Positions 1 through 64,000 of a stretch of DNA of 64,000 bases are shown one piece after another. The stretch is from positions 62,001-126,000 of the forward strand of contig LNEI01000009.1 of assembly GCA_001464455.1 (NCBI GenBank), given 5' to 3'. The notes below the pieces were generated by a model. That model was not told the origin of the DNA. It saw nothing but the letters and a program-made list of their open reading frames with translations, and did no database searches. The position numbers and the translations under genes were made by a program. Each line of letters begins with the position of its first letter. Position 1 is the first letter of the stretch. Source of the DNA: Acidobacteria bacterium Ga0077534 (lineage in GTDB: Bacteria > Acidobacteriota > Blastocatellia > Pyrinomonadales > Pyrinomonadaceae).

Positions 1-219
1 CGCTGCCTGCCGCGCCGGAGCCTGGCCGATCCCCGCCTGAACGACGCAGCCCATGATCACCTCATCAACCTTGTCGGAGCTGATCCCGGCCCGCGTGACA
101 GCTTCCTTAATAGCTATCGCTCCAAGTTCCGGAGCGGTAAAGCCCTTCAAAAGACCCTGAAACTTCCCCGTCGGCGTTCTTGCCGCACTGATTATTACTG
201 CTTGTCGATTTGTTGTCAT
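1..219 (-). CDS. Acetyl-CoA acetyltransferase (thiolase), N-terminal part
   Basis: Thiolases condense two acyl-CoA or cleave 3-ketoacyl-CoA through an active-site cysteine. Only the first 73 codons are inside the window; the gene runs off the left edge, so the catalytic Cys and the C-terminal His/Cys are not visible. The visible start reads [20 protein letters not shown], the standard thiolase N-terminus with the SAARTP motif, and continues through a typical VDEVIMGCV strand. The ATG at 219 has an AGGAG Shine-Dalgarno about 9 bases upstream. A CoA-transferase/hydrolase lies on the same strand about 1.3 kb upstream, consistent with acyl-CoA metabolism, though a long gap and a deaminase separate them. 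The family is sure; the exact substrate is unknown. Confidence 0.9.
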
Positions 220-989
220 TTGAATGGATGGCTCCTATTGTTTAGTCCGGTTGTATAACCATAAACGAGTATTTTACGACAAGGCAGCGGCACGTTCAAA
301 GTTCCTCAAAGGTAAACACGTTGTGCCTTTTTCCCGCGGTCCGGCGTAGATATACCCAACGCCGGCCCGGCCCGGAACCCCGCATCTTAAAACGTTCCAC
401 TTACTTGCTGAAAGTGGAACGGCTAACCCATTGTATCTGTGCGAGTTACGGGCCAAAATCGTTCCATTTGTAAAAAAGCGAAGCCGCGGAAGTGGAACGC
501 TCACCGTCTCACCTCCGTGCTGAAAATGAGACGACTTATCTTGTTTATTACTAACATCTTACAGCGAAAATTCGTCTCACATGCAAAAAAGCAGAAGGTC
601 GAAATGAGACGCCTTTTTTCACAGCGTGGCTCCGATCGAATTTTCAGAAAACTAAGATTTTCCATGCAATGCTGTCACGAATACGAGAACACGTTGCAAG
701 GATAGCACGCCCACTAAAAAAAGTCAAGCCCGCAGCCGGCACAGAAGACGAGTTGTTCGGAATGATCTGAGGACGGTTTGGAATGGCTCGGAGTGACCAC
801 GGAATGAGCTAAAGGCGTTCGGAAATACCTGATGGTTGCATTTGACCGAGAGATCTTAACCACGAAATTTAACGAAGAGGCACGCCACCGGAAGATCTGA
901 GCCACTTAACAACAGGAAGGAGCACCAATAAAACCTATCCTCTTTTTGTGCTTTTCGTTAACATTCGCAGTCGATCTTCCTGGTAAGTT
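220..989. other. 770-bp gap without a credible gene
   Basis: No open frame here resembles a protein; the small ones (88 and 76 codons) run across inverted repeats and have no codon structure like the neighbours. The left part holds two tandem structured units (391-618, listed separately). The stretch 745-835 has several loosely repeated words of the type CGGAATGA / CGGAGTGA. The rest shows nothing recognisable. Confidence 0.7.
391..618 (+). repeat. Two tandem ~112-bp structured units with coordinately changed stems
   Basis: Unit A: GTTCCAC (394-400), 13-nt loop, GTGGAAC (414-420), 40-nt spacer, GTTCCAT (461-467), 24-nt loop, GTGGAAC (492-498). Unit B repeats this order: GTCTCAC (506-512), 13-nt loop, ATGAGAC (526-532), 41-nt spacer, GTCTCAC (574-580), 23-nt loop, ATGAGAC (604-610). 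The loops are alike between units (both first loops end in TGCTGAAA; both second loops hold AAAAAAGC), but all four arms changed together from TTCC-type to TCTC-type. A small inner stem in the second loop also changes in a paired way (TGT/GCG to TGC/GCA). G-U pairs fit plus-strand RNA best, and a T6 run follows the last stem. The function is unknown; it could be a structured RNA or a DNA-level element. Confidence 0.75.
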
Positions 990-1445
990 CTACTCTTCCC
1001 CAATATCCTCATTCCAAATTTCCGGATGTTCTTCAATAAACCTACCAAGAAGATCGACGCATTCTTGCGAATCCATATCGACGACCTCGACCCCGCATTC
1101 CCGAAGCCATTCAATGCCGCCTGAGAATGTTCTCGACTCGCCGACGATGACCTTTCCGATGCCGAACTGCCGCACGAGGCCGCTGCAGTACCAGCACGGG
1201 GCGAGAGTTGTGACCATGATCGTGTCTTTATAATTCCGCTGCCGTCCGGCCTTGCGAAAGGCGTCGGTTTCGCCGTGGACGGACGGATCGCTTTCCTGAA
1301 CGCGGCGATTGTGACCACGGCCCAGGAGCACACCAGAAGAGTCGAACAAGGCGGCGCCAATGGGTATTCCGCCTTCGGAATACCCGAGCCTCGCTTCCTC
1401 GATCGCTATCGAAAGCATAGCCTGATCGTTATTTGCTGAAACCAT
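990..1445 (-). CDS. Cytosine deaminase, yeast FCY1-like nucleoside deaminase
   Basis: Zinc-dependent deaminase of the CDA fold, predicted to convert cytosine to uracil for pyrimidine salvage. The 151-residue protein has the zinc site HGE (His57, Glu59) and PCWYC (Cys84, Cys87). Around these it resembles fungal cytosine deaminase more than bacterial CodA or CDA: GGIPIGA near residue 25, GRGHN near 42, TTLAPC near 79 and the ending FIEEHPEIWNEDIGE. The fold and metal site are seen directly; the cytosine substrate is inferred from that likeness, and guanine or other nucleobase deaminases are possible. The start at 1445 is chosen over 1481 because AAGGAGG lies about 9 bases upstream. The CoA-transferase gene upstream ends 54 bases away, so they may be cotranscribed. 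Confidence 0.8.
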   Translation of the reverse strand: MVSANNDQAMLSIAIEEARLGYSEGGIPIGAALFDSSGVLLGRGHNRRVQESDPSVHGETDAFRKAGRQRNYKDTIMVTTLAPCWYCSGLVRQFGIGKVIVGESRTFSGGIEWLRECGVEVVDMDSQECVDLLGRFIEEHPEIWNEDIGEE

Positions 1446-1499
1446 ACCTTTCCGCCTCCTTAGAGCGTGACTCAGCCCCAATTGACAATGTGCTGGCCT

Positions 1500-2774
1500 T
1501 CAAATCCCATTGAAGCGCTCGTGGGCCGCAGCCTCGAGCATCTCTCTGTGATCGGGGTGCGCGATCTTTATCAGATCGCTGGCTCTCTGCCGCAGATTTC
1601 TACCGTACAGATAAGCTACGCCGTACTCGGTCACGACGTAGTGGACATGAGCTCGAGTCGTCACAACCCCGGCCCCCGGCTTGAGGAAAGCGGCGATCTT
1701 GCTCTCACCGCGGGTTGTCACCGAAGGAAGTGCGATTATCGGTTTACCGCCATCGGAAAGCCCTGCCCCGCGGATAAAGTCCATCTGCCCGCCAACGCCG
1801 GAGAATTGATATGTGCCTATGGAATCAGCACAAACCTGCCCAGTGAGATCTACTTCTATGGCGCTGTTGATCGCCGTAACCTTTGGATTACGTCTGATCA
1901 CTGATGTGTCATTGACATATGCAATATCCAGCATCAGAACCTGCGGGTTATCGTCGATAAAATCGTAAACTCGCTGCGTTCCCATGACGAATCCGGCAAC
2001 GATCTTGCCGGGATGCGTTACTTTCCGTGCCCCGTTCACAACGCCGGATCGAACAAGGTCTATGAGCCCGTCCGAGAACATTTCGGTGTGGATACCGAGG
2101 TTCTTATGGCTGCCAAGTGCGGCCAGCACCGCGTTCGGGATCGAGCCGATGCCCATTTGCAGCGTTGCCCCGTCGTCGATAAGTTCCGCGATGTAGTTTC
2201 CGATCGCACGATCGGCTTCCGATGGTGCAGGTGGAACAGCTTCGTGCAAGGGCTCATCGACGTCGACTATTACGTCAAGATCGCTAAGATGTACGAGAGC
2301 GTCGCCAAGTGTTCTGGGCATCCGCGGATTGATCTGAGCGATGACATGATCAGCACTTTCTACGGCAGCACGAGCGATATCGACTGATACTCCTAGTGAG
2401 CAAAATCCGTGCTTGTCAGGCGGAGAAAGATTTACAAGCGCGACGTTGAGCGGCAGGATCCCTTTGCGAAATAATGCGGGTATCTCTGAGAGAAAGACAG
2501 GAATGTAGTCTGCCTGTCCGTCCCTTACAGCGCCCCGAACATTAGCTCCGACGAAGAAGGCATTCACTCGGAAGCTCTTACGATTCTCGGGGTTCGAGTA
2601 TGGAGCAGGGCCTTCTGTATGGAGATGGACGATCTCGACGTCCCGGAGCTCCGGTGCTCGCCTGGTCATGGCGTCGATCAGTGTTCGCGGAGCGGCCGCT
2701 ACTCCGTGAATGAACACTCGATCTCCTGAGCGGATGACTTTAACGGCGTCGTCCGCGGACAGTTGCTGCGGCAT
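1500..2774 (-). CDS. Acetyl-CoA hydrolase/transferase family CoA-transferase
   Basis: A 424-residue member of the acetyl-CoA hydrolase / 4-hydroxybutyrate CoA-transferase family, which moves CoA between acyl donors and carboxylic acids through a glutamyl-CoA intermediate. Typical segments are present: GDRVFIHGVAAAP near the start, LQMGIGSIPNAV in the middle, HTEMFSDG, and SAIEVDLTGQVCADS, whose Glu (about 307) is the expected nucleophile, then SGVGGQMDF. The length is normal for the family. The ATG at 2774 is preferred over a GTG at 2807 because GAAGGAAA precedes it. A plausible role is acetate, butyrate or 4-hydroxybutyrate activation; the thiolase at the left edge fits. The exact substrate cannot be read from sequence. 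Confidence 0.85.
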   Translation of the reverse strand: MPQQLSADDAVKVIRSGDRVFIHGVAAAPRTLIDAMTRRAPELRDVEIVHLHTEGPAPYSNPENRKSFRVNAFFVGANVRGAVRDGQADYIPVFLSEIPALFRKGILPLNVALVNLSPPDKHGFCSLGVSVDIARAAVESADHVIAQINPRMPRTLGDALVHLSDLDVIVDVDEPLHEAVPPAPSEADRAIGNYIAELIDDGATLQMGIGSIPNAVLAALGSHKNLGIHTEMFSDGLIDLVRSGVVNGARKVTHPGKIVAGFVMGTQRVYDFIDDNPQVLMLDIAYVNDTSVIRRNPKVTAINSAIEVDLTGQVCADSIGTYQFSGVGGQMDFIRGAGLSDGGKPIIALPSVTTRGESKIAAFLKPGAGVVTTRAHVHYVVTEYGVAYLYGRNLRQRASDLIKIAHPDHREMLEAAAHERFNGI

Positions 2775-2853
2775 TGATCCGCGGTTTCCTTCTCGTCTAT
2801 TAATCACGAGTTCAATTCTAGTTTCAGGTAACTCTTTATGCTAATCTCGGCTT

Positions 2854-3213
2854 ATGTCTCAGAATTTCCAGCCCGGTGATTTCCTTGTTTTTCAACTGGA
2901 AGCCGGGTTTGCGCTGCTTCGCCTGTTGGACATCGATACCGGTCACGACGACCGAACCTGGCACGTTGCGGCGTACCGCGATTTCTTCGCCGATGTCGAA
3001 ACCGCTGAGACGGCGACCGGTGATCCCACCCGATTGGCTTTGAGCGACCCCCATATCGCACTGACAACCCGAGCGTTCGAGAGCACGCAGGTCGCCCGGC
3101 TCGTAAATGTCCCGTTGACCGAGGCCGAGATCGCACCTCTCAACCGGTGGCGATCTGATCCTGATCGAGAAGTGTCTGACAGGTCAGTTCGGCTTATGCT
3201 TGGACTGCGATAG
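2854..3213 (+). CDS. Hypothetical protein, 119 residues
   Basis: I do not recognise this protein. It is divergent from the CoA-transferase and ends 7 bases before the convergent proline dehydrogenase stop. It has no signal peptide or membrane segment. The composition is mixed, starting MSQNFQPGDFLVFQLEAGFA, then a WHV strand, and rich in Asp, Arg and Thr. It reads like a small soluble alpha/beta or SH3-like domain, since PGDFLVFQ resembles the first strand of a small barrel. The frame is open with normal codon use in a tight gap, which supports a real gene. Confidence 0.6.
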   Translation: MSQNFQPGDFLVFQLEAGFALLRLLDIDTGHDDRTWHVAAYRDFFADVETAETATGDPTRLALSDPHIALTTRAFESTQVARLVNVPLTEAEIAPLNRWRSDPDREVSDRSVRLMLGLR

Positions 3214-3220
3214 TGGAATT

Positions 3221-4399
3221 TTAGTCGAGCTTTCTTCTTTTGATCTCTTTCCCGAGCATTTCCAGTTCGCGGCTTACCTGGCCCGCGGCGGATGAGTTCT
3301 CGTTCGCGCGTCTTATTAAATAAGGCATCGCATCAGCGATGGGCCCGTACGGAACATATTTTGAGACGTTGTAGCCTTTATCAGCGAGCACGTACGAAAG
3401 GTTGTCGCCCATGCCGTAAAGCTGAGAGAAGAAAATATTCGGATGATCGTGAGGTATCTGCAGCTCGTGCATCTTCTCGGCTAAGAATTGCGTACTGGCT
3501 TCATTGTGGGTGGCTGCGACGAAAGCCATATCGTTATAATGTTTCAAACAATATTCGATAGCATCGTTAAAAGCGGCGTCGGTTTCAGCCTTCGTCTCAA
3601 AAACGGGTGACGGGTAGCCCATTTCCTCGGCCCGTTCGCGTTCTTTTTCCATGTAGGCACCGCGAACTAGTTTCACCGCCATGATGTAACCGTCGAGTTG
3701 AGCCTGTCGGCGGGAATCCTTGAGAAATTGCAGCCTGTCGGTGCGATACATCTGAAGCGTGTTAAATACGATAGCTCGCTCGCGATTGTATTTCTCCATC
3801 ATGTCGATCGCCAGGCGGTCGATGGCGTCTTGGATCCATGACTCCTCAGCATCGATGAAGATCGGCTGCCCGAGCGAATATGCGTATTCGCAGATCTCAC
3901 CGACGCGCTTGTAGATCCTCTCGCATTTCGCCTGGCTTTTTGCGTCGAGCTTCTTTCGTTTGCTTAAACGCTCAAGCGTTCCGAGCGGGGCAACGCCGGT
4001 TACCTTAAAGACCGCAAACGGAATATCAGGGTCGTTCTTGGCGCGTTTGATCGTCTTGATGATCTCATCGCGGGTCCGGTCGAAATCGTCTTCGCTGGAT
4101 TTCCCTTCAACCGAGTAATCGAGGATCGTCCCAATTTTAGCTTTACCTAAACGATCGACAGTGTCGCTGCATTCGTCGATCGACTCTCCACCGCAAAACT
4201 GCTCAAAGATCGTACTCTTGATCAAACCTTCGACAGGAAGGCCGATCGATAGTGCAAACCTCGTAGCAGTTGCTCCGATGGCATTCAAAAATGGAGAGTT
4301 CAAGAGTTTGAAGAGCCTGTATTTCTCTTTTAGCTCGCTGTCTGACTTGTCGGCAAAGGCAGTCGCGGTGTCTTGGAAGTTGAGGCGATATTCGCTCAT
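3221..4399 (-). CDS. Proline dehydrogenase (monofunctional)
   Basis: FAD enzyme oxidising proline to pyrroline-5-carboxylate, the first step of proline breakdown, donating electrons to the respiratory chain. The 392-residue protein is a stand-alone ProDH rather than bifunctional PutA. The barrel motifs are clear: FIDAEESWIQDAIDRLA near 187, a flavin/substrate segment KLVRGAYMEKERERA near 243, and the C-terminal YGPIADAMPYLIRRANENSS, whose two arginines bind the proline carboxylate in this family. It resembles the longer Bacteroidetes/eukaryote-like monofunctional form. It is divergent from prolyl-tRNA synthetase with about 140 bases between. No P5C dehydrogenase is in the window. Confidence 0.93.
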   Translation of the reverse strand: MSEYRLNFQDTATAFADKSDSELKEKYRLFKLLNSPFLNAIGATATRFALSIGLPVEGLIKSTIFEQFCGGESIDECSDTVDRLGKAKIGTILDYSVEGKSSEDDFDRTRDEIIKTIKRAKNDPDIPFAVFKVTGVAPLGTLERLSKRKKLDAKSQAKCERIYKRVGEICEYAYSLGQPIFIDAEESWIQDAIDRLAIDMMEKYNRERAIVFNTLQMYRTDRLQFLKDSRRQAQLDGYIMAVKLVRGAYMEKERERAEEMGYPSPVFETKAETDAAFNDAIEYCLKHYNDMAFVAATHNEASTQFLAEKMHELQIPHDHPNIFFSQLYGMGDNLSYVLADKGYNVSKYVPYGPIADAMPYLIRRANENSSAAGQVSRELEMLGKEIKRRKLD

Positions 4400-4467
4400 A
4401 AAGACGATACTTTAGCATAGAGCCGCATCGAATACAGAGCAAGCCGTGAGCAAAAATTTGGCAAAAA

Positions 4468-4496
4468 TTGTTCGGGGCCGCATTTTGCCGTATCAT
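4468..4496 (+). promoter_or_regulatory. Candidate promoter of proS
   Basis: TTGTTC (4468-4473) and TATCAT (4491-4496) are separated by exactly 17 bases, about 45 bases before the proS start. A short hairpin GTCCC-GTCT-GGGAC (4514-4527) lies in the leader just ahead of the start codon. Sigma-70-like by eye only. Confidence 0.4.
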
Positions 4497-4540
4497 CTAT
4501 ATTTTTACTTTGCGTCCCGTCTGGGACTGTGGGGATTTAT

Positions 4541-6013
4541 ATGGCAAAAGGATTACCGACAAGAGCAGAAAACTATTCCGAATGGTACAACGAGATCGTG
4601 AAACGCGCCGATCTCGCCGAAAACAGCGCGGTTCGCGGCTGTATGGTCATCAAACCGTACGGCTACGCGATCTGGGAAAAGATGCAGCGTGCCCTGGACG
4701 ACATGTTCAAAGCGACTGGCCACGTTAACGCATACTTCCCTCTCTTCGTGCCAAAATCCTTCCTCGAAAAAGAAGAGGAACATGCCGAGGGCTTTGCTAA
4801 AGAGTGTGCGGTCGTCACGCATTATCGCCTGAAAGCAAACCCTGACGGCAAAGGCCTGATCGTTGATCCCGAAGCAAAGCTCGAGGAAGAGCTGATCGTC
4901 CGCCCGACCTCGGAAACCGTCATCTGGAATACCTACAAAGGCTGGATCCAGTCGTGGCGTGATCTTCCGCTGCTTATTAATCAATGGTGCAACGTCGTCC
5001 GCTGGGAAATGCGGACCCGCCTTTTCCTCCGTACCGCCGAATTCCTCTGGCAGGAAGGCCACACGGCCCACGCGACTCGCGACGAAGCGATCGAGGAAAC
5101 GGAACGAATGCTCGGCGTCTATGCCACGTTTGCCGAGGAATGGATGGCGATGCCCGTTATTCAGGGAACCAAAACGCCTAACGAAAGATTTGCCGGGGCC
5201 GAAGACACCCTGTGTATCGAAGCCATGATGCAGGACGGCAAAGCTCTGCAGGCTGGAACTTCGCATTTCCTCGCGCAGAACTTCGCCAAGTCTTTCGACG
5301 TGAAGTTTGTCAACAAAGAGAACCAGCTCGAGTACGCATGGGCGACGAGTTGGGGGCTTTCGACGCGAATGATGGGAGCTCTCGTCATGGCACATTCTGA
5401 TGACAAAGGCCTCGTGCTTCCTCCAAAGCTCGCTCCGATCCAGGTCGTGATCGTCCCGATCTATAAAACTCCCGAAGAACTCGCCGCGATCTCAGCAAAG
5501 GTGGATCCGCTGTTTGAAGAACTAAAGGCCGCGGGCATCCTCGTCAAATATGACGACGCCGATCACCAGCGCAGTGGCTGGAAGTTTGCCGAATACGAAC
5601 TCCGCGGAGTTCCCGTCCGCCTCGGCCTCGGCAGCCGCGATCTGGAGAACGGAACTATCGAGGTTGCCAGACGCGATAACCTGACAAAAGAATCGATCGC
5701 CATCGACTCGGTCGTTGAGCACGTCAAAGCTCTCCTCGACGAGATCCAGGCCAATCTCTACGACCGTGCCCTGAAATTCCGCGAGGAGAACACCCACGTC
5801 GTCGACAATTGGGAAGATTTCAAAGCCCAGATCGAAAAAGGCGGTTTCATCATGGCCCACTGGGACGGCACCAGCGAGACCGAGGAAAAGATCAAGGAAG
5901 AAACCAAAGCCACGATCCGCTGCATCCCCTTCAACTCCGCCGCCGAAATGGGCAAATGCGTCTACTCCGGCAAAGACTCAGCCAAACGCGTGGTCTTCGC
6001 CCGGGCATATTAG
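4541..6013 (+). CDS. proS: Prolyl-tRNA synthetase, archaeal/eukaryotic-like short type
   Basis: Class II synthetase charging tRNA-Pro. The 490-residue protein lacks the large editing insertion of the common bacterial form and matches the archaeal/eukaryotic-like class (ProS type 3). Motif 2 is seen as [20 protein letters not shown], followed by QEGHTAHAT; the motif 3 region [19 protein letters not shown] precedes the anticodon-binding domain with VVIVPIYK. The C-terminus ends in [14 protein letters not shown], the usual aromatic tail of this type. The ATG at 4541 starts [16 protein letters not shown], the conserved beginning; an upstream in-frame GTG at 4529 is less likely. The 3' end faces the S41 protease across a palindromic element. 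Confidence 0.95.
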
Positions 6014-6020
6014 TCCGATG

Positions 6021-6144
6021 AATTGCCCCTAGCTTCAGCTAGTGGTTAAGAGCCAAACAAAATAATGGCTTTAGCCGAAACATCAACATTCGGCTAAAGC
6101 CCTTCTTCCTCTTACCAAACCTCCAGCTAAAGCTGGGGGCAATT
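6021..6144. repeat. Nested palindromic intergenic element (AATTGCCCC ends)
   Basis: The ends are AATTGCCCC (6021-6029) and GGGGCAATT (6136-6144). Each outer arm carries its own small palindrome (TAGCTTCAGCTA on the left, CAGCTAAAGCTG on the right). The centre is a GGCTTTAGCCGAA / TTCGGCTAAAGCC pair, so the whole 124 bp can fold as a three-lobed cruciform. It lies between two converging genes (proS and the S41 protease) and may act as a bidirectional transcription barrier. It resembles REP/MITE-type repeats mobilised by IS200-like transposases, but none is nearby. Confidence 0.8.
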
Positions 6145-6163
6145 GATCGCAAAACCCAAGAAT

Positions 6164-9100
6164 TTACGGCCTGCCAAGCGGCGTGCCTTTGTGGTAGTTC
6201 GGGTACGGCGGACGTTTGTATTCTTTTGGCGGATTCTTCTTAAGCTCTGCCAGGAGATATTCGACCGCTTTCTCGAGCTGCGGATCGCGGCCTGCGCGCC
6301 AGATGGCGGGGTCGTATTCGACCTCGATGTCGGGGGCGACGCCGACGTTCTCTACTTCCCATTCGCCGTTCAGGCCGTAAACTGCCCCGTTCGGCGCCCG
6401 GATGCTGCCGCCATCCATTAACGGCGGTATACCAAAAGCCGCAACGAGCCCGCCCCAGGTCCGTTTGCCGATAAGCGGGCCGACCTTGAGCTTTTTGAAG
6501 AACCACGGCATAGCATCGCCGCCCGACCCCGCTAATTCATTAACGAGCATCGCCTTAGGGCCATAGATCGCACCCGCGGGAACGTTCCAGTCCTTGCCGT
6601 CGCGGAAAGCGAGCTTTGCGAGCTGCTGGCGGTTGAGGAACTCGACGACATAATCGGCCAGAAGCCCGCCGCCGTTGAAGCGTTCGTCGATGACCGCGCC
6701 TTGCTTATCAGTTTGAGCGAAAAAGTACCGGTTGAAGCTAGCGTACCCGGGACCACCGGTGTTTGGGATATATACGTAGCCGAGGCGGCCGCCGCTGAGA
6801 CGATCGACCGTGCGGCGATTGTCTTCGATCCAGGCGAGGTTGCGAAGGCCGCCGTCATTTGGAATGGGCACTACTTTGACATCGCGTGAGCCCGATCCAT
6901 CGGGATTGGGCCCGACCTTGATAAGTATCTGTTTGCCCGAAGTGCTTTCAAAGAGCCGATAAATATTATCGGCTGCGGTTAGGTTCTGGCCGTTGACTGC
7001 GAGCAGATAATCGCCCTGTTTGACGTTTACTCCAGGAGCTGTAAGCGGAGCTCTAAGCTGCGGATTCCAGTTTTCGCCGTTGAAGACACGAGCGAAGCGG
7101 TACCTTCCGTTCTCGATCTTATAATCTGCTCCGAGCAATCCACCCGGGACAAAAGTCGGACGAGCCTGGTCGCCGCCGCCGATGTACATGTGGCCGACCG
7201 TGATCTGATTGAGCATTTCACGGAAGAGGTAGTTGAGGTCGTCGCGATGAGCGACGGCGTTAAGGAATGGTTCATAAAGCTTCTTAGCCTTTTCGATGTC
7301 GAGGCCGTGCGTGTTCGGATCGTAAAAGAAATCACGTTCTCCTCTCCAGATCTCGTTGAACATCTGTCTCCACTCGACGCGAGGATCGACGTAAACCTCC
7401 ATGTCGCTGGTCTTGACGATGCCTTCGCCGGGGCGTGACGGGATGGTGGTCGAAACCAGATTCCACGCCGGACCTTGCTGGAAAAGCATCTTTTCGCCGT
7501 TCTCCGAGACACGGAAGTTGTTGACGCCCGCTTTGACCTCATCGAGTTTGCGCTTATCGATGTCATATTTATGGATCGTTACGCCGGGGCCGGTCGCGGA
7601 TTGCGGGATCTCGGAAATGTAGATCGTTCCCGCCTTGCCGGCGATCAACGCGTTGAAGTTTCGCGTCGGGATCTGCGGGATCGAGACGATACGCTGATCG
7701 ATACCTTCGAGGTCGATGCGAACGGGTTCCGGGCCTTTTTTCGCAGGCGGCCCTGCTGGAGCACCGCTTGGCGAAGGAGCCGGTGAGGCTCCCGGGGTTG
7801 GTGTCGGCGTTGGATCTGGTGCGACCTTTTCCTCATCGCTTTCCGGTGCGAGCAGCGACGGGATGTCATTCCGCAGGACAATAGCGTAAACGCTGCGGGT
7901 TGTCTGATGAGCGATACCCGAAAGGTCGGCAAAGCTGATGGTCGGCCCGACGTTGGTGCTCGCGGTAAAGAATATGTACTTCCCGCTCTTATCAAAAACG
8001 ATGTAGCGAGCGTCGCCCAGCCCGTCGGTCACCTGATTAACCTTGCTGTTGTCGAGCGAGTACAGGTAGACCGCACGCAGGCGGTTGTCGAGCTGTTTAA
8101 CGTACGTGATCCACTTGCTGTCAGGCGACCACGACGGCTCGAGAACATCGTCCTGAGTTCCGAATGGATTCGTATCGACCTTGGTATTCGTTCCCTTTTC
8201 GATGTCGAGATACCAAAGATTTACACGCTGGTCGTTATAGGCGACCTTCTTGCTGTCGGGCGACCAAACAGGGCCCGAATAGAAGCCGGGAGCCTGACCG
8301 AGTGTGAACTTCTTGACCTCGCCCATGCCCGTCTGATCACGAAGGTGCAGCATGTATTCGCCCGATTCGTCTGAAAAATAGGCGATCCATTTGCCGTCAG
8401 GTGACCACGCCGGGTCGCGTTCCATCACGCCGGTCGTGTTGGTCAAATTTCTAGCGTCGCCCTTGTCAGCCGGGGCTGAAATTATCTCACCGCGTGCTTC
8501 AAATACCGCACGGACTCCGGTCGGTGAAATGGCGGAGTTCGAAATGCGAGGTCCGACGCGTTCATATCGCGGACGAACGCCCGGAAAATCACCGGAAACG
8601 CGGATGTCTACCTTCTTAGGCGACTTCGAGCCTTCGTCAAGGGTAAAGATCGTGCCGAACTGCTCGTAAACGATGGCTCCGCCGCCGGCCGAAGCATATT
8701 TTATGTCGAGGCCCTTGTTATCGATTATCTGTTCAACCTTTTTCGACTTGGTATCAAATGAGAAGAGCGAGACCGTTCCCGTCGGACTGTTGCGGTCGGA
8801 AAGGAAATAGACCTTGTCGCCTACCCACATGGGGCACTTGTCGTTTGAATTCTGACGCGGGAGCTTTTCAATCGAAGAATCGGCGAGTTTTGCGATCCAG
8901 ATCGGCTGCGTTTGGCCGCCCTGGTGGCGTTTCCAGTCAGCTTGCCACTGCGAAAGCGGTTCATAAGCGACAGATTGTCCGTCGGGCGAAAGCCAACCGC
9001 GGATCGCCATCGGCAGAGGGATCTCATTCGGAAGTCCCGAACCATCGACCGGCATGGTGTAGAGACGCAGATAGTTGGCAGAGCTGTTTCGGCTCGATGC

Positions 9101-9484
9101 GAACATTATGTTCCGGCCGTCGGGCGTCCACCCAGACACCAGGTCAGGCGCGGGATGATATGTCAGTCTTCGCGGGACGCCGCCGCTCGTCGGCACTACA
9201 AAAACATCAGTGTTGCCGTCATATTCGCCGGTAAACGCTATAGAAGCTCCATCGGGCGAGAAATAGGGATTTGTTTCGATTCCGATCCCGGTCGTAAGCC
9301 GTCGTGCATCTCCGCCGCTCCGCGCTACGATCCAAAGATCGCCGGCGTAGGAGAAGGCGATCTCGGTCTTGCTGATCGCCGGCTGGCGATAAAGGCTGAC
9401 GGTCGACGACTGGGCAAAAACAGAAAACGCGCCCAATAATACGGCCGCGAACGCAACTACACCCTTACGGATATGCTTACTCAT
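6164..9484 (-). CDS. Secreted tricorn-like S41 family peptidase
   Basis: A 1106-residue exported protease. It starts with a signal peptide (cleavage after about residue 24, VFAQ). The first half holds WD40/PD40-type beta-propeller repeats of the TolB/tricorn kind (YFSPDGASIAF, WTPDGRNIMF, WSPDGKWIAYF, WSPDSKWITYV). A Pro/Ser/Gly-rich linker with PTPTPTPG follows near 570. A PDZ-like domain (GVNVKQGDYLLAVNGQNL) leads into the C-terminal S41 domain. The catalytic serine is about 987 in NELAGSGGDAMPWFF, and the glutamate is in the NVGVAPDIEVEYD region near 1041. Family members degrade peptides; here it probably acts in the periplasm. The length fits tricorn homologues. No partner aminopeptidase is adjacent. 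Confidence 0.93.
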   Translation of the reverse strand: MSKHIRKGVVAFAAVLLGAFSVFAQSSTVSLYRQPAISKTEIAFSYAGDLWIVARSGGDARRLTTGIGIETNPYFSPDGASIAFTGEYDGNTDVFVVPTSGGVPRRLTYHPAPDLVSGWTPDGRNIMFASSRNSSANYLRLYTMPVDGSGLPNEIPLPMAIRGWLSPDGQSVAYEPLSQWQADWKRHQGGQTQPIWIAKLADSSIEKLPRQNSNDKCPMWVGDKVYFLSDRNSPTGTVSLFSFDTKSKKVEQIIDNKGLDIKYASAGGGAIVYEQFGTIFTLDEGSKSPKKVDIRVSGDFPGVRPRYERVGPRISNSAISPTGVRAVFEARGEIISAPADKGDARNLTNTTGVMERDPAWSPDGKWIAYFSDESGEYMLHLRDQTGMGEVKKFTLGQAPGFYSGPVWSPDSKKVAYNDQRVNLWYLDIEKGTNTKVDTNPFGTQDDVLEPSWSPDSKWITYVKQLDNRLRAVYLYSLDNSKVNQVTDGLGDARYIVFDKSGKYIFFTASTNVGPTISFADLSGIAHQTTRSVYAIVLRNDIPSLLAPESDEEKVAPDPTPTPTPGASPAPSPSGAPAGPPAKKGPEPVRIDLEGIDQRIVSIPQIPTRNFNALIAGKAGTIYISEIPQSATGPGVTIHKYDIDKRKLDEVKAGVNNFRVSENGEKMLFQQGPAWNLVSTTIPSRPGEGIVKTSDMEVYVDPRVEWRQMFNEIWRGERDFFYDPNTHGLDIEKAKKLYEPFLNAVAHRDDLNYLFREMLNQITVGHMYIGGGDQARPTFVPGGLLGADYKIENGRYRFARVFNGENWNPQLRAPLTAPGVNVKQGDYLLAVNGQNLTAADNIYRLFESTSGKQILIKVGPNPDGSGSRDVKVVPIPNDGGLRNLAWIEDNRRTVDRLSGGRLGYVYIPNTGGPGYASFNRYFFAQTDKQGAVIDERFNGGGLLADYVVEFLNRQQLAKLAFRDGKDWNVPAGAIYGPKAMLVNELAGSGGDAMPWFFKKLKVGPLIGKRTWGGLVAAFGIPPLMDGGSIRAPNGAVYGLNGEWEVENVGVAPDIEVEYDPAIWRAGRDPQLEKAVEYLLAELKKNPPKEYKRPPYPNYHKGTPLGRP

Positions 9485-9566
9485 ATTAAATTCTCTCTAG
9501 ATTGGTCGGACTTTAGTTGTTACGTAATATAGATGTTTAATGTTCCGAGTGCAATCCTTCGAGTAT

Positions 9567-11510
9567 CTAACCGAGCTGCTCGGCGGCCTGTTCCCATTCG
9601 GAATACAGGTCCTTTATTTGTGATTCGGTGTCAGTGAGTTTCTTTGTGATCTCGGCGAGGCGGGCGTAGTCAGATGCGAGGTCGGGATCGGTCATCTGGG
9701 CCGAGAGTTTCTCGGCATCGGCTTCGAGCTTTGGGATCTGAGCTTCGATCTCTTTAACGCGCTTTTCCAGCTGGTTGCGTTGGTTTTTGGAGAGGTTGTT
9801 GTCCGTTGCTCGTGTTGACCCGGTCGCTACCGCTCCCGGTTCTGACTCTATCAATGTCGCGTCAGGCTTTGCGTCAGTCGTTTGGTCGCTCTTATTCGTA
9901 CCAGCGGTCGACGGAGGTAGCGCCTTTTTCCAGTCGTGAAATTCCGTGTAGTTTCCGTTGAAATCAAGTACCGAGCCATCGGATTCGAACGACAGCATCT
10001 GGGTCGCGATCCGGTCGAGGAAAAAGCGGTCGTGGCTGACGGTGATGACCGTGCCGGGGTATTCGTCGAGAGCGGATTCGAGAGCCTCTCGGGCCGGTAT
10101 GTCGAGATGGTTTGTGGGCTCGTCTAAGACGAGGACGTTCTTTTGGGAATGAATGAGCTTCGCGAGAGCGAGCCTTCCCTTTTCACCGCCTGAAAGATCT
10201 TTTACCTTCTTGAAGATGTCGTCACCAAAGAAAAGGAATCGGGCCAGGAACGAGCGGATCTCGACATTCTCGACGTTCGGAGCGACACGCCGCATCTCAG
10301 CGTGGACCTCGTTGCCCTCGTGCAGATCGTCGAGCGACTGCGAGTAGTAGCCGATATTGGTTTTGGTACCCCAAACGACCCGGCCTGAAAGCTCGCGGAT
10401 CTCGCCGAGAAGGGTCTTTAGCATCGTGGTTTTCCCGGTGCCGTTCCCGCCGATGACGCCAAGCGTGCCGCCGCGATGGAGCGAGATGCTGATGTTGCTC
10501 GCAAGCACCTTTTCACCGTATCCGATCGTAAGTTCCTCAGTCGTAAGAACGTTGTTGCCCGTTCGCTCGACATCTTTTAGCTTGAAACTTCCACCGTGCT
10601 TTTCGCTCTGAACGGCGTCTAGGCGTTCCATACGTGCGAGCAGAGTGCGGCGGGATTTGGCCTGCTTTGTCTTTTGGCCTTCAAGATTACGACGGATAAA
10701 TTCCTCAGTCTTTGCGATCATCGACTGTTGATTTTCGTACTCACGCTGTTGCTGCTCACGACGGAGTTCGCGTTCGACGAGGAACTTCGAGTAATTTCCT
10801 TTGTAGCTGACTGCCTTTCCGTTCTCGATCTCGATAATTCGCTGTGTTGTTCGGTCGAGGAAATAGCGGTCGTGGCTGATGATCACGTACGCACGATCGT
10901 ATGCCTGCAGGTGTTCTTCGAGCCATTCGACGGCGTCCACGTCAAGATGGTTTGTAGGCTCATCGAGCAGTAGGACGTCGGAATTCGAGAGCAGCATTCT
11001 AGCCATCCCGAGCCTGTTTCGCTGCCCGCCGGAAAGCATTTGCGTTTCCATCGTCCATTGCTCGCGAGTGAAGCCGACCCCAAGAAGAACGGCTTCTGCT
11101 TTAGCCGCATACGAAAAACCATCGGCATTCTCGAAAGCGATCTGAAGATCGGCGTACTTTTCAAGAACGGCGTCGGAATGGTCGGTTTCCATTACCTTCT
11201 CGAGCTTACGCATTTCGGCTTCCATGTCGTGAATATGCTTGAAAGCCGTAAGGGCTGCGGTGTGCACGGTTTCACCGGGTTCTAGTTCGACATGTTGTTC
11301 GAGCAGGCCGAGCTTGAGGCCGTTGATCTTGACGATATCGCCTTCGTCCGGTGATTCGACGCCGGTCAGGAGCTTGAATATGGTCGTTTTGCCAGCACCG
11401 TTCCGCCCGACCAGGCCGACCTTTTCGCCGGGATTGATCTGAAACGAAACGCCACGGAGTATCTCGTTGCCGCCGTAGGACTTGGTTATATCTGAGAGTC
11501 TGAAAAGCAC
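9567..11510 (-). CDS. ABC-F family ATPase (Uup/YdiF-like)
   Basis: A 647-residue soluble protein with two ABC nucleotide-binding domains and no membrane part, the ABC-F arrangement. These proteins bind the ribosome and relieve stalling or, in some members, give antibiotic protection. Domain 1 has Walker A GRNGAGKT (about 35-42), signature LSGGQRNR and Walker B LLLDEPTNHLD. An arginine-rich linker (EFIRRNLEGQKTKQAKSRR) precedes domain 2 with GGNGTGKT, LSGGEKGR and LVLDEPTNHLD. The last 90 residues form a predicted coiled coil after a Ser/Thr/Asp-rich linker, as in Uup. Which ABC-F subfamily it belongs to is not settled. It precedes the S41 protease on the same strand with an 82-base gap. Confidence 0.92.
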   Translation of the reverse strand: MLFRLSDITKSYGGNEILRGVSFQINPGEKVGLVGRNGAGKTTIFKLLTGVESPDEGDIVKINGLKLGLLEQHVELEPGETVHTAALTAFKHIHDMEAEMRKLEKVMETDHSDAVLEKYADLQIAFENADGFSYAAKAEAVLLGVGFTREQWTMETQMLSGGQRNRLGMARMLLSNSDVLLLDEPTNHLDVDAVEWLEEHLQAYDRAYVIISHDRYFLDRTTQRIIEIENGKAVSYKGNYSKFLVERELRREQQQREYENQQSMIAKTEEFIRRNLEGQKTKQAKSRRTLLARMERLDAVQSEKHGGSFKLKDVERTGNNVLTTEELTIGYGEKVLASNISISLHRGGTLGVIGGNGTGKTTMLKTLLGEIRELSGRVVWGTKTNIGYYSQSLDDLHEGNEVHAEMRRVAPNVENVEIRSFLARFLFFGDDIFKKVKDLSGGEKGRLALAKLIHSQKNVLVLDEPTNHLDIPAREALESALDEYPGTVITVSHDRFFLDRIATQMLSFESDGSVLDFNGNYTEFHDWKKALPPSTAGTNKSDQTTDAKPDATLIESEPGAVATGSTRATDNNLSKNQRNQLEKRVKEIEAQIPKLEADAEKLSAQMTDPDLASDYARLAEITKKLTDTESQIKDLYSEWEQAAEQLG

Positions 11511-11541
11511 TTCTTGATCTAATTGAGGCGGCTTCGCCGCT

Positions 11542-11687
11542 CTATTTGCGGAGAAGCTCTGCTTCTCCGGCGAGGGTTATAACGATTTCGCGGCTATGCC
11601 GCCGCCTTAACTCGCTCGTTTTTGGCGGCGGCATAGCCGCTAGCTAAATGGTAGTAAAACGGAGAAGCATAGCTTCTCCGCAAATAG
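11542..11687. repeat. Large nested palindromic element
   Basis: Outer arms CTATTTGCGGAGAAGC (11542-11557) and GCTTCTCCGCAAATAG (11672-11687) are perfect 16-bp inverted copies. Each arm also folds on itself (CGGAGAAGC-TCT-GCTTCTCCG and CGGAGAAGC-ATA-GCTTCTCCG). The centre is a perfect 17-bp pair GCGGCTATGCCGCCGCC (11590-11606) / its complement (11624-11640) around a 17-nt loop. A further small hairpin (GCGGC-TTC-GCCGC) lies just left at 11528-11540. It sits between two same-strand genes and looks like a MITE-type or terminator-like repeat. Confidence 0.82.
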
Positions 11688-11716
11688 GCGGGCAAGCCCA
11701 AGGCAGCTTGTACGAC

Positions 11717-12988
11717 TTATTTATTCGCCGGTGCGTTCGCCGCCGGTTTATTAGCCAAAGCGTTCGCGGCCGGAGCATTTGCCGCCGGTTTAGCATTAGA
11801 ATTGGAATTTGCTGCCGCGTTCGCATTTGAAGCCGGAGCTGTATTCGAATTCGCCGCGGCCGTGTTCGTATTGGACGGAGTGGAAGCAGAACCTGCCGGT
11901 CGTGCTCCGCTCAGTTCATTCGGATTGTCGACTACCTTTTTAGCGAGGAAATTCTCGATCTTCGCTTCATTCATCGCCATTGCCTGATACGATGCTGCCA
12001 GAAGCTGCTTGCGGTTGTCGACCAGCATCTGCTGGATCTGCGGGCGAACTTCCGGGCTTTCGAGCGTGAGGTTTTCGTCTTTTTCGATACGTTCCTGCAG
12101 CTTAAAAATGTAGGCTTTTCCGTTCAGCGGGATCGCATTCGTGATCCTGCCGACCGTAAAGGTCGGGCTCATGAAGGCTGTCGCGATCTGCTCACCAAAG
12201 TTCTGTTTTAGGCTGTCCTCGCTGATGTAACCGAGATCGCCGCCCTGCAATTTGCTGCCGTCTTCGCTGTATTCACGAGCAAGTGCCGCAAAATCGCTAG
12301 CAGGCTGCGAAACTTTTCCGAGCACTTCCTGCACACGCTGCTGTGCTTCGTTGGCATTTCTGGTCACATCGCCCTGGCCGCTATCCGCCGGATCGACGAC
12401 GATCGCCGCGAGACGGACACCGCGTTTTTTGACGAACATTTCAGGATTGCTGTTAAAGAAATCCGTGATCTCTTTGTCTTTCGGAGTTTCGATTCGAGCA
12501 GTGATCTTGTCGACAAGTTTCTGGATCGCGAGGCCCTTCCTGATGGATTCGCGGAATGACTTCTCGTTCAGTCCGGCCTGCGTCATCTGCTTATCAAACT
12601 CTTCTACTGAGAGTCCGCTCTGCGTCTTGCGCTTGTTTATCTCGCCCGTCACCTCTTCTTCGTTCGGCACGAGAGCTTCTTTTTCGGCCTTCTGGAACAT
12701 CACTTCCTGCTCGATGATGCTCTGTAAGACCTGAAGTCTAGCTCCTGCCAGTTCGAGAGGCGAGAGTTTTGCTTCCTGGCCCTGGGCCTGTTGTTTTACG
12801 GCACGATCGACCTCTTCCATGGTGATGGTTTTGCCGTTTACTTTGGCCGCGGTTTCGTTTGGATCGACACCACCGGCCGAGTTGCCTGCCGGGGCCGGGC
12901 CGCCGCAGCCCGCAAAGAACGTAGCGAACAAAGCGAGGGCCGCGAGGCCAGTGATCCTTTTACTATTTTTCTGCACGATTGCTTTCAC
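11717..12988 (-). CDS. SurA/PrsA-like peptidyl-prolyl isomerase lipoprotein
   Basis: A 423-residue lipid-anchored foldase for exported proteins. The signal peptide ends in a lipobox FFAGC, with Cys28 the expected lipidated residue. A SurA-N-like chaperone domain follows (VNGKTITMEEVDRAVKQQ, then a helical region to about 170), then a parvulin (rotamase) domain at roughly 180-300, including FAALAREYSEDGSKLQGGDL and GRITNAIPLNGKAYIFKL. The last 65 residues are low-complexity Ala/Asn/Pro/Ser repeats, an unusual disordered tail also seen on SecG in this window. It is divergent from rpmB. Assignment to the parvulin family is firm; the client proteins are unknown. Confidence 0.9.
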   Translation of the reverse strand: MKAIVQKNSKRITGLAALALFATFFAGCGGPAPAGNSAGGVDPNETAAKVNGKTITMEEVDRAVKQQAQGQEAKLSPLELAGARLQVLQSIIEQEVMFQKAEKEALVPNEEEVTGEINKRKTQSGLSVEEFDKQMTQAGLNEKSFRESIRKGLAIQKLVDKITARIETPKDKEITDFFNSNPEMFVKKRGVRLAAIVVDPADSGQGDVTRNANEAQQRVQEVLGKVSQPASDFAALAREYSEDGSKLQGGDLGYISEDSLKQNFGEQIATAFMSPTFTVGRITNAIPLNGKAYIFKLQERIEKDENLTLESPEVRPQIQQMLVDNRKQLLAASYQAMAMNEAKIENFLAKKVVDNPNELSGARPAGSASTPSNTNTAAANSNTAPASNANAAANSNSNAKPAANAPAANALANKPAANAPANK

Positions 12989-13020
12989 TCCTTCTAAACT
13001 TATCTATGTTAAACGTTAGC

Positions 13021-13049
13021 TTGACTAAGCCTTTCGGCTTTTGTTATAT
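13021..13049 (+). promoter_or_regulatory. Promoter of rpmB
   Basis: TTGACT (13021-13026) and TTATAT (13044-13049) are separated by 17 bases, with a small AAGCC-TTTC-GGCTT hairpin in the spacer. It lies about 60 bases before the rpmB start, in the divergent gap with the isomerase lipoprotein. A good sigma-70-type match by eye. Confidence 0.6.
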
Positions 13050-13111
13050 ATCTTGTTTCGAGTTTTTCTTGAAAACTCTGTATACCTCGTAAATTTCGAG
13101 AGGCAAATATT

Positions 13112-13306
13112 ATGGCAAAACGCTGCGACGTATGCGGGAAAGGCCCGCAGTTTGGAAATAACGTATCACACGCAAATAACAAGACCCGACGACGTTTCAA
13201 CCCGAATCTTCAGCCGGTGCGTGTTCAACTTCCCGCCGGCGGTAACGGACGTATGAAGGTCTGTACCCGCTGCATTAAGTCCGGAAAAATTATCAAAGCC
13301 GCTTAA
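13112..13306 (+). CDS. rpmB: 50S ribosomal protein L28
   Basis: Small large-subunit ribosomal protein of 64 residues. It begins [20 protein letters not shown], the standard L28 start, and continues [15 protein letters not shown]. The cysteine pairs CDVC (5-8) and CTRC mark the zinc-binding form. It ends KSGKIIKAA, typical for the family. GAGAGG lies about 9 bases ahead of the ATG. It is a single-gene unit with its own promoter-like site upstream and a strong intrinsic terminator downstream. L33 is not next to it. Confidence 0.96.
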
Positions 13307-13340
13307 GGCTATTTGAGCTTCGCCTTGGCAAATAGGTTGC

Positions 13341-13377
13341 ACAAACGCTTGATTTTGATCAGGCGTTTGTTTTTTTG
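13341..13377 (+). terminator. Intrinsic terminator of rpmB
   Basis: A 13-bp stem ACAAACGCTTGAT / ATCAGGCGTTTGT (one G-T pair) with a TTTG loop, followed immediately by seven T. It lies 34 bases after the L28 stop and just before the convergent ridA stop. Confidence 0.9.
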
Positions 13378-13385
13378 CGTAAAAA

Positions 13386-13763
13386 TTACGCAAGTGCGAT
13401 GCACTCGATCTCGACCTTAGCGTCGCGCGGCAAACGAGCAGCCTGAACCGTAGCTCTCGCGGGTTTGTTGTCGCTGAAATACCGTCCGTACACCTGATTG
13501 ACGGCCGTAAAATCATTCATATCCGCGAGAAAGATCGTCGTCTTTACGACATTCTCAAAGCTAGATCCTGCTGCTGCGAGAACCTCGCCGAGATTCTTCA
13601 AAACCTGTTCGGTCTGCTCCGAAACGTCATCAGACACAAACTCGCCCGTTGCCGGATCGAGCGGTATCTGCCCCGAACAGAAAACCATGCCGCCTGCCTT
13701 CACCGCCTGCGAGTAAGGTCCGATCGCACCGGGAGCTTTATCTGTCGAAATGATCTCTTTCAT
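13386..13763 (-). CDS. ridA: RidA family enamine/imine deaminase
   Basis: A 125-residue trimeric RidA/YjgF/UK114 protein that hydrolyses reactive enamines and imines (for example 2-aminoacrylate) made by PLP enzymes. The conserved parts are present: APGAIGPYSQAVKAGGMVFCSGQIPLDP at the start, KTTIFLADMNDF in the middle and PARATVQAARLPRDAKVEIE at the end, with the catalytic arginine in PRDAKVEIE. Full length for the family. It converges on rpmB. The next gene upstream on the strand is the acylase-type hydrolase, 73 bases away. Confidence 0.95.
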   Translation of the reverse strand: MKEIISTDKAPGAIGPYSQAVKAGGMVFCSGQIPLDPATGEFVSDDVSEQTEQVLKNLGEVLAAAGSSFENVVKTTIFLADMNDFTAVNQVYGRYFSDNKPARATVQAARLPRDAKVEIECIALA

Positions 13764-13780
13764 ACCTCAAGCAAAACGCG

Positions 13781-13838
13781 AATGTTACCAAATCGGCGCT
13801 GAAAAGGAAAGCGGTCAGGCGAGAAGCTTGGTAACATT
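13781..13838. repeat. 11-bp perfect inverted repeat
   Basis: AATGTTACCAA (13781-13791) and TTGGTAACATT (13828-13838) flank a 36-nt loop. The right arm contains part of the acylase stop codon, and the left arm ends 17 bases before the ridA start. It could be a weak terminator for the acylase or a site acting on ridA. Confidence 0.5.
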
Positions 13839-16014
13839 AGGAACCGGGACGGTAAACCCGCGATATCTTGCCCTTTTCCTTTAGCTGTTCGGGATAAAAG
13901 TAAACCTCACGAAGGCTGCCGGTCGAGTATCGTTCCGCCTGGTCGTTGAAGTGTTTCGACTGCGGATCGCCGCTCTCGCCGCCCGCCGTTATCGCCTTGG
14001 CACGGACCTTTTTGCCAAACTCGACGACCGCGACAAAGCTGTTTCCATAAGTGCCATACCATTTCTTCGAACCGCGAAACGGCCGTGCACCGTAGGACGC
14101 AAGCGAGCCGAAATTTCCAGAAACAAAACCGACCGGAATACTAGGTTTTGCGTCGTCGAACGGGTGGACGATGTCGGGAGAGATCCTCTGAAACCGGTTT
14201 ATCTCACCCCAGGGCGTTTTCCAGGTGCCGAAATCAGCCTGCAGCTTATCACTCGCGGCGACAAGCGAGTTGAGTAGCGTTTCTGGCGTCGCCCGGGTCG
14301 CGAGGTAGTCCTCGTTCGCCATACCGGCAGTTCGAGCCGGGCCCGCAACCTTGCGAAGAACATCGTCCGCCCAGAATATAGCGAGCGATGTCGGAACCGA
14401 CGTGGTCGCCCAGCGCTGGTCCCAGGCACGAAGCAACTTGATCTGTTCGCTGAGCTTTGCCTTCGTCGGATTCGTTCCGGCCATGCCATCCCAAGCTTTG
14501 ATGACCGCGGGCATTGTTTTCTCAAACCACGGCATGTAGGTGCTGTAGGCAGTAGTGTTAAGGGACTCTAGTGTAAAGTCCTTTCTATCCTTCAAAACGC
14601 GGAGAGCGTGGATGCCACGAGCATTTTCGGTGCCGCTGTCGATGTATGGGGAATAATCTGACTGCTTCAGGCTCTGATCGCCTGCCGCGGACCAGGGCCA
14701 ATTATTCGAATTGTAAACCCAGCCGTTCCTGGGGTTTTTAAGGTTAGGAAGCTCGGAAAACTCGTGCAGGCCTTTCCAGTCGGTCGCCGGATCGCTACCG
14801 TCGACAGGTTTCGTCCAGTCGAATTTAGGATCACGACGCGGGACGAAATTGGGATGGATGTAAGCAATATTTCCGTCGGCATCGGCGTAAAGCGTCGCGT
14901 TAGAAGAATTTGCCCGCAGCTCCATCACCTTTTTGAAATCCTCGTAATTCTTCGCCTTGGTCCGCCCGTAAGACTGCATAAGTGCGTTGACCGGGTCGTT
15001 CATCAGACCGACCGAGATCCACTTGTCGCCTTCCTTACGGACGATCGGGCCGTGATGCGTAGATTGTGCGTTGAACTTACGTTCAGCGATCGCACCATTA
15101 GCTCCGCGGTATTTGATTGTGATCTCTTTTGAGGTTAACGGCTTCTCGTTACCGCCATGTTTGTAAAACGTCTTCCCGTCCGGTTTTCGAACTATCGTCT
15201 CGGCCCATTCGTCGATCGAATCGACCGAGCTAGACGTATGCATCCAGCCTAACCGTTCGTTAAATCCTTGATAGATGAAGAACTGACCCCAGGTCGACGC
15301 TCCATAAGCATTTAAGCCTTCTTCGCTGGTCATCTGAAGCTCCGAACGGAAAAAAAACGATGTGTGTGGGTTTATCAGCAAAAGTGCCTTTTTACCCTTC
15401 GTAATCGCCGGAGCGATAGCGATCCCGTTCGAACCTAAGGGTTCCTTCATCGGATCGATCTCCTCGGCTTTTGCAATAAACCCTGCGTCGTAAAATTGCC
15501 GAAGCTGACCGAGATTTATTGATTCGATATCTCCACCGATACTTCCCTCGCTAAATGTCAGCGGCATCCAAGGTTCGAATTTCGTGATAACGCGAGGTTT
15601 TACATTTGGGTGCGTGGCAAGGTAGTAATTCAGTCCGTCGGCCCAGGCGTTCATCAGCTTTCTTAGCCAATCGGGGCTCTCGAGATACAGGCGTTTCATT
15701 TCCTGTTCATCAATAAAAAGCTTTTGACGCAGGTCGCTCCAGATCGCCCGTTCGCCTTCGGCCTCGGCAAGACGGCCGATGGAATTAAGGTAATTTACCT
15801 CGATCCGATTGAAATCGTCCTCTGCCTGAGCGTACATCGCACCGAAAACAGCATCGGCATCTGTCTTCCCCTTAACATGGGCGATACCCCAATGATCGCG
15901 GGTGATCGTCACGTTCTTGGCCGTAAGTTCCCAACGTTCGCGTTCACTACTCTGGGCGAACCCAGCAGAAACAAGTGCAAATAAGACAAAAGCGAAGAAA
16001 GCTGTTTTTTTCAT
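13837..16014 (-). CDS. Penicillin acylase-type (Ntn) amidohydrolase, exported
   Basis: A 725-residue periplasmic precursor of the penicillin acylase / acyl-homoserine lactone acylase family. These cut themselves into alpha and beta chains, exposing a serine that cleaves amide bonds. The start at 16014 gives a clean signal peptide (MKKTAFFAFVLFALVSAGFA). The alpha-chain region has ITRDHWGIAHVKGKTDADA and MYAQAEDDFNRIE, the usual opening. The likely nucleophile is Ser195 in PLGSNGIAIAP, where Gly-Ser-Asn is the processing site of the family. The beta chain shows LLINPHTSFFF and the C-terminal SLASYGARPFRGS. The native substrate (lactone, cyclic lipopeptide or other amide) is not readable. A longer in-frame start at 16158 would bury the signal peptide. 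Confidence 0.88.
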   Translation of the reverse strand: MKKTAFFAFVLFALVSAGFAQSSERERWELTAKNVTITRDHWGIAHVKGKTDADAVFGAMYAQAEDDFNRIEVNYLNSIGRLAEAEGERAIWSDLRQKLFIDEQEMKRLYLESPDWLRKLMNAWADGLNYYLATHPNVKPRVITKFEPWMPLTFSEGSIGGDIESINLGQLRQFYDAGFIAKAEEIDPMKEPLGSNGIAIAPAITKGKKALLLINPHTSFFFRSELQMTSEEGLNAYGASTWGQFFIYQGFNERLGWMHTSSSVDSIDEWAETIVRKPDGKTFYKHGGNEKPLTSKEITIKYRGANGAIAERKFNAQSTHHGPIVRKEGDKWISVGLMNDPVNALMQSYGRTKAKNYEDFKKVMELRANSSNATLYADADGNIAYIHPNFVPRRDPKFDWTKPVDGSDPATDWKGLHEFSELPNLKNPRNGWVYNSNNWPWSAAGDQSLKQSDYSPYIDSGTENARGIHALRVLKDRKDFTLESLNTTAYSTYMPWFEKTMPAVIKAWDGMAGTNPTKAKLSEQIKLLRAWDQRWATTSVPTSLAIFWADDVLRKVAGPARTAGMANEDYLATRATPETLLNSLVAASDKLQADFGTWKTPWGEINRFQRISPDIVHPFDDAKPSIPVGFVSGNFGSLASYGARPFRGSKKWYGTYGNSFVAVVEFGKKVRAKAITAGGESGDPQSKHFNDQAERYSTGSLREVYFYPEQLKEKGKISRVYRPGS

Positions 16015-16248
16015 ATTGGAATTAATGACATTGTAGTCGGCTTTGAGTATTTCCGCACGTAATGGGGCAGGCGAGGATCGAAAATCGGGATCAACGAACA
16101 GGCCGTGAAAAATGACTAGAAACATAATCTGGTCAGTTTCCGTATAAAAATTTGTCACGGACCGCAGGGCGGCGGTGTTCTATGTTCAAGAAGTAACCTT
16201 CGTACCCCTTATTTGCAGTAACGTTTTATACCTTGGAGTCGACCCAAA

Positions 16249-18792
16249 ATGTTTTACCGTTCCCTTTTATTTGCAGTACTTTGCACGATCTCGTACAGCC
16301 ATCATATTTTTGCTCAGGCGTCCTCCCCCGGGCCTCTTGAAGTAGCATTGAAGGATGCTCCGAAAAATGAGCCCGCTACCAACCCAGAACCGTCGAACCC
16401 GGCGTACGTTAAGAAAAGTTCTCCCGTCCGTGTGCCAAAGCTCACCGCACCGCCTGTCATCGACGGCCTTCTGAATGATGCGGTATGGCAGGACGCGGCG
16501 CTCTTTGGAGACTTTATCCAGACCCAACCGGGCGACAACGTGGCACCAAAACATCACACCGAGGTCATGATGGCGTACGACGCAAAGCACCTCTACCTCG
16601 CTTTTCGGGCGAAACAGGATCGCAGCACGATCCGTGCGACGGTCGCGCGGCGTGACAATATTTGGAACGACGACTATTTCATCATCTTTCTCGACACTTT
16701 TAACGATAAGAGGCAGGCCTACGCCTTAGCGTGGAATCCACTCGGTATTCAGGCTGATGGCACAATGACCGAAGGCCGCGGTGAAGACTACAGCGTCGAT
16801 ATCATAATGGAGTCTAAAGGTGTTTTGACCGAAGATGGCTTTAATGTTGAGGTCGCCATTCCGTTCAAGTCGCTTCGATACGAAGCCGGCAAGAACAAGA
16901 ACTGGGGGCTGCATCTATTTCGCCGTGTTAAATACAACAACAACGAGTTGAATTCATGGATGCCGATAAACCGCAGTGTAAATGGATCTCTCGTTCAGTC
17001 GGGTGCGATTACAGGACTCGAAGGTGTCGAAACCACGCGCCAGCTTGAGATCAACCCGAGCCTGACATTAAGCGAAACAGGAAGACGCTCGCGATTTACC
17101 TTCGACGGCAATCCCGCCGGGCGATACGTGAACGAAGGTGTAAAGGCAGATCTTGGTTTGACGGCAAAGTTCAGCATTTCGCCGACGGTAACGCTTGATT
17201 TCGCATATAATCCCGATTTCGCTCAGGTCGAAGCCGACGCGCCGGTCAGCACCGCGAATGTCCGCTTCCCGATCTTCTTTGCTGAAAAACGCCCCTTCTT
17301 CCTAGAACGCATAGACATCTTTCAAAGCGGGATGAACGTCGTCAATACTCGAGCGATCGTCGATCCTGACGTTGCTCTAAAATTGACCGGGCGGCGAGGC
17401 CGGAATACATTCGGCATCATGTACGCTTCGGACAACGCTCCTGGGAACTATTCGGTCGATGAACGCGAGAGTTTGCTCCAATGCCAAAATCGCCGCGCAG
17501 CAAACCCGACGGCCGGCATCGTTTGCTCGACAGAGCGATTCATGGACGAGAATGCCGATATCGGCGTGGTCCGGGTGAAGCGTGATGTTGGACAAAATCA
17601 CAACCTGGGGTTTTTCGGGACCACCTACAACTTTGTTGACCGTCATAATCATACGGCCGGTTTTGACGGGCGGTTTAAGCTGACCCCGAAAGTTGTAGCT
17701 GAGTTCCAGGTACTAGGCACAAACTCCCGACGGAACTTCTACAGCCCCGATCTCGATCAGAATCAGTACCGCACCGGCAACGGTTTCGGATATCGAGGCT
17801 TTATCCAGCGAAGCGACCGAAATCTATATATGGAACTTGCGGCGGGCGGCCGAACGGCTGATTATCGAGCAGATGTTGGCTTTACCAGCCGCACGGATAC
17901 TAATTCGCTTAACTCTTTCGTCCGATACGAAACCAATCGAACGCCAAAGAATGCGATCATCTTCAAGCGTCTGTTTAACCAGTCGAATATCGTTTATGAC
18001 TGGAAAGGGCGGTCGCAGGGGGCTCAATCTAACACGCAGGGTATGCTCGCATTCCAGCGGCAGGTATTTGTCGGCGGTGGATTTGAGTGGGGCTACGAAC
18101 GTGTTTTTGAACACGAATTCGGCCCCCGACGTTCTGCGACGCGTCAAGGAGCATTCTTTGGAAATAGTGGCGAACGCTCGGCTCATCGGAAGGAAGGCTA
18201 TGGATTCATCGAGGCTTCGCCGGCAAAGCAGTGGTTTCTACTTTTTGTTTTGAGCCAGAACTACGGCAGCCTGGATTACGATTTTGGGGCGGGGCCGAAG
18301 TATCCGCGTGTGTCGGCGCCTTATGTTCAATGGTTTGAGACGTGTGGCCAGTTCGGGGCTCTGTGCACGACACCAGCCCCGCGGCAAGACCCAGGAGCCG
18401 GAAACCTCACGTATATCGAGTCATCGGTAAGATATCAGCCGACGACCTCATTCCAGATACAGGTCAACTATAACCGCTCGCGATTGACCCGCAACGATAC
18501 GGGGCGGGTGGCATTTGACGATAATATTTTCAGCGTTCGCTCCACCTATCAATTTACCCGCAATGTTTTTGCCCGTATGCGGCTTGATTATTCGAATATC
18601 TCGACACGCATTCGGCCTCAATTTGTCTTCGGTTGGACGCCAAGCCCTGGCACCGCTATCTACGCTGGGTACAATGACGATCTGAATTACAACGGATTTA
18701 ACCCCTACACCGGCCAACGCGAACCGGGCTTTAGCGGCAACGGGCGAAGCTTCTTTATTAAGATGTCGTATCTTTTTCGAAGGAGCTTTTAA
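16249..18792 (+). CDS. DUF5916 outer-membrane protein with CBM9-like domain
   Basis: An 847-residue exported protein. After a signal peptide (about 22 residues, HIFAQ) and a Pro/Asn-rich stretch, a family-9 carbohydrate-binding-like domain (about 60-260) carries APPVIDGLLNDAVWQDA, YDAKHLYLAFRA and RRDNIWNDDYFIIFLDTF. The rest is the DUF5916 part with alternating strands rich in aromatics and Asn/Arg, FPIFFAEKRPFFLERIDIF near 345, and a final strand FFIKMSYLFRRSF ending in Phe, as outer-membrane beta-barrels do. The function is not known; it may bind or import a sugar polymer. Single gene, divergent from the acylase. Confidence 0.87.
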   Translation: MFYRSLLFAVLCTISYSHHIFAQASSPGPLEVALKDAPKNEPATNPEPSNPAYVKKSSPVRVPKLTAPPVIDGLLNDAVWQDAALFGDFIQTQPGDNVAPKHHTEVMMAYDAKHLYLAFRAKQDRSTIRATVARRDNIWNDDYFIIFLDTFNDKRQAYALAWNPLGIQADGTMTEGRGEDYSVDIIMESKGVLTEDGFNVEVAIPFKSLRYEAGKNKNWGLHLFRRVKYNNNELNSWMPINRSVNGSLVQSGAITGLEGVETTRQLEINPSLTLSETGRRSRFTFDGNPAGRYVNEGVKADLGLTAKFSISPTVTLDFAYNPDFAQVEADAPVSTANVRFPIFFAEKRPFFLERIDIFQSGMNVVNTRAIVDPDVALKLTGRRGRNTFGIMYASDNAPGNYSVDERESLLQCQNRRAANPTAGIVCSTERFMDENADIGVVRVKRDVGQNHNLGFFGTTYNFVDRHNHTAGFDGRFKLTPKVVAEFQVLGTNSRRNFYSPDLDQNQYRTGNGFGYRGFIQRSDRNLYMELAAGGRTADYRADVGFTSRTDTNSLNSFVRYETNRTPKNAIIFKRLFNQSNIVYDWKGRSQGAQSNTQGMLAFQRQVFVGGGFEWGYERVFEHEFGPRRSATRQGAFFGNSGERSAHRKEGYGFIEASPAKQWFLLFVLSQNYGSLDYDFGAGPKYPRVSAPYVQWFETCGQFGALCTTPAPRQDPGAGNLTYIESSVRYQPTTSFQIQVNYNRSRLTRNDTGRVAFDDNIFSVRSTYQFTRNVFARMRLDYSNISTRIRPQFVFGWTPSPGTAIYAGYNDDLNYNGFNPYTGQREPGFSGNGRSFFIKMSYLFRRSF

Positions 18793-18822
18793 GCCAAATC
18801 ACTAAATCTAGATAGTAAGCAG

Positions 18823-18873
18823 CACGAATAGACACGAAGCGGATCAATTCGATTTGTTTCGTGTCTTTTCGTG
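18823..18873. repeat. CACGAA-type inverted repeat
   Basis: CACGAATAGACACGAA (18823-18838) pairs with TTCGTGTCTTTTCGTG (18858-18873) at 15 of 16 positions around a 19-nt loop. It is one of several intergenic inverted repeats in this window built from CACGAA words. It lies between the DUF5916 gene and argD. Confidence 0.7.
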
Positions 18874-18952
18874 TTGTTTCGAGGTTGCCTCAAGTTTTTT
18901 CTACGGGTACTGTGAACTATACTATTTTCAACGGTTTCGCCGTTTTAATATC

Positions 18953-20116
18953 GTGAACTTTGAACAGATCAAGACTATAGAAGATCAATTTCAGGTCGAG
19001 ACCTATGCAAAAATGGGTATCTCGGTCGAGCGCGGTTCCGGACCTTGGGTATGGACAAGCGAAGGCGACAGATATCTCGACCTCTACGGCGGCCACGCGG
19101 TTTGTGCGACCGGGCATTCGCATCCGCACGTCGTGAAAGCGATACAGGAGCAGGCAGAAAAGGTGCTCTTCTACTCGAACCTCGTTTACTCGGGAATTCG
19201 AGCGCAAGCCGCTGAAAAACTCGTTTCTGTCGCCCCGGATTCCCTCACGAAGGCCTTTTTCTGTAACTCAGGAACCGAAGCCAACGAGAATGCCATGCGA
19301 ATGGCCAGAATGGCGACGGGGCGTGAAAAAGTGATCACGTTTACGGGCGGCTTTCACGGCCGGACGGCAGACTCCATATCAGCGACATTCCTAGGCAAAT
19401 ACCGTGAGCTCGGAAAACCCAATGTTCCAGGCCACGTTTCCGCCGTCTTTGGCGATATCGAGAGCGTAAAAGCGGTCGCAGACGAACAAACCGCCGCGAT
19501 AATGCTGGAACCGATCCAGTCGATGGCCGGCGTTGCCGAAGCTGATCCGGGTTTTTTCCGCGAGCTGAGAAATCTCTGTTACGAACTCGGAATTGTGCTC
19601 ATTTTCGACGAGGTTCAAACCGGGATTGGCCGCACCGGAAACTGGTTTTTCGGCGCCAGCAAACTCGCTGACAACGTCCAACCCGACATCATCACGCTCG
19701 CCAAATCTCTCGGTAGCGGTGTTCCGGTCGGAGCCTGTCTTGTAAATGATTGCGTCGCGGAAGGCATCAAGCTCAACGATCTCGGTACAACCTTCGGCGG
19801 CGGAATGCTCGCGATGGCGGCGGTAGTTGCGACCCTCGAAGCGATCGAATCGGACGATATGATCAAGAACGCAAGCAACGTCGAGCATCATCTCCGCGAC
19901 TCACTGAGCGGCGTTGCGGGCGTTGTTGCGATCCGCGGAAAAGGATGTTTGCTCGGAATAGAATTCGACGGGCCGTGCTCTCCGGTTCACAAGAAGCTGC
20001 TGGCTGAAAACATAATTACTGGCACATCCAGTAATCCGAATGTGCTCCGTCTGCTGCCGCCAATGTGCGTCAGCGTCGACGAAATAAACATGATGGTCGA
20101 GGTGCTATCGAATTGA
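18953..20116 (+). CDS. argD: Acetylornithine aminotransferase (class III PLP)
   Basis: PLP enzyme converting N-acetylglutamate semialdehyde to N-acetylornithine in arginine synthesis. The 387-residue protein has SGTEANENAMRMAR (about 102), TFTGGFHGRTADSIS, LIFDEVQTGIGRTG and the PLP lysine in TLAKSLGSGVPVGA (about 242). The likely start is the GTG at 18953 (reading MNFEQIKTIEDQF); the longer open frame upstream is Phe/Cys-rich and not family-like. A short AACGG-TTTCG-CCGTT hairpin lies just before it, and no clear Shine-Dalgarno is seen. It overlaps the next gene, an acylornithine carbamoyltransferase, by 4 bases, so the pair is translationally coupled. It may act on acetyl- or succinyl-ornithine depending on that partner. 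Confidence 0.93.
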   Translation: MNFEQIKTIEDQFQVETYAKMGISVERGSGPWVWTSEGDRYLDLYGGHAVCATGHSHPHVVKAIQEQAEKVLFYSNLVYSGIRAQAAEKLVSVAPDSLTKAFFCNSGTEANENAMRMARMATGREKVITFTGGFHGRTADSISATFLGKYRELGKPNVPGHVSAVFGDIESVKAVADEQTAAIMLEPIQSMAGVAEADPGFFRELRNLCYELGIVLIFDEVQTGIGRTGNWFFGASKLADNVQPDIITLAKSLGSGVPVGACLVNDCVAEGIKLNDLGTTFGGGMLAMAAVVATLEAIESDDMIKNASNVEHHLRDSLSGVAGVVAIRGKGCLLGIEFDGPCSPVHKKLLAENIITGTSSNPNVLRLLPPMCVSVDEINMMVEVLSN

Positions 20117-21111
20117 AGAATTATCTAGTTACAACTGATTTCTCGACCGAGTATCTCAACGGATTGATCGAATCCGCCTTGAAGATCAAAAGCGGTGAAG
20201 TCCGAAACAAACCGCTAGACGGCAAATCGATCGCGCTTGTATTTTTCAATCCATCGCTTCGCACGCGTGCGTCGATGCAGGTTGGTATTTACGAACTCGG
20301 CGGTAACGCCGTGATCCTTGAACCCGGCGGCACTTCGTGGACGCTTGAGCATCGCGATGGCGTTGTCATGGATGGAAACAAGACTGAGCATCTCGCTGAG
20401 TTTGTTCGCGTGCTCGAACGTTATGTTTCGGCCATCGGCGTTCGTACATTTGCGGAGCTAAAAGACTGGGAAACCGAACGCACCGACCCGATCCTAAACG
20501 CCTTCGCCAAATACGCCACCGTCCCGATCATCAATCTCGAATCCGCGATGCATCACCCATGTCAATCGATGGCGGATATGATGACGATCCGCGAAAAGCT
20601 TGGAGCTGGCCGGAAAAAAGTACTGATGACGTGGGCGTGGCATCCTAAGCCGTTGCCGATGGCGGTGCCAGACAGCTTTGCACTCGCCGCGGCACAATTC
20701 GGTCACGACCTTCGGATCGTCCATCCGAAAGGGTATGAACTGGATGATGCATTGATCGCTGAGATCGAAAAACAATCGGCTGCGAATGGCGGCAGCGTTG
20801 AATTTACCAACGATGTTCATTCTGCATTTGATGACGTTGAGGTTGTTTACGCAAAAAGCTGGGGTGGAAAGCAGTTTTACGGGGACACCGATAAAGACAT
20901 TGAATTTCGAACGGGTCTGAGAAACGACTGGATCGTTGACGAACAGAAAATGGCACGAACCAATAACGCATCATTCATGCATTGTCTGCCCGTGCGGCGA
21001 AATGTCATCGTGACGGATGGCGTGATTGACTCGGCAAATTCGGTGGTGATCGACGAGGCCGAGAACCGGCTTCATATTCAGAAGGCGATCATGAGTGAGT
21101 TGATAAAGTAG
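20113..21111 (+). CDS. argF': N-acyl-ornithine carbamoyltransferase (acetyl- or succinyl-)
   Basis: Makes N-acyl-citrulline from N-acyl-ornithine and carbamoyl phosphate in the acetylated arginine pathway. The 332-residue protein shows the carbamoyl-phosphate loop FNPSLRTRASMQ (about 45-56), HPCQSMADMMT, MTWAWHPKPLPMAVPDSF, FMHCLPVRRNVIVTD and DEAENRLHIQKAI. The latter segments are those of the Xanthomonas/Bacteroides AOTCase/SOTCase group, not ordinary ornithine carbamoyltransferase. The key residue choosing acetyl (Glu) or succinyl (Pro) falls in MDGNKTEHL and is Thr91 here. The TTG at 20113 overlaps the argD stop and follows GAGGTG; an ATG at 20065 would overlap argD by 52 bases. The 3' end overlaps convergent gltD by 23 bases. 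Confidence 0.9.
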   Translation: MKNYLVTTDFSTEYLNGLIESALKIKSGEVRNKPLDGKSIALVFFNPSLRTRASMQVGIYELGGNAVILEPGGTSWTLEHRDGVVMDGNKTEHLAEFVRVLERYVSAIGVRTFAELKDWETERTDPILNAFAKYATVPIINLESAMHHPCQSMADMMTIREKLGAGRKKVLMTWAWHPKPLPMAVPDSFALAAAQFGHDLRIVHPKGYELDDALIAEIEKQSAANGGSVEFTNDVHSAFDDVEVVYAKSWGGKQFYGDTDKDIEFRTGLRNDWIVDEQKMARTNNASFMHCLPVRRNVIVTDGVIDSANSVVIDEAENRLHIQKAIMSELIK

Positions 21112-22573
21112 CTGACGATCCTTCGGGTTGAGAGAGAAAATCGTGGACGCTTTCGGCAGCTTTTCTGCCGTCCGCGATCGCCCATACAATTAGCGACTGG
21201 CCGCGTTCGCAATCTCCGGCAGCGAAGATGTTGTGGACGCTGGTTTGTTTTCTTTCGCCGACGGTGACGATATTGTTTTTGTCGGTTTTGACCCCCAGAT
21301 CGTGAAAAAATGACGTGTCCTCGCCGCCGGTAAAGCCCAGCGCGAGGAAAACCGTATTGACCGGCCAGAATTTTTCTGTTCCGACGATCTCGTTCAATTG
21401 CCCCGCATCCCAGCTTACTGCGACAGTTTCGAGGCCGTTGAGATTGCCTCTTCCGTCGCTAGTAAACCGTTTGGTCAACACAGAATATTCTCGTGGGTCG
21501 TCACCAAATACGGCCTCAGCTTCGCTTTGTCCGTAATCGACTTGAAACGTCCTAACCGTACTAAGCCAGCCGTCGTGCGTCGCTGTTCGATCTGCCGGAC
21601 GTGGCATTATTTCGAACTGAACGAGGCTTTTACAGCCTTGTCTGAGTGAGGTTCCAACGCAGTCCGTTCCCGTGTCGCCGCCACCGATTACGATGACGTT
21701 TTTGTCTTTTACGTCGATCGGGGAAATTGCTCTTTCAGCCATCAGCGTTTGGGTCGAATGTGTCAGGAATTCCATTGCGAAATGGATCCCGCTGAGTTCC
21801 CTTCCTTCAATGTTCAGATCACGCGGTTTCGGAGCACCGCAGCAAAGGACGATGGCATCGAATTCCTGGTTTAATTCGCCTACAGAAATATCTCGTCCGA
21901 CACTAATATTCGTCCGAAACTCGATGCCTTCCGCCGCGAGCAGATCGACGCGTCTTTGGACGAGCGATTTTTCGAGCTTCATGTTTGGAATGCCGTACAT
22001 CAACAGGCCGCCGATTCGGTCTTCGCGTTCGAAGACGGTGACGGTGTGGCCGTGTTTGTTGAGTTCGTCGGCACAGGCTAGGCCGGCTGGTCCGGAACCG
22101 ATTACTGCAACGCTTTTGCCCGATCGTGTTTGAGGTGGACGCGAGACGATCCAGCCCTCGGCGAATGCACGGTCGACGATTGAGACCTCGATCTCTTTGA
22201 TCATTACTGGATCTGCGTTGATGCCCAAAACGCATGACGATTCGCACGGTGCCGGGCAGACGCGACCGGTGAATTCCGGGAAATTATTCGTCAGAGCGAG
22301 CCGCTCGTATGCCTCTCGCCATTTGCCGCGATAGACGAGGTCGTTCCATTCGGGGATCAGATTGTGCAGCGGGCAACCGATCGTCGCACCGTTCATCATC
22401 GTGCCGGTGTGACAAAACGGAATGCCGCAATTCATGCACCGAGCACCCTGGTTTTGCAGTTCGATATCGGAAAGATGATCGTGGAATTCGGCCCAGTTCC
22501 CGATACGCGAGCGAGCATCACCGAGGATCGGCAGCGTGCGGGAATATTCGAGAAATCCGGTCACTTTACCCAT
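21089..22573 (-). CDS. gltD: Glutamate synthase small subunit
   Basis: NADPH-oxidising FAD subunit that passes electrons to GltB for making glutamate from 2-oxoglutarate and glutamine. The 494-residue protein has the N-terminal Cys clusters RCMNCGIPFCHTG and CPAPCESSC for Fe-S centres, the FAD site VAVIGSGPAGLACADEL (about 151-167), the NADPH site VIVIGGGDTGTDC (about 286), and the C-terminal IFAAGDCERGQSLIVWAI. Normal length. Its ATG shares one base with the gltB stop (TAATG), so translation is coupled. Its 3' end overlaps the convergent carbamoyltransferase by 23 bases. Confidence 0.96.
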   Translation of the reverse strand: MGKVTGFLEYSRTLPILGDARSRIGNWAEFHDHLSDIELQNQGARCMNCGIPFCHTGTMMNGATIGCPLHNLIPEWNDLVYRGKWREAYERLALTNNFPEFTGRVCPAPCESSCVLGINADPVMIKEIEVSIVDRAFAEGWIVSRPPQTRSGKSVAVIGSGPAGLACADELNKHGHTVTVFEREDRIGGLLMYGIPNMKLEKSLVQRRVDLLAAEGIEFRTNISVGRDISVGELNQEFDAIVLCCGAPKPRDLNIEGRELSGIHFAMEFLTHSTQTLMAERAISPIDVKDKNVIVIGGGDTGTDCVGTSLRQGCKSLVQFEIMPRPADRTATHDGWLSTVRTFQVDYGQSEAEAVFGDDPREYSVLTKRFTSDGRGNLNGLETVAVSWDAGQLNEIVGTEKFWPVNTVFLALGFTGGEDTSFFHDLGVKTDKNNIVTVGERKQTSVHNIFAAGDCERGQSLIVWAIADGRKAAESVHDFLSQPEGSSATLSTHS

Positions 22574-25500
22574 TACGCCGACACCTCCTCGAACGTCGCG
22601 AGTTCGGCGTCCTCTTTCGATAAACCATGCGCGATCATGCGTTTTTGTGCATCAAGGACCACACGGTAATCGGTCGGAATAACCCGAACGAACTTTGGCA
22701 AGCTGTTTTCCCAATCCAGCAGTATCGCCGTTGCAAGCGAGCTGCCGGTCAGCTCGATGTGGCGGAAGACCTGGTCTTTTACAAACTCGATCTCGTCCGC
22801 ATCCTCGATCACCTTCAACTCGACCATTTGCTTGTTGCACAGATCTGGAAACTCGCCGGATTCGTCAAAAACATAGGCAATACCGCCCGACATCCCCGCC
22901 GCAAAATTCTTTCCCGTCTGGCCGAGAATGACGACGGTTCCGCCTGTCATGTATTCGCAGGCGTGGTCGCCGACGCCCTCGATGACGAGATCGACACCGC
23001 TGTTTCGAACCGCAAAACGCTCGCCGCTAACTCCGGAAATATAAGCCGAACCGCTAGTCGCGCCGTAAAATGCAGTGTTGCCGATGATGATGTTGTCCTC
23101 AGGTGCAAAGGTCGCGGCCTTTGACGGAAACACGACGATCTTCCCGCCCGAAAGGCCTTTGCCGATGTAATCGTTCGAGTCGCCTTCGAGCGTCAGCGTC
23201 ATCCCGTGGGGTACAAACGCTCCAAAACTTTGTCCGGCTGAGCCAGTAAAATGAAGCTTTATCGTATCGTCGGGCAGGCCTTTCGCGCCAAACTTTCGCG
23301 AGATATGGCTGCCGACTATCGTTCCAACAGCTCGATCAGTGTTTTCGATTCTTAGGCTCGCTTCGACCTTGGCATCGTGCATCAGTGCGGGAAGGCAGAT
23401 TTCGAGCAATTCACGTTTATCCAGCGTATTCTCAAGCCCAAAGTCCTGCTGAGTCTCCTGAAAATGCGGCGTGTCCGCAGATATTTCTGGTGTGAACAAG
23501 ATCTTTGAAAGATCGAGTCCGCTTCCTTCCGTTTCCTCTAGAGCATCGACGCGGCCGACCATTTCGTTGATAGTGCGGAAGCCAAGTTCTGCCATCAGTC
23601 CCCGCATTTCTTCGGCGATGAACTGCATGAAATTGACTACGTATTGCGGGTCGCCGGAGAACTTGGCCCGCAGTCGCGGATCCTGCGTCGCGACACCGAC
23701 CGGGCAAGTATTGAGATGACAAACGCGCATCAACACGCAGCCGAGCGTGACGAGCGGAGCGGTCGAGAAGCCATATTCTTCGGCACCTAGTAAGGCGGCG
23801 ATGACGACATCGCGTCCGGTCATCAACTGTCCATCGGTTTCGAGCCGAACGCGGCCTCGAAGTTTGTTTCGCAACAAAGTCTGATGCGTCTCCGCCAGGC
23901 CCAATTCCCACGGCACACCCGCGTGCTTGATGCTCGTCTGTGCCGCTGCACCGGTTCCACCGTCGTGGCCGCTGATGAGAATGACTTCGGCTTTTGCTTT
24001 TGCAACTCCGGCGGCAACGGTTCCGACTCCGGCTTCGGATACGAGTTTTACGCTGATCCGTGCCCTTTCATTGGCGTTCTTTAGGTCGAAGATGAGCTGC
24101 GACAGATCTTCGATCGAGTAAATATCGTGGTGCGGCGGCGGCGAGATCAATCCAACGCCTGGTGTCGAGTGTCGCGTTTTTGCGATCCACGGATAGACTT
24201 TGTTGCCAGGAAGCTGGCCGCCTTCGCCGGGTTTTGCTCCCTGGGCGATCTTGATCTGTAGCTCTTCGGCATTGACGAGATAGTGGCTCGTGACACCAAA
24301 GCGGCCGGACGCGACCTGTTTGATCTTGCTGATCTTGTTGTCGCCAGTTTCGGCGGGCGTGTAACGATCCTCATCCTCGCCGCCTTCGCCGGTGTTACTG
24401 CGGCCGCCGATGCGGTTCATGGCGATGGCGAGCGATTCGTGAGCCTCGGCACTGATCGAGCCGTACGACATCGCTCCGGTTTTGAAGCGTTTTAGGATTT
24501 CTTCGACCGGTTCGACCTCGTGGATCGGGATCGCGTTAGTCGCGGTCTTGAACTTCAAAAGCCCGCGCAGAGTTCCTTGCTGCTTCGTTTGATCGTTGAG
24601 CAATTCGCTGTATTGCCGGAAAAGTGAGAAATCGCCCGTTCGACAAGCCTTTTGCAGCAAATGGATCGACTGCGGGCTGTAGCGGTGAGCTTCGCCAGCA
24701 GCTCGCCATTGATAGTTCCCGCCGGGTTCGAGGTTTTTGCCGTTGGCGTCGGGGAAGAATGCACGATCATGCCTTTCGAGCGATGCGGCCGCGATCTCAT
24801 CAATGCCGATGCCGCCGATCCGCGTTGGTGTGCGAGTAAAATATCGTTTGACGAAGCTCTTTTCGAGCCCGAGAATTTCAAAAACCTGTGCCCCGAGGTA
24901 GCTTTGAATCGTTGAAATACCCATCTTTGACAGGATCTTAACAACGCCCTTATTCACGGCTTTCGTGTAGTTCTTTTCCGCTTTCGCTTCATCGATCTCA
25001 AGCTCGCGATTGAGGATCTGGTCGCGGATGGTTTCGAACGCCAGATATGGATTTATCGCCGTGGCACCATAGCCGAGGAGCAATGCAAAATGATGCACCT
25101 CGCGCGGTTCGCCGCTTTCGAGGACGAAGCCGCAATGCGTCCGCGTGCCTTCGCGGATCAGGTGGTGATGAACGGCGGAAACGGCGAGCAATGCCGGGAT
25201 CGGCACTCGGTATTCGCTCATCTGGCGGTCGGAGAGGATCAGGATGTCATAGCCGTCTTCGATCGCTTTGCTCGCGAGATGGCACAGTCCGTCGAGAGCC
25301 CATTCGAGGCCTTGGGCTCCGTGTTCGCGGTCGAAAAGCATTGGGAGCGTGATCGATTTGAAGCCGAACTTGCCGAATTCGCTCTCAGATTCGCCAAGCA
25401 GCCGTAGTTTTTCGAGCTCGACGTTGTTGAGAATGAAAGAATTGAGCTTGATCTGCCTCGCACACGCTGGAACCGGTTCGAGCAGGTTATCCTCGGGGCC

Positions 25501-27150
25501 GATCGTGGTGTCGGTCGATGTGACGATCTCCTCGCGAATGGCGTCGATCGGCGGGTTGGTGACCTGAGCGAAGAGCTGTTTGAAATAGTTATAGATCAAC
25601 TGCGGCTTTTTGGACAGCACGGCTAAAGGCGTGTCGTTGCCCATCGATCCGATCGCTTCCTCGCCCTTTTCAAACATTGGAGCCAGCAATATCCGAAGTT
25701 CTTCGTCCGTGTACCCAAACGCCCTCTGACGAGCCAAAACCGTCTCGTGATCAGGTTCGTGAACGAACGGCGGATGCGGTATGTCGTTTATGCTTATCAG
25801 GTTATCGTCGAGCCATTGACGATAGGGCTGGGCGACCGCGACCTTATGTTTGATCTCTTCGTCATCGACGATGCGGCCAGCTCGCGTGTCGATCAGGAAC
25901 ATTTTCCCGGGTTGAAGGCGGCCCTTTTTCACGATCTCAGCCTGATCGATCTCAAGCACGCCCGTTTCCGACGCCATCACTACCAGGCCGTGTTTCGTCA
26001 CGCAATAACGCGAAGGCCGCAGGCCGTTTCGATCAAGCACACCGCCGATGATCTCGCCGTCGGTGAAGGTGATCGACGCCGGCCCGTCCCACGGTTCTAT
26101 GAGGCAGGAATGAAACTCATAAAACGCCCGTTTTTCATCGCTCATCCGGTCGCCGTCGAACATCGGTTCCGGGATCATCATCATGATCGCGTGCGGCAAT
26201 TCGCGGCCCGCGAGCGTGAACATCTCGAGCGAATTATCGAACGCTCCGGAATCGCTCGTGTCGTCATCCACAACATGCAAAACCTTAGCCAGATCGTCGC
26301 CAAACAGCGTCGAACGCATTCGCTTTTCGCGGGCGTGCATCCAATTAACATTGCCGCGAAGCGTGTTTATTTCACCATTGTGAGCGATGTAACGCAGCGG
26401 CTGCGCACGGTTCCAGTTCGGTAGAGTATTCGTGCTGAAACGCGAATGAACAAGTGCCAAACCGCTTTCAAAGCGTTCATCAAGCAGATCGGGATAAAAT
26501 TCGCGGACTTGCTCGGTCGTCAGCATCCCTTTGTAAACGATGGTCTTCGAAGAAAAGCTTGCCGCGTAGAACCGCTCAGCCAGATCTCTTTCTGCGCGAG
26601 TTATCAACTCTTTCGCCCAACGGCGAATGACGAAGAGTTTGCGTTCGAAATGGGCATTATCGGAGATGCCGTCGCCTTTCCCGATAAAGATCTGACGGAT
26701 GAACGGCTGCGAACCCTTTGCGGTTTCGCCGAGCGTTGAGTTGTCAGTCGGTACATCACGCCAACCGATGAATCGCTGGCCTTCTTCCTCGATCGTCTTG
26801 AGAAGGATGTTCTGGCATAGCGTCCGCTTTTCCTCATCCTGAGGCATGAAGAACATTCCGACGGCGTAGTCGCCCGGATGAGGCAAAACGATGCCGAGAC
26901 GAGAGCATTCGTCAGCGAAGAATTTATGTGGAATTTGGGTAAGGATTCCGGCGCCATCGCCAGTGTTTTCTTCGGCACCGCGGGCTCCGCGATGTTCCAT
27001 GCGGCAAAGGATGCTGAGGCAATCTTTTACAATTTGGTGGGATTTGCGGCCGTGTATATCCGCAATTAGGCCTACGCCGCAAGAGTCGTGTTCAAATTGC
27101 GGATCGTATAAGCCAAAGTCATCGGTGAAAGTCAGGTCGCTTTCGAGCAT
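22573..27150 (-). CDS. gltB: Glutamate synthase large subunit
   Basis: A 1525-residue glutamate synthase that releases ammonia from glutamine at an N-terminal Cys and joins it to 2-oxoglutarate on FMN. The class II amidotransferase Cys is Cys24 in [12 protein letters not shown], so a short 23-residue propeptide is expected. Later landmarks are [49 protein letters not shown] in the FMN domain, the 3Fe-4S cysteine segment [19 protein letters not shown] (about 1143-1161) and the C-terminal beta-helix ([21 protein letters not shown]). It is first in a gltB-gltD operon. The upstream 303-bp gap holds no recognised glutamate or nitrogen regulatory site. Confidence 0.97.
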
Positions 27151-27453
27151 TAAATAAAGGTAATAATTTTGGCTGGTCTAAGCTTCATTTTCCACGAATC
27201 GATCTCTCGATAATAACCTTATAGCATGGAGATTTCATAAATCCAAGTAATAATGTTATCGAATACATAAGCATACATTATTGTAGGATTTCAATTTCAA
27301 TCTGATTTCTTTGCGGCTACCTTGCGTCTTGGTGGCTTTGTGGGAGGTGAACAAGTTCCCGCAAAGCCGACAAGGAAGCAGAGTTCGCAAAGTTGATACT
27401 TGCAGTGCTCGAAATAGCGGTTTGCGTCAAAAACTGCTAAATTACGAAAGCTT
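27151..27453. other. Divergent intergenic region gltB/argB
   Basis: An AT-rich stretch of 303 bp that must hold the promoters of gltB (minus) and argB (plus). I see no convincing -35/-10 pair, sigma-54 site or riboswitch. Its right half is an imperfect inverted repeat (27309-27392) listed separately. Confidence 0.6.
27309..27392. repeat. Imperfect inverted repeat with CTTTGCGG / CGCAAAG words
   Basis: The left arm, from CTTTGCGGCTACCTTGCG, is repeated inverted on the right, ending GAGTTCGCAAAG. The inner arms GGCTTTGTGGGA / TCCCGCAAAGCC face each other. It belongs to the same style of decayed hairpin repeats as the CACGAA elements, and is upstream of argB. Confidence 0.6.
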
Positions 27454-28344
27454 ATGGATCAGGAAAAATTAGATCTGCTTCGCGAGGCTCTTCCCTACAT
27501 ACAACGATTTCAGGGCAAGACGTTTGTCGTTAAATTCTCGGGTAAGGTGACCGAGGACCGGGAAAACCTCGCATCACTTGCTGAAGAACTCGCGCTGTTA
27601 CACGAAGTTGGGATTCGGGTCTGCGTCATTCACGGCGGAGGCAAGCAGTTAACCGAACTCGCGAGAAAACTCGGGGTCGTGCAAACCGTAATTGAGGGCC
27701 GTCGGGTGACCGATGACGACACGCTTGACCTTGCAAAGATGATCTTTCGCGGGAAGATCAATACCGAGATACTGGCTCAATTTCGGCGACGTGGAATAAG
27801 AGCTGTCGGTCTATCGGGCGTTGATGGCGGTGTTGTAAAAGCGATAAAGCGTCCGCCGAGAGATGTCCTGAACAAAGAAACCGGGGAAACAGAGACGATA
27901 GATTTTGGTCACGTTGGCGATGTGGTTGAGGTGGACGCAAGGTTGATCAATACTCTGCTCGATAGCGGCTATCTTCCGATCATCTCCTCGCTTGGAGCAG
28001 ACAATGAAGGTAAGATATTCAACATCAATGCAGACACCATAGCATCGGAGATCGCTGCAAGCCTTGGCGCCGAAAAATTGATCTTGCTCTCTGATGTAAA
28101 CGGTATCTACCTTAATGCAGGCGACGAAGACACGAAACTTTCCCGCATCACCGTCGATGACGCTCGCCACATGATCGCCTCGGGGCGTGCGACTGGCGGC
28201 ATGATCCCAAAACTCGAGAGCCTGATCAACCTCCTCAGTCGCGGCGTGAAGTCTGCTCATATCGTGAGCGGAACAACCCGCAACGCGACGCTTGCGGAAG
28301 TGTTTACGGATCAGGGAACTGGCACGATGATCGTCGAAAAATAG
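27454..28344 (+). CDS. argB: Acetylglutamate kinase
   Basis: Second step of arginine synthesis: ATP-dependent phosphorylation of N-acetylglutamate. A 296-residue amino-acid-kinase fold protein. VKFSGKVTED (about 26) is the phosphate-binding Lys strand, a variant of the usual VKYGGN. VCVIHGGGKQL (about 57-67), the Arg region EGRRVTDDDTL, FNINADTIASEIA, LILLSDVNGIY and TGGMIPKLES are all in place. The N-terminal helix (MDQEKLDLLREALPYIQRF) is the type associated with arginine feedback inhibition in hexameric enzymes; feedback control is an inference. It stands alone, separated from argD/argF' by the gltBD operon on the other strand. The Shine-Dalgarno is weak. Confidence 0.95.
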   Translation: MDQEKLDLLREALPYIQRFQGKTFVVKFSGKVTEDRENLASLAEELALLHEVGIRVCVIHGGGKQLTELARKLGVVQTVIEGRRVTDDDTLDLAKMIFRGKINTEILAQFRRRGIRAVGLSGVDGGVVKAIKRPPRDVLNKETGETETIDFGHVGDVVEVDARLINTLLDSGYLPIISSLGADNEGKIFNINADTIASEIAASLGAEKLILLSDVNGIYLNAGDEDTKLSRITVDDARHMIASGRATGGMIPKLESLINLLSRGVKSAHIVSGTTRNATLAEVFTDQGTGTMIVEK

Positions 28345-28405
28345 ACTGGAGGCCAAGTAGCTTGCTTGCTACCGGATAGAGCGAGCGAGATTCTCATCTT
28401 CAAGG

Positions 28406-28439
28406 AAAAAGAAGCCGTCCTTATCGGACAGCTTCTTTT
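28406..28439. terminator. Bidirectional intrinsic terminator argB / tRNA-Leu
   Basis: AAAAAGAAGC...GTCC-TTATC-GGAC...GCTTCTTTT folds into a strong hairpin with A-rich and T-rich flanks on either side, so it can stop transcripts from both directions. It lies between argB (plus) and the tRNA-Leu gene (minus). Confidence 0.8.
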
Positions 28440-28445
28440 CTAATA

Positions 28446-28530
28446 TGGTGCTCAGGGGGGGACTCGAACCCCCACGGATTGCTCCACACGCCCCTCAAAC
28501 GTGCGCGGCTACCAATTACGCCACCTGAGC
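28446..28530 (-). tRNA. tRNA-Leu (anticodon GAG)
   Basis: A type II tRNA of 85 nt including an encoded CCA end. Reading the minus strand: acceptor GCTCAGG / CCTGAGC, anticodon stem CACGT / GCGTG with loop TTGAGGG (anticodon GAG, reading CUC and CUU), a long variable arm with GGA-GCAA-TCC, and T arm GGGGG-TTCGAGT-CCCCC. It follows secG by 15 bases, the same tpiA/secG-side tRNA-Leu(GAG) neighbourhood known from E. coli (secG-leuU). Confidence 0.95.
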
Positions 28531-28545
28531 TTACTTTTCAAAAAA

Positions 28546-29022
28546 CTACTTATTTGCCGCCGGTGCCGCTGGAGGAAGAACTGCCGTTGCTGAGTTCCCC
28601 GCTGGTGCTGCATTGGAATTGGCATTAGCAGCAGGAGCATTTGCGGCAGGAGCAGTGTTAGCGTTTGAATTTGCATCTGCTGCGGGGGCCGCGTTCGTAT
28701 TTGCATCAGCCGGAGCGACATTGGCGTTAACATCCGTGTTAGCAACCGGGGTTTCGACTGGAGCTTCAGGGTTGCTCGACAGTACAGAGACGTTCCCGGT
28801 CAGTGCGGGCATCGCCAGCAACAGCGCCGAGACCATGAATGTTGTCGCTGCAACGATCGTGATCTTCGAAAGGACCGTTGCGGTTCCACGCGGTGCCATT
28901 GCCGAGCTGGAAACATTGCTCGTGAAAAGAGCACCCGCGTCCGTTTTACCTGGCTGCAGCAAGACCGCCGCGACCAGGACGAGACACGAAAGAAAGAAAA
29001 GTGCGTACAAAACGTAAACCAT
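28546..29022 (-). CDS. secG: Preprotein translocase subunit SecG with Asn/Ala-rich tail
   Basis: Small membrane partner of SecYE that helps protein export. The first 80 of 158 residues are typical SecG: helix 1 (VYVLYALFFLSCLVLVAAVL), then LQPGKTDAGALF with a Ser-rich loop ending MAPRGTATVLSKIT, then helix 2 (about 53-75). The remaining 75 residues are Ala, Asn, Pro and Thr repeats ending PPAAPAANK, far longer than usual and probably disordered. A similar tail is on the isomerase lipoprotein at 11717-12988. It is downstream of tpiA by 38 bases and upstream of tRNA-Leu, likely in one transcription unit. Confidence 0.92.
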   Translation of the reverse strand: MVYVLYALFFLSCLVLVAAVLLQPGKTDAGALFTSNVSSSAMAPRGTATVLSKITIVAATTFMVSALLLAMPALTGNVSVLSSNPEAPVETPVANTDVNANVAPADANTNAAPAADANSNANTAPAANAPAANANSNAAPAGNSATAVLPPAAPAANK

Positions 29023-29060
29023 TATTAGCTTGGGATAGTGGTCACCAAGGATGACTTTTA

Positions 29061-29819
29061 CTATCTGTCAAAATTTACAATGCGAGCGAAGCTTTCCGCC
29101 TCGAGACTCGCTCCCCCGACCAACGCACCGTCGACATCCGGCTGAGCCATGATCGACGCTATATTGTCAGGTTTTACCGAACCGCCATAGAGGATTCGAA
29201 CGCGATCAGCAATATCCCTTCCATGCATTGAGGCGACCGTTTTTCGCACCGCCACGTGCATATCTTGAGCCTGTTCGGGCGAGGCGGTTTTACCCGTACC
29301 AATTGCCCAAACAGGCTCGTAAGCGATTATGATACGTTCCATGTCAGCGACTGTCAAACCTTCGAGCCCGCTTTTAAGCTGGGCCTGCACGACAGCTTCG
29401 GCATTACCGGCTTCCCTTTCAGCCAGCATTTCGCCTACACAAACGATCGCCGCTAAGCCTGCCGCGAGTGCTGCTTTTGTCTTTTGATTGACCGACGCAT
29501 CAGTCTCGCCGTAAAACTGGCGACGTTCGGAGTGTCCAATTATAACGTACGAACAACCGACGTCCTTCAGCATTATCGGAGCGATCTCGCCCGTGTGGGC
29601 CCCAAAATCGTTCTGAGCCGCACAGTTTTGTGCAGCGACCTTAATATTCGAACCCTCGAGCCGGTCAGAAACCGTCTTGAGCGCCGTGAATACCGGAGCT
29701 ACGATCACTTCGCAGTGATTCGCGTTAGCGACCAGCGGCTTTAGCTCAAGGGCCGTGTCAACAGCCTGGGCCAGCAGCTTATACATCTTCCAGTTTCCGG
29801 CGATTACGCGTTTTCTCAT
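29061..29819 (-). CDS. tpiA: Triose-phosphate isomerase
   Basis: Interconverts dihydroxyacetone phosphate and glyceraldehyde 3-phosphate in glycolysis. A full-length (252-residue) TIM barrel with NWKMYK (Lys12), [10 protein letters not shown] (His near 95), [19 protein letters not shown] (catalytic Glu near 167) and the phosphate loop [12 protein letters not shown], then [10 protein letters not shown]. All catalytic residues are present. It starts a tpiA-secG-tRNA-Leu row and is divergent from the ketosynthase operon. Confidence 0.97.
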
Positions 29820-29933
29820 AGGTGCCTGATCAGAATTGAAAGTTTAAGTTATCAAAAGATGACGCACGATGCGAAGCCATAGGGAATATTTCTCGGCGGT
29901 GATATTCTCAAAGCAACAACAAGGGGTTAATCT

Positions 29934-31208
29934 ATGCTCGCAAATTATTCACGGCCACGTCGCGTAGTCATTACCGGTATCGGATGCGTTTCGCCGATAG
30001 GTGTCGGACGCGATGCTGTCTGGAACTCGTTCGCCGATGGCACGAGCGGAGTTCGTCGCATCGAAAGCTTCGATGTTTCTAATTCGCCGGTCAAGATCGC
30101 CGCTGAGGTTGCTTATTTTGATTGGCAGGCCGAGCTAGACCCAAAAGATCGAAAACACGTTCCACGTACCGTGCCGCTAGCATTAGCCGCAGCAAAACAA
30201 GCGGTAAAGGATGCGGGGATTGATGTCACCACCTTGGATCTGGAAGAGCGGAGGCGAATCGGCGTACAGATCGGGACGGGCGGCGGCGGGTTGGCGTTTG
30301 CCGAGAAGCATTACGAATACTTCTACCTCGGCCCAAAAACCCACGCAAGCGTATACATAATTCCGGCCTCGACGCACGGCGGCTTGTCGTCTGAGATATC
30401 GATGGCGTTCGGTCTGCGTGGGCTTTCGCACGTCGTTTCGACAGGGTGCACGAGCTCAACGGACGCAATTTTCTACGCGGCTGAGCATGTTGCTCTCGGG
30501 CGGCAGGACATTATGATCGCAGGCGGTGTAGACGCTCCGCTCGCTCCTGGTATCTTCGCCGGATTTAACCTGATGACCGTACTTACCCGGCAGTGGAATG
30601 ACGAACCTCCCCGCGCATCACGACCGTTTGATAAAGATCGTTCGGGTATCGTTTTAGCTGAAGGTTCCTATTTATTTGTTCTCGAATCCCTGGAATCGGC
30701 ACAGGCTCGAGGAGCGAAGGTCTATGCGGAGATCGCTGGATACGGTTCGACTTGCGATGCGTATCACCGCGTGCGGCTCGACGACAGCGGGATCGAACCC
30801 GCGAGGGCGATGTCCCTCGCTCTGGAAGATGCGGCGATGGAATCTGGCGAGATCGATTATGTCAATCTGCACGGGACATCGACTCAGCTAAACGACCGCA
30901 TTGAAACAAAGGCCGTGAAGATCGCACTTGGCGATCGGGCGTACGAGATACCAATGTCGGCAACGAAATCACAGGTCGGCCATCCGCAGGGGGCGAGCGG
31001 TGCAGCTGGGCTTCTCGCAACACTTTTCGCCTTCGATACAGAAATTATCGCGCCAACGATCAATCTTGACGATCCCGATCCCGAGTGTGACCTTGACTAT
31101 TCGCCGGTGCCGGGACGAAAGGCTGAGATAAATGCCGCGCTGTGCAACTGCATCGGTTTCGGTTCGAAAAACAGCGCCCTTGTGCTGAAGCGGTATGCAA
31201 ATGTTTGA
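29934..31208 (+). CDS. Beta-ketoacyl synthase (FabF-like)
   Basis: Thiolase-fold condensing enzyme of 424 residues joining an acyl chain to a malonyl unit. The complete Cys-His-His site is visible: Cys172 in VSTGCTSSTDA, His313 in NLHGTSTQ and His350 in SATKSQVGHPQGASG, with Lys345. It keeps NLMTVLTRQWNDEPPRASRPFDKDRSG, the FabF-type segment. It is the first gene of a three-gene operon with a methyltransferase (14-base overlap) and an FAD reductase (4-base overlap), so it is more likely a specialised synthase for a secondary lipid or polyketide than the housekeeping FabF. No acyl carrier protein is adjacent. AAGGGG precedes the ATG. Confidence 0.9.
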   Translation: MLANYSRPRRVVITGIGCVSPIGVGRDAVWNSFADGTSGVRRIESFDVSNSPVKIAAEVAYFDWQAELDPKDRKHVPRTVPLALAAAKQAVKDAGIDVTTLDLEERRRIGVQIGTGGGGLAFAEKHYEYFYLGPKTHASVYIIPASTHGGLSSEISMAFGLRGLSHVVSTGCTSSTDAIFYAAEHVALGRQDIMIAGGVDAPLAPGIFAGFNLMTVLTRQWNDEPPRASRPFDKDRSGIVLAEGSYLFVLESLESAQARGAKVYAEIAGYGSTCDAYHRVRLDDSGIEPARAMSLALEDAAMESGEIDYVNLHGTSTQLNDRIETKAVKIALGDRAYEIPMSATKSQVGHPQGASGAAGLLATLFAFDTEIIAPTINLDDPDPECDLDYSPVPGRKAEINAALCNCIGFGSKNSALVLKRYANV

Positions 31209-31872
31209 GCGATTTAGGACCAGAACTGAAAAGCTCGAACGGATCGATACCGGCGACTACACTCCCGCCGAATACGCCCGGTGGCAGCGGGAAATGGTGT
31301 TCATCCATTGCTGGTTCGGCGAAACACGAGCACTTCGGCGGACACTCGCTGATAAGGTCACGACAACCACGGCGATATTGGACGTTGGGGCAGGATCGGG
31401 AGAACTACTCAATACCCTTCGCGAGTTATCTGTGCAGAACGCCCAACTTCTTTGTGGAGCGGACATAGAATTCGAAGCCGCCCGCACTATCTCGGAACGA
31501 GGTTTTACACCGCTCATTTGCACCGGCGTTGAACTGCCCTTCGCCGATGATTCATTCGATCACGCTGTCAGTTCGCTAGTATTTCATCATCTCTCAAGTG
31601 ACGTTGCGGTTAAGGTTTTGCGTGAAATGATGCGAGTTTCGAGGCATGAAGTTTTTGTATTCGACCTTAGACGAAGCGTAGCAGCCTATTTTGGCTATCG
31701 CCTGCTTGCTTTCTTTCTTTTCCAGAAACTTACACGCGAAGACGGCTCGCTCTCGATACTGCGTTCCTATACTGACAACGAATTGATAGAGATCGGTAAA
31801 AAAGCCGGTCTTCGTGATGTAAAGGTCGAGAGATCTGCTCTTTTCAGGCTGATCCTTAGCGGAAAGAAATGA
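31195..31872 (+). CDS. Class I SAM-dependent methyltransferase
   Basis: A 225-residue Rossmann methyltransferase. Motif I ILDVGAGSGELL (about 61-72) binds SAM; CGADIEFEA ends in the acidic residue holding the ribose; ELPFADDSFDHAVSSLVFHHL is the typical UbiE/Methyltransf_11 segment; EMMRVSRHEVFVFDL is motif III. A hydrophobic stretch near 163-176 (YFGYRLLAFFLFQK) suggests membrane or lipid contact. It overlaps the ketosynthase stop and is overlapped by the reductase start, so all three are translated together. The substrate is unknown, probably the ketosynthase product. Confidence 0.85.
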   Translation: MQMFERFRTRTEKLERIDTGDYTPAEYARWQREMVFIHCWFGETRALRRTLADKVTTTTAILDVGAGSGELLNTLRELSVQNAQLLCGADIEFEAARTISERGFTPLICTGVELPFADDSFDHAVSSLVFHHLSSDVAVKVLREMMRVSRHEVFVFDLRRSVAAYFGYRLLAFFLFQKLTREDGSLSILRSYTDNELIEIGKKAGLRDVKVERSALFRLILSGKK

Positions 31873-33020
31873 GGAATGCTAAGACTACTTACGATGTTTT
31901 AATAGCGGGAGCGGGCCCGGCCGGATCTTCGCTCGCTATACGTCTGGCAGGGGCGGGGCTAAAGGTCGCGCTTACCGAGCAAAAGAAGTTTCCGCGTCAC
32001 AAACTGTGCGGTGAGTTTGTCTCGCCGGAATGCGTCGAACATTTCGCCGAGCTTGGCCTTACCGCAACTATAGAATCGGCGTGCAGGGCAGAGCTTCGGG
32101 AAACGGTTTTCTATTCATACTCCGGCCGTTCGGTCAGTATCAGGAGCGACGTATTCAGTAACGGGGAGAGTTCTGCGATCGGCCTCAGCCGTTCCCGGAT
32201 GGACGAGCTGCTGTTTGAGCGGGCACACCAGGCCGGAGCCGAGGTTCTGCGCGAGACCACCGCGAGCAGGGTGATCGTGAATGGTAAGAAGGTAATGGGT
32301 GTGGAAGTGACCGATGCGAATGGAAATAGGTCTGAGATCAACGCGCGGTTAACTATCGATGGTACCGGCCGCTCCCGCCAATTAGTCAGAATGGTTATGC
32401 CTCTCGTTAAGTCTCGGCCAACATTGACTGCATTCAAGACCCATCTAGCGGGGGCTGAGCCTGATGACGGGGCTTGTGAGATCTACTCATATCCCGGGGG
32501 CTATGGCGGGCTAAATTCCGTGGGCGACAGGTTCAATCTTTGCTTCGTCGTCGCGTCGGATAAAGTTCGCGCGACAGGCAACGATCCTGAACTGCTAATG
32601 CGGGAGATAGTTATGAGGAATCCGAGAGCCGCTCAGACCCTTAGAAATGCCCGGGCTGTCGAACCGTGGCTGGCTGTTGCGATCGACCGCTTTGGAACGG
32701 TGGAACCTGCACCCGTCGAGGGACTGATCTCGATCGGCGATGCGGCATCGTTTATCGATCCGTTTACGGGTAGCGGAATGCTGATGGCTCTCGAAAGCTC
32801 CCGCGTCGCGGCCTCCGTCATTCCTGACAATATCGCCGACCTATCAGCTCTACGGGAAGAGTATCTTGAGGTATACGGCCGCAAGTTCGCGAAGCGCCTT
32901 CGATATTCAAATATTCTGAGGTTTGCTTCAAGTTCTACACGAGTCGGAGAGATCGCCGTTGCCGCATTACGGTCGAGCAGGTCGTTAAGGGCTCAAGTTG
33001 CGAGACACACCCGTAATTAG
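31869..33020 (+). CDS. FAD-dependent oxidoreductase (geranylgeranyl reductase/halogenase-like)
   Basis: A 383-residue flavoprotein of the p-hydroxybenzoate hydroxylase-like fold. The dinucleotide site is VLIAGAGPAGSSLAIRLAGAG (about 10-30), then KKFPRHKLCGEFVSPE, the segment with conserved Cys-Gly typical of geranylgeranyl-reductase family proteins, DGTGR in the middle, and the second FAD motif ISIGDAASFIDPFTGSGM (about 286-303). No tryptophan pair typical of tryptophan halogenases (WxWxIP) is seen. It may saturate double bonds or hydroxylate the product made by the ketosynthase and methyltransferase before it. It ends with a 4-base convergent overlap with the YitT gene. Confidence 0.85.
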   Translation: MRNAKTTYDVLIAGAGPAGSSLAIRLAGAGLKVALTEQKKFPRHKLCGEFVSPECVEHFAELGLTATIESACRAELRETVFYSYSGRSVSIRSDVFSNGESSAIGLSRSRMDELLFERAHQAGAEVLRETTASRVIVNGKKVMGVEVTDANGNRSEINARLTIDGTGRSRQLVRMVMPLVKSRPTLTAFKTHLAGAEPDDGACEIYSYPGGYGGLNSVGDRFNLCFVVASDKVRATGNDPELLMREIVMRNPRAAQTLRNARAVEPWLAVAIDRFGTVEPAPVEGLISIGDAASFIDPFTGSGMLMALESSRVAASVIPDNIADLSALREEYLEVYGRKFAKRLRYSNILRFASSSTRVGEIAVAALRSSRSLRAQVARHTRN

Positions 33021-33880
33021 TGCATCACTTTCCGTTTTAGCAGCCCGCCCTGTACGTCAGATAGCGTGTGCTGCGTTATGAAGGCCTGGTCGTCGATATC
33101 GATAACGACCGATTTAACGGCCCCGATCTCAAGGCGGGTGACGACACAGTAAAGTATCTCTCTATCTTCATCGCTGACGCCGGTGCTTCCCATTCCCCCC
33201 TGGCCTCTGAAGACTGTTACGCCGCGTTTTAACCGATTGATTATCGCCTGCTTTATGTTCTCGCTCTTGGTAGAAATGATCATTATCGCCGTGTACTCTT
33301 CCACGCCGTGAAGGATAAACTCGATCGTCTTCGAGGCCGCAACGTAGGTAAGGATGGAATACATCGCGGACTCAGGTCCCAGAAAGAAGGCGGCCGCAAT
33401 GAAGATGAAAACGTTTAGGATCAAAATGATGTCGCCGACTCGCAGGAGGTGGCTTTTGCGGCTGATCAGCAGCGCCGCGATCTCCGTTCCGTCCAGAACA
33501 GCTCCGCTTCGAATGGCGAGGCCTATTCCTGCTCCGATAAAGAGTCCGCCAAAAATTGCGGTAAGGAGTTTGTCTGGAGTGACGTCTGGAAATGAGACAA
33601 AAAACAGGCAGAGTGCGAGCCCAGTGATCGCCAAAGCACTCTTAGCAGCGAATTTTTTTCCGATCTGCCGGTAGCCGATGGCTATAAACGGTACGTTGAT
33701 CGCAAAGATCAACACAGCAAGAGGCAAACCGAGAATTTCGGAAAGGAGCATCGAAACACCCGTCACGCCGCCATCGATAAAGCGGCTGGAGAGCAGAAAC
33801 CCCTTCAAGCCGAACCCCGCGCAAAATATCGCGATGACGATCAGAACTATGTCCTTTATTTCGGTGACCGTCTTTTTCAT
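33017..33880 (-). CDS. YitT family membrane protein
   Basis: A 287-residue inner-membrane protein with an N-terminal YitT (DUF161) part of five or six helices, including GFLLSSRFIDGGVTGVSMLL near 27, and a C-terminal soluble DUF2179 domain (about 200-287: EYTAIMIISTKSENIKQAII, GVTVFRGQGGMG, ILYCVVTRLE). The function of the family is not established; the cytoplasmic domain looks like a ligand sensor. It lies 9 bases downstream of pgk on the same strand and is probably cotranscribed with it. Confidence 0.88.
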   Translation of the reverse strand: MKKTVTEIKDIVLIVIAIFCAGFGLKGFLLSSRFIDGGVTGVSMLLSEILGLPLAVLIFAINVPFIAIGYRQIGKKFAAKSALAITGLALCLFFVSFPDVTPDKLLTAIFGGLFIGAGIGLAIRSGAVLDGTEIAALLISRKSHLLRVGDIILILNVFIFIAAAFFLGPESAMYSILTYVAASKTIEFILHGVEEYTAIMIISTKSENIKQAIINRLKRGVTVFRGQGGMGSTGVSDEDREILYCVVTRLEIGAVKSVVIDIDDQAFITQHTLSDVQGGLLKRKVMH

Positions 33881-33889
33881 TTTGTGAGC

Positions 33890-35119
33890 TTATCGGTCGT
33901 CTAGTGCTGCGACACCGGGCAGTTCGTCGCCGGCTAAAAATTCAAGCGTTGCACCGCCTCCGGTAGAAATATGGCTGATACGATCCTGCACGCCCGCTTG
34001 ATTTACAGCCGATACTGAGTCACCGCCACCGACGATCGATGTCGCCCCAGCATCCGTCGCCGCAGCTACGGCTTTGGCTATTGCAACGGTGCCCTCATCG
34101 AAAGGCTTTTCTTCAAACATGCCCATCGGGCCGTTCCAGACGATCGTCTTCGCACCCTCGAGAGCCTTTTCAAATATCGCCGCAGTTTCAACTCCGATGT
34201 CCAGCCCTACCAGGCCTGCGTTTGTGAAATCTATCGGGATCGTCTTTCGAGAATTTAGCGGATCGAACGAATCTACGACCTGATGATCGGTCGGCAGCAG
34301 CAATTCCACGCCCGCGTCCTTTGCCATCTGCTCGATCTCCAAGGCCTTAGACATCATATCGTCTTCGACGAGCGACCTCCCTATCGTAAAGCCTTGTGCT
34401 TTGAAAAATGTATACGCCATCGCACCACCGATAAGTAATTTATCGACATTTCTTTTGATCAGGGATTCAATCACCGGTATCTTATCCGAAACCTTTGCAC
34501 CGCCGAGTATTGCCACAAATGGGCGGTCCGGGGCGTTAAGAGCCTTGCCGAGAAAGTTAAGTTCTTTTTCCATTAGCAAGCCCGCAACACAATGATCGAT
34601 GTAGTGGGTGATCCCCTCGGTCGATGCGTGGGCACGATGTGCTGTGCCAAAAGCGTCGTTGACGTAAACATCGGCGAGACTCGCGAGCTGTTTGGCAAAT
34701 TCTGGATCGTTTTTCTCCTCGCCTGCGTGCAGTCGAAGATTTTCTAAAAGAAGTACCTCGCCATCGTTCAGTTCCGCAGCCTTATCCGATGCTGCTTCGC
34801 CTATACAGTCTTCTGCGAAAGCTATCTTAAAACCACCGGTCTTAAGAAGATGATCGTAGACGGGCTGTAGCGAATATTTTGAGGCGTCGTACGGTTGTCC
34901 CTTCTCTTCCGCTTTCTTTTTATCCTTTAGTGGACGCCCGAGATGGGATGCGAGTATGACCTTGGCTCCCTTCTCGACCGCATAACGAATTGTCGGCAGA
35001 GCTCCTAGGATCCGCGTATCGTCAAGTATCTCACCGCCTTTTATCGGAACGTTAAAATCTACACGGATAAAAACCCGTTTACCGCCGATCTCGACGTCTT
35101 TTATTGTTTTCTTGTTCAT
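33890..35119 (-). CDS. pgk: Phosphoglycerate kinase
   Basis: Glycolytic ATP-making enzyme converting 1,3-bisphosphoglycerate to 3-phosphoglycerate. The 409-residue protein shows [19 protein letters not shown] (about 18-36), [55 protein letters not shown] and [17 protein letters not shown], with the nucleotide loop [12 protein letters not shown]. Complete. Upstream on the strand are a lipoprotein, a beta-gamma-crystallin protein and gap, so an ancestral gap-pgk pair seems to have been split. A CACGAA repeat lies in the gap ahead of it. Confidence 0.97.
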
Positions 35120-35150
35120 CTTAAAACTTAATCAAGGTTATGTTTAATAA

Positions 35151-35220
35151 AAACCACGAAACTTCACGAAAAAACCACGAAACGTTACCTGTTCGTGTCC
35201 ATTCGTTCAATTTCGTGGTT
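35151..35220. repeat. CACGAA-type inverted repeat
   Basis: AAACCACGAAACTTCACGAA on the left faces CATTCGTTCAATTTCGTGGTT on the right as an imperfect hairpin. It is of the same family as the elements at 18823 and 55764, and sits between the lipoprotein gene and pgk. Confidence 0.65.
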
Positions 35221-35234
35221 GCAAGTCTTGCGTT

Positions 35235-35621
35235 CTACTTTAAACCAACTTGTGATTTTGACATCACCTTATCGTTTCGAAACGAGAGAATGATTGACTG
35301 AAAGCGTTCGCCCTCCCATTTATTTACCGAAAATTTGACTCCGCCGCCGACCGAACTGCTGATCTCTGTGCCTTTGCCGCCGAGAGTGTTTTCAACCTCG
35401 GCCCGCGGCATACCAACCTTGATCTTGTTGTACTTCTCGAGCGAAAGCGAGTAGTCGCCCTTGGATGTTACTGGCGTCGAAGCCGGCGTTGAGCCCGGCG
35501 TACTTCTCGGAGCCGGTGTCGAACGATCTTCGGTCAATTCTCGAAGTCGGTTCGGACACGAACAACCAAGTACCACAAGAACAAGGGCGATAAGACTGAG
35601 ATTGAGCGAGTTTTTTGACAT
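35235..35621 (-). CDS. Lipoprotein with BamE/SmpA-like domain
   Basis: A 128-residue exported lipoprotein. The lipobox VVLGC puts the lipidated cysteine at 20. A Pro/Thr/Ser-rich linker (STPAPRSTPGSTPASTP) follows, then a small domain with YNKIKVGMPRAEVENTLGG, the helix-turn of the SmpA/OmlA (BamE-like) or DUF3862 fold, ending in FRNDKVMSKSQVGLK. The start at 35621 shares one base with the stop of the beta-gamma-crystallin gene (TAATG) and has GGAGAA upstream, so the two are coupled. A structural or scaffold role in the envelope is inferred. Confidence 0.75.
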   Translation of the reverse strand: MSKNSLNLSLIALVLVVLGCSCPNRLRELTEDRSTPAPRSTPGSTPASTPVTSKGDYSLSLEKYNKIKVGMPRAEVENTLGGKGTEISSSVGGGVKFSVNKWEGERFQSIILSFRNDKVMSKSQVGLK

Positions 35622-36601
35622 TAGAAGATCGTTCTCCAAACCCGGATGTAGGACATTCTGTCGTTGTAACGAAGATTACGCGAGCCGGGGCCGTACTCTT
35701 CGCACTGGCCGCTGCCGCGTGAACTTCCATCGTTGTCGCAAATACGGACACGATAGCCGCGCGGCACGTAGATCGAGGTTGCGTCATCATTCTTGATGTT
35801 GCCGAGGCCGCGCTGATCATTACGGAAGGTTCCGACGCCGAACGATTGTTCGTCTCCTCGCTGATCTCGTTCGGAATAAACGATGACCATGTTGCCTGAG
35901 CCTCCGCCGGAGTTGCCGCCGCCCCATCCGCCGCCGCCCCAACCGCCTTCACGACGGACCTCGATATACGACGCTTCGTCATTCAGGCGAAGATTGTGAC
36001 GGCCTTCGCCTAGTTCTTCACACTGGCCACCACCGTTGCCCGTGCCTTCACTTTCACAAAAACGAACACGGAAACCTCGCTCGACGATCACGGACGAAGC
36101 TTCATCGTTGCGGATCGCTCCAAGAGAGCCGGTATTGTTAAGGTAACGCCCAGGACCAAAGGTCTGCGAACGTCCCCGAAAATCGCGATCGTCGTAAACC
36201 GTAACTCCACGGCCGCCAACTGAGCCGCCGCCCCATCCGCCGCCAATGGTCCAGACTCGAATGTACGATGCCATCCGTTGATAGCGAAGGTTATGATAGC
36301 CGGGCCCGAATTCCTCGCACCGGCCAGTGCCGTTTCGGCCCTCATTTTCACAGAATCTGACGCGGTAACCATCGGCAACATGAACTGACGCCGCCGAATC
36401 GTTTCTGAGTGACCCGAGCTGGCCACGGTTATTCTGGAATTCTCCGATCGAGAATGACTGGCTTCTGCCGCCGCCATTTTGCTGATCGTAAACCACAACC
36501 GGGCCTTCGCCCCAGGCCTGAGCAGCGGAACGCTCGACCGCGACTAAAACAAAAGATACTGCAACCGCAAAAATAATAAAGATAGACCTGAATGTTCTCA
36601 T
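35621..36601 (-). CDS. Secreted protein with three beta-gamma-crystallin-like domains
   Basis: A 326-residue exported protein: signal peptide (about 1-28, AAQA) then three similar Greek-key domains of about 85 residues (near 33-117, 132-217, 237-326), joined by glycine-rich linkers (GGGWGGGSVGG and GGWGGGGWGGG). Each domain begins VVVYD/VTVYD/VIVYS, has a (R/K)ND motif followed by a (V/I)xVxxGxRVR(F/I)C strand, then a Gly-rich loop, C-E-E-x-G-x-G and a closing (Y/N)DxxSYI(R/E)V strand. NDEASS and NDDATS match the calcium-binding consensus N/D-N/D-x-x-S/T-S of microbial beta-gamma-crystallins; the first domain has NDSAAS. Paired Cys in each domain could form disulfides. It is 32 bases downstream of gap. 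Confidence 0.8.
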   Translation of the reverse strand: MRTFRSIFIIFAVAVSFVLVAVERSAAQAWGEGPVVVYDQQNGGGRSQSFSIGEFQNNRGQLGSLRNDSAASVHVADGYRVRFCENEGRNGTGRCEEFGPGYHNLRYQRMASYIRVWTIGGGWGGGSVGGRGVTVYDDRDFRGRSQTFGPGRYLNNTGSLGAIRNDEASSVIVERGFRVRFCESEGTGNGGGQCEELGEGRHNLRLNDEASYIEVRREGGWGGGGWGGGNSGGGSGNMVIVYSERDQRGDEQSFGVGTFRNDQRGLGNIKNDDATSIYVPRGYRVRICDNDGSSRGSGQCEEYGPGSRNLRYNDRMSYIRVWRTIF

Positions 36602-36633
36602 TTATCCTCCTTTGTTAGGCGGCTCGAAGCCGC

Positions 36634-37734
<1,101 letters not shown>

Positions 37735-37839
37735 TCAGTCGCAGATAGTTGAAACAAAGCCATTTTGAAAGTCGTAGTATGGATTTGAGTTTTTCTCAAT
37801 AACTAATAAAATCAGGTACTTACGTCGGAGCCCTTTATA

Positions 37840-39654
37840 ATGCCATTTTTGCGATTTCGCTTTCTTACAACTTTCGCCCTGATCGTCGCTGGTTCGGCGG
37901 TTGCGGCTCTGGCTGCGCCGCAGGAAGTAACGCAGGTAGCAAAGATAACTCAGGAACCTCAGTCAACCAAGGTCCTTGAGAAGCCTGATACTGAAGTGGC
38001 GAAAGCCCTGAACACGAAGACCGAGCCGCCGAAGCTTTCGCGCATCGGCGTACAGTCGGCCCAAACCCTAACGTTGACACTCAATGAGGCGATCCGCAGA
38101 TCACTCGAGAGTAATAACGATATCGAGGTTTCTCGAGATGACGTTCGCTTTCAGGAAACGCAGGTCCGATCGATTCTCGGTATCTATGACCCGGTGTTTT
38201 CGATCAATCCCAACTACTCGAGAAATTCGACGACCGGATCGTCGGCGACAAATGATTTCCGTGTGAATTCGAGCTTCTCAAAGAACCTCGAACGGGGCGG
38301 GGGAAACTATCAAGTCTTCTTTAATAACCAGCGAACGGAGAACGCCTTTGCCCAGGCTCAGGTGAGTTCCGGATCTCTTTCTAGCAGCGGAAGTGCGATA
38401 TATTCGTCATCTTTCGGGATTCAGTACATCCAGCCGCTCGCCCGGAATTTTCGTATCGACAACACGCGGCGTCAGGTGACGATCGCAAGAAAACGACTTG
38501 AGCAGACCGATGCAGACTTTCGGCTCCGGGCTACGGAGACGATCACTGCAGTACAGCGTGCTTATTGGGATTTCGTTTTCGCTCTTAGAAATCAACAAAA
38601 CCAGGTCGCCAACGTAAATCTCGCCCGCGAAAATTTGCGCCAGGTCGAAGCGAGGATCGAAGCTGGGGCTGCTGCCCCGCTCGCCAAAGCCGAGATCGCA
38701 ACAGAACTTGCAAACCGCGAAGGTGAACTGTTACTTGCCACGCAGACGGTCGCGAGCTCTGAAAATGCTCTGAAGCAGCTGATGCTAAAAGACCCAAGCT
38801 CACCCGATTGGTCTCAGTCGCTGGTGCCGACGGACAGTCCCGTAATAACGCCCGGACCGCCGAGTCTCGATGAAGCGATGAAAGATGCGATGGACAATCG
38901 CTTCGAACTACGTCGCCTAAAACTCCAGCGGGACATCAACGATGAGGATATAAAATACTTTCGAAATCAGACGAAGCCACAGATCGATCTAAACACCACG
39001 TTCTCGCTCGACGGACTAGCGCGTAGCGGAAGTAGCTCGACCGTGACGACGAATCTGATCACTTCGCAGGGCGAACTGCTGCTGCTCAACGGATTAAACT
39101 CAACCCGTGCATCGCTGGGACTTCCGTTGATCACCAATCCAAGCGTTGTGATCCCGGCGTCGCCTGGTTACCTTTTTGGCGGATTTGGCCGCTCGCTTGC
39201 TAATCAGTTTCGGACAGACTCGCCGAACTTCTCGGTAGGTGTCACGATCTCGTTCCCACTGAGAAACCGCACTGCGAAGGCAGATCTCGAAGGAGCACTG
39301 ATCACCGAAAATAGACTTCAGGCACAGACTCGCGGCCAGGAACAGGCAGTTATCGTTGAGGTTCGAAACGCCGTGCAAGCGGTCGAAACTACACGACAGC
39401 GAGTCTTTACGGCTCGCCGGGCTCGCGAAAACGCCGAGATCCAGCTGGAAGGCGAACGAAAGCTCTTTGATGCCGGTCGCTCTACGACCTTCTTACTTTT
39501 CCAACGCGAAAACGCTCTAACGAATGCACGAAATGCCGAGATTCGTGCCGAAACTGACCATAACAAAGCCATTGCCGATATCCAGCGTGTGACATCGACG
39601 GTGTTCCGTGCGAACAACATCACGGTCAATTCGCCGGTTCCGATCCCGAGGTAG
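37840..39654 (+). CDS. TolC family outer-membrane efflux protein
   Basis: A 604-residue trimeric outer-membrane channel subunit. The signal peptide (about 1-26, AALAA) is followed by a Thr/Lys/Pro-rich spacer, then two outer-membrane efflux protein repeats. [24 protein letters not shown] near 80 is the usual first helix; long coiled-coil helices ([42 protein letters not shown]) and strand regions rich in Asn/Ser follow ([15 protein letters not shown]). It is longer than TolC itself because of the N-terminal spacer. It heads a plus-strand group with a glycosyltransferase and two CDP-sugar genes; there is no adaptor or inner-membrane pump next to it, so the exported substrate is unknown. Confidence 0.88.
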
Positions 39655-39692
39655 ATTTCCGCTTTCACCGGAAGTCTGCGAAAATCTTCCGG

Positions 39693-40448
39693 ATGAAGAT
39701 CTCGGCAAAGATCATTGTTCGCAATGAGGAACACAACGTTGCAGCCGTATGCGAAACGGTCGACTGGGCGGATGAGATCGTGATCGTAGATTCCGATTCG
39801 TCGGATAAAACGGTCGAGATCGCCCGGAAATACACCGAGAAGATCTTCAACCGTGAATGGAACGGCTATAAAGACAAGCACGAGTTTGCTGATTCGCAAA
39901 CTTCGGGCGACTGGATATTCTGGATCGACGCCGATGAACGGGTAACCCCTGAACTTCGAGCGTCGATCGAGCGTTTGCGAACGCTTCCCACCGAGGAACT
40001 GGCAGCGGGCTATCGGATCAAACGAAAGACCGAGTATTTGGGAGCCTGGATATTGCATTCGGGTTGGTACCCCGACTATCAGATGCGGCTCTACTGTAAG
40101 GATAAGAGCTATTGGGACGGCGTCGCACCGCATCAGACGGCACGAGTCAATGGAACGGTAGAAACGCTTTCCGGCGAACTTCTTCATTACACAAAACGCG
40201 ATTTGAGCGAGCATCATAGGGTGACCGATTCGTACGCAAGCCTGGCGGCCGAACATTTGGTCAATTCGGGGAAGACCGTAGGTTCTGCGGGCATTCTCGG
40301 TAAAGCTATCGCCGCCTTCATTCGAACGTACATTCTTAAACAAGGATTTCGGGACGGTGTTCGAGGTATGATAATCGCGGGAATGACGGCGTACGGTGTT
40401 TTCCTTAAGTATGCCAAGGTCTGGGAGCTAAATAACGACAAGAAATGA
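39693..40448 (+). CDS. Family 2 glycosyltransferase (WaaE/KdtX-like)
   Basis: A 251-residue GT-A glycosyltransferase. [39 protein letters not shown] is the nucleotide-sugar fold start; [13 protein letters not shown] carries the metal-binding DxD-type motif (about 75-77); HTQMRLYC-like and [12 protein letters not shown] segments resemble WaaE/KdtX enzymes that add glucose or heptose to LPS core. A hydrophobic C-terminal helix near 210-235 may bind the membrane. It overlaps the next gene by 4 bases (ATGA) and is 38 bases after TolC. LPS-core or surface-glycan synthesis is the likely role. Confidence 0.85.
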
Positions 40449-41143
40449 AAGCTGTCATTCTATGCGGCGGACGTGGTACACGGCTCGGTGAGCATGGCCG
40501 CTCAGTCCCCAAAGCCCTGGTGCAGATCGGTGGAAAGCCGATAATCTGGCACCTTATGAGCATTTTTGCTCATTATGGCGTAACTGAGTTTGTGCTGTGT
40601 TTAGGGTATTTAGGTGACGAGATCCGCGATCATTTTGACCGACTTGACCACGATTGGACGATCGAATGCGTCGAAACCGGACTCGACACTAACACCGGTG
40701 GTAGACTGAAGCGAGTTCAGAGCATGCTCGACGGCGAGAGAGACTTTTTCGTGACTTACGGTGACGGTCTGGCTGATGTGAAGATCGACCGTCTGCTGCA
40801 ATTTCATCGGGAACACGACCGAACCGCGACGATAACAACGGTTCATCCGTATTCGAATTTCGGCATCGTCGATATTGACGACGAAGGCCATGTCGTACGC
40901 TTTCGCGAAAAACCGCTTTTGAGAGAATGGATAAACGGCGGTTATTTTGTCTTTGATCAACGAATATTTGACGTTCTAGGCGAAGATTCAATACTCGAGC
41001 GAGAGCCCTTTGAACGACTCGCCAATGACGGGCAGATGCTCGCATTTCGGCACGAAGGGTTCTGGAAATGCATGGACACGTTCAAGGACAATCTGGAGTT
41101 TGAAGAGATATGGCAGCGATCAGCGCCGTGGAAGGTTTGGTAG
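40445..41143 (+). CDS. Glucose-1-phosphate cytidylyltransferase-like nucleotidyltransferase
   Basis: A 232-residue nucleotidyltransferase similar to RfbF, which makes CDP-glucose from CTP and glucose-1-phosphate. [38 protein letters not shown] is the signature nucleotide loop; [52 protein letters not shown]-like and APWKVW at the end all match RfbF in order. It is about 25 residues shorter than the Salmonella enzyme, mainly between strands 3 and 4. It is directly followed, 3 bases later, by a dehydratase-like SDR, the expected next enzyme, so CDP-6-deoxy-sugar synthesis is a reasonable inference. Confidence 0.82.
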
Positions 41144-41146
41144 AAA

Positions 41147-42121
41147 ATGAGCGAATTTTGGAAGAATAGGATCGCGTTTGTTACTGGTGCGAGCGGCTTT
41201 GTCGGGGCAAATCTTGTCTTGGGCCTCGTCGAAAAAGGTGCGAGCGTAGTTTGCCTGGAACGTGATGAAACGCAGCGAAACTCTCTAGATCTCTTAGGTT
41301 TACGCGACCGAGTGACGGTCGTTCGCGGCTCGGTCGAAGACCTGCCCCTGATGTCTCGCATACTAAACGAGTACGATGTTGACGCCGTTTTTCATCTCGC
41401 CGCTCAGGCACTAGTCGGAGCCGCAAACCGGTCGCCCGTCTCCACTTTCGAATCGAACATTCGCGGAACGTACCTACTGCTCGAAGCCTGCAGGCTGAGC
41501 CCGACCGTAAAGAGGATCGTTGTAGCGTCTAGTGACAAAGCGTACGGGTCGCATGACCAACTTCCCTACTCCGAAGACTTCAAGCTCAACGCGGTCTTCC
41601 CATACGATGTCTCTAAGGCATGTACCGATCTGCTGACGACATCCTATGCCAAGACATTCGAGCTTCCAGTTGCAACGACCCGCTCGGCAAATATTTACGG
41701 GCCTGCCGACGGAAATCTCTCGCGGATCATTCCCGGGACGATCCTGTCCGTTCTTGCCGGCGAACGGCCTATCATTCGCTCTGACGGCACGCCGGTTCGC
41801 GACTTTATCTATACGACCGACATTGTCGCAGGTTACATGCTTCTCGCTGAAAACATCGAGAAAGCTGCGGGCGAAGCATTCAATTTCGGTTCGGGCGAGC
41901 CGATCTCGATGCTCGATCTCGTCAACAAGATCGTCGAGCTAATGGGCCGATCTGCCGATCTGTCGCCTGAAATACTGCTCGCTACGAAGATCAAAAATGA
42001 GATCGACGCTCAGTATTTATCGTCAAAGAAGGTCTCCACCCACTTTGGCTGGCGGCCGCTCGTCGATATCGAAACAGGCCTCGCGAAGACGATCGAGTGG
42101 TATAAGGCTCGTTGGAGATAG
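41147..42121 (+). CDS. NAD-dependent sugar dehydratase/epimerase (CDP-glucose 4,6-dehydratase-like)
   Basis: A 324-residue extended short-chain dehydrogenase. [19 protein letters not shown] (about 8-26) is the NAD site with GxxGxx[12 protein letters not shown] is the RfbG-type segment; SSDKAYG and the catalytic YDVSKAC (Tyr-x-x-x-Lys, about 147-151) follow; RSANIYGP and [18 protein letters not shown] are standard. SSDKAYG matches CDP-glucose 4,6-dehydratases (TSDKCY in RfbG) better than UDP-glucose epimerases. The gene is 3 bases after the cytidylyltransferase, supporting a CDP-sugar substrate. Confidence 0.83.
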
Positions 42122-42207
42122 GCTCCGACAATAATGCAACGCGGTCGAAAGCTCTCACATCATAGCCATTGGATTAAGCCACGTTTTTTGCTATATTTCG
42201 GAGTGTA

Positions 42208-42822
42208 ATGAAAAGATTTTTCCCGATCATCTCGATCATGCTTTTTTCGGTAGCCGTCTTTGGCCAGAAGGGCGTGGACAGTCAGACCAAGACCATCAAG
42301 GAAGAAGGCAATAAGGTCACAACCCGCGGGAACGATGTGACTCGAGCTTTCGACTGGGGAAAGGGAAAAACTCAGGTCCGAGCTCAGCTTCCCAACCCGT
42401 ACAAACTGACTTCGAGGCGTGACGTTTTGATAGGTATGGTGGCTGACGTTCTTCGCGAGAAAAAGCTTGTGGTAGACGAAGCTTCGTCGCGTCCAAAAGA
42501 TGGCGTCATCATAACGCAGCCTTTCGTGTTTGCAAAGGGTGCGGTCATTACCCAAAATGAGCTGAACCGATATGGAATTCTGGAGAATTCGTACTCTTCC
42601 TGGACCCGAGCACAATACACTCTGATCATTGAGGTACAGGCGATCGATGGTATACAGAACAACGTATCGGTCAATGCCAAGGTTGAAGGCCGAGCCGGAA
42701 ATGGCCTGACTTCTGAATGGGTAACCGTCAGAAGCTCTGGAGCGGCCGAAGACGAGTTTCTGGCGAAACTAGTGGAAATGGTCACGGGCCAGTCGCCCGA
42801 CCCAGTTCCGGATAAACCCTAG
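42208..42822 (+). CDS. Exported hypothetical protein (BamC/NlpB-like hint)
   Basis: I do not recognise this 204-residue protein with certainty. It has a signal peptide (about 1-19, VFGQ), a charged stretch, then a domain at about 55-185 with SRRDVLIGMVADVLREKKLVVDEA and a VIITQPFVFAKGAVI strand, patterns somewhat like a BamC/NlpB-type domain. It lies in a row with two other exported proteins (9- and 24-base gaps) and probably forms an operon with them. No lipobox. An envelope function is a guess. Confidence 0.65.
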   Translation: MKRFFPIISIMLFSVAVFGQKGVDSQTKTIKEEGNKVTTRGNDVTRAFDWGKGKTQVRAQLPNPYKLTSRRDVLIGMVADVLREKKLVVDEASSRPKDGVIITQPFVFAKGAVITQNELNRYGILENSYSSWTRAQYTLIIEVQAIDGIQNNVSVNAKVEGRAGNGLTSEWVTVRSSGAAEDEFLAKLVEMVTGQSPDPVPDKP

Positions 42823-42831
42823 GATTTTTGG

Positions 42832-43374
42832 ATGAGAAACAGCAACATACTAGTCTCGATCCTATTCTTTACAGCGCTGCTATTCGCGAGCGGACCCGCA
42901 TATTCGCAAAGCGCGGATAATGCGAGCCGGATAATTCCCAAAACCGAAGACGATAATACCGATCAGCCAAAAAGCTTTCGAGAGACGCTTGTCAAGCTGC
43001 GCATCGACAAGGAAAAGAAAGACTTTGCGGAGATGATCGAGCGCGGTGAAGAAGCTCTAAGGCTAACGAAAGAGGTCGAAAAGGCATACGCGAGTACCGG
43101 CCGTCTCGATCCAATGCAGCTTAACAAACTCAACTCGGTCGAAAAACTGGTGAAAAAGATCCGCAGTGATCTCGGCGGAGGCGATGATGATGACAAAGAT
43201 CTGCCGTACAGTTCGGCTCCGGAAAAAGGCGAGGTAGTCAAAACGTTCAAATCGACAACAAAAGACCTGCTTGAAGAACTAAGAAAGACCACCCGATTTA
43301 CGGTCTCGGCGGCAGCTATTCAAGCATCTAACGCGGTCCTTAAGATCGCGAGGCTGCTGAAATTATCAAAATAG
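42832..43374 (+). CDS. Exported hypothetical helical protein
   Basis: A 180-residue protein not matched to any family I know. Signal peptide about 1-25 (PAYSQ), then a highly charged, mostly helical chain rich in Lys, Glu and Asp (KLRIDKEKKDFAEMIERGEE), an acidic Gly/Asp turn (GGGDDDDKD) and a C-terminal helix ending LKIARLLKLSK. It looks like a periplasmic helical bundle or coiled coil. It is second of three adjacent exported proteins. Confidence 0.65.
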   Translation: MRNSNILVSILFFTALLFASGPAYSQSADNASRIIPKTEDDNTDQPKSFRETLVKLRIDKEKKDFAEMIERGEEALRLTKEVEKAYASTGRLDPMQLNKLNSVEKLVKKIRSDLGGGDDDDKDLPYSSAPEKGEVVKTFKSTTKDLLEELRKTTRFTVSAAAIQASNAVLKIARLLKLSK

Positions 43375-43398
43375 CTACGTCCTCCCTCGCTTTTATAA

Positions 43399-44301
43399 AT
43401 GAGGCCTCTCAGAGTACAACTGCTCTCTCTTTTCTTTTTACTGACTCTCATAACTTCCGTCTTCGCGCAAAAAGACGATGAGATAATTTCGGTTGACTCA
43501 TCGATCGTCGTAATGAATGCAACCATCACTGACGGGGCGGGAAAGGCGGTGAGTGGGTTGTCACAGAAGGTTTTCAGGGTTTTTGAAGACGGCGTAGAAC
43601 AAGAGATAGTTTCCTTTTCTTCAGAGGAGACTCCTTTTGCCGCCGTTATTTTGATAGATACCTCCGGAAGTATGGAGCAGCGTGTCAGCCTCGCCCGTTC
43701 GGCCGCGATCCAGTTTCTAAACGGACTGCGCATCGATGATAACGCGGCGATCTATAATTTTGACTCGAAGGTCACAATGGTTCAGGATTTCTCGAACAGC
43801 CGGGATCTGCGAGATAGTTTCTACGATCTTAAGGCCGACGGAATGACTGCGTTAAACGATGCAATATTCCTTGCGGCCGAGGTTCTTTCAAAACGCGAAG
43901 AACGCCGCCGGGCTATCATCGTCCTGTCTGACGGTGCCGACACTATCAGTAAGAAAAATTCGGACAAGGCCCTGCAAGCTGCATCAGCCGTTAACGCGAC
44001 GATCTACACGGTTGACATGTCATCGCCAAACGACCGGAGCAGCGGTCGGCCGCAAAATCAGGGAGCCTTAAAGAATTTTGCTGAGAAAACCGGTGGCAGA
44101 TTCGTTGCCACGCCCGGCGGAGTTGCGATGCGGGATGCGTTCAAGCGGATTGTCGAGGAGCTTGGCTCTCAGTACACGGTAGCATTTCATCCCGCCAATA
44201 CAAAGAAAGACGGAAAATGGCGGTCCCTCGAAATGCGGGTCGAGAGACCAAACCTTACGATCAGGACGCGCAAAGGATACAAGGCGCCCAAGTCCAGCTA
44301 G
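43399..44301 (+). CDS. Exported VWA-domain protein (VWFA-related Acidobacterial type)
   Basis: A 300-residue exported protein with signal peptide (about 1-23, VFAQ), a short beta region with VVMNATITDGAGKAVSGL and FRVFEDGVEQEI (the lead-in typical of the Acidobacteria VWFA-related family), then a von Willebrand A domain. The metal site is DTSGSM (about 86-91), with a conserved Thr and Asp in DGMTALNDAIF and IVLSDGADTIS. The C-terminus (AFHPANTKKDGKWRSLEMRVERPNLTIRTRKGY) is also characteristic. It binds a divalent metal and probably another protein; the partner is unknown. Last of three adjacent exported genes, converging on ddl. Confidence 0.88.
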   Translation: MRPLRVQLLSLFFLLTLITSVFAQKDDEIISVDSSIVVMNATITDGAGKAVSGLSQKVFRVFEDGVEQEIVSFSSEETPFAAVILIDTSGSMEQRVSLARSAAIQFLNGLRIDDNAAIYNFDSKVTMVQDFSNSRDLRDSFYDLKADGMTALNDAIFLAAEVLSKREERRRAIIVLSDGADTISKKNSDKALQAASAVNATIYTVDMSSPNDRSSGRPQNQGALKNFAEKTGGRFVATPGGVAMRDAFKRIVEELGSQYTVAFHPANTKKDGKWRSLEMRVERPNLTIRTRKGYKAPKSS

Positions 44302-44309
44302 CAAAATAT

Positions 44310-45428
44310 TTATCGCTGCGTTTGATTACGCTGCTTGTCCTTGTGTCTCTCGATTGCCAGATCGATCAGCCGGTCAATGATCTCGGTGAACGATCTGCCG
44401 CTGCCGGCCCACATTTTTGGAAAGCCCGAAGCATCGGTAAGGCCGGGAAGAGTATTTATCTCGTTTAAGAGAAGAGCTCCGTTGTCGTTACGCAGAAAAA
44501 AATCGACACGAGCCAGGCCTGAACCGTCGATCGCCTTAAAGGCCTTGACCGCCATCTTCTGGATCCTCGCGGATAATTCGTCGGAAACTGGAGCAGGAAC
44601 GACGAACTCATTATTCCCTGTTCCCGAATACTTTTCGGTATAGTCAAGGAACTTCTTGCTCTCGTCCCGAATGATATACTCTCCCGGCAGGCTAGCCTCA
44701 GGATCATCATTTCCGATAACAGCACATTCTATTTCGCGCATTTCCAGACCTTCTTCGATTATTATCTTCCGGTCGTAGCGGGCGGCGATGTCAATGGCAT
44801 TGGCAAGGCTAGCTGTGTCGATCGCTTTTGAGACGCCGACGGACGAACCGAGATTCGCAGGTTTTACGAAGGCAGGAAAGCCCAGCTTTGCCTCAACTTG
44901 GGTCAAGACTGTCTCGCGATTGCTTTCCCATTCCTCACGCAGAAACCAGACGTAGTTGCACATCGGCAGATCTGCATCGCGAAAGAGTGTTTTCATGAAG
45001 ACCTTATCCATCCCGCACGACGACGCGAGCACGCCGCAGCCGACATACGGAAGGTCGGCCATTTCGAACAAGCCCTGAATGGTCCCATCTTCACCAAAAG
45101 TGCCGTGCAGCACTGGGAAAATAACGTCGAGCGCCAGCATTTCATGGCCCTCGACCGATATCAAACCCCTGATCTGCGAATCGCCCGAGAGACAGAAACG
45201 CGTTGCCGAAGGCGGGCCGGATCTTTCGATGAAACTCCCACGAGTTGGCTCATCAAAAAGATCCAGCGAATCTGCCGGGCTTAACCAAACGCCATCTTTT
45301 GAGATCGCGATCGGTACGACCTCGTATTTATTCGGATCGATCTGTTTGATCACGGTTCGGGCGGAACGGACGGATACCTCATGTTCACCCGAACGCCCGC
45401 CAAAAATGATGCCTACACGAGTCTTCAT
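44310..45428 (-). CDS. ddl: D-alanine--D-alanine ligase
   Basis: ATP-dependent ligase making D-Ala-D-Ala for peptidoglycan. A 372-residue ATP-grasp protein: GIIFGGRSGEHEVSVRSA at the start, PVLHGTFGEDGTIQGLFEMADLPYVG, KTLFRDADLPM, FVKPANLGSSVGVSKAID, EIECAVIGND and the end GLARVDFFLRNDNGALLLNEINTLPGLTDASGFPKMW. All are standard, and the length is within the longer VanA/Ddl group. The start at 45428 (MKTRVGIIFGG) overlaps the arginase stop by 4 bases (ATGA). It is last in the long rpoN-region group. Confidence 0.96.
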   Translation of the reverse strand: MKTRVGIIFGGRSGEHEVSVRSARTVIKQIDPNKYEVVPIAISKDGVWLSPADSLDLFDEPTRGSFIERSGPPSATRFCLSGDSQIRGLISVEGHEMLALDVIFPVLHGTFGEDGTIQGLFEMADLPYVGCGVLASSCGMDKVFMKTLFRDADLPMCNYVWFLREEWESNRETVLTQVEAKLGFPAFVKPANLGSSVGVSKAIDTASLANAIDIAARYDRKIIIEEGLEMREIECAVIGNDDPEASLPGEYIIRDESKKFLDYTEKYSGTGNNEFVVPAPVSDELSARIQKMAVKAFKAIDGSGLARVDFFLRNDNGALLLNEINTLPGLTDASGFPKMWAGSGRSFTEIIDRLIDLAIERHKDKQRNQTQR

Positions 45429-46366
45429 AAGATCGTTTTTCCTAAAGCAGAAAGAATGAGCTCGCAAGCCAATTCAACGGTGATATTGCTTTGATCGAGC
45501 AGCGGATTAACTTCGACGATCTCAAAAGATCTCATTAGGCCGGTCTCGGCTATCATTTCCAGGGTCAGGTGAGCCTCGCGGTAAGTTGCACCGCCTCGGA
45601 CCAGCGTTCCGGAACCGGGAGCGAAACGCGGATCTATCCCATCGACGTCAAATGTGACCGCAAATCCGCCCGGGGCCTGCGAGGCGATCGCGATCGCATC
45701 CGCAACACAGGCGCTCATCCCGCGTCGGTCGATGTCGCTCATCGTAAAGAAATTATTTCGCAGGCCAAGCCTTTCTACCTGTTCACGCTCACCGACATCG
45801 ATGTCGCGGGCTCCGATGTGGGCGAGATACTTCGGATTCAATTTTGGAAATGCTCCACCTAGACCGGTTAATTCTTCATGGCCGTGACCAAGCAGAACTG
45901 CCAGTGGCATTCCGTGAATGTTTCCGGAAGGCGACGATTCAGGCGTATTGATATCAGCATGAGCGTCAAACCAGATCAGGCCTATTTCTTTGTCATTCCG
46001 CCGGTAATGTGCCGAGATCGCCGAAAACGTCGGAATTGCGATGGAATGATCACCGCCAAGGATCACCGGAATGGCTCCGGTGCTAAGTATCTCATCGAGG
46101 GCACCCATGATGTTCCCGCTTGACGCGAGCATCTCGGAAAGATGCTTTGGATTCTTGATGTCGGTATCGTCGTCGGGCTGAACGATCTTTGCATCACCGT
46201 GATCGGCTACGTTATAACCGAGCTCGCGAATGTGCTCGGCCAGATTGTGCCCCCGTATTTTCGAAAGGCGCATCGCGTTCACACCTAGCTCGCTGCCGGT
46301 CTTACCGGCCCCGAAGCCCAGCGGAACGCCCAAAATCCCAACGTGTTTTCCAATTCCTGGCTGCAT
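45425..46366 (-). CDS. rocF: Arginase
   Basis: Binuclear manganese enzyme splitting arginine into ornithine and urea. The 313-residue protein has the metal motifs GGDHSIAIP, WFDAHADINTPESSPSGNIHG and FDVDGIDPRFAPG, plus the C-terminal SFEIVEVNP. NTPESSPSGNIHG is the arginase rather than agmatinase version. It sits between the HPr gene (5-base gap) and ddl (4-base overlap), an unusual place, and arginine synthesis genes are 20 kb away, so futile cycling must be avoided by control not visible here. A manganese riboswitch occurs elsewhere in the window. Confidence 0.93.
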   Translation of the reverse strand: MQPGIGKHVGILGVPLGFGAGKTGSELGVNAMRLSKIRGHNLAEHIRELGYNVADHGDAKIVQPDDDTDIKNPKHLSEMLASSGNIMGALDEILSTGAIPVILGGDHSIAIPTFSAISAHYRRNDKEIGLIWFDAHADINTPESSPSGNIHGMPLAVLLGHGHEELTGLGGAFPKLNPKYLAHIGARDIDVGEREQVERLGLRNNFFTMSDIDRRGMSACVADAIAIASQAPGGFAVTFDVDGIDPRFAPGSGTLVRGGATYREAHLTLEMIAETGLMRSFEIVEVNPLLDQSNITVELACELILSALGKTIL

Positions 46367-46371
46367 AAAAA

Positions 46372-46644
46372 TTACAATTCGCCGAAACCCTTTCTAAAAA
46401 GTGCCTCGATCGCCGAAACAGCTTCTTCTTCATCGGCACCATCGGCGATCAGGGTGATCTCTGTTCCCAGCGGAGCCGCGAGGTGCAAAACGCTTAGAAT
46501 GGACTTTGCGTTTGCTTCGATCCCCAGATCTTCCCGAACGATGGTTATCGTACACGCGAACCCGGCTGCCAGCCGGACAAGCTGAGCCGCAGCTCTGGCG
46601 TGCAGGCCCAGCGCGTTAACGATCGGTACGGACCGGCTAACCAT
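46372..46644 (-). CDS. ptsH: HPr phosphocarrier protein
   Basis: Small phosphocarrier of the phosphotransferase system. The 90-residue protein has the active histidine His15 in NALGLHARAAA and the regulatory serine Ser48 in ANAKSILSVLHL, the residue HPr kinase would phosphorylate. Both sites plus the nearby short HprK support a serine-phosphorylation control loop. Its start overlaps the EIIA stop by 8 bases. Enzyme I and sugar permeases are not in the window, so this is likely a regulatory PTS. Confidence 0.93.
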   Translation of the reverse strand: MVSRSVPIVNALGLHARAAAQLVRLAAGFACTITIVREDLGIEANAKSILSVLHLAAPLGTEITLIADGADEEEAVSAIEALFRKGFGEL

Positions 46645-47062
46645 CTTTTGAGATCTTCTGCGGCGAAAGCAGGATACTAGCCCTGCAGATCGCCTCCTTT
46701 CCCTGTTCCTCGACTTCTTTTGCGAGTTGCTGAAGAGTCATCTCGCGGTTGCTCGAAGCAACCTTGATAACCATCGGAAGATTCACGCCGGTCACGATCT
46801 CAACTTCGCTGTCCTTTAGAAACATCGCTGCAATGTTCGTAGGGGTTCCACCAAACATGTCAGTTAGCAGCAGAACTCCGGCACCGGACGAAACCGTCTT
46901 TATCGCACGCCTGATCTCGTTCTGGGCCATCTCAACGTCATCATGCCAACCGATGGAGACCGCCGCGAGGTCAGTTACATCACCTACTACCGCCTCGGCC
47001 GCCGCAACAAGTTCATTTGCAACCTGACCATGCGAAATTATGACTGCTCCTATTCGTTTCAT
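46637..47062 (-). CDS. PTS EIIA component, mannose family
   Basis: A 141-residue EIIA-Man type domain that accepts phosphate from HPr. GAVIISHGQVANELVAAAEAV carries the active histidine (His11), and VLLLTDMFGGTPTNIAAMF and EIVTGVNLPMVIKV are conserved. It is a stand-alone domain without IIB or transporter parts, as in regulatory PTS clusters near rpoN. The ATG at 47062 (MKRIGAVI) is five bases after the RapZ stop; a longer start within rapZ is unlikely. Confidence 0.92.
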   Translation of the reverse strand: MKRIGAVIISHGQVANELVAAAEAVVGDVTDLAAVSIGWHDDVEMAQNEIRRAIKTVSSGAGVLLLTDMFGGTPTNIAAMFLKDSEVEIVTGVNLPMVIKVASSNREMTLQQLAKEVEEQGKEAICRASILLSPQKISKDG

Positions 47063-47067
47063 ATCCG

Positions 47068-47967
47068 TTATTTCTGAATATCGCGATGACTCACAGCTGT
47101 GTCGAAACCCTCTTTGCGCAGGGCTTTTCGCAGGCTGTTTGCTACCATCACAGAACGGTGCTTGCCGCCGGTGCATCCCACGCCTATGGTCAAATACGAT
47201 TTGCCCTCGCGCTGATACTTCGGGAGTAAATAAAGCAGAAGGTCAGTAAATCGATCTATCGTTTCGGTTACTTCCGGCTTTTCCAGTAGAAACTTAACAA
47301 TCTTAGCGTCATCGCCTGTCAGATGTTTCAGATCTTTGTTGAAATATGGATTTGGCAGATGTCTGACGTCAAACATAAGGTCGACCGCCCGCGGATTGCC
47401 GTACTTGTGGCCAAAACTCATCACCTCGACCTTCATCGGCACGCCATCATCAAATCCGCTAAACTTCTGAACGAGAAAGTGGCGAAGTGTATGTACCGTG
47501 TGGTCCGACGTGTCAATTATCAGGTCGGCTAGTTTGCGTATCTCCTTTAAGGCCCGCCTTTCACCGCGGATGGCGCTAAGCAGGCCTTTACCCGTGTCAG
47601 CCGGGTGCGGACGACGCGTTTCCGAGAAACGTCGCTGCAAAACCTCGTCGGAAGCCTCGAAAAATACGACGAACGGCGTCAGATTTCGCTTTGCTAGTTT
47701 CTTTAGTTCACCCGGAAAGTCGTTGAGGAAATGCCTTTCTCGAATGTTGATGACGAGGGCCGCCTTTTCGATCGACGGATTTCGCCGGTCGGCAGGGACG
47801 AGAAGACGACCAAAGGTCGATAACATCGACAGCGGCAAATTATCGACGCAAAAATATCCCAGATCCTCGAGCGCGTCGGTAGCCGAACTCATGCCCGAAC
47901 CGCTCAGCCCCGTGATTATCACGAAGGCCGGAAGATCACGGTTGTCACCTTGCTTTCTTGCCGCCAT
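47068..47967 (-). CDS. rapZ: RapZ-like RNase adapter / nucleotide-binding protein with altered P-loop
   Basis: RapZ family (YvcJ/YhbJ) protein of 299 residues; in E. coli it guides RNase E to GlmZ sRNA, controlling amino-sugar synthesis. The N-terminal P-loop reads GLSGSGMSSA: the usual Walker A lysine is Met26 (codon ATG, so not a reading error on its face). LEDLGYFCVDNLP and SETRRPHP follow normally; the C-terminal RNA-binding part has FGHKYGNP, FDVRHLPNPY and GVGCTGGKHRSV, all conserved. Nucleotide binding may be lost or altered while the C-terminal function is kept. It lies between hprK (13-base gap) and EIIA (5-base gap). Confidence 0.93.
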   Translation of the reverse strand: MAARKQGDNRDLPAFVIITGLSGSGMSSATDALEDLGYFCVDNLPLSMLSTFGRLLVPADRRNPSIEKAALVINIRERHFLNDFPGELKKLAKRNLTPFVVFFEASDEVLQRRFSETRRPHPADTGKGLLSAIRGERRALKEIRKLADLIIDTSDHTVHTLRHFLVQKFSGFDDGVPMKVEVMSFGHKYGNPRAVDLMFDVRHLPNPYFNKDLKHLTGDDAKIVKFLLEKPEVTETIDRFTDLLLYLLPKYQREGKSYLTIGVGCTGGKHRSVMVANSLRKALRKEGFDTAVSHRDIQK

Positions 47968-47980
47968 AAATTGGGTTCGA

Positions 47981-48442
47981 TCAATGAGACCTTATAAATG
48001 CCTCTGAGGCACCGATCTCCTCAACAAAAGTAGTGAGCTCGCCATCTCTATCGGGCTGATGGTCATAAAACAGCACTGGAAAGCCATAAAAGTCTTCAAA
48101 CCGTCGTTCCCTTTTCTCATCATTTGTAGGCGTCAGCCTTATGACGATATCGATAGGAGAACTCTCGGCTACCGCAGTTATTCCAAAGGCCAGCCTGAGG
48201 TCGACGAGGCCGAGCGGTCTGACGTTCGCGACGCCGCCGAAGCCATCGGGAGGATTGCCGACCAGTCCTCCATCCTTAACCCTTAGTTCGATCACATCGT
48301 CCGCTATGAGTTGATGTCCGGCCGCAATAAGCCTCAGAGCACAGCTGGTTTTCCCCGTTCCCGAGTCACCGATAAGTAAAATCCCGGTTCCCGAAACCCG
48401 AACCAGAACACCGTGTATCGTCCTAAGGCGAGACGAGGCCAT
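47981..48442 (-). CDS. hprK: HPr kinase, short form (catalytic domain only)
   Basis: A 153-residue protein equal to the C-terminal kinase domain of HprK/P; the usual 130-residue N-terminal domain is absent, as in alphaproteobacterial short forms. HGVLVRVSGTGILLIGDSGTGKTSCAL holds Walker A GDSGTGKT (25-32), followed by GHQLIADDVIEL. The signature region reads NVRPLGLVDLRLAFG, where the canonical segment is close to EIRGLGIINV: the Glu and the Gly after Arg are changed. The signature is tied to phosphorylase activity, so kinase without full phosphorylase activity is possible. It overlaps hpf by 20 bases. The predicted target is Ser48 of the nearby HPr. Confidence 0.87.
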   Translation of the reverse strand: MASSRLRTIHGVLVRVSGTGILLIGDSGTGKTSCALRLIAAGHQLIADDVIELRVKDGGLVGNPPDGFGGVANVRPLGLVDLRLAFGITAVAESSPIDIVIRLTPTNDEKRERRFEDFYGFPVLFYDHQPDRDGELTTFVEEIGASEAFIRSH

Positions 48443-48956
48443 AGTGCCCGTCCTTTCGACGAAAGATCACTGAAACGCCGTTGATCTCGGTGTTTCGAAA
48501 TACGACAAACTGTTGATCGCTGCCGTCAAGTGCCGCAGCCGCCTCGTCGGGCGACATCGGCTTGCTGTCGCGGCCATCGACCTCAATTATCTCGGGACTA
48601 AACGGCGCTGCGAGATCAGCAGTATCGCTCGGAGCAGTGACCGAGGCGACTCTTTTCGCTTTATGCGATTTATCGATGACTTTGTCCTTTAGCTTTCGAG
48701 CCTGTTTCTCGATCTTGCCGATGGTCTGCGACAACGACTGATACATGTCGGAGACGCTCGTTTCGGCCGTGAGCACCTCGTTTCGCCAATTGATCACGAT
48801 CTCCGAACGATGTTTACCACGTTCAACCTCGATAATGACGTGTACTTTCGGTGGCCGGCCGTCGAAAAGATGCTCTATTTTTTCAAAATGCTCTTCAACA
48901 TGAGCTTTCAGTGCTGGTGTGAAATCTAGGTGTCTTCCGGTGAATTCAATTTTCAT
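48423..48956 (-). CDS. hpf: Ribosome hibernation promoting factor, long form
   Basis: A 177-residue protein that dimerises idle ribosomes into 100S particles. The N-terminal S30AE domain (MKIEFTGRHLDFTPALKAHVEE, then INWRNEVLTAETSVSDMYQSL) occupies about 1-100. A linker with TAPSDTADLAAP precedes the C-terminal dimerisation domain (about 125-177: EIIEVDGRDSKPMSPDEAAAAL, FVVFRNTEINGVSVIFRRKDGHYGLVSP). The presence of this second domain makes it the long HPF. It overlaps rpoN by 4 bases and hprK by 20, so translation is tightly coupled. Confidence 0.95.
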   Translation of the reverse strand: MKIEFTGRHLDFTPALKAHVEEHFEKIEHLFDGRPPKVHVIIEVERGKHRSEIVINWRNEVLTAETSVSDMYQSLSQTIGKIEKQARKLKDKVIDKSHKAKRVASVTAPSDTADLAAPFSPEIIEVDGRDSKPMSPDEAAAALDGSDQQFVVFRNTEINGVSVIFRRKDGHYGLVSP

Positions 48957-50536
48957 ATAACGGTCTTTCGCTCCCTCGAGCCAGGGATGTTCATCTGGTC
49001 TCGATATTTGGCCACGGTCCTCCTGGACAATTTAACTCCTTCTTTGATCAGTATCTTTGCGATCTGATCGTCAGTAAGTGGTGATTTCGTATCTTCGTCC
49101 TCCACCATTTTCTTTATTCGCAGTTTGAGGATGCGTGTCGATACTTCTTCGCCTTCCTCATTAAGCATGCCCTCGCTAAAAAACCGGCGAAGTTCAATAA
49201 CGCCCTGCGGCGTATGGGCATACTTGCGATTAACGACGCGGGAGATCGTCGATAGATGCATGCCGATGTCTTCTGCGACATCTTTCAGCATCATGGGTTT
49301 GATGAATTCGACTCCTTTGTCGAGAAAGTCTCTCTGTCGCGACACAATGCATTCGACAACCCGATAGATCGTCTGGCGTCGATGCTCAATGTTTCGGAGC
49401 AGATCTACAGCCGAACGAACCTTTTCCTTAATGAAGTCCTTGGTTTCTTTCGTCGTATCGGCCTGATCGAGCATGCTGTGATAGGTCTGGCTTATTCGCA
49501 GCCGCGGACTACCATCATCTGCGAAATAGATAACGTAGTCGTCGTCCAATTTTTCGACGTACACCTCGGGCGAAACAAAGATCGAATCCTCGGATGCGTG
49601 CCGACGCCCTGGAAACGGGTCTAGCTTTCTGATCTTTCCTATCTCGGCATCGAGTTTGTTTACGTCAATGCCCGTTGCTTTTGAAAGGTGCTGGAGACGC
49701 GAAGGATGCAGGTCTTCGAAATGATTTTTAACGAGATCACAAGCCAGCGAATCGACCTCGCCGATCGCGGCAAGCTGGGCGAGCAGGCATTCGTTGATGT
49801 CAAAGGCTCCGCAGCCAACCGGGTCGAGCTGCATTACTGCATTGCGTGCAGCCTCGGCCCGTTCGATCGAGCAGCCGACCGATTCAGCTATGTCCGCGAC
49901 CGTCGTACCCACCAGCCGGCCGTCTTCGTCCAGATTGCCGATAACCTCGATCGCAGCCTGTTCCGAAACCTCATCAAGGCTCAGCAGATTAAGCTGCCAC
50001 TCGAGATGCTCGCTTAAAGATGGTGAGTGAGAGAGAAACTGCTCAAAGCTCGGAGCGTCATCCTTATACTCGATCTCCTGTGTTCGATATCCAGGGTCGA
50101 GATAATCCTGAAATTCCCGTCCGTAATCGATCTCGTCAAAGGCATCCGCAGTTTCCGGGTGCATGTCATCATCGCCGTCGAGATCGCTGCCTGAACCTTC
50201 TTCATTCCCATTGAGCCCCGCGCCTTCACGAACAGACCCTTCGAACTCGCCCAACTGGTCAGTTCTGGCCTCGGATACGGCGTCGGCAGACCTGTCGGCA
50301 TAATTATCCAGCCCTGCGTCCTCACCGCTCGAGTTCTGATCAAGGATGCTCGAACCGATCTCCTGCACCTCTTCGCCGGGCTGAACCTCTTCGAGAACTG
50401 GATTTGCGACGAGTTCGGTCTCGATCAGGTCGTTCAGTTCGAGAGAGTTCATCTGAAGCATCTCGATGCGCTGCCGCAACTGCGGCGTGAGCACCATTTT
50501 CTGCTGAAGCTGAGCGGTTAATCTTAGGGACGACAT
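48953..50536 (-). CDS. rpoN: RNA polymerase sigma-54 factor
   Basis: Sigma factor for enhancer-dependent -24/-12 promoters. The 527-residue protein has the Gln/Leu-rich region I (SLRLTAQLQQKMVLTPQLRQRIEMLQMNSLEL), a long acidic linker (about 50-130, Glu/Asp/Gly-rich, longer than usual), the core-binding region, helix-turn-helix part LKDVAEDIGMHLSTISRVVNRKYAHTPQGV and the C-terminal RpoN box SRRTVAKYRD (canonical ARRTVAKYRE). It is the head of an hpf-hprK-rapZ-EIIA-HPr group. A TATAAT-like -10 lies about 65 bases upstream. Confidence 0.96.
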   Translation of the reverse strand: MSSLRLTAQLQQKMVLTPQLRQRIEMLQMNSLELNDLIETELVANPVLEEVQPGEEVQEIGSSILDQNSSGEDAGLDNYADRSADAVSEARTDQLGEFEGSVREGAGLNGNEEGSGSDLDGDDDMHPETADAFDEIDYGREFQDYLDPGYRTQEIEYKDDAPSFEQFLSHSPSLSEHLEWQLNLLSLDEVSEQAAIEVIGNLDEDGRLVGTTVADIAESVGCSIERAEAARNAVMQLDPVGCGAFDINECLLAQLAAIGEVDSLACDLVKNHFEDLHPSRLQHLSKATGIDVNKLDAEIGKIRKLDPFPGRRHASEDSIFVSPEVYVEKLDDDYVIYFADDGSPRLRISQTYHSMLDQADTTKETKDFIKEKVRSAVDLLRNIEHRRQTIYRVVECIVSRQRDFLDKGVEFIKPMMLKDVAEDIGMHLSTISRVVNRKYAHTPQGVIELRRFFSEGMLNEEGEEVSTRILKLRIKKMVEDEDTKSPLTDDQIAKILIKEGVKLSRRTVAKYRDQMNIPGSRERKTVI

Positions 50537-50593
50537 ATTCCGTGCGAACGTACTTCTACCGGAAATCGCGTTGGGGGCTGCAATTACTTTCCT

Positions 50594-50630
50594 AAGCCAA
50601 ATTATAACGATTTCAGTAAGAAAAGGAAAA
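50594..50630 (-). promoter_or_regulatory. Candidate internal promoter before rpoN
   Basis: In the 107-bp gap between lptB and rpoN, the minus strand has a perfect TATAAT (50606-50601) about 65 bases ahead of the rpoN start. The -35 region is T-rich without a clear TTGACA. It may let rpoN and the genes after it be transcribed apart from the lpt genes. Confidence 0.4.
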
Positions 50631-50643
50631 GACTAGCTGACGG

Positions 50644-51420
50644 CTAAAGCGTAAATCTTTCACCCAGATACAGCCTTCGAACGTCAGGGTCGGCTATGAG
50701 CTCATCAGGATTACCGTCCTTCAGTATCTGACCGTCCGAGAGGATATAAGCACGGTCTGTAATGTCGAGTGTTTCGCGGACGTTGTGATCTGTAATAAGG
50801 ATCCCGATGCCCTGCTGCTTCAAATAGAGTATGATCTCGCGGATGTCGTCGATGGCGATCGGGTCGATGCCGGCGAACGGCTCGTCGAGAAGAATGAAGC
50901 GCGGTGACGTAGCCAGACAGCGAGCGATCTCGACACGGCGCCGTTCGCCTCCGGACAGAGCGTCGCCCCTTACCTTTCTTACATGGGTGATGCCGAACTC
51001 TTCGAGTAACTCCTCTAGTCTAGCAAAACGTTCCTGACGCGACAATTGCGTAGTTTCGAGGACGGCAAGTATATTTTGCTCGGCTGTGAGTTTGCGAAAT
51101 ACAGAAGGCTCCTGCGGAAGGTAACCCAGGCCGAGCCGGGCCCGTAGGTACATGGGTAGTTTGGTAACATCGAGTCCATTTAGGTCGATGGAACCTTTTT
51201 CGGTCGACTCTAGCCCGACCAGCATGTAAAACGTGGTGGTCTTACCGGCTCCGTTCGCCCCGAGGAGCCCGACAACCTCGCCCTCGTGCACGATGATATT
51301 CACATCGTCGACTACACGCCGGCGGCCATAAGTTTTTTGCAGATGCGCGGCTGATAGAGCTCCGGCCTGGCGTTCGGAGTGTGATCCGTTTGACGCGGCG
51401 TTACCGTTAGAACTGGTCAT
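50644..51420 (-). CDS. lptB: LPS export ABC transporter ATP-binding protein
   Basis: ATPase that powers LPS extraction from the inner membrane. The 258-residue protein has Walker [16 protein letters not shown] (about 51-65), [20 protein letters not shown] (the LptB Q-loop and following segment), signature [15 protein letters not shown], Walker [16 protein letters not shown] and a C-terminal GERFTL. A Gly/Asn/Ser-rich 25-residue N-terminal extension is unusual. Its start shares one base with the stop of the LptC/A-like gene, so the pair is coupled. LptF/G are not in the window. Confidence 0.95.
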
Positions 51421-54059
51421 CAGGGCTTAGATTCCTTAATTTTATGAACGGAACGATTTCGCGTCGGCGTTGACGATTTTGTTTTTGCCTCGGAAACAAG
51501 TTTATTCTCGCGCATCGAGAGGGTTATCTGCCCGCTCTGCGTCGAGCCATTTTCCTGATCTGAAACGGTTGCCGGGCTGCCTCGTAAAACAGCCGTTTCA
51601 AGCTCAGCCGAATACTCGGCCCAGTCTCCCGACGCCCTACGGTTAGCCTGGGTTATCGTGACCTTATTCTGGGCAATGGTCTTTATCAGGTCGTTTGATT
51701 CGTTCAGGTAAACGTCGGCCGATTCGGCAGTGATTCGATCGGTTCCCTGTCGAATATCGACGGCAGTTCGGTACTGTAGCACACGCTGATTTCGATCAAA
51801 AGCGAGCGATCCCGCGGACGCCGATGTCGGAACGTCGCTTTCTTTTCCCTTTTGTCTGAGCTTCGCCGTGTAGATCTGGCTCTGAACGTTGCCCTGGGCA
51901 AGAAATGTCCCCTTTCGCTGGTCGAGCATTAGGCGGTCGCCGCGCACATAGTTATTTTCCTGCCAACTTCTCGCATTGCCGGTGTAAACGGCTGTTTCAG
52001 CTCGGTGGTCAAATTCCGCGGCGTCGCCGGTCAGAAATATCGGAGTATCGTTTTTGCTGAACGGCGTCGATTGCCCGATCTGCTTTCTACTGTAATAGGT
52101 CGTGCTTACTCCGCCGCGAAGGGCGGATCTCTCGTTCCGCGTATCGATGTCTATCTCACGAGCTTTCGCCCTTCCTCGGTTATCCCAAACCGTCGGTTCA
52201 CCGCCTCTGAGCCGGATAATCTCATCAGCCTGGGTAAAACTCATTTCCGCCGCTAGGCCGTTGCGATCAAGCTCGTTGTATTTGGAGTTACCACTCGCTT
52301 CCAGTACAGCGACGTCGTTCGACTTCGGGCTGAAACGGGCTATCAGCACCTCAGAGGTAATAGTCTGGGCACCTTTACCATCGACCGCAACCGAAGGCGT
52401 TCTGACCGCTTTTACTTTCTTCGATGCGGTGCAGAGTTCAGCGTTATTGCCGCTCTGAAAGAAGTCGCAGTCAAATCGCGGAGCATTGATCGCAGTTCTA
52501 TAATTTCGAGCGTTCGCCGCTATCGGTTCGATCAAAAGCTCAGCGTTCCCAACAGCTTCGGCTTTCTTGATGTCCTTTCCGTTCACGGCGAAAGTAGTCT
52601 TTACAGCATCTGCCGAGAGTTTCTTGTTCGCCGAATCAGGCTCTCGAGCAGGGACATTTAGTTGGATCGTAGTACGGCCGTCGGTGCGGAATGTATCCAT
52701 GAGTTCGCCCGCTTTGAACAGAATTCCGATCCCGCGTCCCGCATCCGCAATGACGCTCGTATAGGACGCATCGGTGAGCGGCGTCATCTGGGCGCGACTT
52801 GCTCCGATAGCGTTCGCGTTCTGCGGATCGCCGTTTTCGGCAAAGTCGGCATTAAGCTCGGGAGCGGAAATATCGAGCACAGATTCTTTCGAAACCTGCT
52901 TGCCCGAAGCATTACCGCGCGCGATGGCACTCTTTATCTTGCGGCTGGCATACAGGTCTGCAAAGATATTGCTCCCCTTTAGGAAATCGTCGCCCTGAAC
53001 TACCTCAGCATTTCCGGTTAACGCAATTTTCAACGCAGTCTGTTCATAGACCGCTTCATCCGCGTTAAGCTTTGACGTTCGCTCGCCGGATGTCAGCTCG
53101 ATTCGGGCGCTTTGCTTCAATTCGTACCTGTCGGCTGGCTTGTCGTAAAGAGCATAGCCTGATTCCGTTGTAGCGGACGAGCCAGTGGCATCTTTCGAAA
53201 CGATACGGACACTGTCGAATAGTTCGAATGTTCTTAGGCTGCGATCCTCGTCCGAAGATGCTATGAAGTTGACCGACGCTCTTGCAGAATTGATGTTCGT
53301 GGAGCGTCCGACGGTGTCGACCTTGATCGCGACGTTAGAATCCAGATCGATCCTGTTGGCTATTTGATCGAACATCGCGTGGCCAGAGTTCATCTGCGCG
53401 TACTTAACGCGAGTTTCCGCAGTATTTCCGCCCTCAAAAGTCTCGATCTGTACGTCCTGAGCAAGATCGAGCCGTTTTTCATTTAGCAGAGCGGTCGCAC
53501 CGGTCGAGTGTCCGCGAACATTATCGCGCTCGAACTCCAGTTTCCCTGTGACCTCTGCCTTGCCGTCTCGCGTGGAATAGGAAAGGTCCTCGGCTTTTAG
53601 CTTCAACCGATCACGCGTTTCGATGTTTACGTTACCTTTTAGATATGCGTGAAAGTTCTTTTCTTCTTCCGGGATGTAAAGGCCTGATTCGCCGGACATG
53701 TTGTAATCCTTAGTTCCGGCCTCGTCGTAGAGTTCAAAATACACATTCTGTAGTTCAAGATGCTGATCCGAAAATGTGCGGGCGAAATCGGCCTTGATCA
53801 GGTATTTGGCGACCCCGTTTTCAGACTCAAGACGTTCGTAGCCGCTGACTTCTGAAACGACATCGGTCGAGAGTTTTGTGTGCTCGCTTTTTAGATTGAA
53901 TGCGGCCCTCGAGCGTTCGCGATAGACGCCGATCACAACTACGCCGATCGCGATCAGGATAGCGATCACAGCACCCACGCGAAAAAAGAGCGGCATCTGT
54001 GAACGCACTCGATACTTCGCTTTTAAGTTGTTGGGTTTTGAAGCTGCCACCTTGGTCAA
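51420..54059 (-). CDS. Large LptC/LptA (OstA-like) periplasmic bridge protein
   Basis: An 879-residue protein anchored by one N-terminal helix (about 27-46, [19 protein letters not shown]). The first 200 periplasmic residues look like LptC ([48 protein letters not shown]). The rest has repeated LptA/OstA beta-jellyroll segments: [64 protein letters not shown] and [28 protein letters not shown]. Normal LptC and LptA are about 190 and 180 residues, so this is a fused and expanded form that could span much of the periplasm. It lies between recJ (4-base overlap) and lptB (1-base overlap). Confidence 0.87.
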
Positions 54060-55771
54060 TTATCTGCTCTTAAATCCTCGACTACAAGTTGCAGACGGGT
54101 GTTTCCCTGCCACGTATTCGCCTCTGCGACGTAGGCTAATTCGATGCGTGAACCAGGTTTGAGAGTTTGCCCCTTTGATTTCTCGACGCCATCCCACCAG
54201 ACGGCTTCGAACACTCGATCGTCCTCGCCGGTAAGCATCATCTTAAGATGCTTTTCTTTCATCACGTAAGGTTCGTTACGAAGAACGAGGTCGCGCGTGA
54301 CGAATATCGGCTTCGGATTCCCCGCACCAAACGGCTCGAAATCAACAAGGCTCTCGACGAGGTCGATCCCGAGCGTTCGACTGGTGACCAGCGCATCGAT
54401 CTTCAATTCAGGAGTCAGTTCTTCGCCCGCAAGCTTCTCCGCAGCGTATGCATTGATCTTTTCTTGGAGAGCTGGGATGTTCTCGATCTTGATCTTCATA
54501 CCGGCCGCTGCGGCATGGCCGCCGTATTGTTCGAAAATATCCGAACAGCTATCAAGAGCCTCGAGCAAATGAAAACCCGGAATACTGCGAGCGCTTCCGT
54601 GTCCAAAACCGTCCTTGATCGATAAAACTATCGTCGGACGATAAAGTTTCTCCGCGATCCGCGAAGCCGCGAGCCCGATCACGCCCTGATGCCAGCCTTC
54701 GCCCGCAACGACGACGAAATGCAGTCCGTCCCGATTCGCTGTCTCGGCTAACGCGAGTTCAGTGATCTTCTGCTGTACCTGCTGGCGTTCGCGGTTGCGG
54801 CTGTCGAGCAGGTTGGCGAGTTCCCTTGCCTTTCCAAAATCCGGAGCCTCGAAAAGCTCGACAACGTGCCGTGCAATGTCCATCCGGCCCGCGGCGTTAA
54901 TTCGCGGACCGATTCGGAAACCGATATGGTAGCTCGTCATGTCCGAACGGCAGTCCGCGACTTCCATCAAGGCCTTGATACCAAAACTCGGGGTCTTCGG
55001 CAGATCGATGAGTCCGAGACGAACGATCGCACGGTTTTCGCCGGTCAGATTCATCACGTCTGCGACAGTGCCGATGGCGGCGATCTTGAGAAACTGCGGA
55101 AATTCGGCTTCCATTCCGTTCTCACGGAGCAGAGCGTGAGCGAGTTTGAACGCGACGCCGACGCCGGCGAGGTTTTTGTCGGGATATTCGCAGCCGGTTT
55201 GGTTGGGATTGACAACGGCGACGGCAGGCGGATTGCCGCGGATCTCGTCGGAAAGGTGATGATCGGTCACGATGACATCGAGTCCGTTATCACGTGCCCA
55301 TTCGAGCGGATCAAAGCTCCGAATGCCGCAATCCACGCTGATCACAAGCGAAACGCCGTCCTTCTTCGCCTGTTCCAGAGCAGGAATGTTGATCCCATAA
55401 CCCTCGGTAAAGCGATTCGGAACATGAAACGTCGATTCCGCACCGAGCAGCGACAGCATTTTGCGCAGCAGAACAGTTCCGGTCGTCCCGTCCACGTCAT
55501 AGTCGCCCCAGATCATGATCTTCTCGCCGTTATCTACCGCTTTCTGGATGCGATCGACCGCCTCTCGCATCCCTTTGAGAAGAAACGGTTCGTGGAGATG
55601 CTCTATCGAGGGATTTAGGAACGTTATCGCCTTCTCAGCCGTATCATGCCCGCGTGCAATAAGAAGCGCGGCGATCAGCGGCTTAACCTGCAACTCACTC
55701 GCAAGCCTATTCACCGCCTCGGCGTCGTGTTTACGTATTGTCCAGCGTTTTTTCACAAGAAGTTTAGCCAC
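54056..55771 (-). CDS. recJ: Single-stranded-DNA-specific exonuclease RecJ
   Basis: 5'-3' exonuclease acting on single-stranded DNA in recombination and repair. A 571-residue DHH-family protein: MIWGDYDVDGTTGTVLLRKML (motif I, DYDVDG about 89-94), SVDCGIRSFDPLEWA, VIVTDHHLSDE (DHH motif about 173-175), AVVNPNQTGCEYPDKNLAGVGVAFKL, then the DHHA1 part with GHGSARSIPGFHLLEALDSCSDIFEQYGGHAAAAGM and an OB-fold end. All metal ligands look present. It starts the recJ-lpt-rpoN group. Two repeat copies separate it from uppP. Confidence 0.95.
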   Translation of the reverse strand: MAKLLVKKRWTIRKHDAEAVNRLASELQVKPLIAALLIARGHDTAEKAITFLNPSIEHLHEPFLLKGMREAVDRIQKAVDNGEKIMIWGDYDVDGTTGTVLLRKMLSLLGAESTFHVPNRFTEGYGINIPALEQAKKDGVSLVISVDCGIRSFDPLEWARDNGLDVIVTDHHLSDEIRGNPPAVAVVNPNQTGCEYPDKNLAGVGVAFKLAHALLRENGMEAEFPQFLKIAAIGTVADVMNLTGENRAIVRLGLIDLPKTPSFGIKALMEVADCRSDMTSYHIGFRIGPRINAAGRMDIARHVVELFEAPDFGKARELANLLDSRNRERQQVQQKITELALAETANRDGLHFVVVAGEGWHQGVIGLAASRIAEKLYRPTIVLSIKDGFGHGSARSIPGFHLLEALDSCSDIFEQYGGHAAAAGMKIKIENIPALQEKINAYAAEKLAGEELTPELKIDALVTSRTLGIDLVESLVDFEPFGAGNPKPIFVTRDLVLRNEPYVMKEKHLKMMLTGEDDRVFEAVWWDGVEKSKGQTLKPGSRIELAYVAEANTWQGNTRLQLVVEDLRADN

Positions 55772-55942
55772 GAATTAACACTAATGGCACGAATAAGAGG
55801 AAGAACAAAAAGCCAATTCGTGCAATTCGTGTTCATTTGTGGCAAATCTCACTTTAGCCACGAATTAACACTAATGGCACGAATAAAGAAAGAACAAAAA
55901 GCAAATTCGTGTAATTCGTGTTCATTCGTGGCAAATCTCACT
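55764..55942. repeat. Tandem pair of ~90-bp palindromic CACGAA repeats
   Basis: Two near-identical copies (55764-55853 and 55854-55942), each starting TTAGCCACGAATTAACACTA and ending GTGGCAAATCTCACT. Within each copy the left part GCCACGAATTAACACTAAT faces the right part ATTCGTGTTCATTCGTGGC as a long imperfect hairpin. The second copy runs into the 3' end of uppP and supplies its stop codon. Confidence 0.85.
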
Positions 55943-56831
55943 GCACGACCGGATCGATCACGCCCTGCCACAGCAGGACGAGGATAACGATGCCGAGGAT
56001 TATCCTGTAAGCGATAAAAATACCGGTTGTGTTCTTCTTAAGGAATGACATCAGGAACCAGATCGCGAGGTAACCGACTACGCCAGCGACGATCGTGCCG
56101 ACGAGGAGCGGTACAAAGCTTTCATCGGGCAGAATGTGCCACGCTTCTCTAAGCTCGAGCAGTCCGGAAGCCGTGATCGCGGGTATTGAGAGGAGAAATG
56201 AGAACCGTGCGGCGGTTTCGCGGGTTTGGCCGGCAAAAAGCCCGCCCATTATCGTCGAACCGGAACGGCTCGCTCCGGGCATGAGCGCCAAAACCTGTGC
56301 AAAGCCGACGATCACCGCGTCCCAGATTCCCAGATTCCGCATCGTCTTTCGCTGTGAACCGAGCCATTCGGCGAGCGTCAGCAGAAGTGCCACCGCGATC
56401 AGCATTGTCGCGATAAACCACAGATTCTTTGTCCCAGGACCCTCGATAAAGTCTTTAAATAGCAGACCGACGGTTCCAATAGGAATAGACCCGATGATTA
56501 TCAGCCACCCAAGCCACGCTTCCGGTGAAAGGAAGATCGGGCGGCTGCCGTCGGTGCCGGAGAATCTCATTTTCCGGCGGTTAAAGACAAAGTTCCAATG
56601 ATCGCGAACAAACGCCGACGAGATCCCCCAAACATCGCTCGCAAAATAGACAAACACGGCGGCAAGGGTTCCTAACTGAATAACAGCCATCGTCGCCGTC
56701 GTCATCGCGGCGTCGCCGTTGTACAGATTTGTATACCGGCTAGCAAAAACAAGATGCGCGGTCGAGCTGATCGGAATAAATTCCGTCAGCCCCTGAACGA
56801 TCCCCAGAATAATGGCTTGAAGCAGATTCAT
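55938..56831 (-). CDS. uppP: Undecaprenyl-diphosphatase (BacA/UppP)
   Basis: Membrane phosphatase that recycles the lipid carrier for peptidoglycan and other envelope polymers; extra copies give bacitracin tolerance. The 297-residue protein has about eight helices and the two family motifs QGLTEFIPISSTAHL (14-28; Glu and Ser catalytic) and LMPGASRSGSTIMGGL (about 178-193; Arg). Slightly longer than E. coli UppP because of a cytoplasmic loop with FNRRKMRFSGTDGSRPIFLS. The last codon and stop fall in an intergenic repeat, so the C-terminus may have been set by repeat insertion. Confidence 0.95.
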   Translation of the reverse strand: MNLLQAIILGIVQGLTEFIPISSTAHLVFASRYTNLYNGDAAMTTATMAVIQLGTLAAVFVYFASDVWGISSAFVRDHWNFVFNRRKMRFSGTDGSRPIFLSPEAWLGWLIIIGSIPIGTVGLLFKDFIEGPGTKNLWFIATMLIAVALLLTLAEWLGSQRKTMRNLGIWDAVIVGFAQVLALMPGASRSGSTIMGGLFAGQTRETAARFSFLLSIPAITASGLLELREAWHILPDESFVPLLVGTIVAGVVGYLAIWFLMSFLKKNTTGIFIAYRIILGIVILVLLWQGVIDPVVQ

Positions 56832-56997
56832 CGCGAGGCAAAGGAAGATTGTCGGTCATCAAACCCGATTTGGCAATTTTCAAGATCAAAGATCAAAGGC
56901 CAAAGTTCAAAGATCAAAAACCCGCGTGCCATCTGATACAGATACCCTCCAATAAACGCCTTAGATATCGACGGCCAATTTCTTTCCGCGAGGTTTT

Positions 56998-57498
56998 ATG
57001 AAAATTTCAATGATGATCCTATGGATATTCGTTACTCTGCTGAGTATCGAGATCGGAGCGGGGCTTTATGAGACGTTTGTGGTGATCCCGATGTGGATGG
57101 GCGGGGCGCCGGACTCGGTGGTCAAGTATTTCGAACTCTATCAGGCCAATCCGCAGTTCGCTTTACGTGCGGGGCCGAAGTTTTGGATATATATGACGCC
57201 GCTCGCAGGGCTTTTCGCTCTCGCGACGCTCCTTACCAGCTTTAATACGTCGCCGCAGCATCGCAAATGGCGTCTTATCGGCAGCGGAATGTCAGTTTTC
57301 ATTGTCGCGGTGACCTTTGCGTGGTTCGTACCAAACATCATGCGGCTCACCTACGACATCCCCGCAATGTCCGCCACCGAGATCACAACCACAGCAAACT
57401 GGTGGGTCAGCCTAAACTACCTCCGCTGCATCCTGGGAGTCACCGCACTCCTCTGCACCTTCCGCGCCCTCAGTTTACCCGACGAAAGCCCGCGTTAG
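56998..57498 (+). CDS. DUF1772-like four-helix membrane protein
   Basis: A 166-residue membrane protein with four predicted helices (about 5-25, 60-80, 95-115, 140-160). The first helix runs into EIGAGLYETFVVIPMWMGGAPDSV, similar to the anthrone oxygenase-like DUF1772 family; NWWVSLNYLRCILGVTALL is the last helix. The enzymatic role is not established. Its stop codon (TAG at 57496-57498) is followed 5 bases later by a 21-bp minisatellite. Single gene, divergent from uppP. Confidence 0.78.
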   Translation: MKISMMILWIFVTLLSIEIGAGLYETFVVIPMWMGGAPDSVVKYFELYQANPQFALRAGPKFWIYMTPLAGLFALATLLTSFNTSPQHRKWRLIGSGMSVFIVAVTFAWFVPNIMRLTYDIPAMSATEITTTANWWVSLNYLRCILGVTALLCTFRALSLPDESPR

Positions 57499-57503
57499 CG
57501 GTT

Positions 57504-57776
57504 CCGGGAGCACTTGCAGACGCTCTGGGAGCACTTCCAGACGCCCCGGGAGCACTCCCAGACGATCCGGGAGCACTCCCAGACGCTCCGGGAGCACTTC
57601 CAGACGCTCCGGGAGCACTCCCAGACGCTCCGGGAGCACTCCCAGACGTTCCGGGAGCACTCCCCGACGCTCTGGGAGCAGTTCCAGACGCTCTGGTAGC
57701 ACTTCCGGACGCTCTGGGAGCACTTCCGGACGCTCTGGGAGCACTTCCGGACGCTCCGGAAGCTCTTCCGGACGCT
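57504..57776. repeat. Minisatellite: 13 copies of a 21-bp repeat
   Basis: Thirteen head-to-tail 21-bp units of the form CCGGGAGCACTTCCAGACGCT with a few substitutions (CC or CT at the start, CTCCC or CTTCC in the middle, CCGGACG in the last four). The join of two units makes GCTCCGGGAGC, an odd palindrome. Since 21 is divisible by 3, frames on both strands stay open across it (a 7-residue GALPDAP repeat forward, VLPERLG reverse), but neither has a start with support, and it begins right after a stop codon. Probably non-coding. Confidence 0.92.
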
Positions 57777-57872
57777 CCTTTTGTTGAGGTGGTGTGTCTG
57801 CTACGCGTTTAGGGCATGAATTCTCCTTGAATGACCTGCGAGGAAGTCGTGTAGAATGGTTCGTACACGAAC
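57777..57872. other. Gap between minisatellite and DoxX gene
   Basis: This stretch completes the 374-bp region without a gene. It must carry the DoxX promoter, but no clear -35/-10 pair is seen. Confidence 0.5.
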
Positions 57873-58346
57873 ATGACTACTATCTTGCAGCGAATAATGG
57901 CGAGCAATGCTCCGGCGGCGACGGTCTTGGTGCGGTTTATTGTGGGAGTTGTTTTTGTTTCGGAGGGATTTCAGAAGTTTCTGTTCGCGGACGAGGTCGG
58001 GGCGGGGCGTTTTGCTAAGATACCGATCGCAAATCCTGACGTCGTGGCTCCGCTGGTTGGGGTTTTTGAGATAGTTTGCGGGGCGCTCGTGCTTTTTGGG
58101 CTGCTGACGCGAGTTGCTGCGGTTCCGCTGATCGCGATAATGCTCACGGCGCTCTTCACGACCAAGCTGCCGATTCTTCTGGGCCACGAATTCCTCGGTT
58201 TTAGCCTCAGAAAGGTCTCGTATTATGGCGTTTGGGGCTTTCTGCACGAGTCGCGGACCGATCTGGCAATGCTGTTCAGCTCGATCTTCCTGCTGATAGT
58301 CGGCGCAGGCAGGTACTCGCTCGATGCGATAGTGCGCCGGAAGTAA
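57873..58346 (+). CDS. DoxX family membrane protein
   Basis: A 157-residue protein with four helices of the DoxX/SURF4-like type: VLVRFIVGVVFVSEGFQKFLFADEVGAGRF (about 19-48) is the usual start, then PLVGVFEIVCGALVLFGLLTRVAAVPLIAIM and a loop ending HESRTDLAMLFSSIFLLIVGAG. Members are linked to quinone or thiosulfate oxidation and to redox stress, but many have no known role. Single gene between the minisatellite and the chromate transporter. Confidence 0.85.
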   Translation: MTTILQRIMASNAPAATVLVRFIVGVVFVSEGFQKFLFADEVGAGRFAKIPIANPDVVAPLVGVFEIVCGALVLFGLLTRVAAVPLIAIMLTALFTTKLPILLGHEFLGFSLRKVSYYGVWGFLHESRTDLAMLFSSIFLLIVGAGRYSLDAIVRRK

Positions 58347-58454
58347 ATGCTCTGCGTCCTAATCTCCGCGGGCTCTGCGAGGAATCTTTGTTCGTGGTAA
58401 TTCAGGAATAATTCTTGCGGAGTTCGTCGACCGAAGACGCAGACGTTGATCAAC

Positions 58455-59804
58455 ATGAAAGATGAACCGCGATCCGATGTCCAGAACGTCCCTTTTGCCG
58501 AGGCTTTTCGGTTTTGGCTGAAGCTGGGGTTTATTTCCTTCGGCGGGCCGGCCGGGCAGATCGCGATCATGCACAAAGAGCTGGTCGAAAAGCGTCGCTG
58601 GATGGGCGAATCGCGGTTTTTGCACGCTCTGAACTACTGCATGCTGCTTCCCGGCCCAGAGGCTCAGCAACTCGCCGTCTATATCGGCTGGCTCATGCAC
58701 AAAACGCTCGGCGGCATCGTCGCGGGCGTGTTTTTCGTCCTGCCGTCGGTGATAATTCTGCTCGTACTGTCGTATATTTACGCCGCATTCGGGCACTTGC
58801 CCGCCGTCGACGGAGCTCTTGCCGGTTTTAAACCCGTCGTCGTCGCGATAGTCGTCGAAGCGCTGTTGAAAATAGGCAAAAGGGCCTTGAAACGCTGGGT
58901 TCATTACGGCATTGCGGCCGCTGCCTTCGTCGCGATCTTTGTTGTCAATGTTCCCTTCCCGTTGATCGTCTTCGCCGCCGCGATTGTAGGGCTCGTGGGA
59001 ATGCATTTTCTGCCCGCGTCGTTCATTGCCGCGGAAAAGAAGCCAGATGCCACCGATATTTCACCGGAAGCGGACCGGAAACCGATACTTTCGGACGACA
59101 CCGTTCAGGACCACACCGTTCCGAATAGGTTTCGGCTGTTCAAGATACTCGGCGTCGGCGCCATTTTGTGGATACTTCCCTTTCTGGCACTTATCGCGTG
59201 GAACGGATCGCAGAATCTGCACGTCGAGGAGTATAAATTCTTCTCGATATCGGCACTCGTGACCTTCGGCGGAGCGTACGCCGTGCTCGCATACGTGACC
59301 CAGGCCGTAACGGCCGCGCCGTACAATTGGATAACACCGACCCAGGCCGTCGACGGCCTTGCACTTGCCGAAACAACTCCGGGGCCTTTGATAATGGTGC
59401 TGCAGTTCGTTGGATTTATGGCCGCGTGGAACAATCCTGTCGCCGGAATGTCGCCGCTGGTAAGCGGGATCGTCGGAGCTCTGGTGACGACCTACGCGAC
59501 TTTCCTGCCGTCGTTCCTATTTATCTTCGTCGGTGCACCGTATATCGAGAAGCTTCGAAACAGCCGCCTGCTGACCGGCGCTCTTTCGGGCGTCACCGCT
59601 GCGGTCGTGGGCGTGATCCTAAACCTCGCGCTCGTTTTCGGCCTCGCCGTTATCTACGACAGCGGGCCGGGCACGCTAAATTGGTTCGCGGTCGCCGTCA
59701 GCGTCGCGGCGTTTGTGGTTTTGTACAGATTTAAGGTCGATGTCCTGTTGGTGGTGCTCGGCGGGGGGCTGCTGGGCATCATTTATACGTTTGCAGCCGG
59801 TTAA
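58455..59804 (+). CDS. chrA: Chromate transporter (two-domain ChrA)
   Basis: A 449-residue inner-membrane transporter of the CHR family with two homologous halves of about six helices. The first half has [32 protein letters not shown] and [22 protein letters not shown]; the second has [20 protein letters not shown] and [25 protein letters not shown] and LPGPEAQQ are the family signatures. ChrA exports chromate in characterised members; chromosomal homologues may carry other anions such as sulfate. The ATG at 58455 is preferred to a TTG at 58446. It converges on the SDR gene across a terminator-like hairpin. Confidence 0.92.
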
Positions 59805-59805
59805 A

Positions 59806-59832
59806 AGGCCCGGCAGTAACGCGACCGGGCCT
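59806..59832 (-). terminator. Terminator hairpin of the SDR gene
   Basis: AGGCCCGG (59806-59813) and CCGGGCCT (59825-59832) form an 8-bp GC-rich stem around an 11-nt loop, with TTTT on the minus-strand side. It overlaps the SDR stop and may also slow transcription leaving chrA. Confidence 0.65.
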
Positions 59833-60601
59833 ATTCGCGGTAACGTGCCCTGCCCGCGACGTTGTCGTAGAGCCACGCGGGCATTATTCGGCCTAGCTTT
59901 ACGACCCACGAGAGTGGGAACGGGAACGCGTGGAACTTCTTTTTCTGTTCGATGGCCGAGATGAAATGCGGAATAGCTTCGTCGAGTTCGAGAATGAACG
60001 GCATTTTGTTCGAACGGCCCGACGTGAGCGGCGTTTTGATGAATCCGGGCTGGATTATCGTCACGTCGATGCCGTTTTTGGCGTGGTCAAGCCGCACGCT
60101 TTCGAAAAACGCGGTCATCCCGGCTTTGCTCGCGGAGTACGCGGCCGATTTTGGAAGCCCGCGAAAGCCCGCGAGGCTCGAAATTGCTACGAGATGGCCG
60201 TTTTTACGCTCGATCATGTCGCCGATGACCGCGTGGATCGAGTTTACGGCCCCGAGCAGGTTGATATCGATCAATTTCTTGACCGAATCGGGCTCATAGG
60301 CACGCGTCTTCTCGTCATTACCGCCAATGCCGGCGTTTGCGATCATGATGTCGATATGTCCGAACTCTTCGCGAAACCGCCTTGCGGCGTCTTGGATCGC
60401 AAGCGGGTCGACTACGTCGCAAGGCAGAGCAACTGCCTTACCGCCAGCCGCTTCGCATCGTGTTTTCAGGTCGTTGAGCAGCTCTTCGCGACGGGCCACA
60501 AGCCCCAGCGTGGCTCCTTTCTTCGCAAGCGCAATCGCGAGCGCTTCGCCGATGCCGCTCGACGCTCCGGTTAGGAAAACTTTTTTGGTGTTCCAGTTCA
60601 T
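59831..60601 (-). CDS. Short-chain dehydrogenase/reductase
   Basis: A 256-residue classical SDR oxidoreductase. VFLTGASSGIGEALAIALAKKGATLGLVARR (8-38) is the NAD(P) site TGxxxGIG, with an Arg pair after strand 2 suggesting NADPH. IDIMIANAGIGG carries the NAG motif; SSLAGFRGLPKSAAYSASKAGM contains the catalytic Ser and Tyr-x-x-x-Lys (about 155-159); IQPGFIKTPLT follows. The substrate is unknown; the C-terminal HAFPFPLSWVVKLGRIMPAWLYDNV resembles SDRs acting on lipid or hydrophobic substrates. It is 15 bases downstream of a small exported protein. Confidence 0.92.
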   Translation of the reverse strand: MNWNTKKVFLTGASSGIGEALAIALAKKGATLGLVARREELLNDLKTRCEAAGGKAVALPCDVVDPLAIQDAARRFREEFGHIDIMIANAGIGGNDEKTRAYEPDSVKKLIDINLLGAVNSIHAVIGDMIERKNGHLVAISSLAGFRGLPKSAAYSASKAGMTAFFESVRLDHAKNGIDVTIIQPGFIKTPLTSGRSNKMPFILELDEAIPHFISAIEQKKKFHAFPFPLSWVVKLGRIMPAWLYDNVAGRARYRE

Positions 60602-60616
60602 TCGAAAATCTCTCGC

Positions 60617-61009
60617 TTATCTGCCCGCACCGCAGCCCAGCTCGTTTCGACAGCGTTTCAGGAGAACGCCGGCGAGGATCGCACCACCGACGGCTGCTCC
60701 GACGATGCCGATTATCGCCCCTGTGCTCAGCCCCTTCCGCGGGCGTTTGATGGAATCAACCTCGGTGAACTTAAAAGCTTCCGCAACAGACGTTTGCTCT
60801 ATGATCGCCGTAAACGATTCCTGTTCGACGGTAGTTATCCTTCCCTTTGTCCGGATTCCGGAGAGGAGACTAATTTCTACCGATCTGTCGCCCTTATTAA
60901 GTGATTCATTTGCCGCCTTTCTCAGCTTATCTATTTTGGAAGTTTGGGCGGGAACGGCAACTGTGGTGAATAGTGAGAGTAAAACAAAGAGAGTAATAGT
61001 ACGTAACAT
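60617..61009 (-). CDS. Exported or membrane-anchored hypothetical protein
   Basis: A 130-residue protein I do not recognise. It has a signal peptide (about 1-22, VPAQ), a small beta-rich region (VEISLLSGIRTKGRITTVEQESFTAI, resembling an Sm/Hfq-like or RRM-free strand pattern) and a C-terminal glycine/alanine helix (TGAIIGIVGAAVGGAILAGVLL) followed by a basic, Cys-containing tail. The helix looks like a membrane anchor or glycine-zipper. It lies between RNase J and the SDR on the same strand (15-base gaps). Confidence 0.7.
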   Translation of the reverse strand: MLRTITLFVLLSLFTTVAVPAQTSKIDKLRKAANESLNKGDRSVEISLLSGIRTKGRITTVEQESFTAIIEQTSVAEAFKFTEVDSIKRPRKGLSTGAIIGIVGAAVGGAILAGVLLKRCRNELGCGAGR

Positions 61010-61024
61010 GGTTAGCTCCTCGTA

Positions 61025-62686
61025 TCAGATCTCGACGACGGTCGTTACGATAACAGGTTTCGATCCGAGTTCTTTTTGCACGAAACGCTTGAGATGAACC
61101 CGTAGGTTTTCCTTGAACATCGTGCGGTCGCGGACGTGCTCGGGCTTCATGTTAGTGATGGCTTTGACAATAGAATCTCGAGCTTCCTTGCCGAACCCAT
61201 TTATCGGGTCGATGCCGGCGACGCCTTCGAAAGTGATCTGCGGGTCACCGAGTATTTTTGTCGTATTCTTCTCGAGGGCAACGACCAACGAGATGGCGCC
61301 GCCATAGGCGAGTTTCTTTCGCTCGCGAACGGTTTCGTACTCGATCTCTTCCATCGACTCTTCGTCGATGAAGGTCTTATAAAGTTCGCGTTTCTCGACG
61401 ACCTGACAGCTCAGCTCGTCGATCTCGAGGACATTGCCGTTTTCGATGAGCACGATGTTGTCGTCATTGTATCCGGCGACGTGGTTTTTGATAAATTCCT
61501 TTTGGCGGAAGAGCATTCGGTATTCGCCGTGGATCGGGATGACGAATTTGGGCTTCGAGGTCTCAACCATGATGCGAATATCTTCCTGCGAAGCGTGACC
61601 CGAGACGTGGACGAGCCGGCGTTTTTCCTCGATGATATTCGCACCTCGTTTGTAGAGATTGCCGATCAGGCGGCTGATGCTCTTTTCATTGCCGGGAATG
61701 ATCCGGGCAGAAAGCACGACCGTGTCGCCTTTCTCTACCTCCATCCCTTTGTAAACGCCGGTAGCGAGATTCCAAAGGGCAGCCCGCATTTCGCCCTGCG
61801 AACCCGTTACGAGATAACAGATCTCGTCGTCATCGAGCTTGCGTGCGTCGCTAAGTTCGATCATCGTGTCGCCGACAATGTTCAGAAGCCCCATGCCCGA
61901 CGCTATCTCGACATTCTTCTGCATCGACCGCCCGAGCACACAAACGCGTCGTCCGTACTTGCGAGCAATGTCAAAAACGATCTGAAGCCGATGAAGCGAG
62001 GAAGAAAAGGTCGAAACGAACAAACGCCCTTCCGTTTGCTCAAATATCTCTTCGAATGCAGGAATTACCGCCTGTTCGCTCGGAGTTCGACCCGGGACCG
62101 TGGCGTTTGTCGAGTCGCAAAGCAGAGCAAGAACGCCTTCGTCACCAATGCGGCCGAGCATTTCGAGATCGTAGGGCTTCCCTATCACCGGCGTGTCGTC
62201 GATCTTGTAGTCGCCGGTGTGGATGATCGTTCCGACAGGCGTATGGATGGCGAGCGAAAAACATTCGACCAGCGAATGCGACGCATGGATGAACTCGATC
62301 TCAAATACGCCGATCTTGATTCGGTCTTTGGCCTTAACGCGATGCAGGAGCACATCGTTCATCATGTTGTACTCATCCAAGCGCTTCTCAGTCAGAGCCA
62401 AAGTGAAGCGCGAAGAGTAAACTGGCAGGTTAAATTTCTTGAGAATGTAGGACAGCGCCCCGATGTGGTCTTCGTGGCCGTGTGTCAGAATGATAGCGGT
62501 AAGATCGTCGCGATATTCTTCGAGAAAATCAAAATTCGGTATCGAAATATCGACCCCGTAAGGCGTTTCCTCAGGAAAACCCATGCCCGCATCAACGACG
62601 ATCATTTCGCCGCCGTAACGGATTCCCATGCAGTTCATCCCAAATTCGCCAATGCCGCCAAGCGGTATGATCTCTATTTTGCCCAA
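61025..62686 (-). CDS. rnj: Ribonuclease J
   Basis: Metallo-beta-lactamase/beta-CASP nuclease with endo- and 5'-exonuclease activity on RNA. The 553-residue protein has GGIGEFGMNCMGIRYGGEMIVVDAG at the start, the zinc motif LTHGHEDHIGAL (about 69-80), HASHSLVECFSLAI, HTGDYKIDD, CDSTNATVPGRTPSEQ, the beta-CASP region with VTGSQGEMRAAL and HVSGHASQEDI, and the C-terminal domain ending GSKPVIVTTVVEI. Presence of RNase J together with RapZ is notable, since in E. coli RapZ works with RNase E; no RNase E is in this window. It is divergent from the riboswitch transcript. Confidence 0.96.
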   Translation of the reverse strand: MGKIEIIPLGGIGEFGMNCMGIRYGGEMIVVDAGMGFPEETPYGVDISIPNFDFLEEYRDDLTAIILTHGHEDHIGALSYILKKFNLPVYSSRFTLALTEKRLDEYNMMNDVLLHRVKAKDRIKIGVFEIEFIHASHSLVECFSLAIHTPVGTIIHTGDYKIDDTPVIGKPYDLEMLGRIGDEGVLALLCDSTNATVPGRTPSEQAVIPAFEEIFEQTEGRLFVSTFSSSLHRLQIVFDIARKYGRRVCVLGRSMQKNVEIASGMGLLNIVGDTMIELSDARKLDDDEICYLVTGSQGEMRAALWNLATGVYKGMEVEKGDTVVLSARIIPGNEKSISRLIGNLYKRGANIIEEKRRLVHVSGHASQEDIRIMVETSKPKFVIPIHGEYRMLFRQKEFIKNHVAGYNDDNIVLIENGNVLEIDELSCQVVEKRELYKTFIDEESMEEIEYETVRERKKLAYGGAISLVVALEKNTTKILGDPQITFEGVAGIDPINGFGKEARDSIVKAITNMKPEHVRDRTMFKENLRVHLKRFVQKELGSKPVIVTTVVEI

Positions 62687-62759
62687 TTTAACTCCTAAAA
62701 GCTGAAGGAAGAGAATAACATTTTTAACCGTGCTTCGTGCGAGTATCTACGAATTATAC

Positions 62760-62789
62760 TTGACAAAAAAGTCTTGATTGAAATATTCT
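62760..62789 (+). promoter_or_regulatory. Promoter of the manganese riboswitch transcript
   Basis: A perfect TTGACA (62760-62765) and TATTCT (62784-62789) are separated by 18 bases, a few bases ahead of the riboswitch P1 stem. This places the RNA start at about 62796. Confidence 0.7.
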
Positions 62790-62794
62790 CTTTT

Positions 62795-62901
62795 AGGTTC
62801 GGTAGGGGAGTAGACGCCTTGCAGTAAAAAAAGGCTTCCTGATGTCGTCAATACGTTGGCTTTTGTTAGCTGACCGGCGTGGGAAATAAGTTTCGAGACC
62901 T
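62795..62901 (+). promoter_or_regulatory. Manganese riboswitch (yybP-ykoY family)
   Basis: Aptamer hallmarks in order: P1 5' strand AGGTTCG (62795-62801), GGGGAGTAG (62805-62813), hairpin GCCTT-AAGGC (62816-62835), GTCGTCAATACG (62844-62855), a third stem GTTGGC / GCTGAC (62855-62874), and the P1 3' strand CGAGACCT (62894-62901). GGGGAGUAG and GUCGUCAAUACG are the conserved Mn-binding loops known for yybP-ykoY RNAs. The P1 3' strand overlaps the left arm of the terminator that follows, so P1 and the base of the terminator exclude each other. Mn binding should stabilise P1 and allow read-through into the TerB-like gene (ON switch, inferred). Confidence 0.87.
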
Positions 62902-62933
62902 ATCGCGGTAACACATCCGCGATGGGTCTTTTT
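62897..62933 (+). terminator. Riboswitch-controlled intrinsic terminator
   Basis: GACCTATCGCGG (62897-62908) pairs with CCGCGATGGGTC (62917-62928) over 12 positions (one G-T) with an 8-nt loop, followed by TTTTT (62929-62933) and CCTTTT. The first five bases belong also to P1 of the aptamer. It lies 40 bases before the start codon of the TerB-like gene. Confidence 0.88.
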
Positions 62934-62972
62934 CCTTTTCGCGGATAGAGAACGCGTAGGAGGACGAAACTT

Positions 62973-63962
62973 ATGGAAGCTTATGTTAAAGCTGGGCTAG
63001 ATGCGTACAAGAGACGCAGGCAAGCCGAGCAGGAATTTCTGGAACACACCGAACGTGTCAAATGCCTTTTGGGTCTCGAAACCCATGAAAGGCATGAGAC
63101 CGCACTGCTTTTCTTGTCACCGCTCGTATCGATCGCGTGGACCGATGGTCGCGTGGCTCGACATGAACAAGACTACATTTTGCGGGCTGCTGAGATATAC
63201 GGCTTACTCGAAAACGAGTCTGCGTATGCGGTTCTAATGCAGCGACTGCACTCCAAACCACACCATCGCGATATCGAGGTTTGGTGGGATGAGATCACGG
63301 ACGTCTGCCGCATGATGGATTCGGGCGAATGTGCCGCACTTGTATCTCACCTGTATCAGCAGATCAAGTTCATCGGCGAATTTAGTGAGAAATATACATT
63401 TGGCCTCTGGCGAGCTCACCGCCTCGGCGAAAACGAGCAGGAAACGCTCGATCAGTCAGAAAAGCGTATCGCTGAGATCCTTACCGATCAGGCTCGCATT
63501 TCGTCTGACGGCATCAGCGATTCCGAGTTGCTGCGTTTGGTGCCGCTAGTGCGAGTAGCATGGGCAGATGGGAGGGTTACTAAGCGCGAGCGACAGATGA
63601 TCTTCTCCTCTGTCGTTGATATGCACATACCCGAATCTGAACAGAATCTCCGCACGCTTGCCCGTTGGCTTGATATACGTCCCGAGGACGAATTCTTTAA
63701 GGCGGCTCTTCACGGCCTCCGTGATCATTTGGCGAGTCATCCCGAAGATGAATCACGTTCGGCCAAGTACGACATCCTTTCGCGATGTGCAACCGTCGCC
63801 GAAATGTCGGGCGGAAACGGCACTTTCGAGGCTGGGGGTGAGCGCATCTGCGAAGAAGAGATCGACACGGTAAAACACATTGCAAAGATCCTTACTGACG
63901 TTATGGCAGACCCAGATCAGGTCAAACCAAATTCAATAGCGAAAGGAGGCGAAAGGGTTTAA
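62973..63962 (+). CDS. Tandem TerB-like domain protein under Mn riboswitch control
   Basis: A 329-residue soluble protein with two all-helical TerB/DjlA-N-like domains. Each has the hallmark helix pair: LVSIAWTDGRVARHEQDYI (about 51-69) and LVRVAWADGRVTKRERQMI (about 192-210), where the (W-x-D-G-R-V) loop and the following Glu are the conserved, possibly metal-binding part of TerB. The N-terminus is a charged helix (KRRRQAEQEFLEHTERVK). It has no membrane segment. AGGAGG precedes the ATG by 9 bases. The riboswitch upstream ties it to manganese. An AAAGGAGG near its end suggests a further gene just beyond the window, possibly a metal exporter such as TerC, but that is not visible. Confidence 0.85.
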   Translation: MEAYVKAGLDAYKRRRQAEQEFLEHTERVKCLLGLETHERHETALLFLSPLVSIAWTDGRVARHEQDYILRAAEIYGLLENESAYAVLMQRLHSKPHHRDIEVWWDEITDVCRMMDSGECAALVSHLYQQIKFIGEFSEKYTFGLWRAHRLGENEQETLDQSEKRIAEILTDQARISSDGISDSELLRLVPLVRVAWADGRVTKRERQMIFSSVVDMHIPESEQNLRTLARWLDIRPEDEFFKAALHGLRDHLASHPEDESRSAKYDILSRCATVAEMSGGNGTFEAGGERICEEEIDTVKHIAKILTDVMADPDQVKPNSIAKGGERV

Positions 63963-64000
63963 CTGAGCTCGTTTGAGCACTCACTAACCTTAGGTAATTA

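Follow-up and report, generated by a model that had tools for sequence, protein, structure and literature searches.

A compact yybP-ykoY-type riboswitch, very probably manganese-responsive, ahead of a TerB-like gene and alx in an Acidobacteria bacterium

What does a yybP-ykoY-type riboswitch control when the gene directly behind it encodes a soluble TerB-like protein? The question is raised by the last part of a 64,000-nucleotide stretch of Acidobacteria bacterium Ga0077534 (hereafter the window; contig LNEI01000009.1, positions 62,001 to 126,000, forward strand). TerB domains are widespread, and we know of no settled biochemical role for them. In Ter (tellurite) operons, a TerB-domain protein stands beside a TerC-family membrane protein. 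Based on our analysis, it is very probable that a compact Mn riboswitch of the yybP-ykoY type controls a two-gene operon here, the TerB-like gene followed by alx; the ligand, the ON direction and the role of TerB are parts of this reading that we infer. The region 62760-62972 contains a promoter, an aptamer, a terminator and a ribosome site 5' of a 329-aa ORF. In window coordinates, the features are as follows:

62760..62789 (+): sigma-70-like promoter, TTGACA at 62760, -10 AATATT (spacer 16) or TATTCT (spacer 18)
62795..62908 (+): yybP-ykoY-type aptamer, 114 nt, from an alignment of 27 relatives, pair counts and covariance model R1
62800-62806 with 62899-62905 (+): P1 switch helix CGGUAGG/CCUAUCG, one G-U, from the sequence and constrained folds
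62805-62813 (+): L1 GGGGAGUAG, aptamer loop after P1
62816-62820 with 62831-62835 (+): P2, aptamer helix
about 62836-62847 with 62874-62885 (+): P3, aptamer helix
62846-62855 (+): L3 CGUCAAUACG, putative Mn-sensing adenosine at 62850 by analogy
62895..62930 (+): intrinsic terminator, 14 pairs, loop 8, T-rich tail, 5' arm including the P1 3' strand
62958..62963 (+): ribosome site AGGAGG, read from the sequence
62973..63962 (+): TerB-like gene, 329 aa, two TerB/DUF533-like domains
63963..64000 (+): spacer from TerB to alx, which starts 3 bases beyond the window end
64003-65022 (+), that is G000:C9:126003-127022: alx (TerC/Alx family, 339 aa), 40 nt after TerB

The preliminary description of this DNA had named a clear promoter, an AGGAGG site and a P1 stem sharing bases with a terminator, and each of these could be located. 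The promoter scores 10/12 in a consensus scan with either choice of -10 hexamer, and positions 62650-63000 hold 2 promoter-like sites versus 0.3 in shuffles; terminator-like sites in the same kind of scan number 2 versus 0.5. The AGGAGG lies outside both the aptamer and the terminator hairpin, and the ATG at 62973 starts the TerB-like ORF. The 3' strand of P1 (62899-62905) lies within the 5' arm of the terminator. Of 200 shuffles, 199 fold less well than the leader as a whole (z -2.92).

Within the aptamer, the L1 motif GGGGAGUA(G) follows P1 and is invariant in 27/27 aligned rows, which were selected by that motif; the U, C and A of L3 are likewise invariant in all 27 sequences. In crystal structures, the adenosine of the L3 UCA contacts Mn2+ via N7 (PMC6754395, in the part of the text available). 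An early guess at another P1 pairing was rejected because the alignment and the folds favor CGGUAGG/CCUAUCG. When P1 is enforced, the junction of the window aptamer has two stems, as it does in 36 of 48 folded short sites (up to 119 nt) detected by model R1, while three stems are seen in 15 of 21 long ones (of the 73 sites, 4 failed to fold so and 11 gave no countable stem). A four-way junction with P4 was not found in the fold of the window aptamer, and the best P4 candidate, picked by eye, is a hairpin of at most 4 bp (62883-62886/62891-62894) that competes with P3. Since P4 is variable within the R1 family, we do not count it as a defining feature of yybP-ykoY riboswitches. On the basis of these modeled folds, we call the window aptamer a compact three-way-junction variant that appears to have no clear P4. 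Judged by title and opening of the abstract, none of the papers listed reports a P4-less form, although Dambach 2015 and Price 2015, which founded the class, may do so.

Is the element conserved as an RNA? A search for alx in 98 related genomes gave a match in 82, and the 30 best loci were used. Of these, 27 carry GGGGAGTAG upstream on the correct strand, and these 27 rows, chosen by that motif, form alignment A1; L049, L057 and L063 were omitted since the motif is absent from the flank available. In A1, 89.6% of the cells are paired and 18 of the 25 pairs are altered on both sides, P1 (83.7%) and P2 (81.5%) being the less well paired helices. None of 500 shuffles covaries as well, and sliding the partners by one column weakens the signal. 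Model R1 scores 81.5 bits on window positions 62795-62908, a score obtained by construction, R1 having been built with the window sequence among its 27 rows. The covariation and the cross-match to E. coli are free of this circularity: R1, built without E. coli, detects the E. coli alx riboswitch with 31.6 bits (E 3.1e-7 in 13 kb, 2.5e-6 in 107 kb). R1 gives no match on E. coli mntP and thus covers only one branch of the class. At E<=0.01, it locates 73 sites in 59 of the 162 genomes of this bacterial class. Of the three alx loci left out of A1, L049 (in G063) and L057 were each given a site by R1, and L063 was not. Over a sample of the phylum, sites occur in 26 of 396 genomes (E<=0.001); three sites fall in other classes. 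The L1 motif alone was rejected as evidence, as a scan of the window's own genome, allowing at most one mismatch, produced 20 matches versus 88 in a reversed control; the only exact match in that scan is the window site. The yybP-ykoY riboswitch named in the preliminary description is therefore confirmed by the 18 covarying pairs and the E. coli cross-match as real and well conserved.

The preliminary description had also held that an Rfam RF00080 match should be seen and that its absence would speak against the riboswitch. RF00080 gave no match here at the gathering score, none at E<=10 in 451 bases, and none across the whole genome. Read formally, this counts against the element, but the E. 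coli K-12 alx riboswitch (L076 870-1004), which served as the positive control, was equally unmatched at E<=10, and even E. coli mntP (L254 5462-5558) reached only 41.6 bits, below the model's own cut-off of 45. Since the E. coli alx riboswitch is also missed, the silence of RF00080 refutes nothing here, and we dropped the model as a yes/no test. Over the 98 relatives, no match exceeded the cut-off, and the 10 weak ones (E<=1) sit elsewhere than the R1 sites. The RF00080 consensus shows the GUCAACAUACUUG-type L3 of mntP, where the window has CGUCAAUACG and E. coli alx has CGUCAUUACG. From these sequence comparisons, the Rfam model appears to miss one branch of the class.

The closest known counterpart is the alx riboswitch of E. 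coli K-12, which shares with the window the L1 GGGGAGUA, the L3 CGUCANUACG with CCGG opposite, a GAGACC 3' P1 strand and an Alx-family gene downstream. It differs in having a long P4, with three junction stems when P1 is enforced, and alx as the first gene behind the riboswitch; the window aptamer has two stems and is separated from alx by the TerB gene. As for the switching step, the yybP-ykoY element of L. lactis is a transcriptional ON switch in which Mn2+ stabilizes P1.1, whose 3' segment otherwise joins an intrinsic terminator (PMC11087558, accessible text); the window shares the overlap of the P1 3' strand with a terminator. The L3 UCA of L. lactis (PMC6754395, as excerpted) also resembles that of the window, a likeness drawn from the description and not from the letters. 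The solved structures, unlike the window aptamer, have a four-way junction.

We suggest a plausible mechanism for the window element along these lines. In the leader, the terminator fold is favored over the P1 fold by about 14 kcal/mol (-50.7 versus -36.3), which should make OFF the default state and require Mn2+ to act while the RNA is being transcribed. At low Mn2+, the strong terminator would capture the P1 3' strand, and transcription would end ahead of both genes. Mn2+ bound between L1 and L3 would hold P1, the terminator would form too late, and the TerB-like gene and alx would be made. Alx would then lower or redistribute cytosolic Mn2+, by export or by metalation of exported enzymes, and the TerB-like protein would most likely act beside it as a soluble partner in the cytosol, though an optional one. 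Mn2+ as the ligand and ON as the direction appear well founded, and the former is supported by association because TerC/Alx proteins and P-type ATPases, families known as Mn-riboswitch targets (PMC13274385 and PMC10550928, in the portions available), lie downstream. If the element instead acted mainly on translation, or sensed another metal or pH, the hairpin would be incidental. Members of the class can act on translation (PMC13274385, likewise in part), and Mn2+ is assigned to the window element by inference, both of which leave room for such a reading. It is nevertheless highly improbable in our judgment: a hairpin with a T-rich tail shares the P1 3' strand at 72 of the 73 R1 sites, the AGGAGG lies beyond aptamer and hairpin, the letters of the metal site are conserved, and the genes downstream belong to known Mn exporter families.

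The gene following position 64000, which the preliminary description had left to the full contig, is alx (TIGR03718, 402.6 bits, above the cut-off of 246.4). The spacer from TerB to alx contains no promoter- or terminator-like site in the scan, and a terminator-like site is found 3' of alx. The earlier claim that the switch controls a soluble protein and not a membrane exporter is accordingly weakened, since alx belongs to the same operon; the finding is also less surprising now that the usual exporter turns out to lie 40 nt behind TerB. The preliminary description had further suggested that TerB either takes part in manganese handling or regulates a partner transporter, and it is the partner alternative that gains from the identity of the next gene. 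Around the operon, we also observed a 386-aa protein downstream of alx (L001 3326-4486) with EF-hand-like DxNGNGxI repeats by eye, flanked by anti-sigma-like and sigma-factor-like ORFs, and, about 3 kb upstream, a chromate transporter family gene (window 58446-59804; PF02417, 263.2 bits).

The two TerB-like domains noted previously are borne out by Pfam, as the protein exceeds the cut-offs of both PF04391 (38.2; cut-off 29.6) and PF05099 (31.4; cut-off 24.4). In a six-frame search of the genome, TerB is the sole PF05099 match, scoring 23.4 there, just below 24.4. TerD is absent, with 0 PF02342 matches in the genome; the control was positive in 2 of 14 genomes. The present locus thus departs from the Ter pairing in its two TerB/DUF533 domains, in having a TerC of the Alx subfamily and a Mn riboswitch, and in the lack of TerD from the genome. 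An AWxDGR...E motif is repeated in TerB in a six-sequence alignment. Against G038, pN is 0.100 and pS 0.779 for TerB, and 0.066 and 0.690 for alx, with synonymous sites near saturation; from these values, TerB appears to evolve under strong constraint. The C-terminal domain is modeled as all helical (pLDDT 87.3), with no PDB match at E<=0.001. The full-length model from 6 sequences is poor (pLDDT 60.7), which makes its fold search meaningless, and a sequence profile search for structures gave no clear relative among its 3 matches (best E 0.3). Cys 272 and 293, which do not vary among the 6 close TerB proteins, were considered as metal ligands and rejected, being kept in only 22/61 and 7/61 wider homologs.

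Does TerB keep company with alx elsewhere? The order riboswitch-TerB-alx occurs in 6 genomes (G000, which is the window's own, G038, G032, G033, G025 and G030), alx followed by TerB occurs in 3 further riboswitch operons (G124, G028, G122), and in G031 and G066 TerB adjoins alx with no riboswitch detected. In the relatives, 9 of 25 TerB-like genes (26 matches, two pieces of one G031 gene being merged) have an alx no more than 1 kb away, in every case on their own strand, versus 0.032 expected by a random placing that ignores shared descent. The five closest named TerB homologs (L161-L164, L168) have R1 before and alx after; we take these as the same genomes as G038, G025, G033, G030 and G032 and not as further cases. 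Among the remaining named loci, the full-length homologs L165-L167 (28-33% identity) have neither R1 nor alx in the flanks examined, and the other 71 yield an alx-like match in L221 and L232 and a weak R1 match in L201 (18.1 bits, E 0.065). TerB is dispensable, as most R1 sites lead to alx without it. A divergent RNase J gene lies beside the element both with TerB (L036, L037, L038, L051) and without (e.g., L056, L064). Because the same RNase J-flanked site bears riboswitch-alx without TerB, TerB would be an optional accessory of a Mn-controlled Alx. The alx tree, from which G030 was omitted since its alx is cut, requires 3 changes of TerB state, at least 2 of them forced by well-supported branches; TerB therefore came or went more than once.

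The targets of R1 sites give a wider view of this slot. Operons were called by a simple script that joined genes on one strand across gaps of at most 450 nt and labeled them by BLAST, and an operon may count in several classes. Of the 73 sites, 53 lead to alx and 9 to TerB. At 10 sites the operon includes htpX (M48 peptidase; L150, L156, L157, L158, L149, L112, L129, L140, L127, L137), followed by alx at 8. The remaining classes are a secreted family without an assignment (7), Sbt_1 (5), DUF2490 (5), UspA (5) and P-type ATPase (5), the last two together in 4, carbonic anhydrase (2) and a CNNM-like gene (1); the names UspA, P-type ATPase and CNNM are putative, given by reading the sequences. 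No gene was called at 3 of the 73 sites; at G114 alx lies just past the gap limit, and G036 stops at the contig end. At the P-type-ATPase-like loci (L135, L138, L139, L142, L143), a UspA-like gene lies in between in 4 of 5. The window's genome has a second R1 riboswitch (G000:C18:659171-659277, minus strand, L107; 73.8 bits) with the same terminator layout; its operon encodes a secreted protein that falls into no Pfam family, a second protein of 126 aa, and a member of the Sbt_1 (bicarbonate transporter) superfamily. R1 also stands 5' of carbonic-anhydrase genes with a signal-peptide-like start in L110 (G019:C34; PF00484, 125.1 bits) and L118 (G106:C2), the latter gene being followed by an Sbt_1-like gene. 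A link of Mn with inorganic carbon at the carbonic-anhydrase sites is possible.

Our best guess, from gene neighborhoods and protein sequences, is that TerB is a soluble partner of Alx; the recurrence in differing orders, the selection on the protein and the absence of TerD count for such a partnership. In a more specific form, which we put forward tentatively, TerB would be made only at high Mn2+ and would serve Alx as a dedicated cytosolic Mn partner, a subunit that binds the metal and acts in loading or gating. A comparison with B. subtilis is useful in this regard. There, HtpX co-purifies with the TerC proteins MeeF and MeeY (PMC10550928, accessible portion), so that a TerC family protein has a quality-control partner; in the window, the accessory is TerB-like and not a protease. 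Because HtpX occupies the same slot elsewhere, its co-purification makes a functional reading of the riboswitch-alx slot plausible.

TerB might instead be a passenger between riboswitch and alx, co-expressed with it and playing no part in Mn handling. The RNase J-flanked site without TerB, the repeated changes of TerB state on the alx tree and the occupation of the same slot by unrelated genes (htpX, UspA) all fit this idea, yet a passenger would hardly be expected to keep its protein sequence as TerB does, or to adjoin alx in more than one order and even where no riboswitch is detected; the slot-mate htpX, moreover, makes functional sense given the B. subtilis result. We regard the passenger reading as somewhat unlikely. 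A little less likely still is a general role for TerB in envelope or metal stress, in which it would benefit from Mn induction without contacting Alx. Generic TerB domains are indeed widespread without alx, 72 of the 79 named loci having no alx match, but against this, the window's TerB is the sole PF05099 match in a genome lacking TerD, and its close homologs sit with alx. The main texts of PMC10550928 and PMC13274385, in the parts available, make no mention of TerB. A literature search by title and abstract start found nothing joining TerB with a Mn riboswitch among the matches listed, which is a weak test of novelty.

What remains new is the recurrent TerB-Alx pair under Mn control, together with the compact aptamer branch. 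The alignment and folds bring out a compact, P4-less branch of Mn riboswitches in this Acidobacteriota class, one that the current Rfam model misses. If TerB is the dedicated partner of Alx, it would gain an assignable metal, a regulator and a partner, and could serve as a model for TerB beside TerC proteins generally. The recurrence of TerB beside Alx under a Mn riboswitch, with TerD missing from the window's genome, supplies a definite metal and a definite partner to test, and hints that TerB-like proteins may help to handle manganese.
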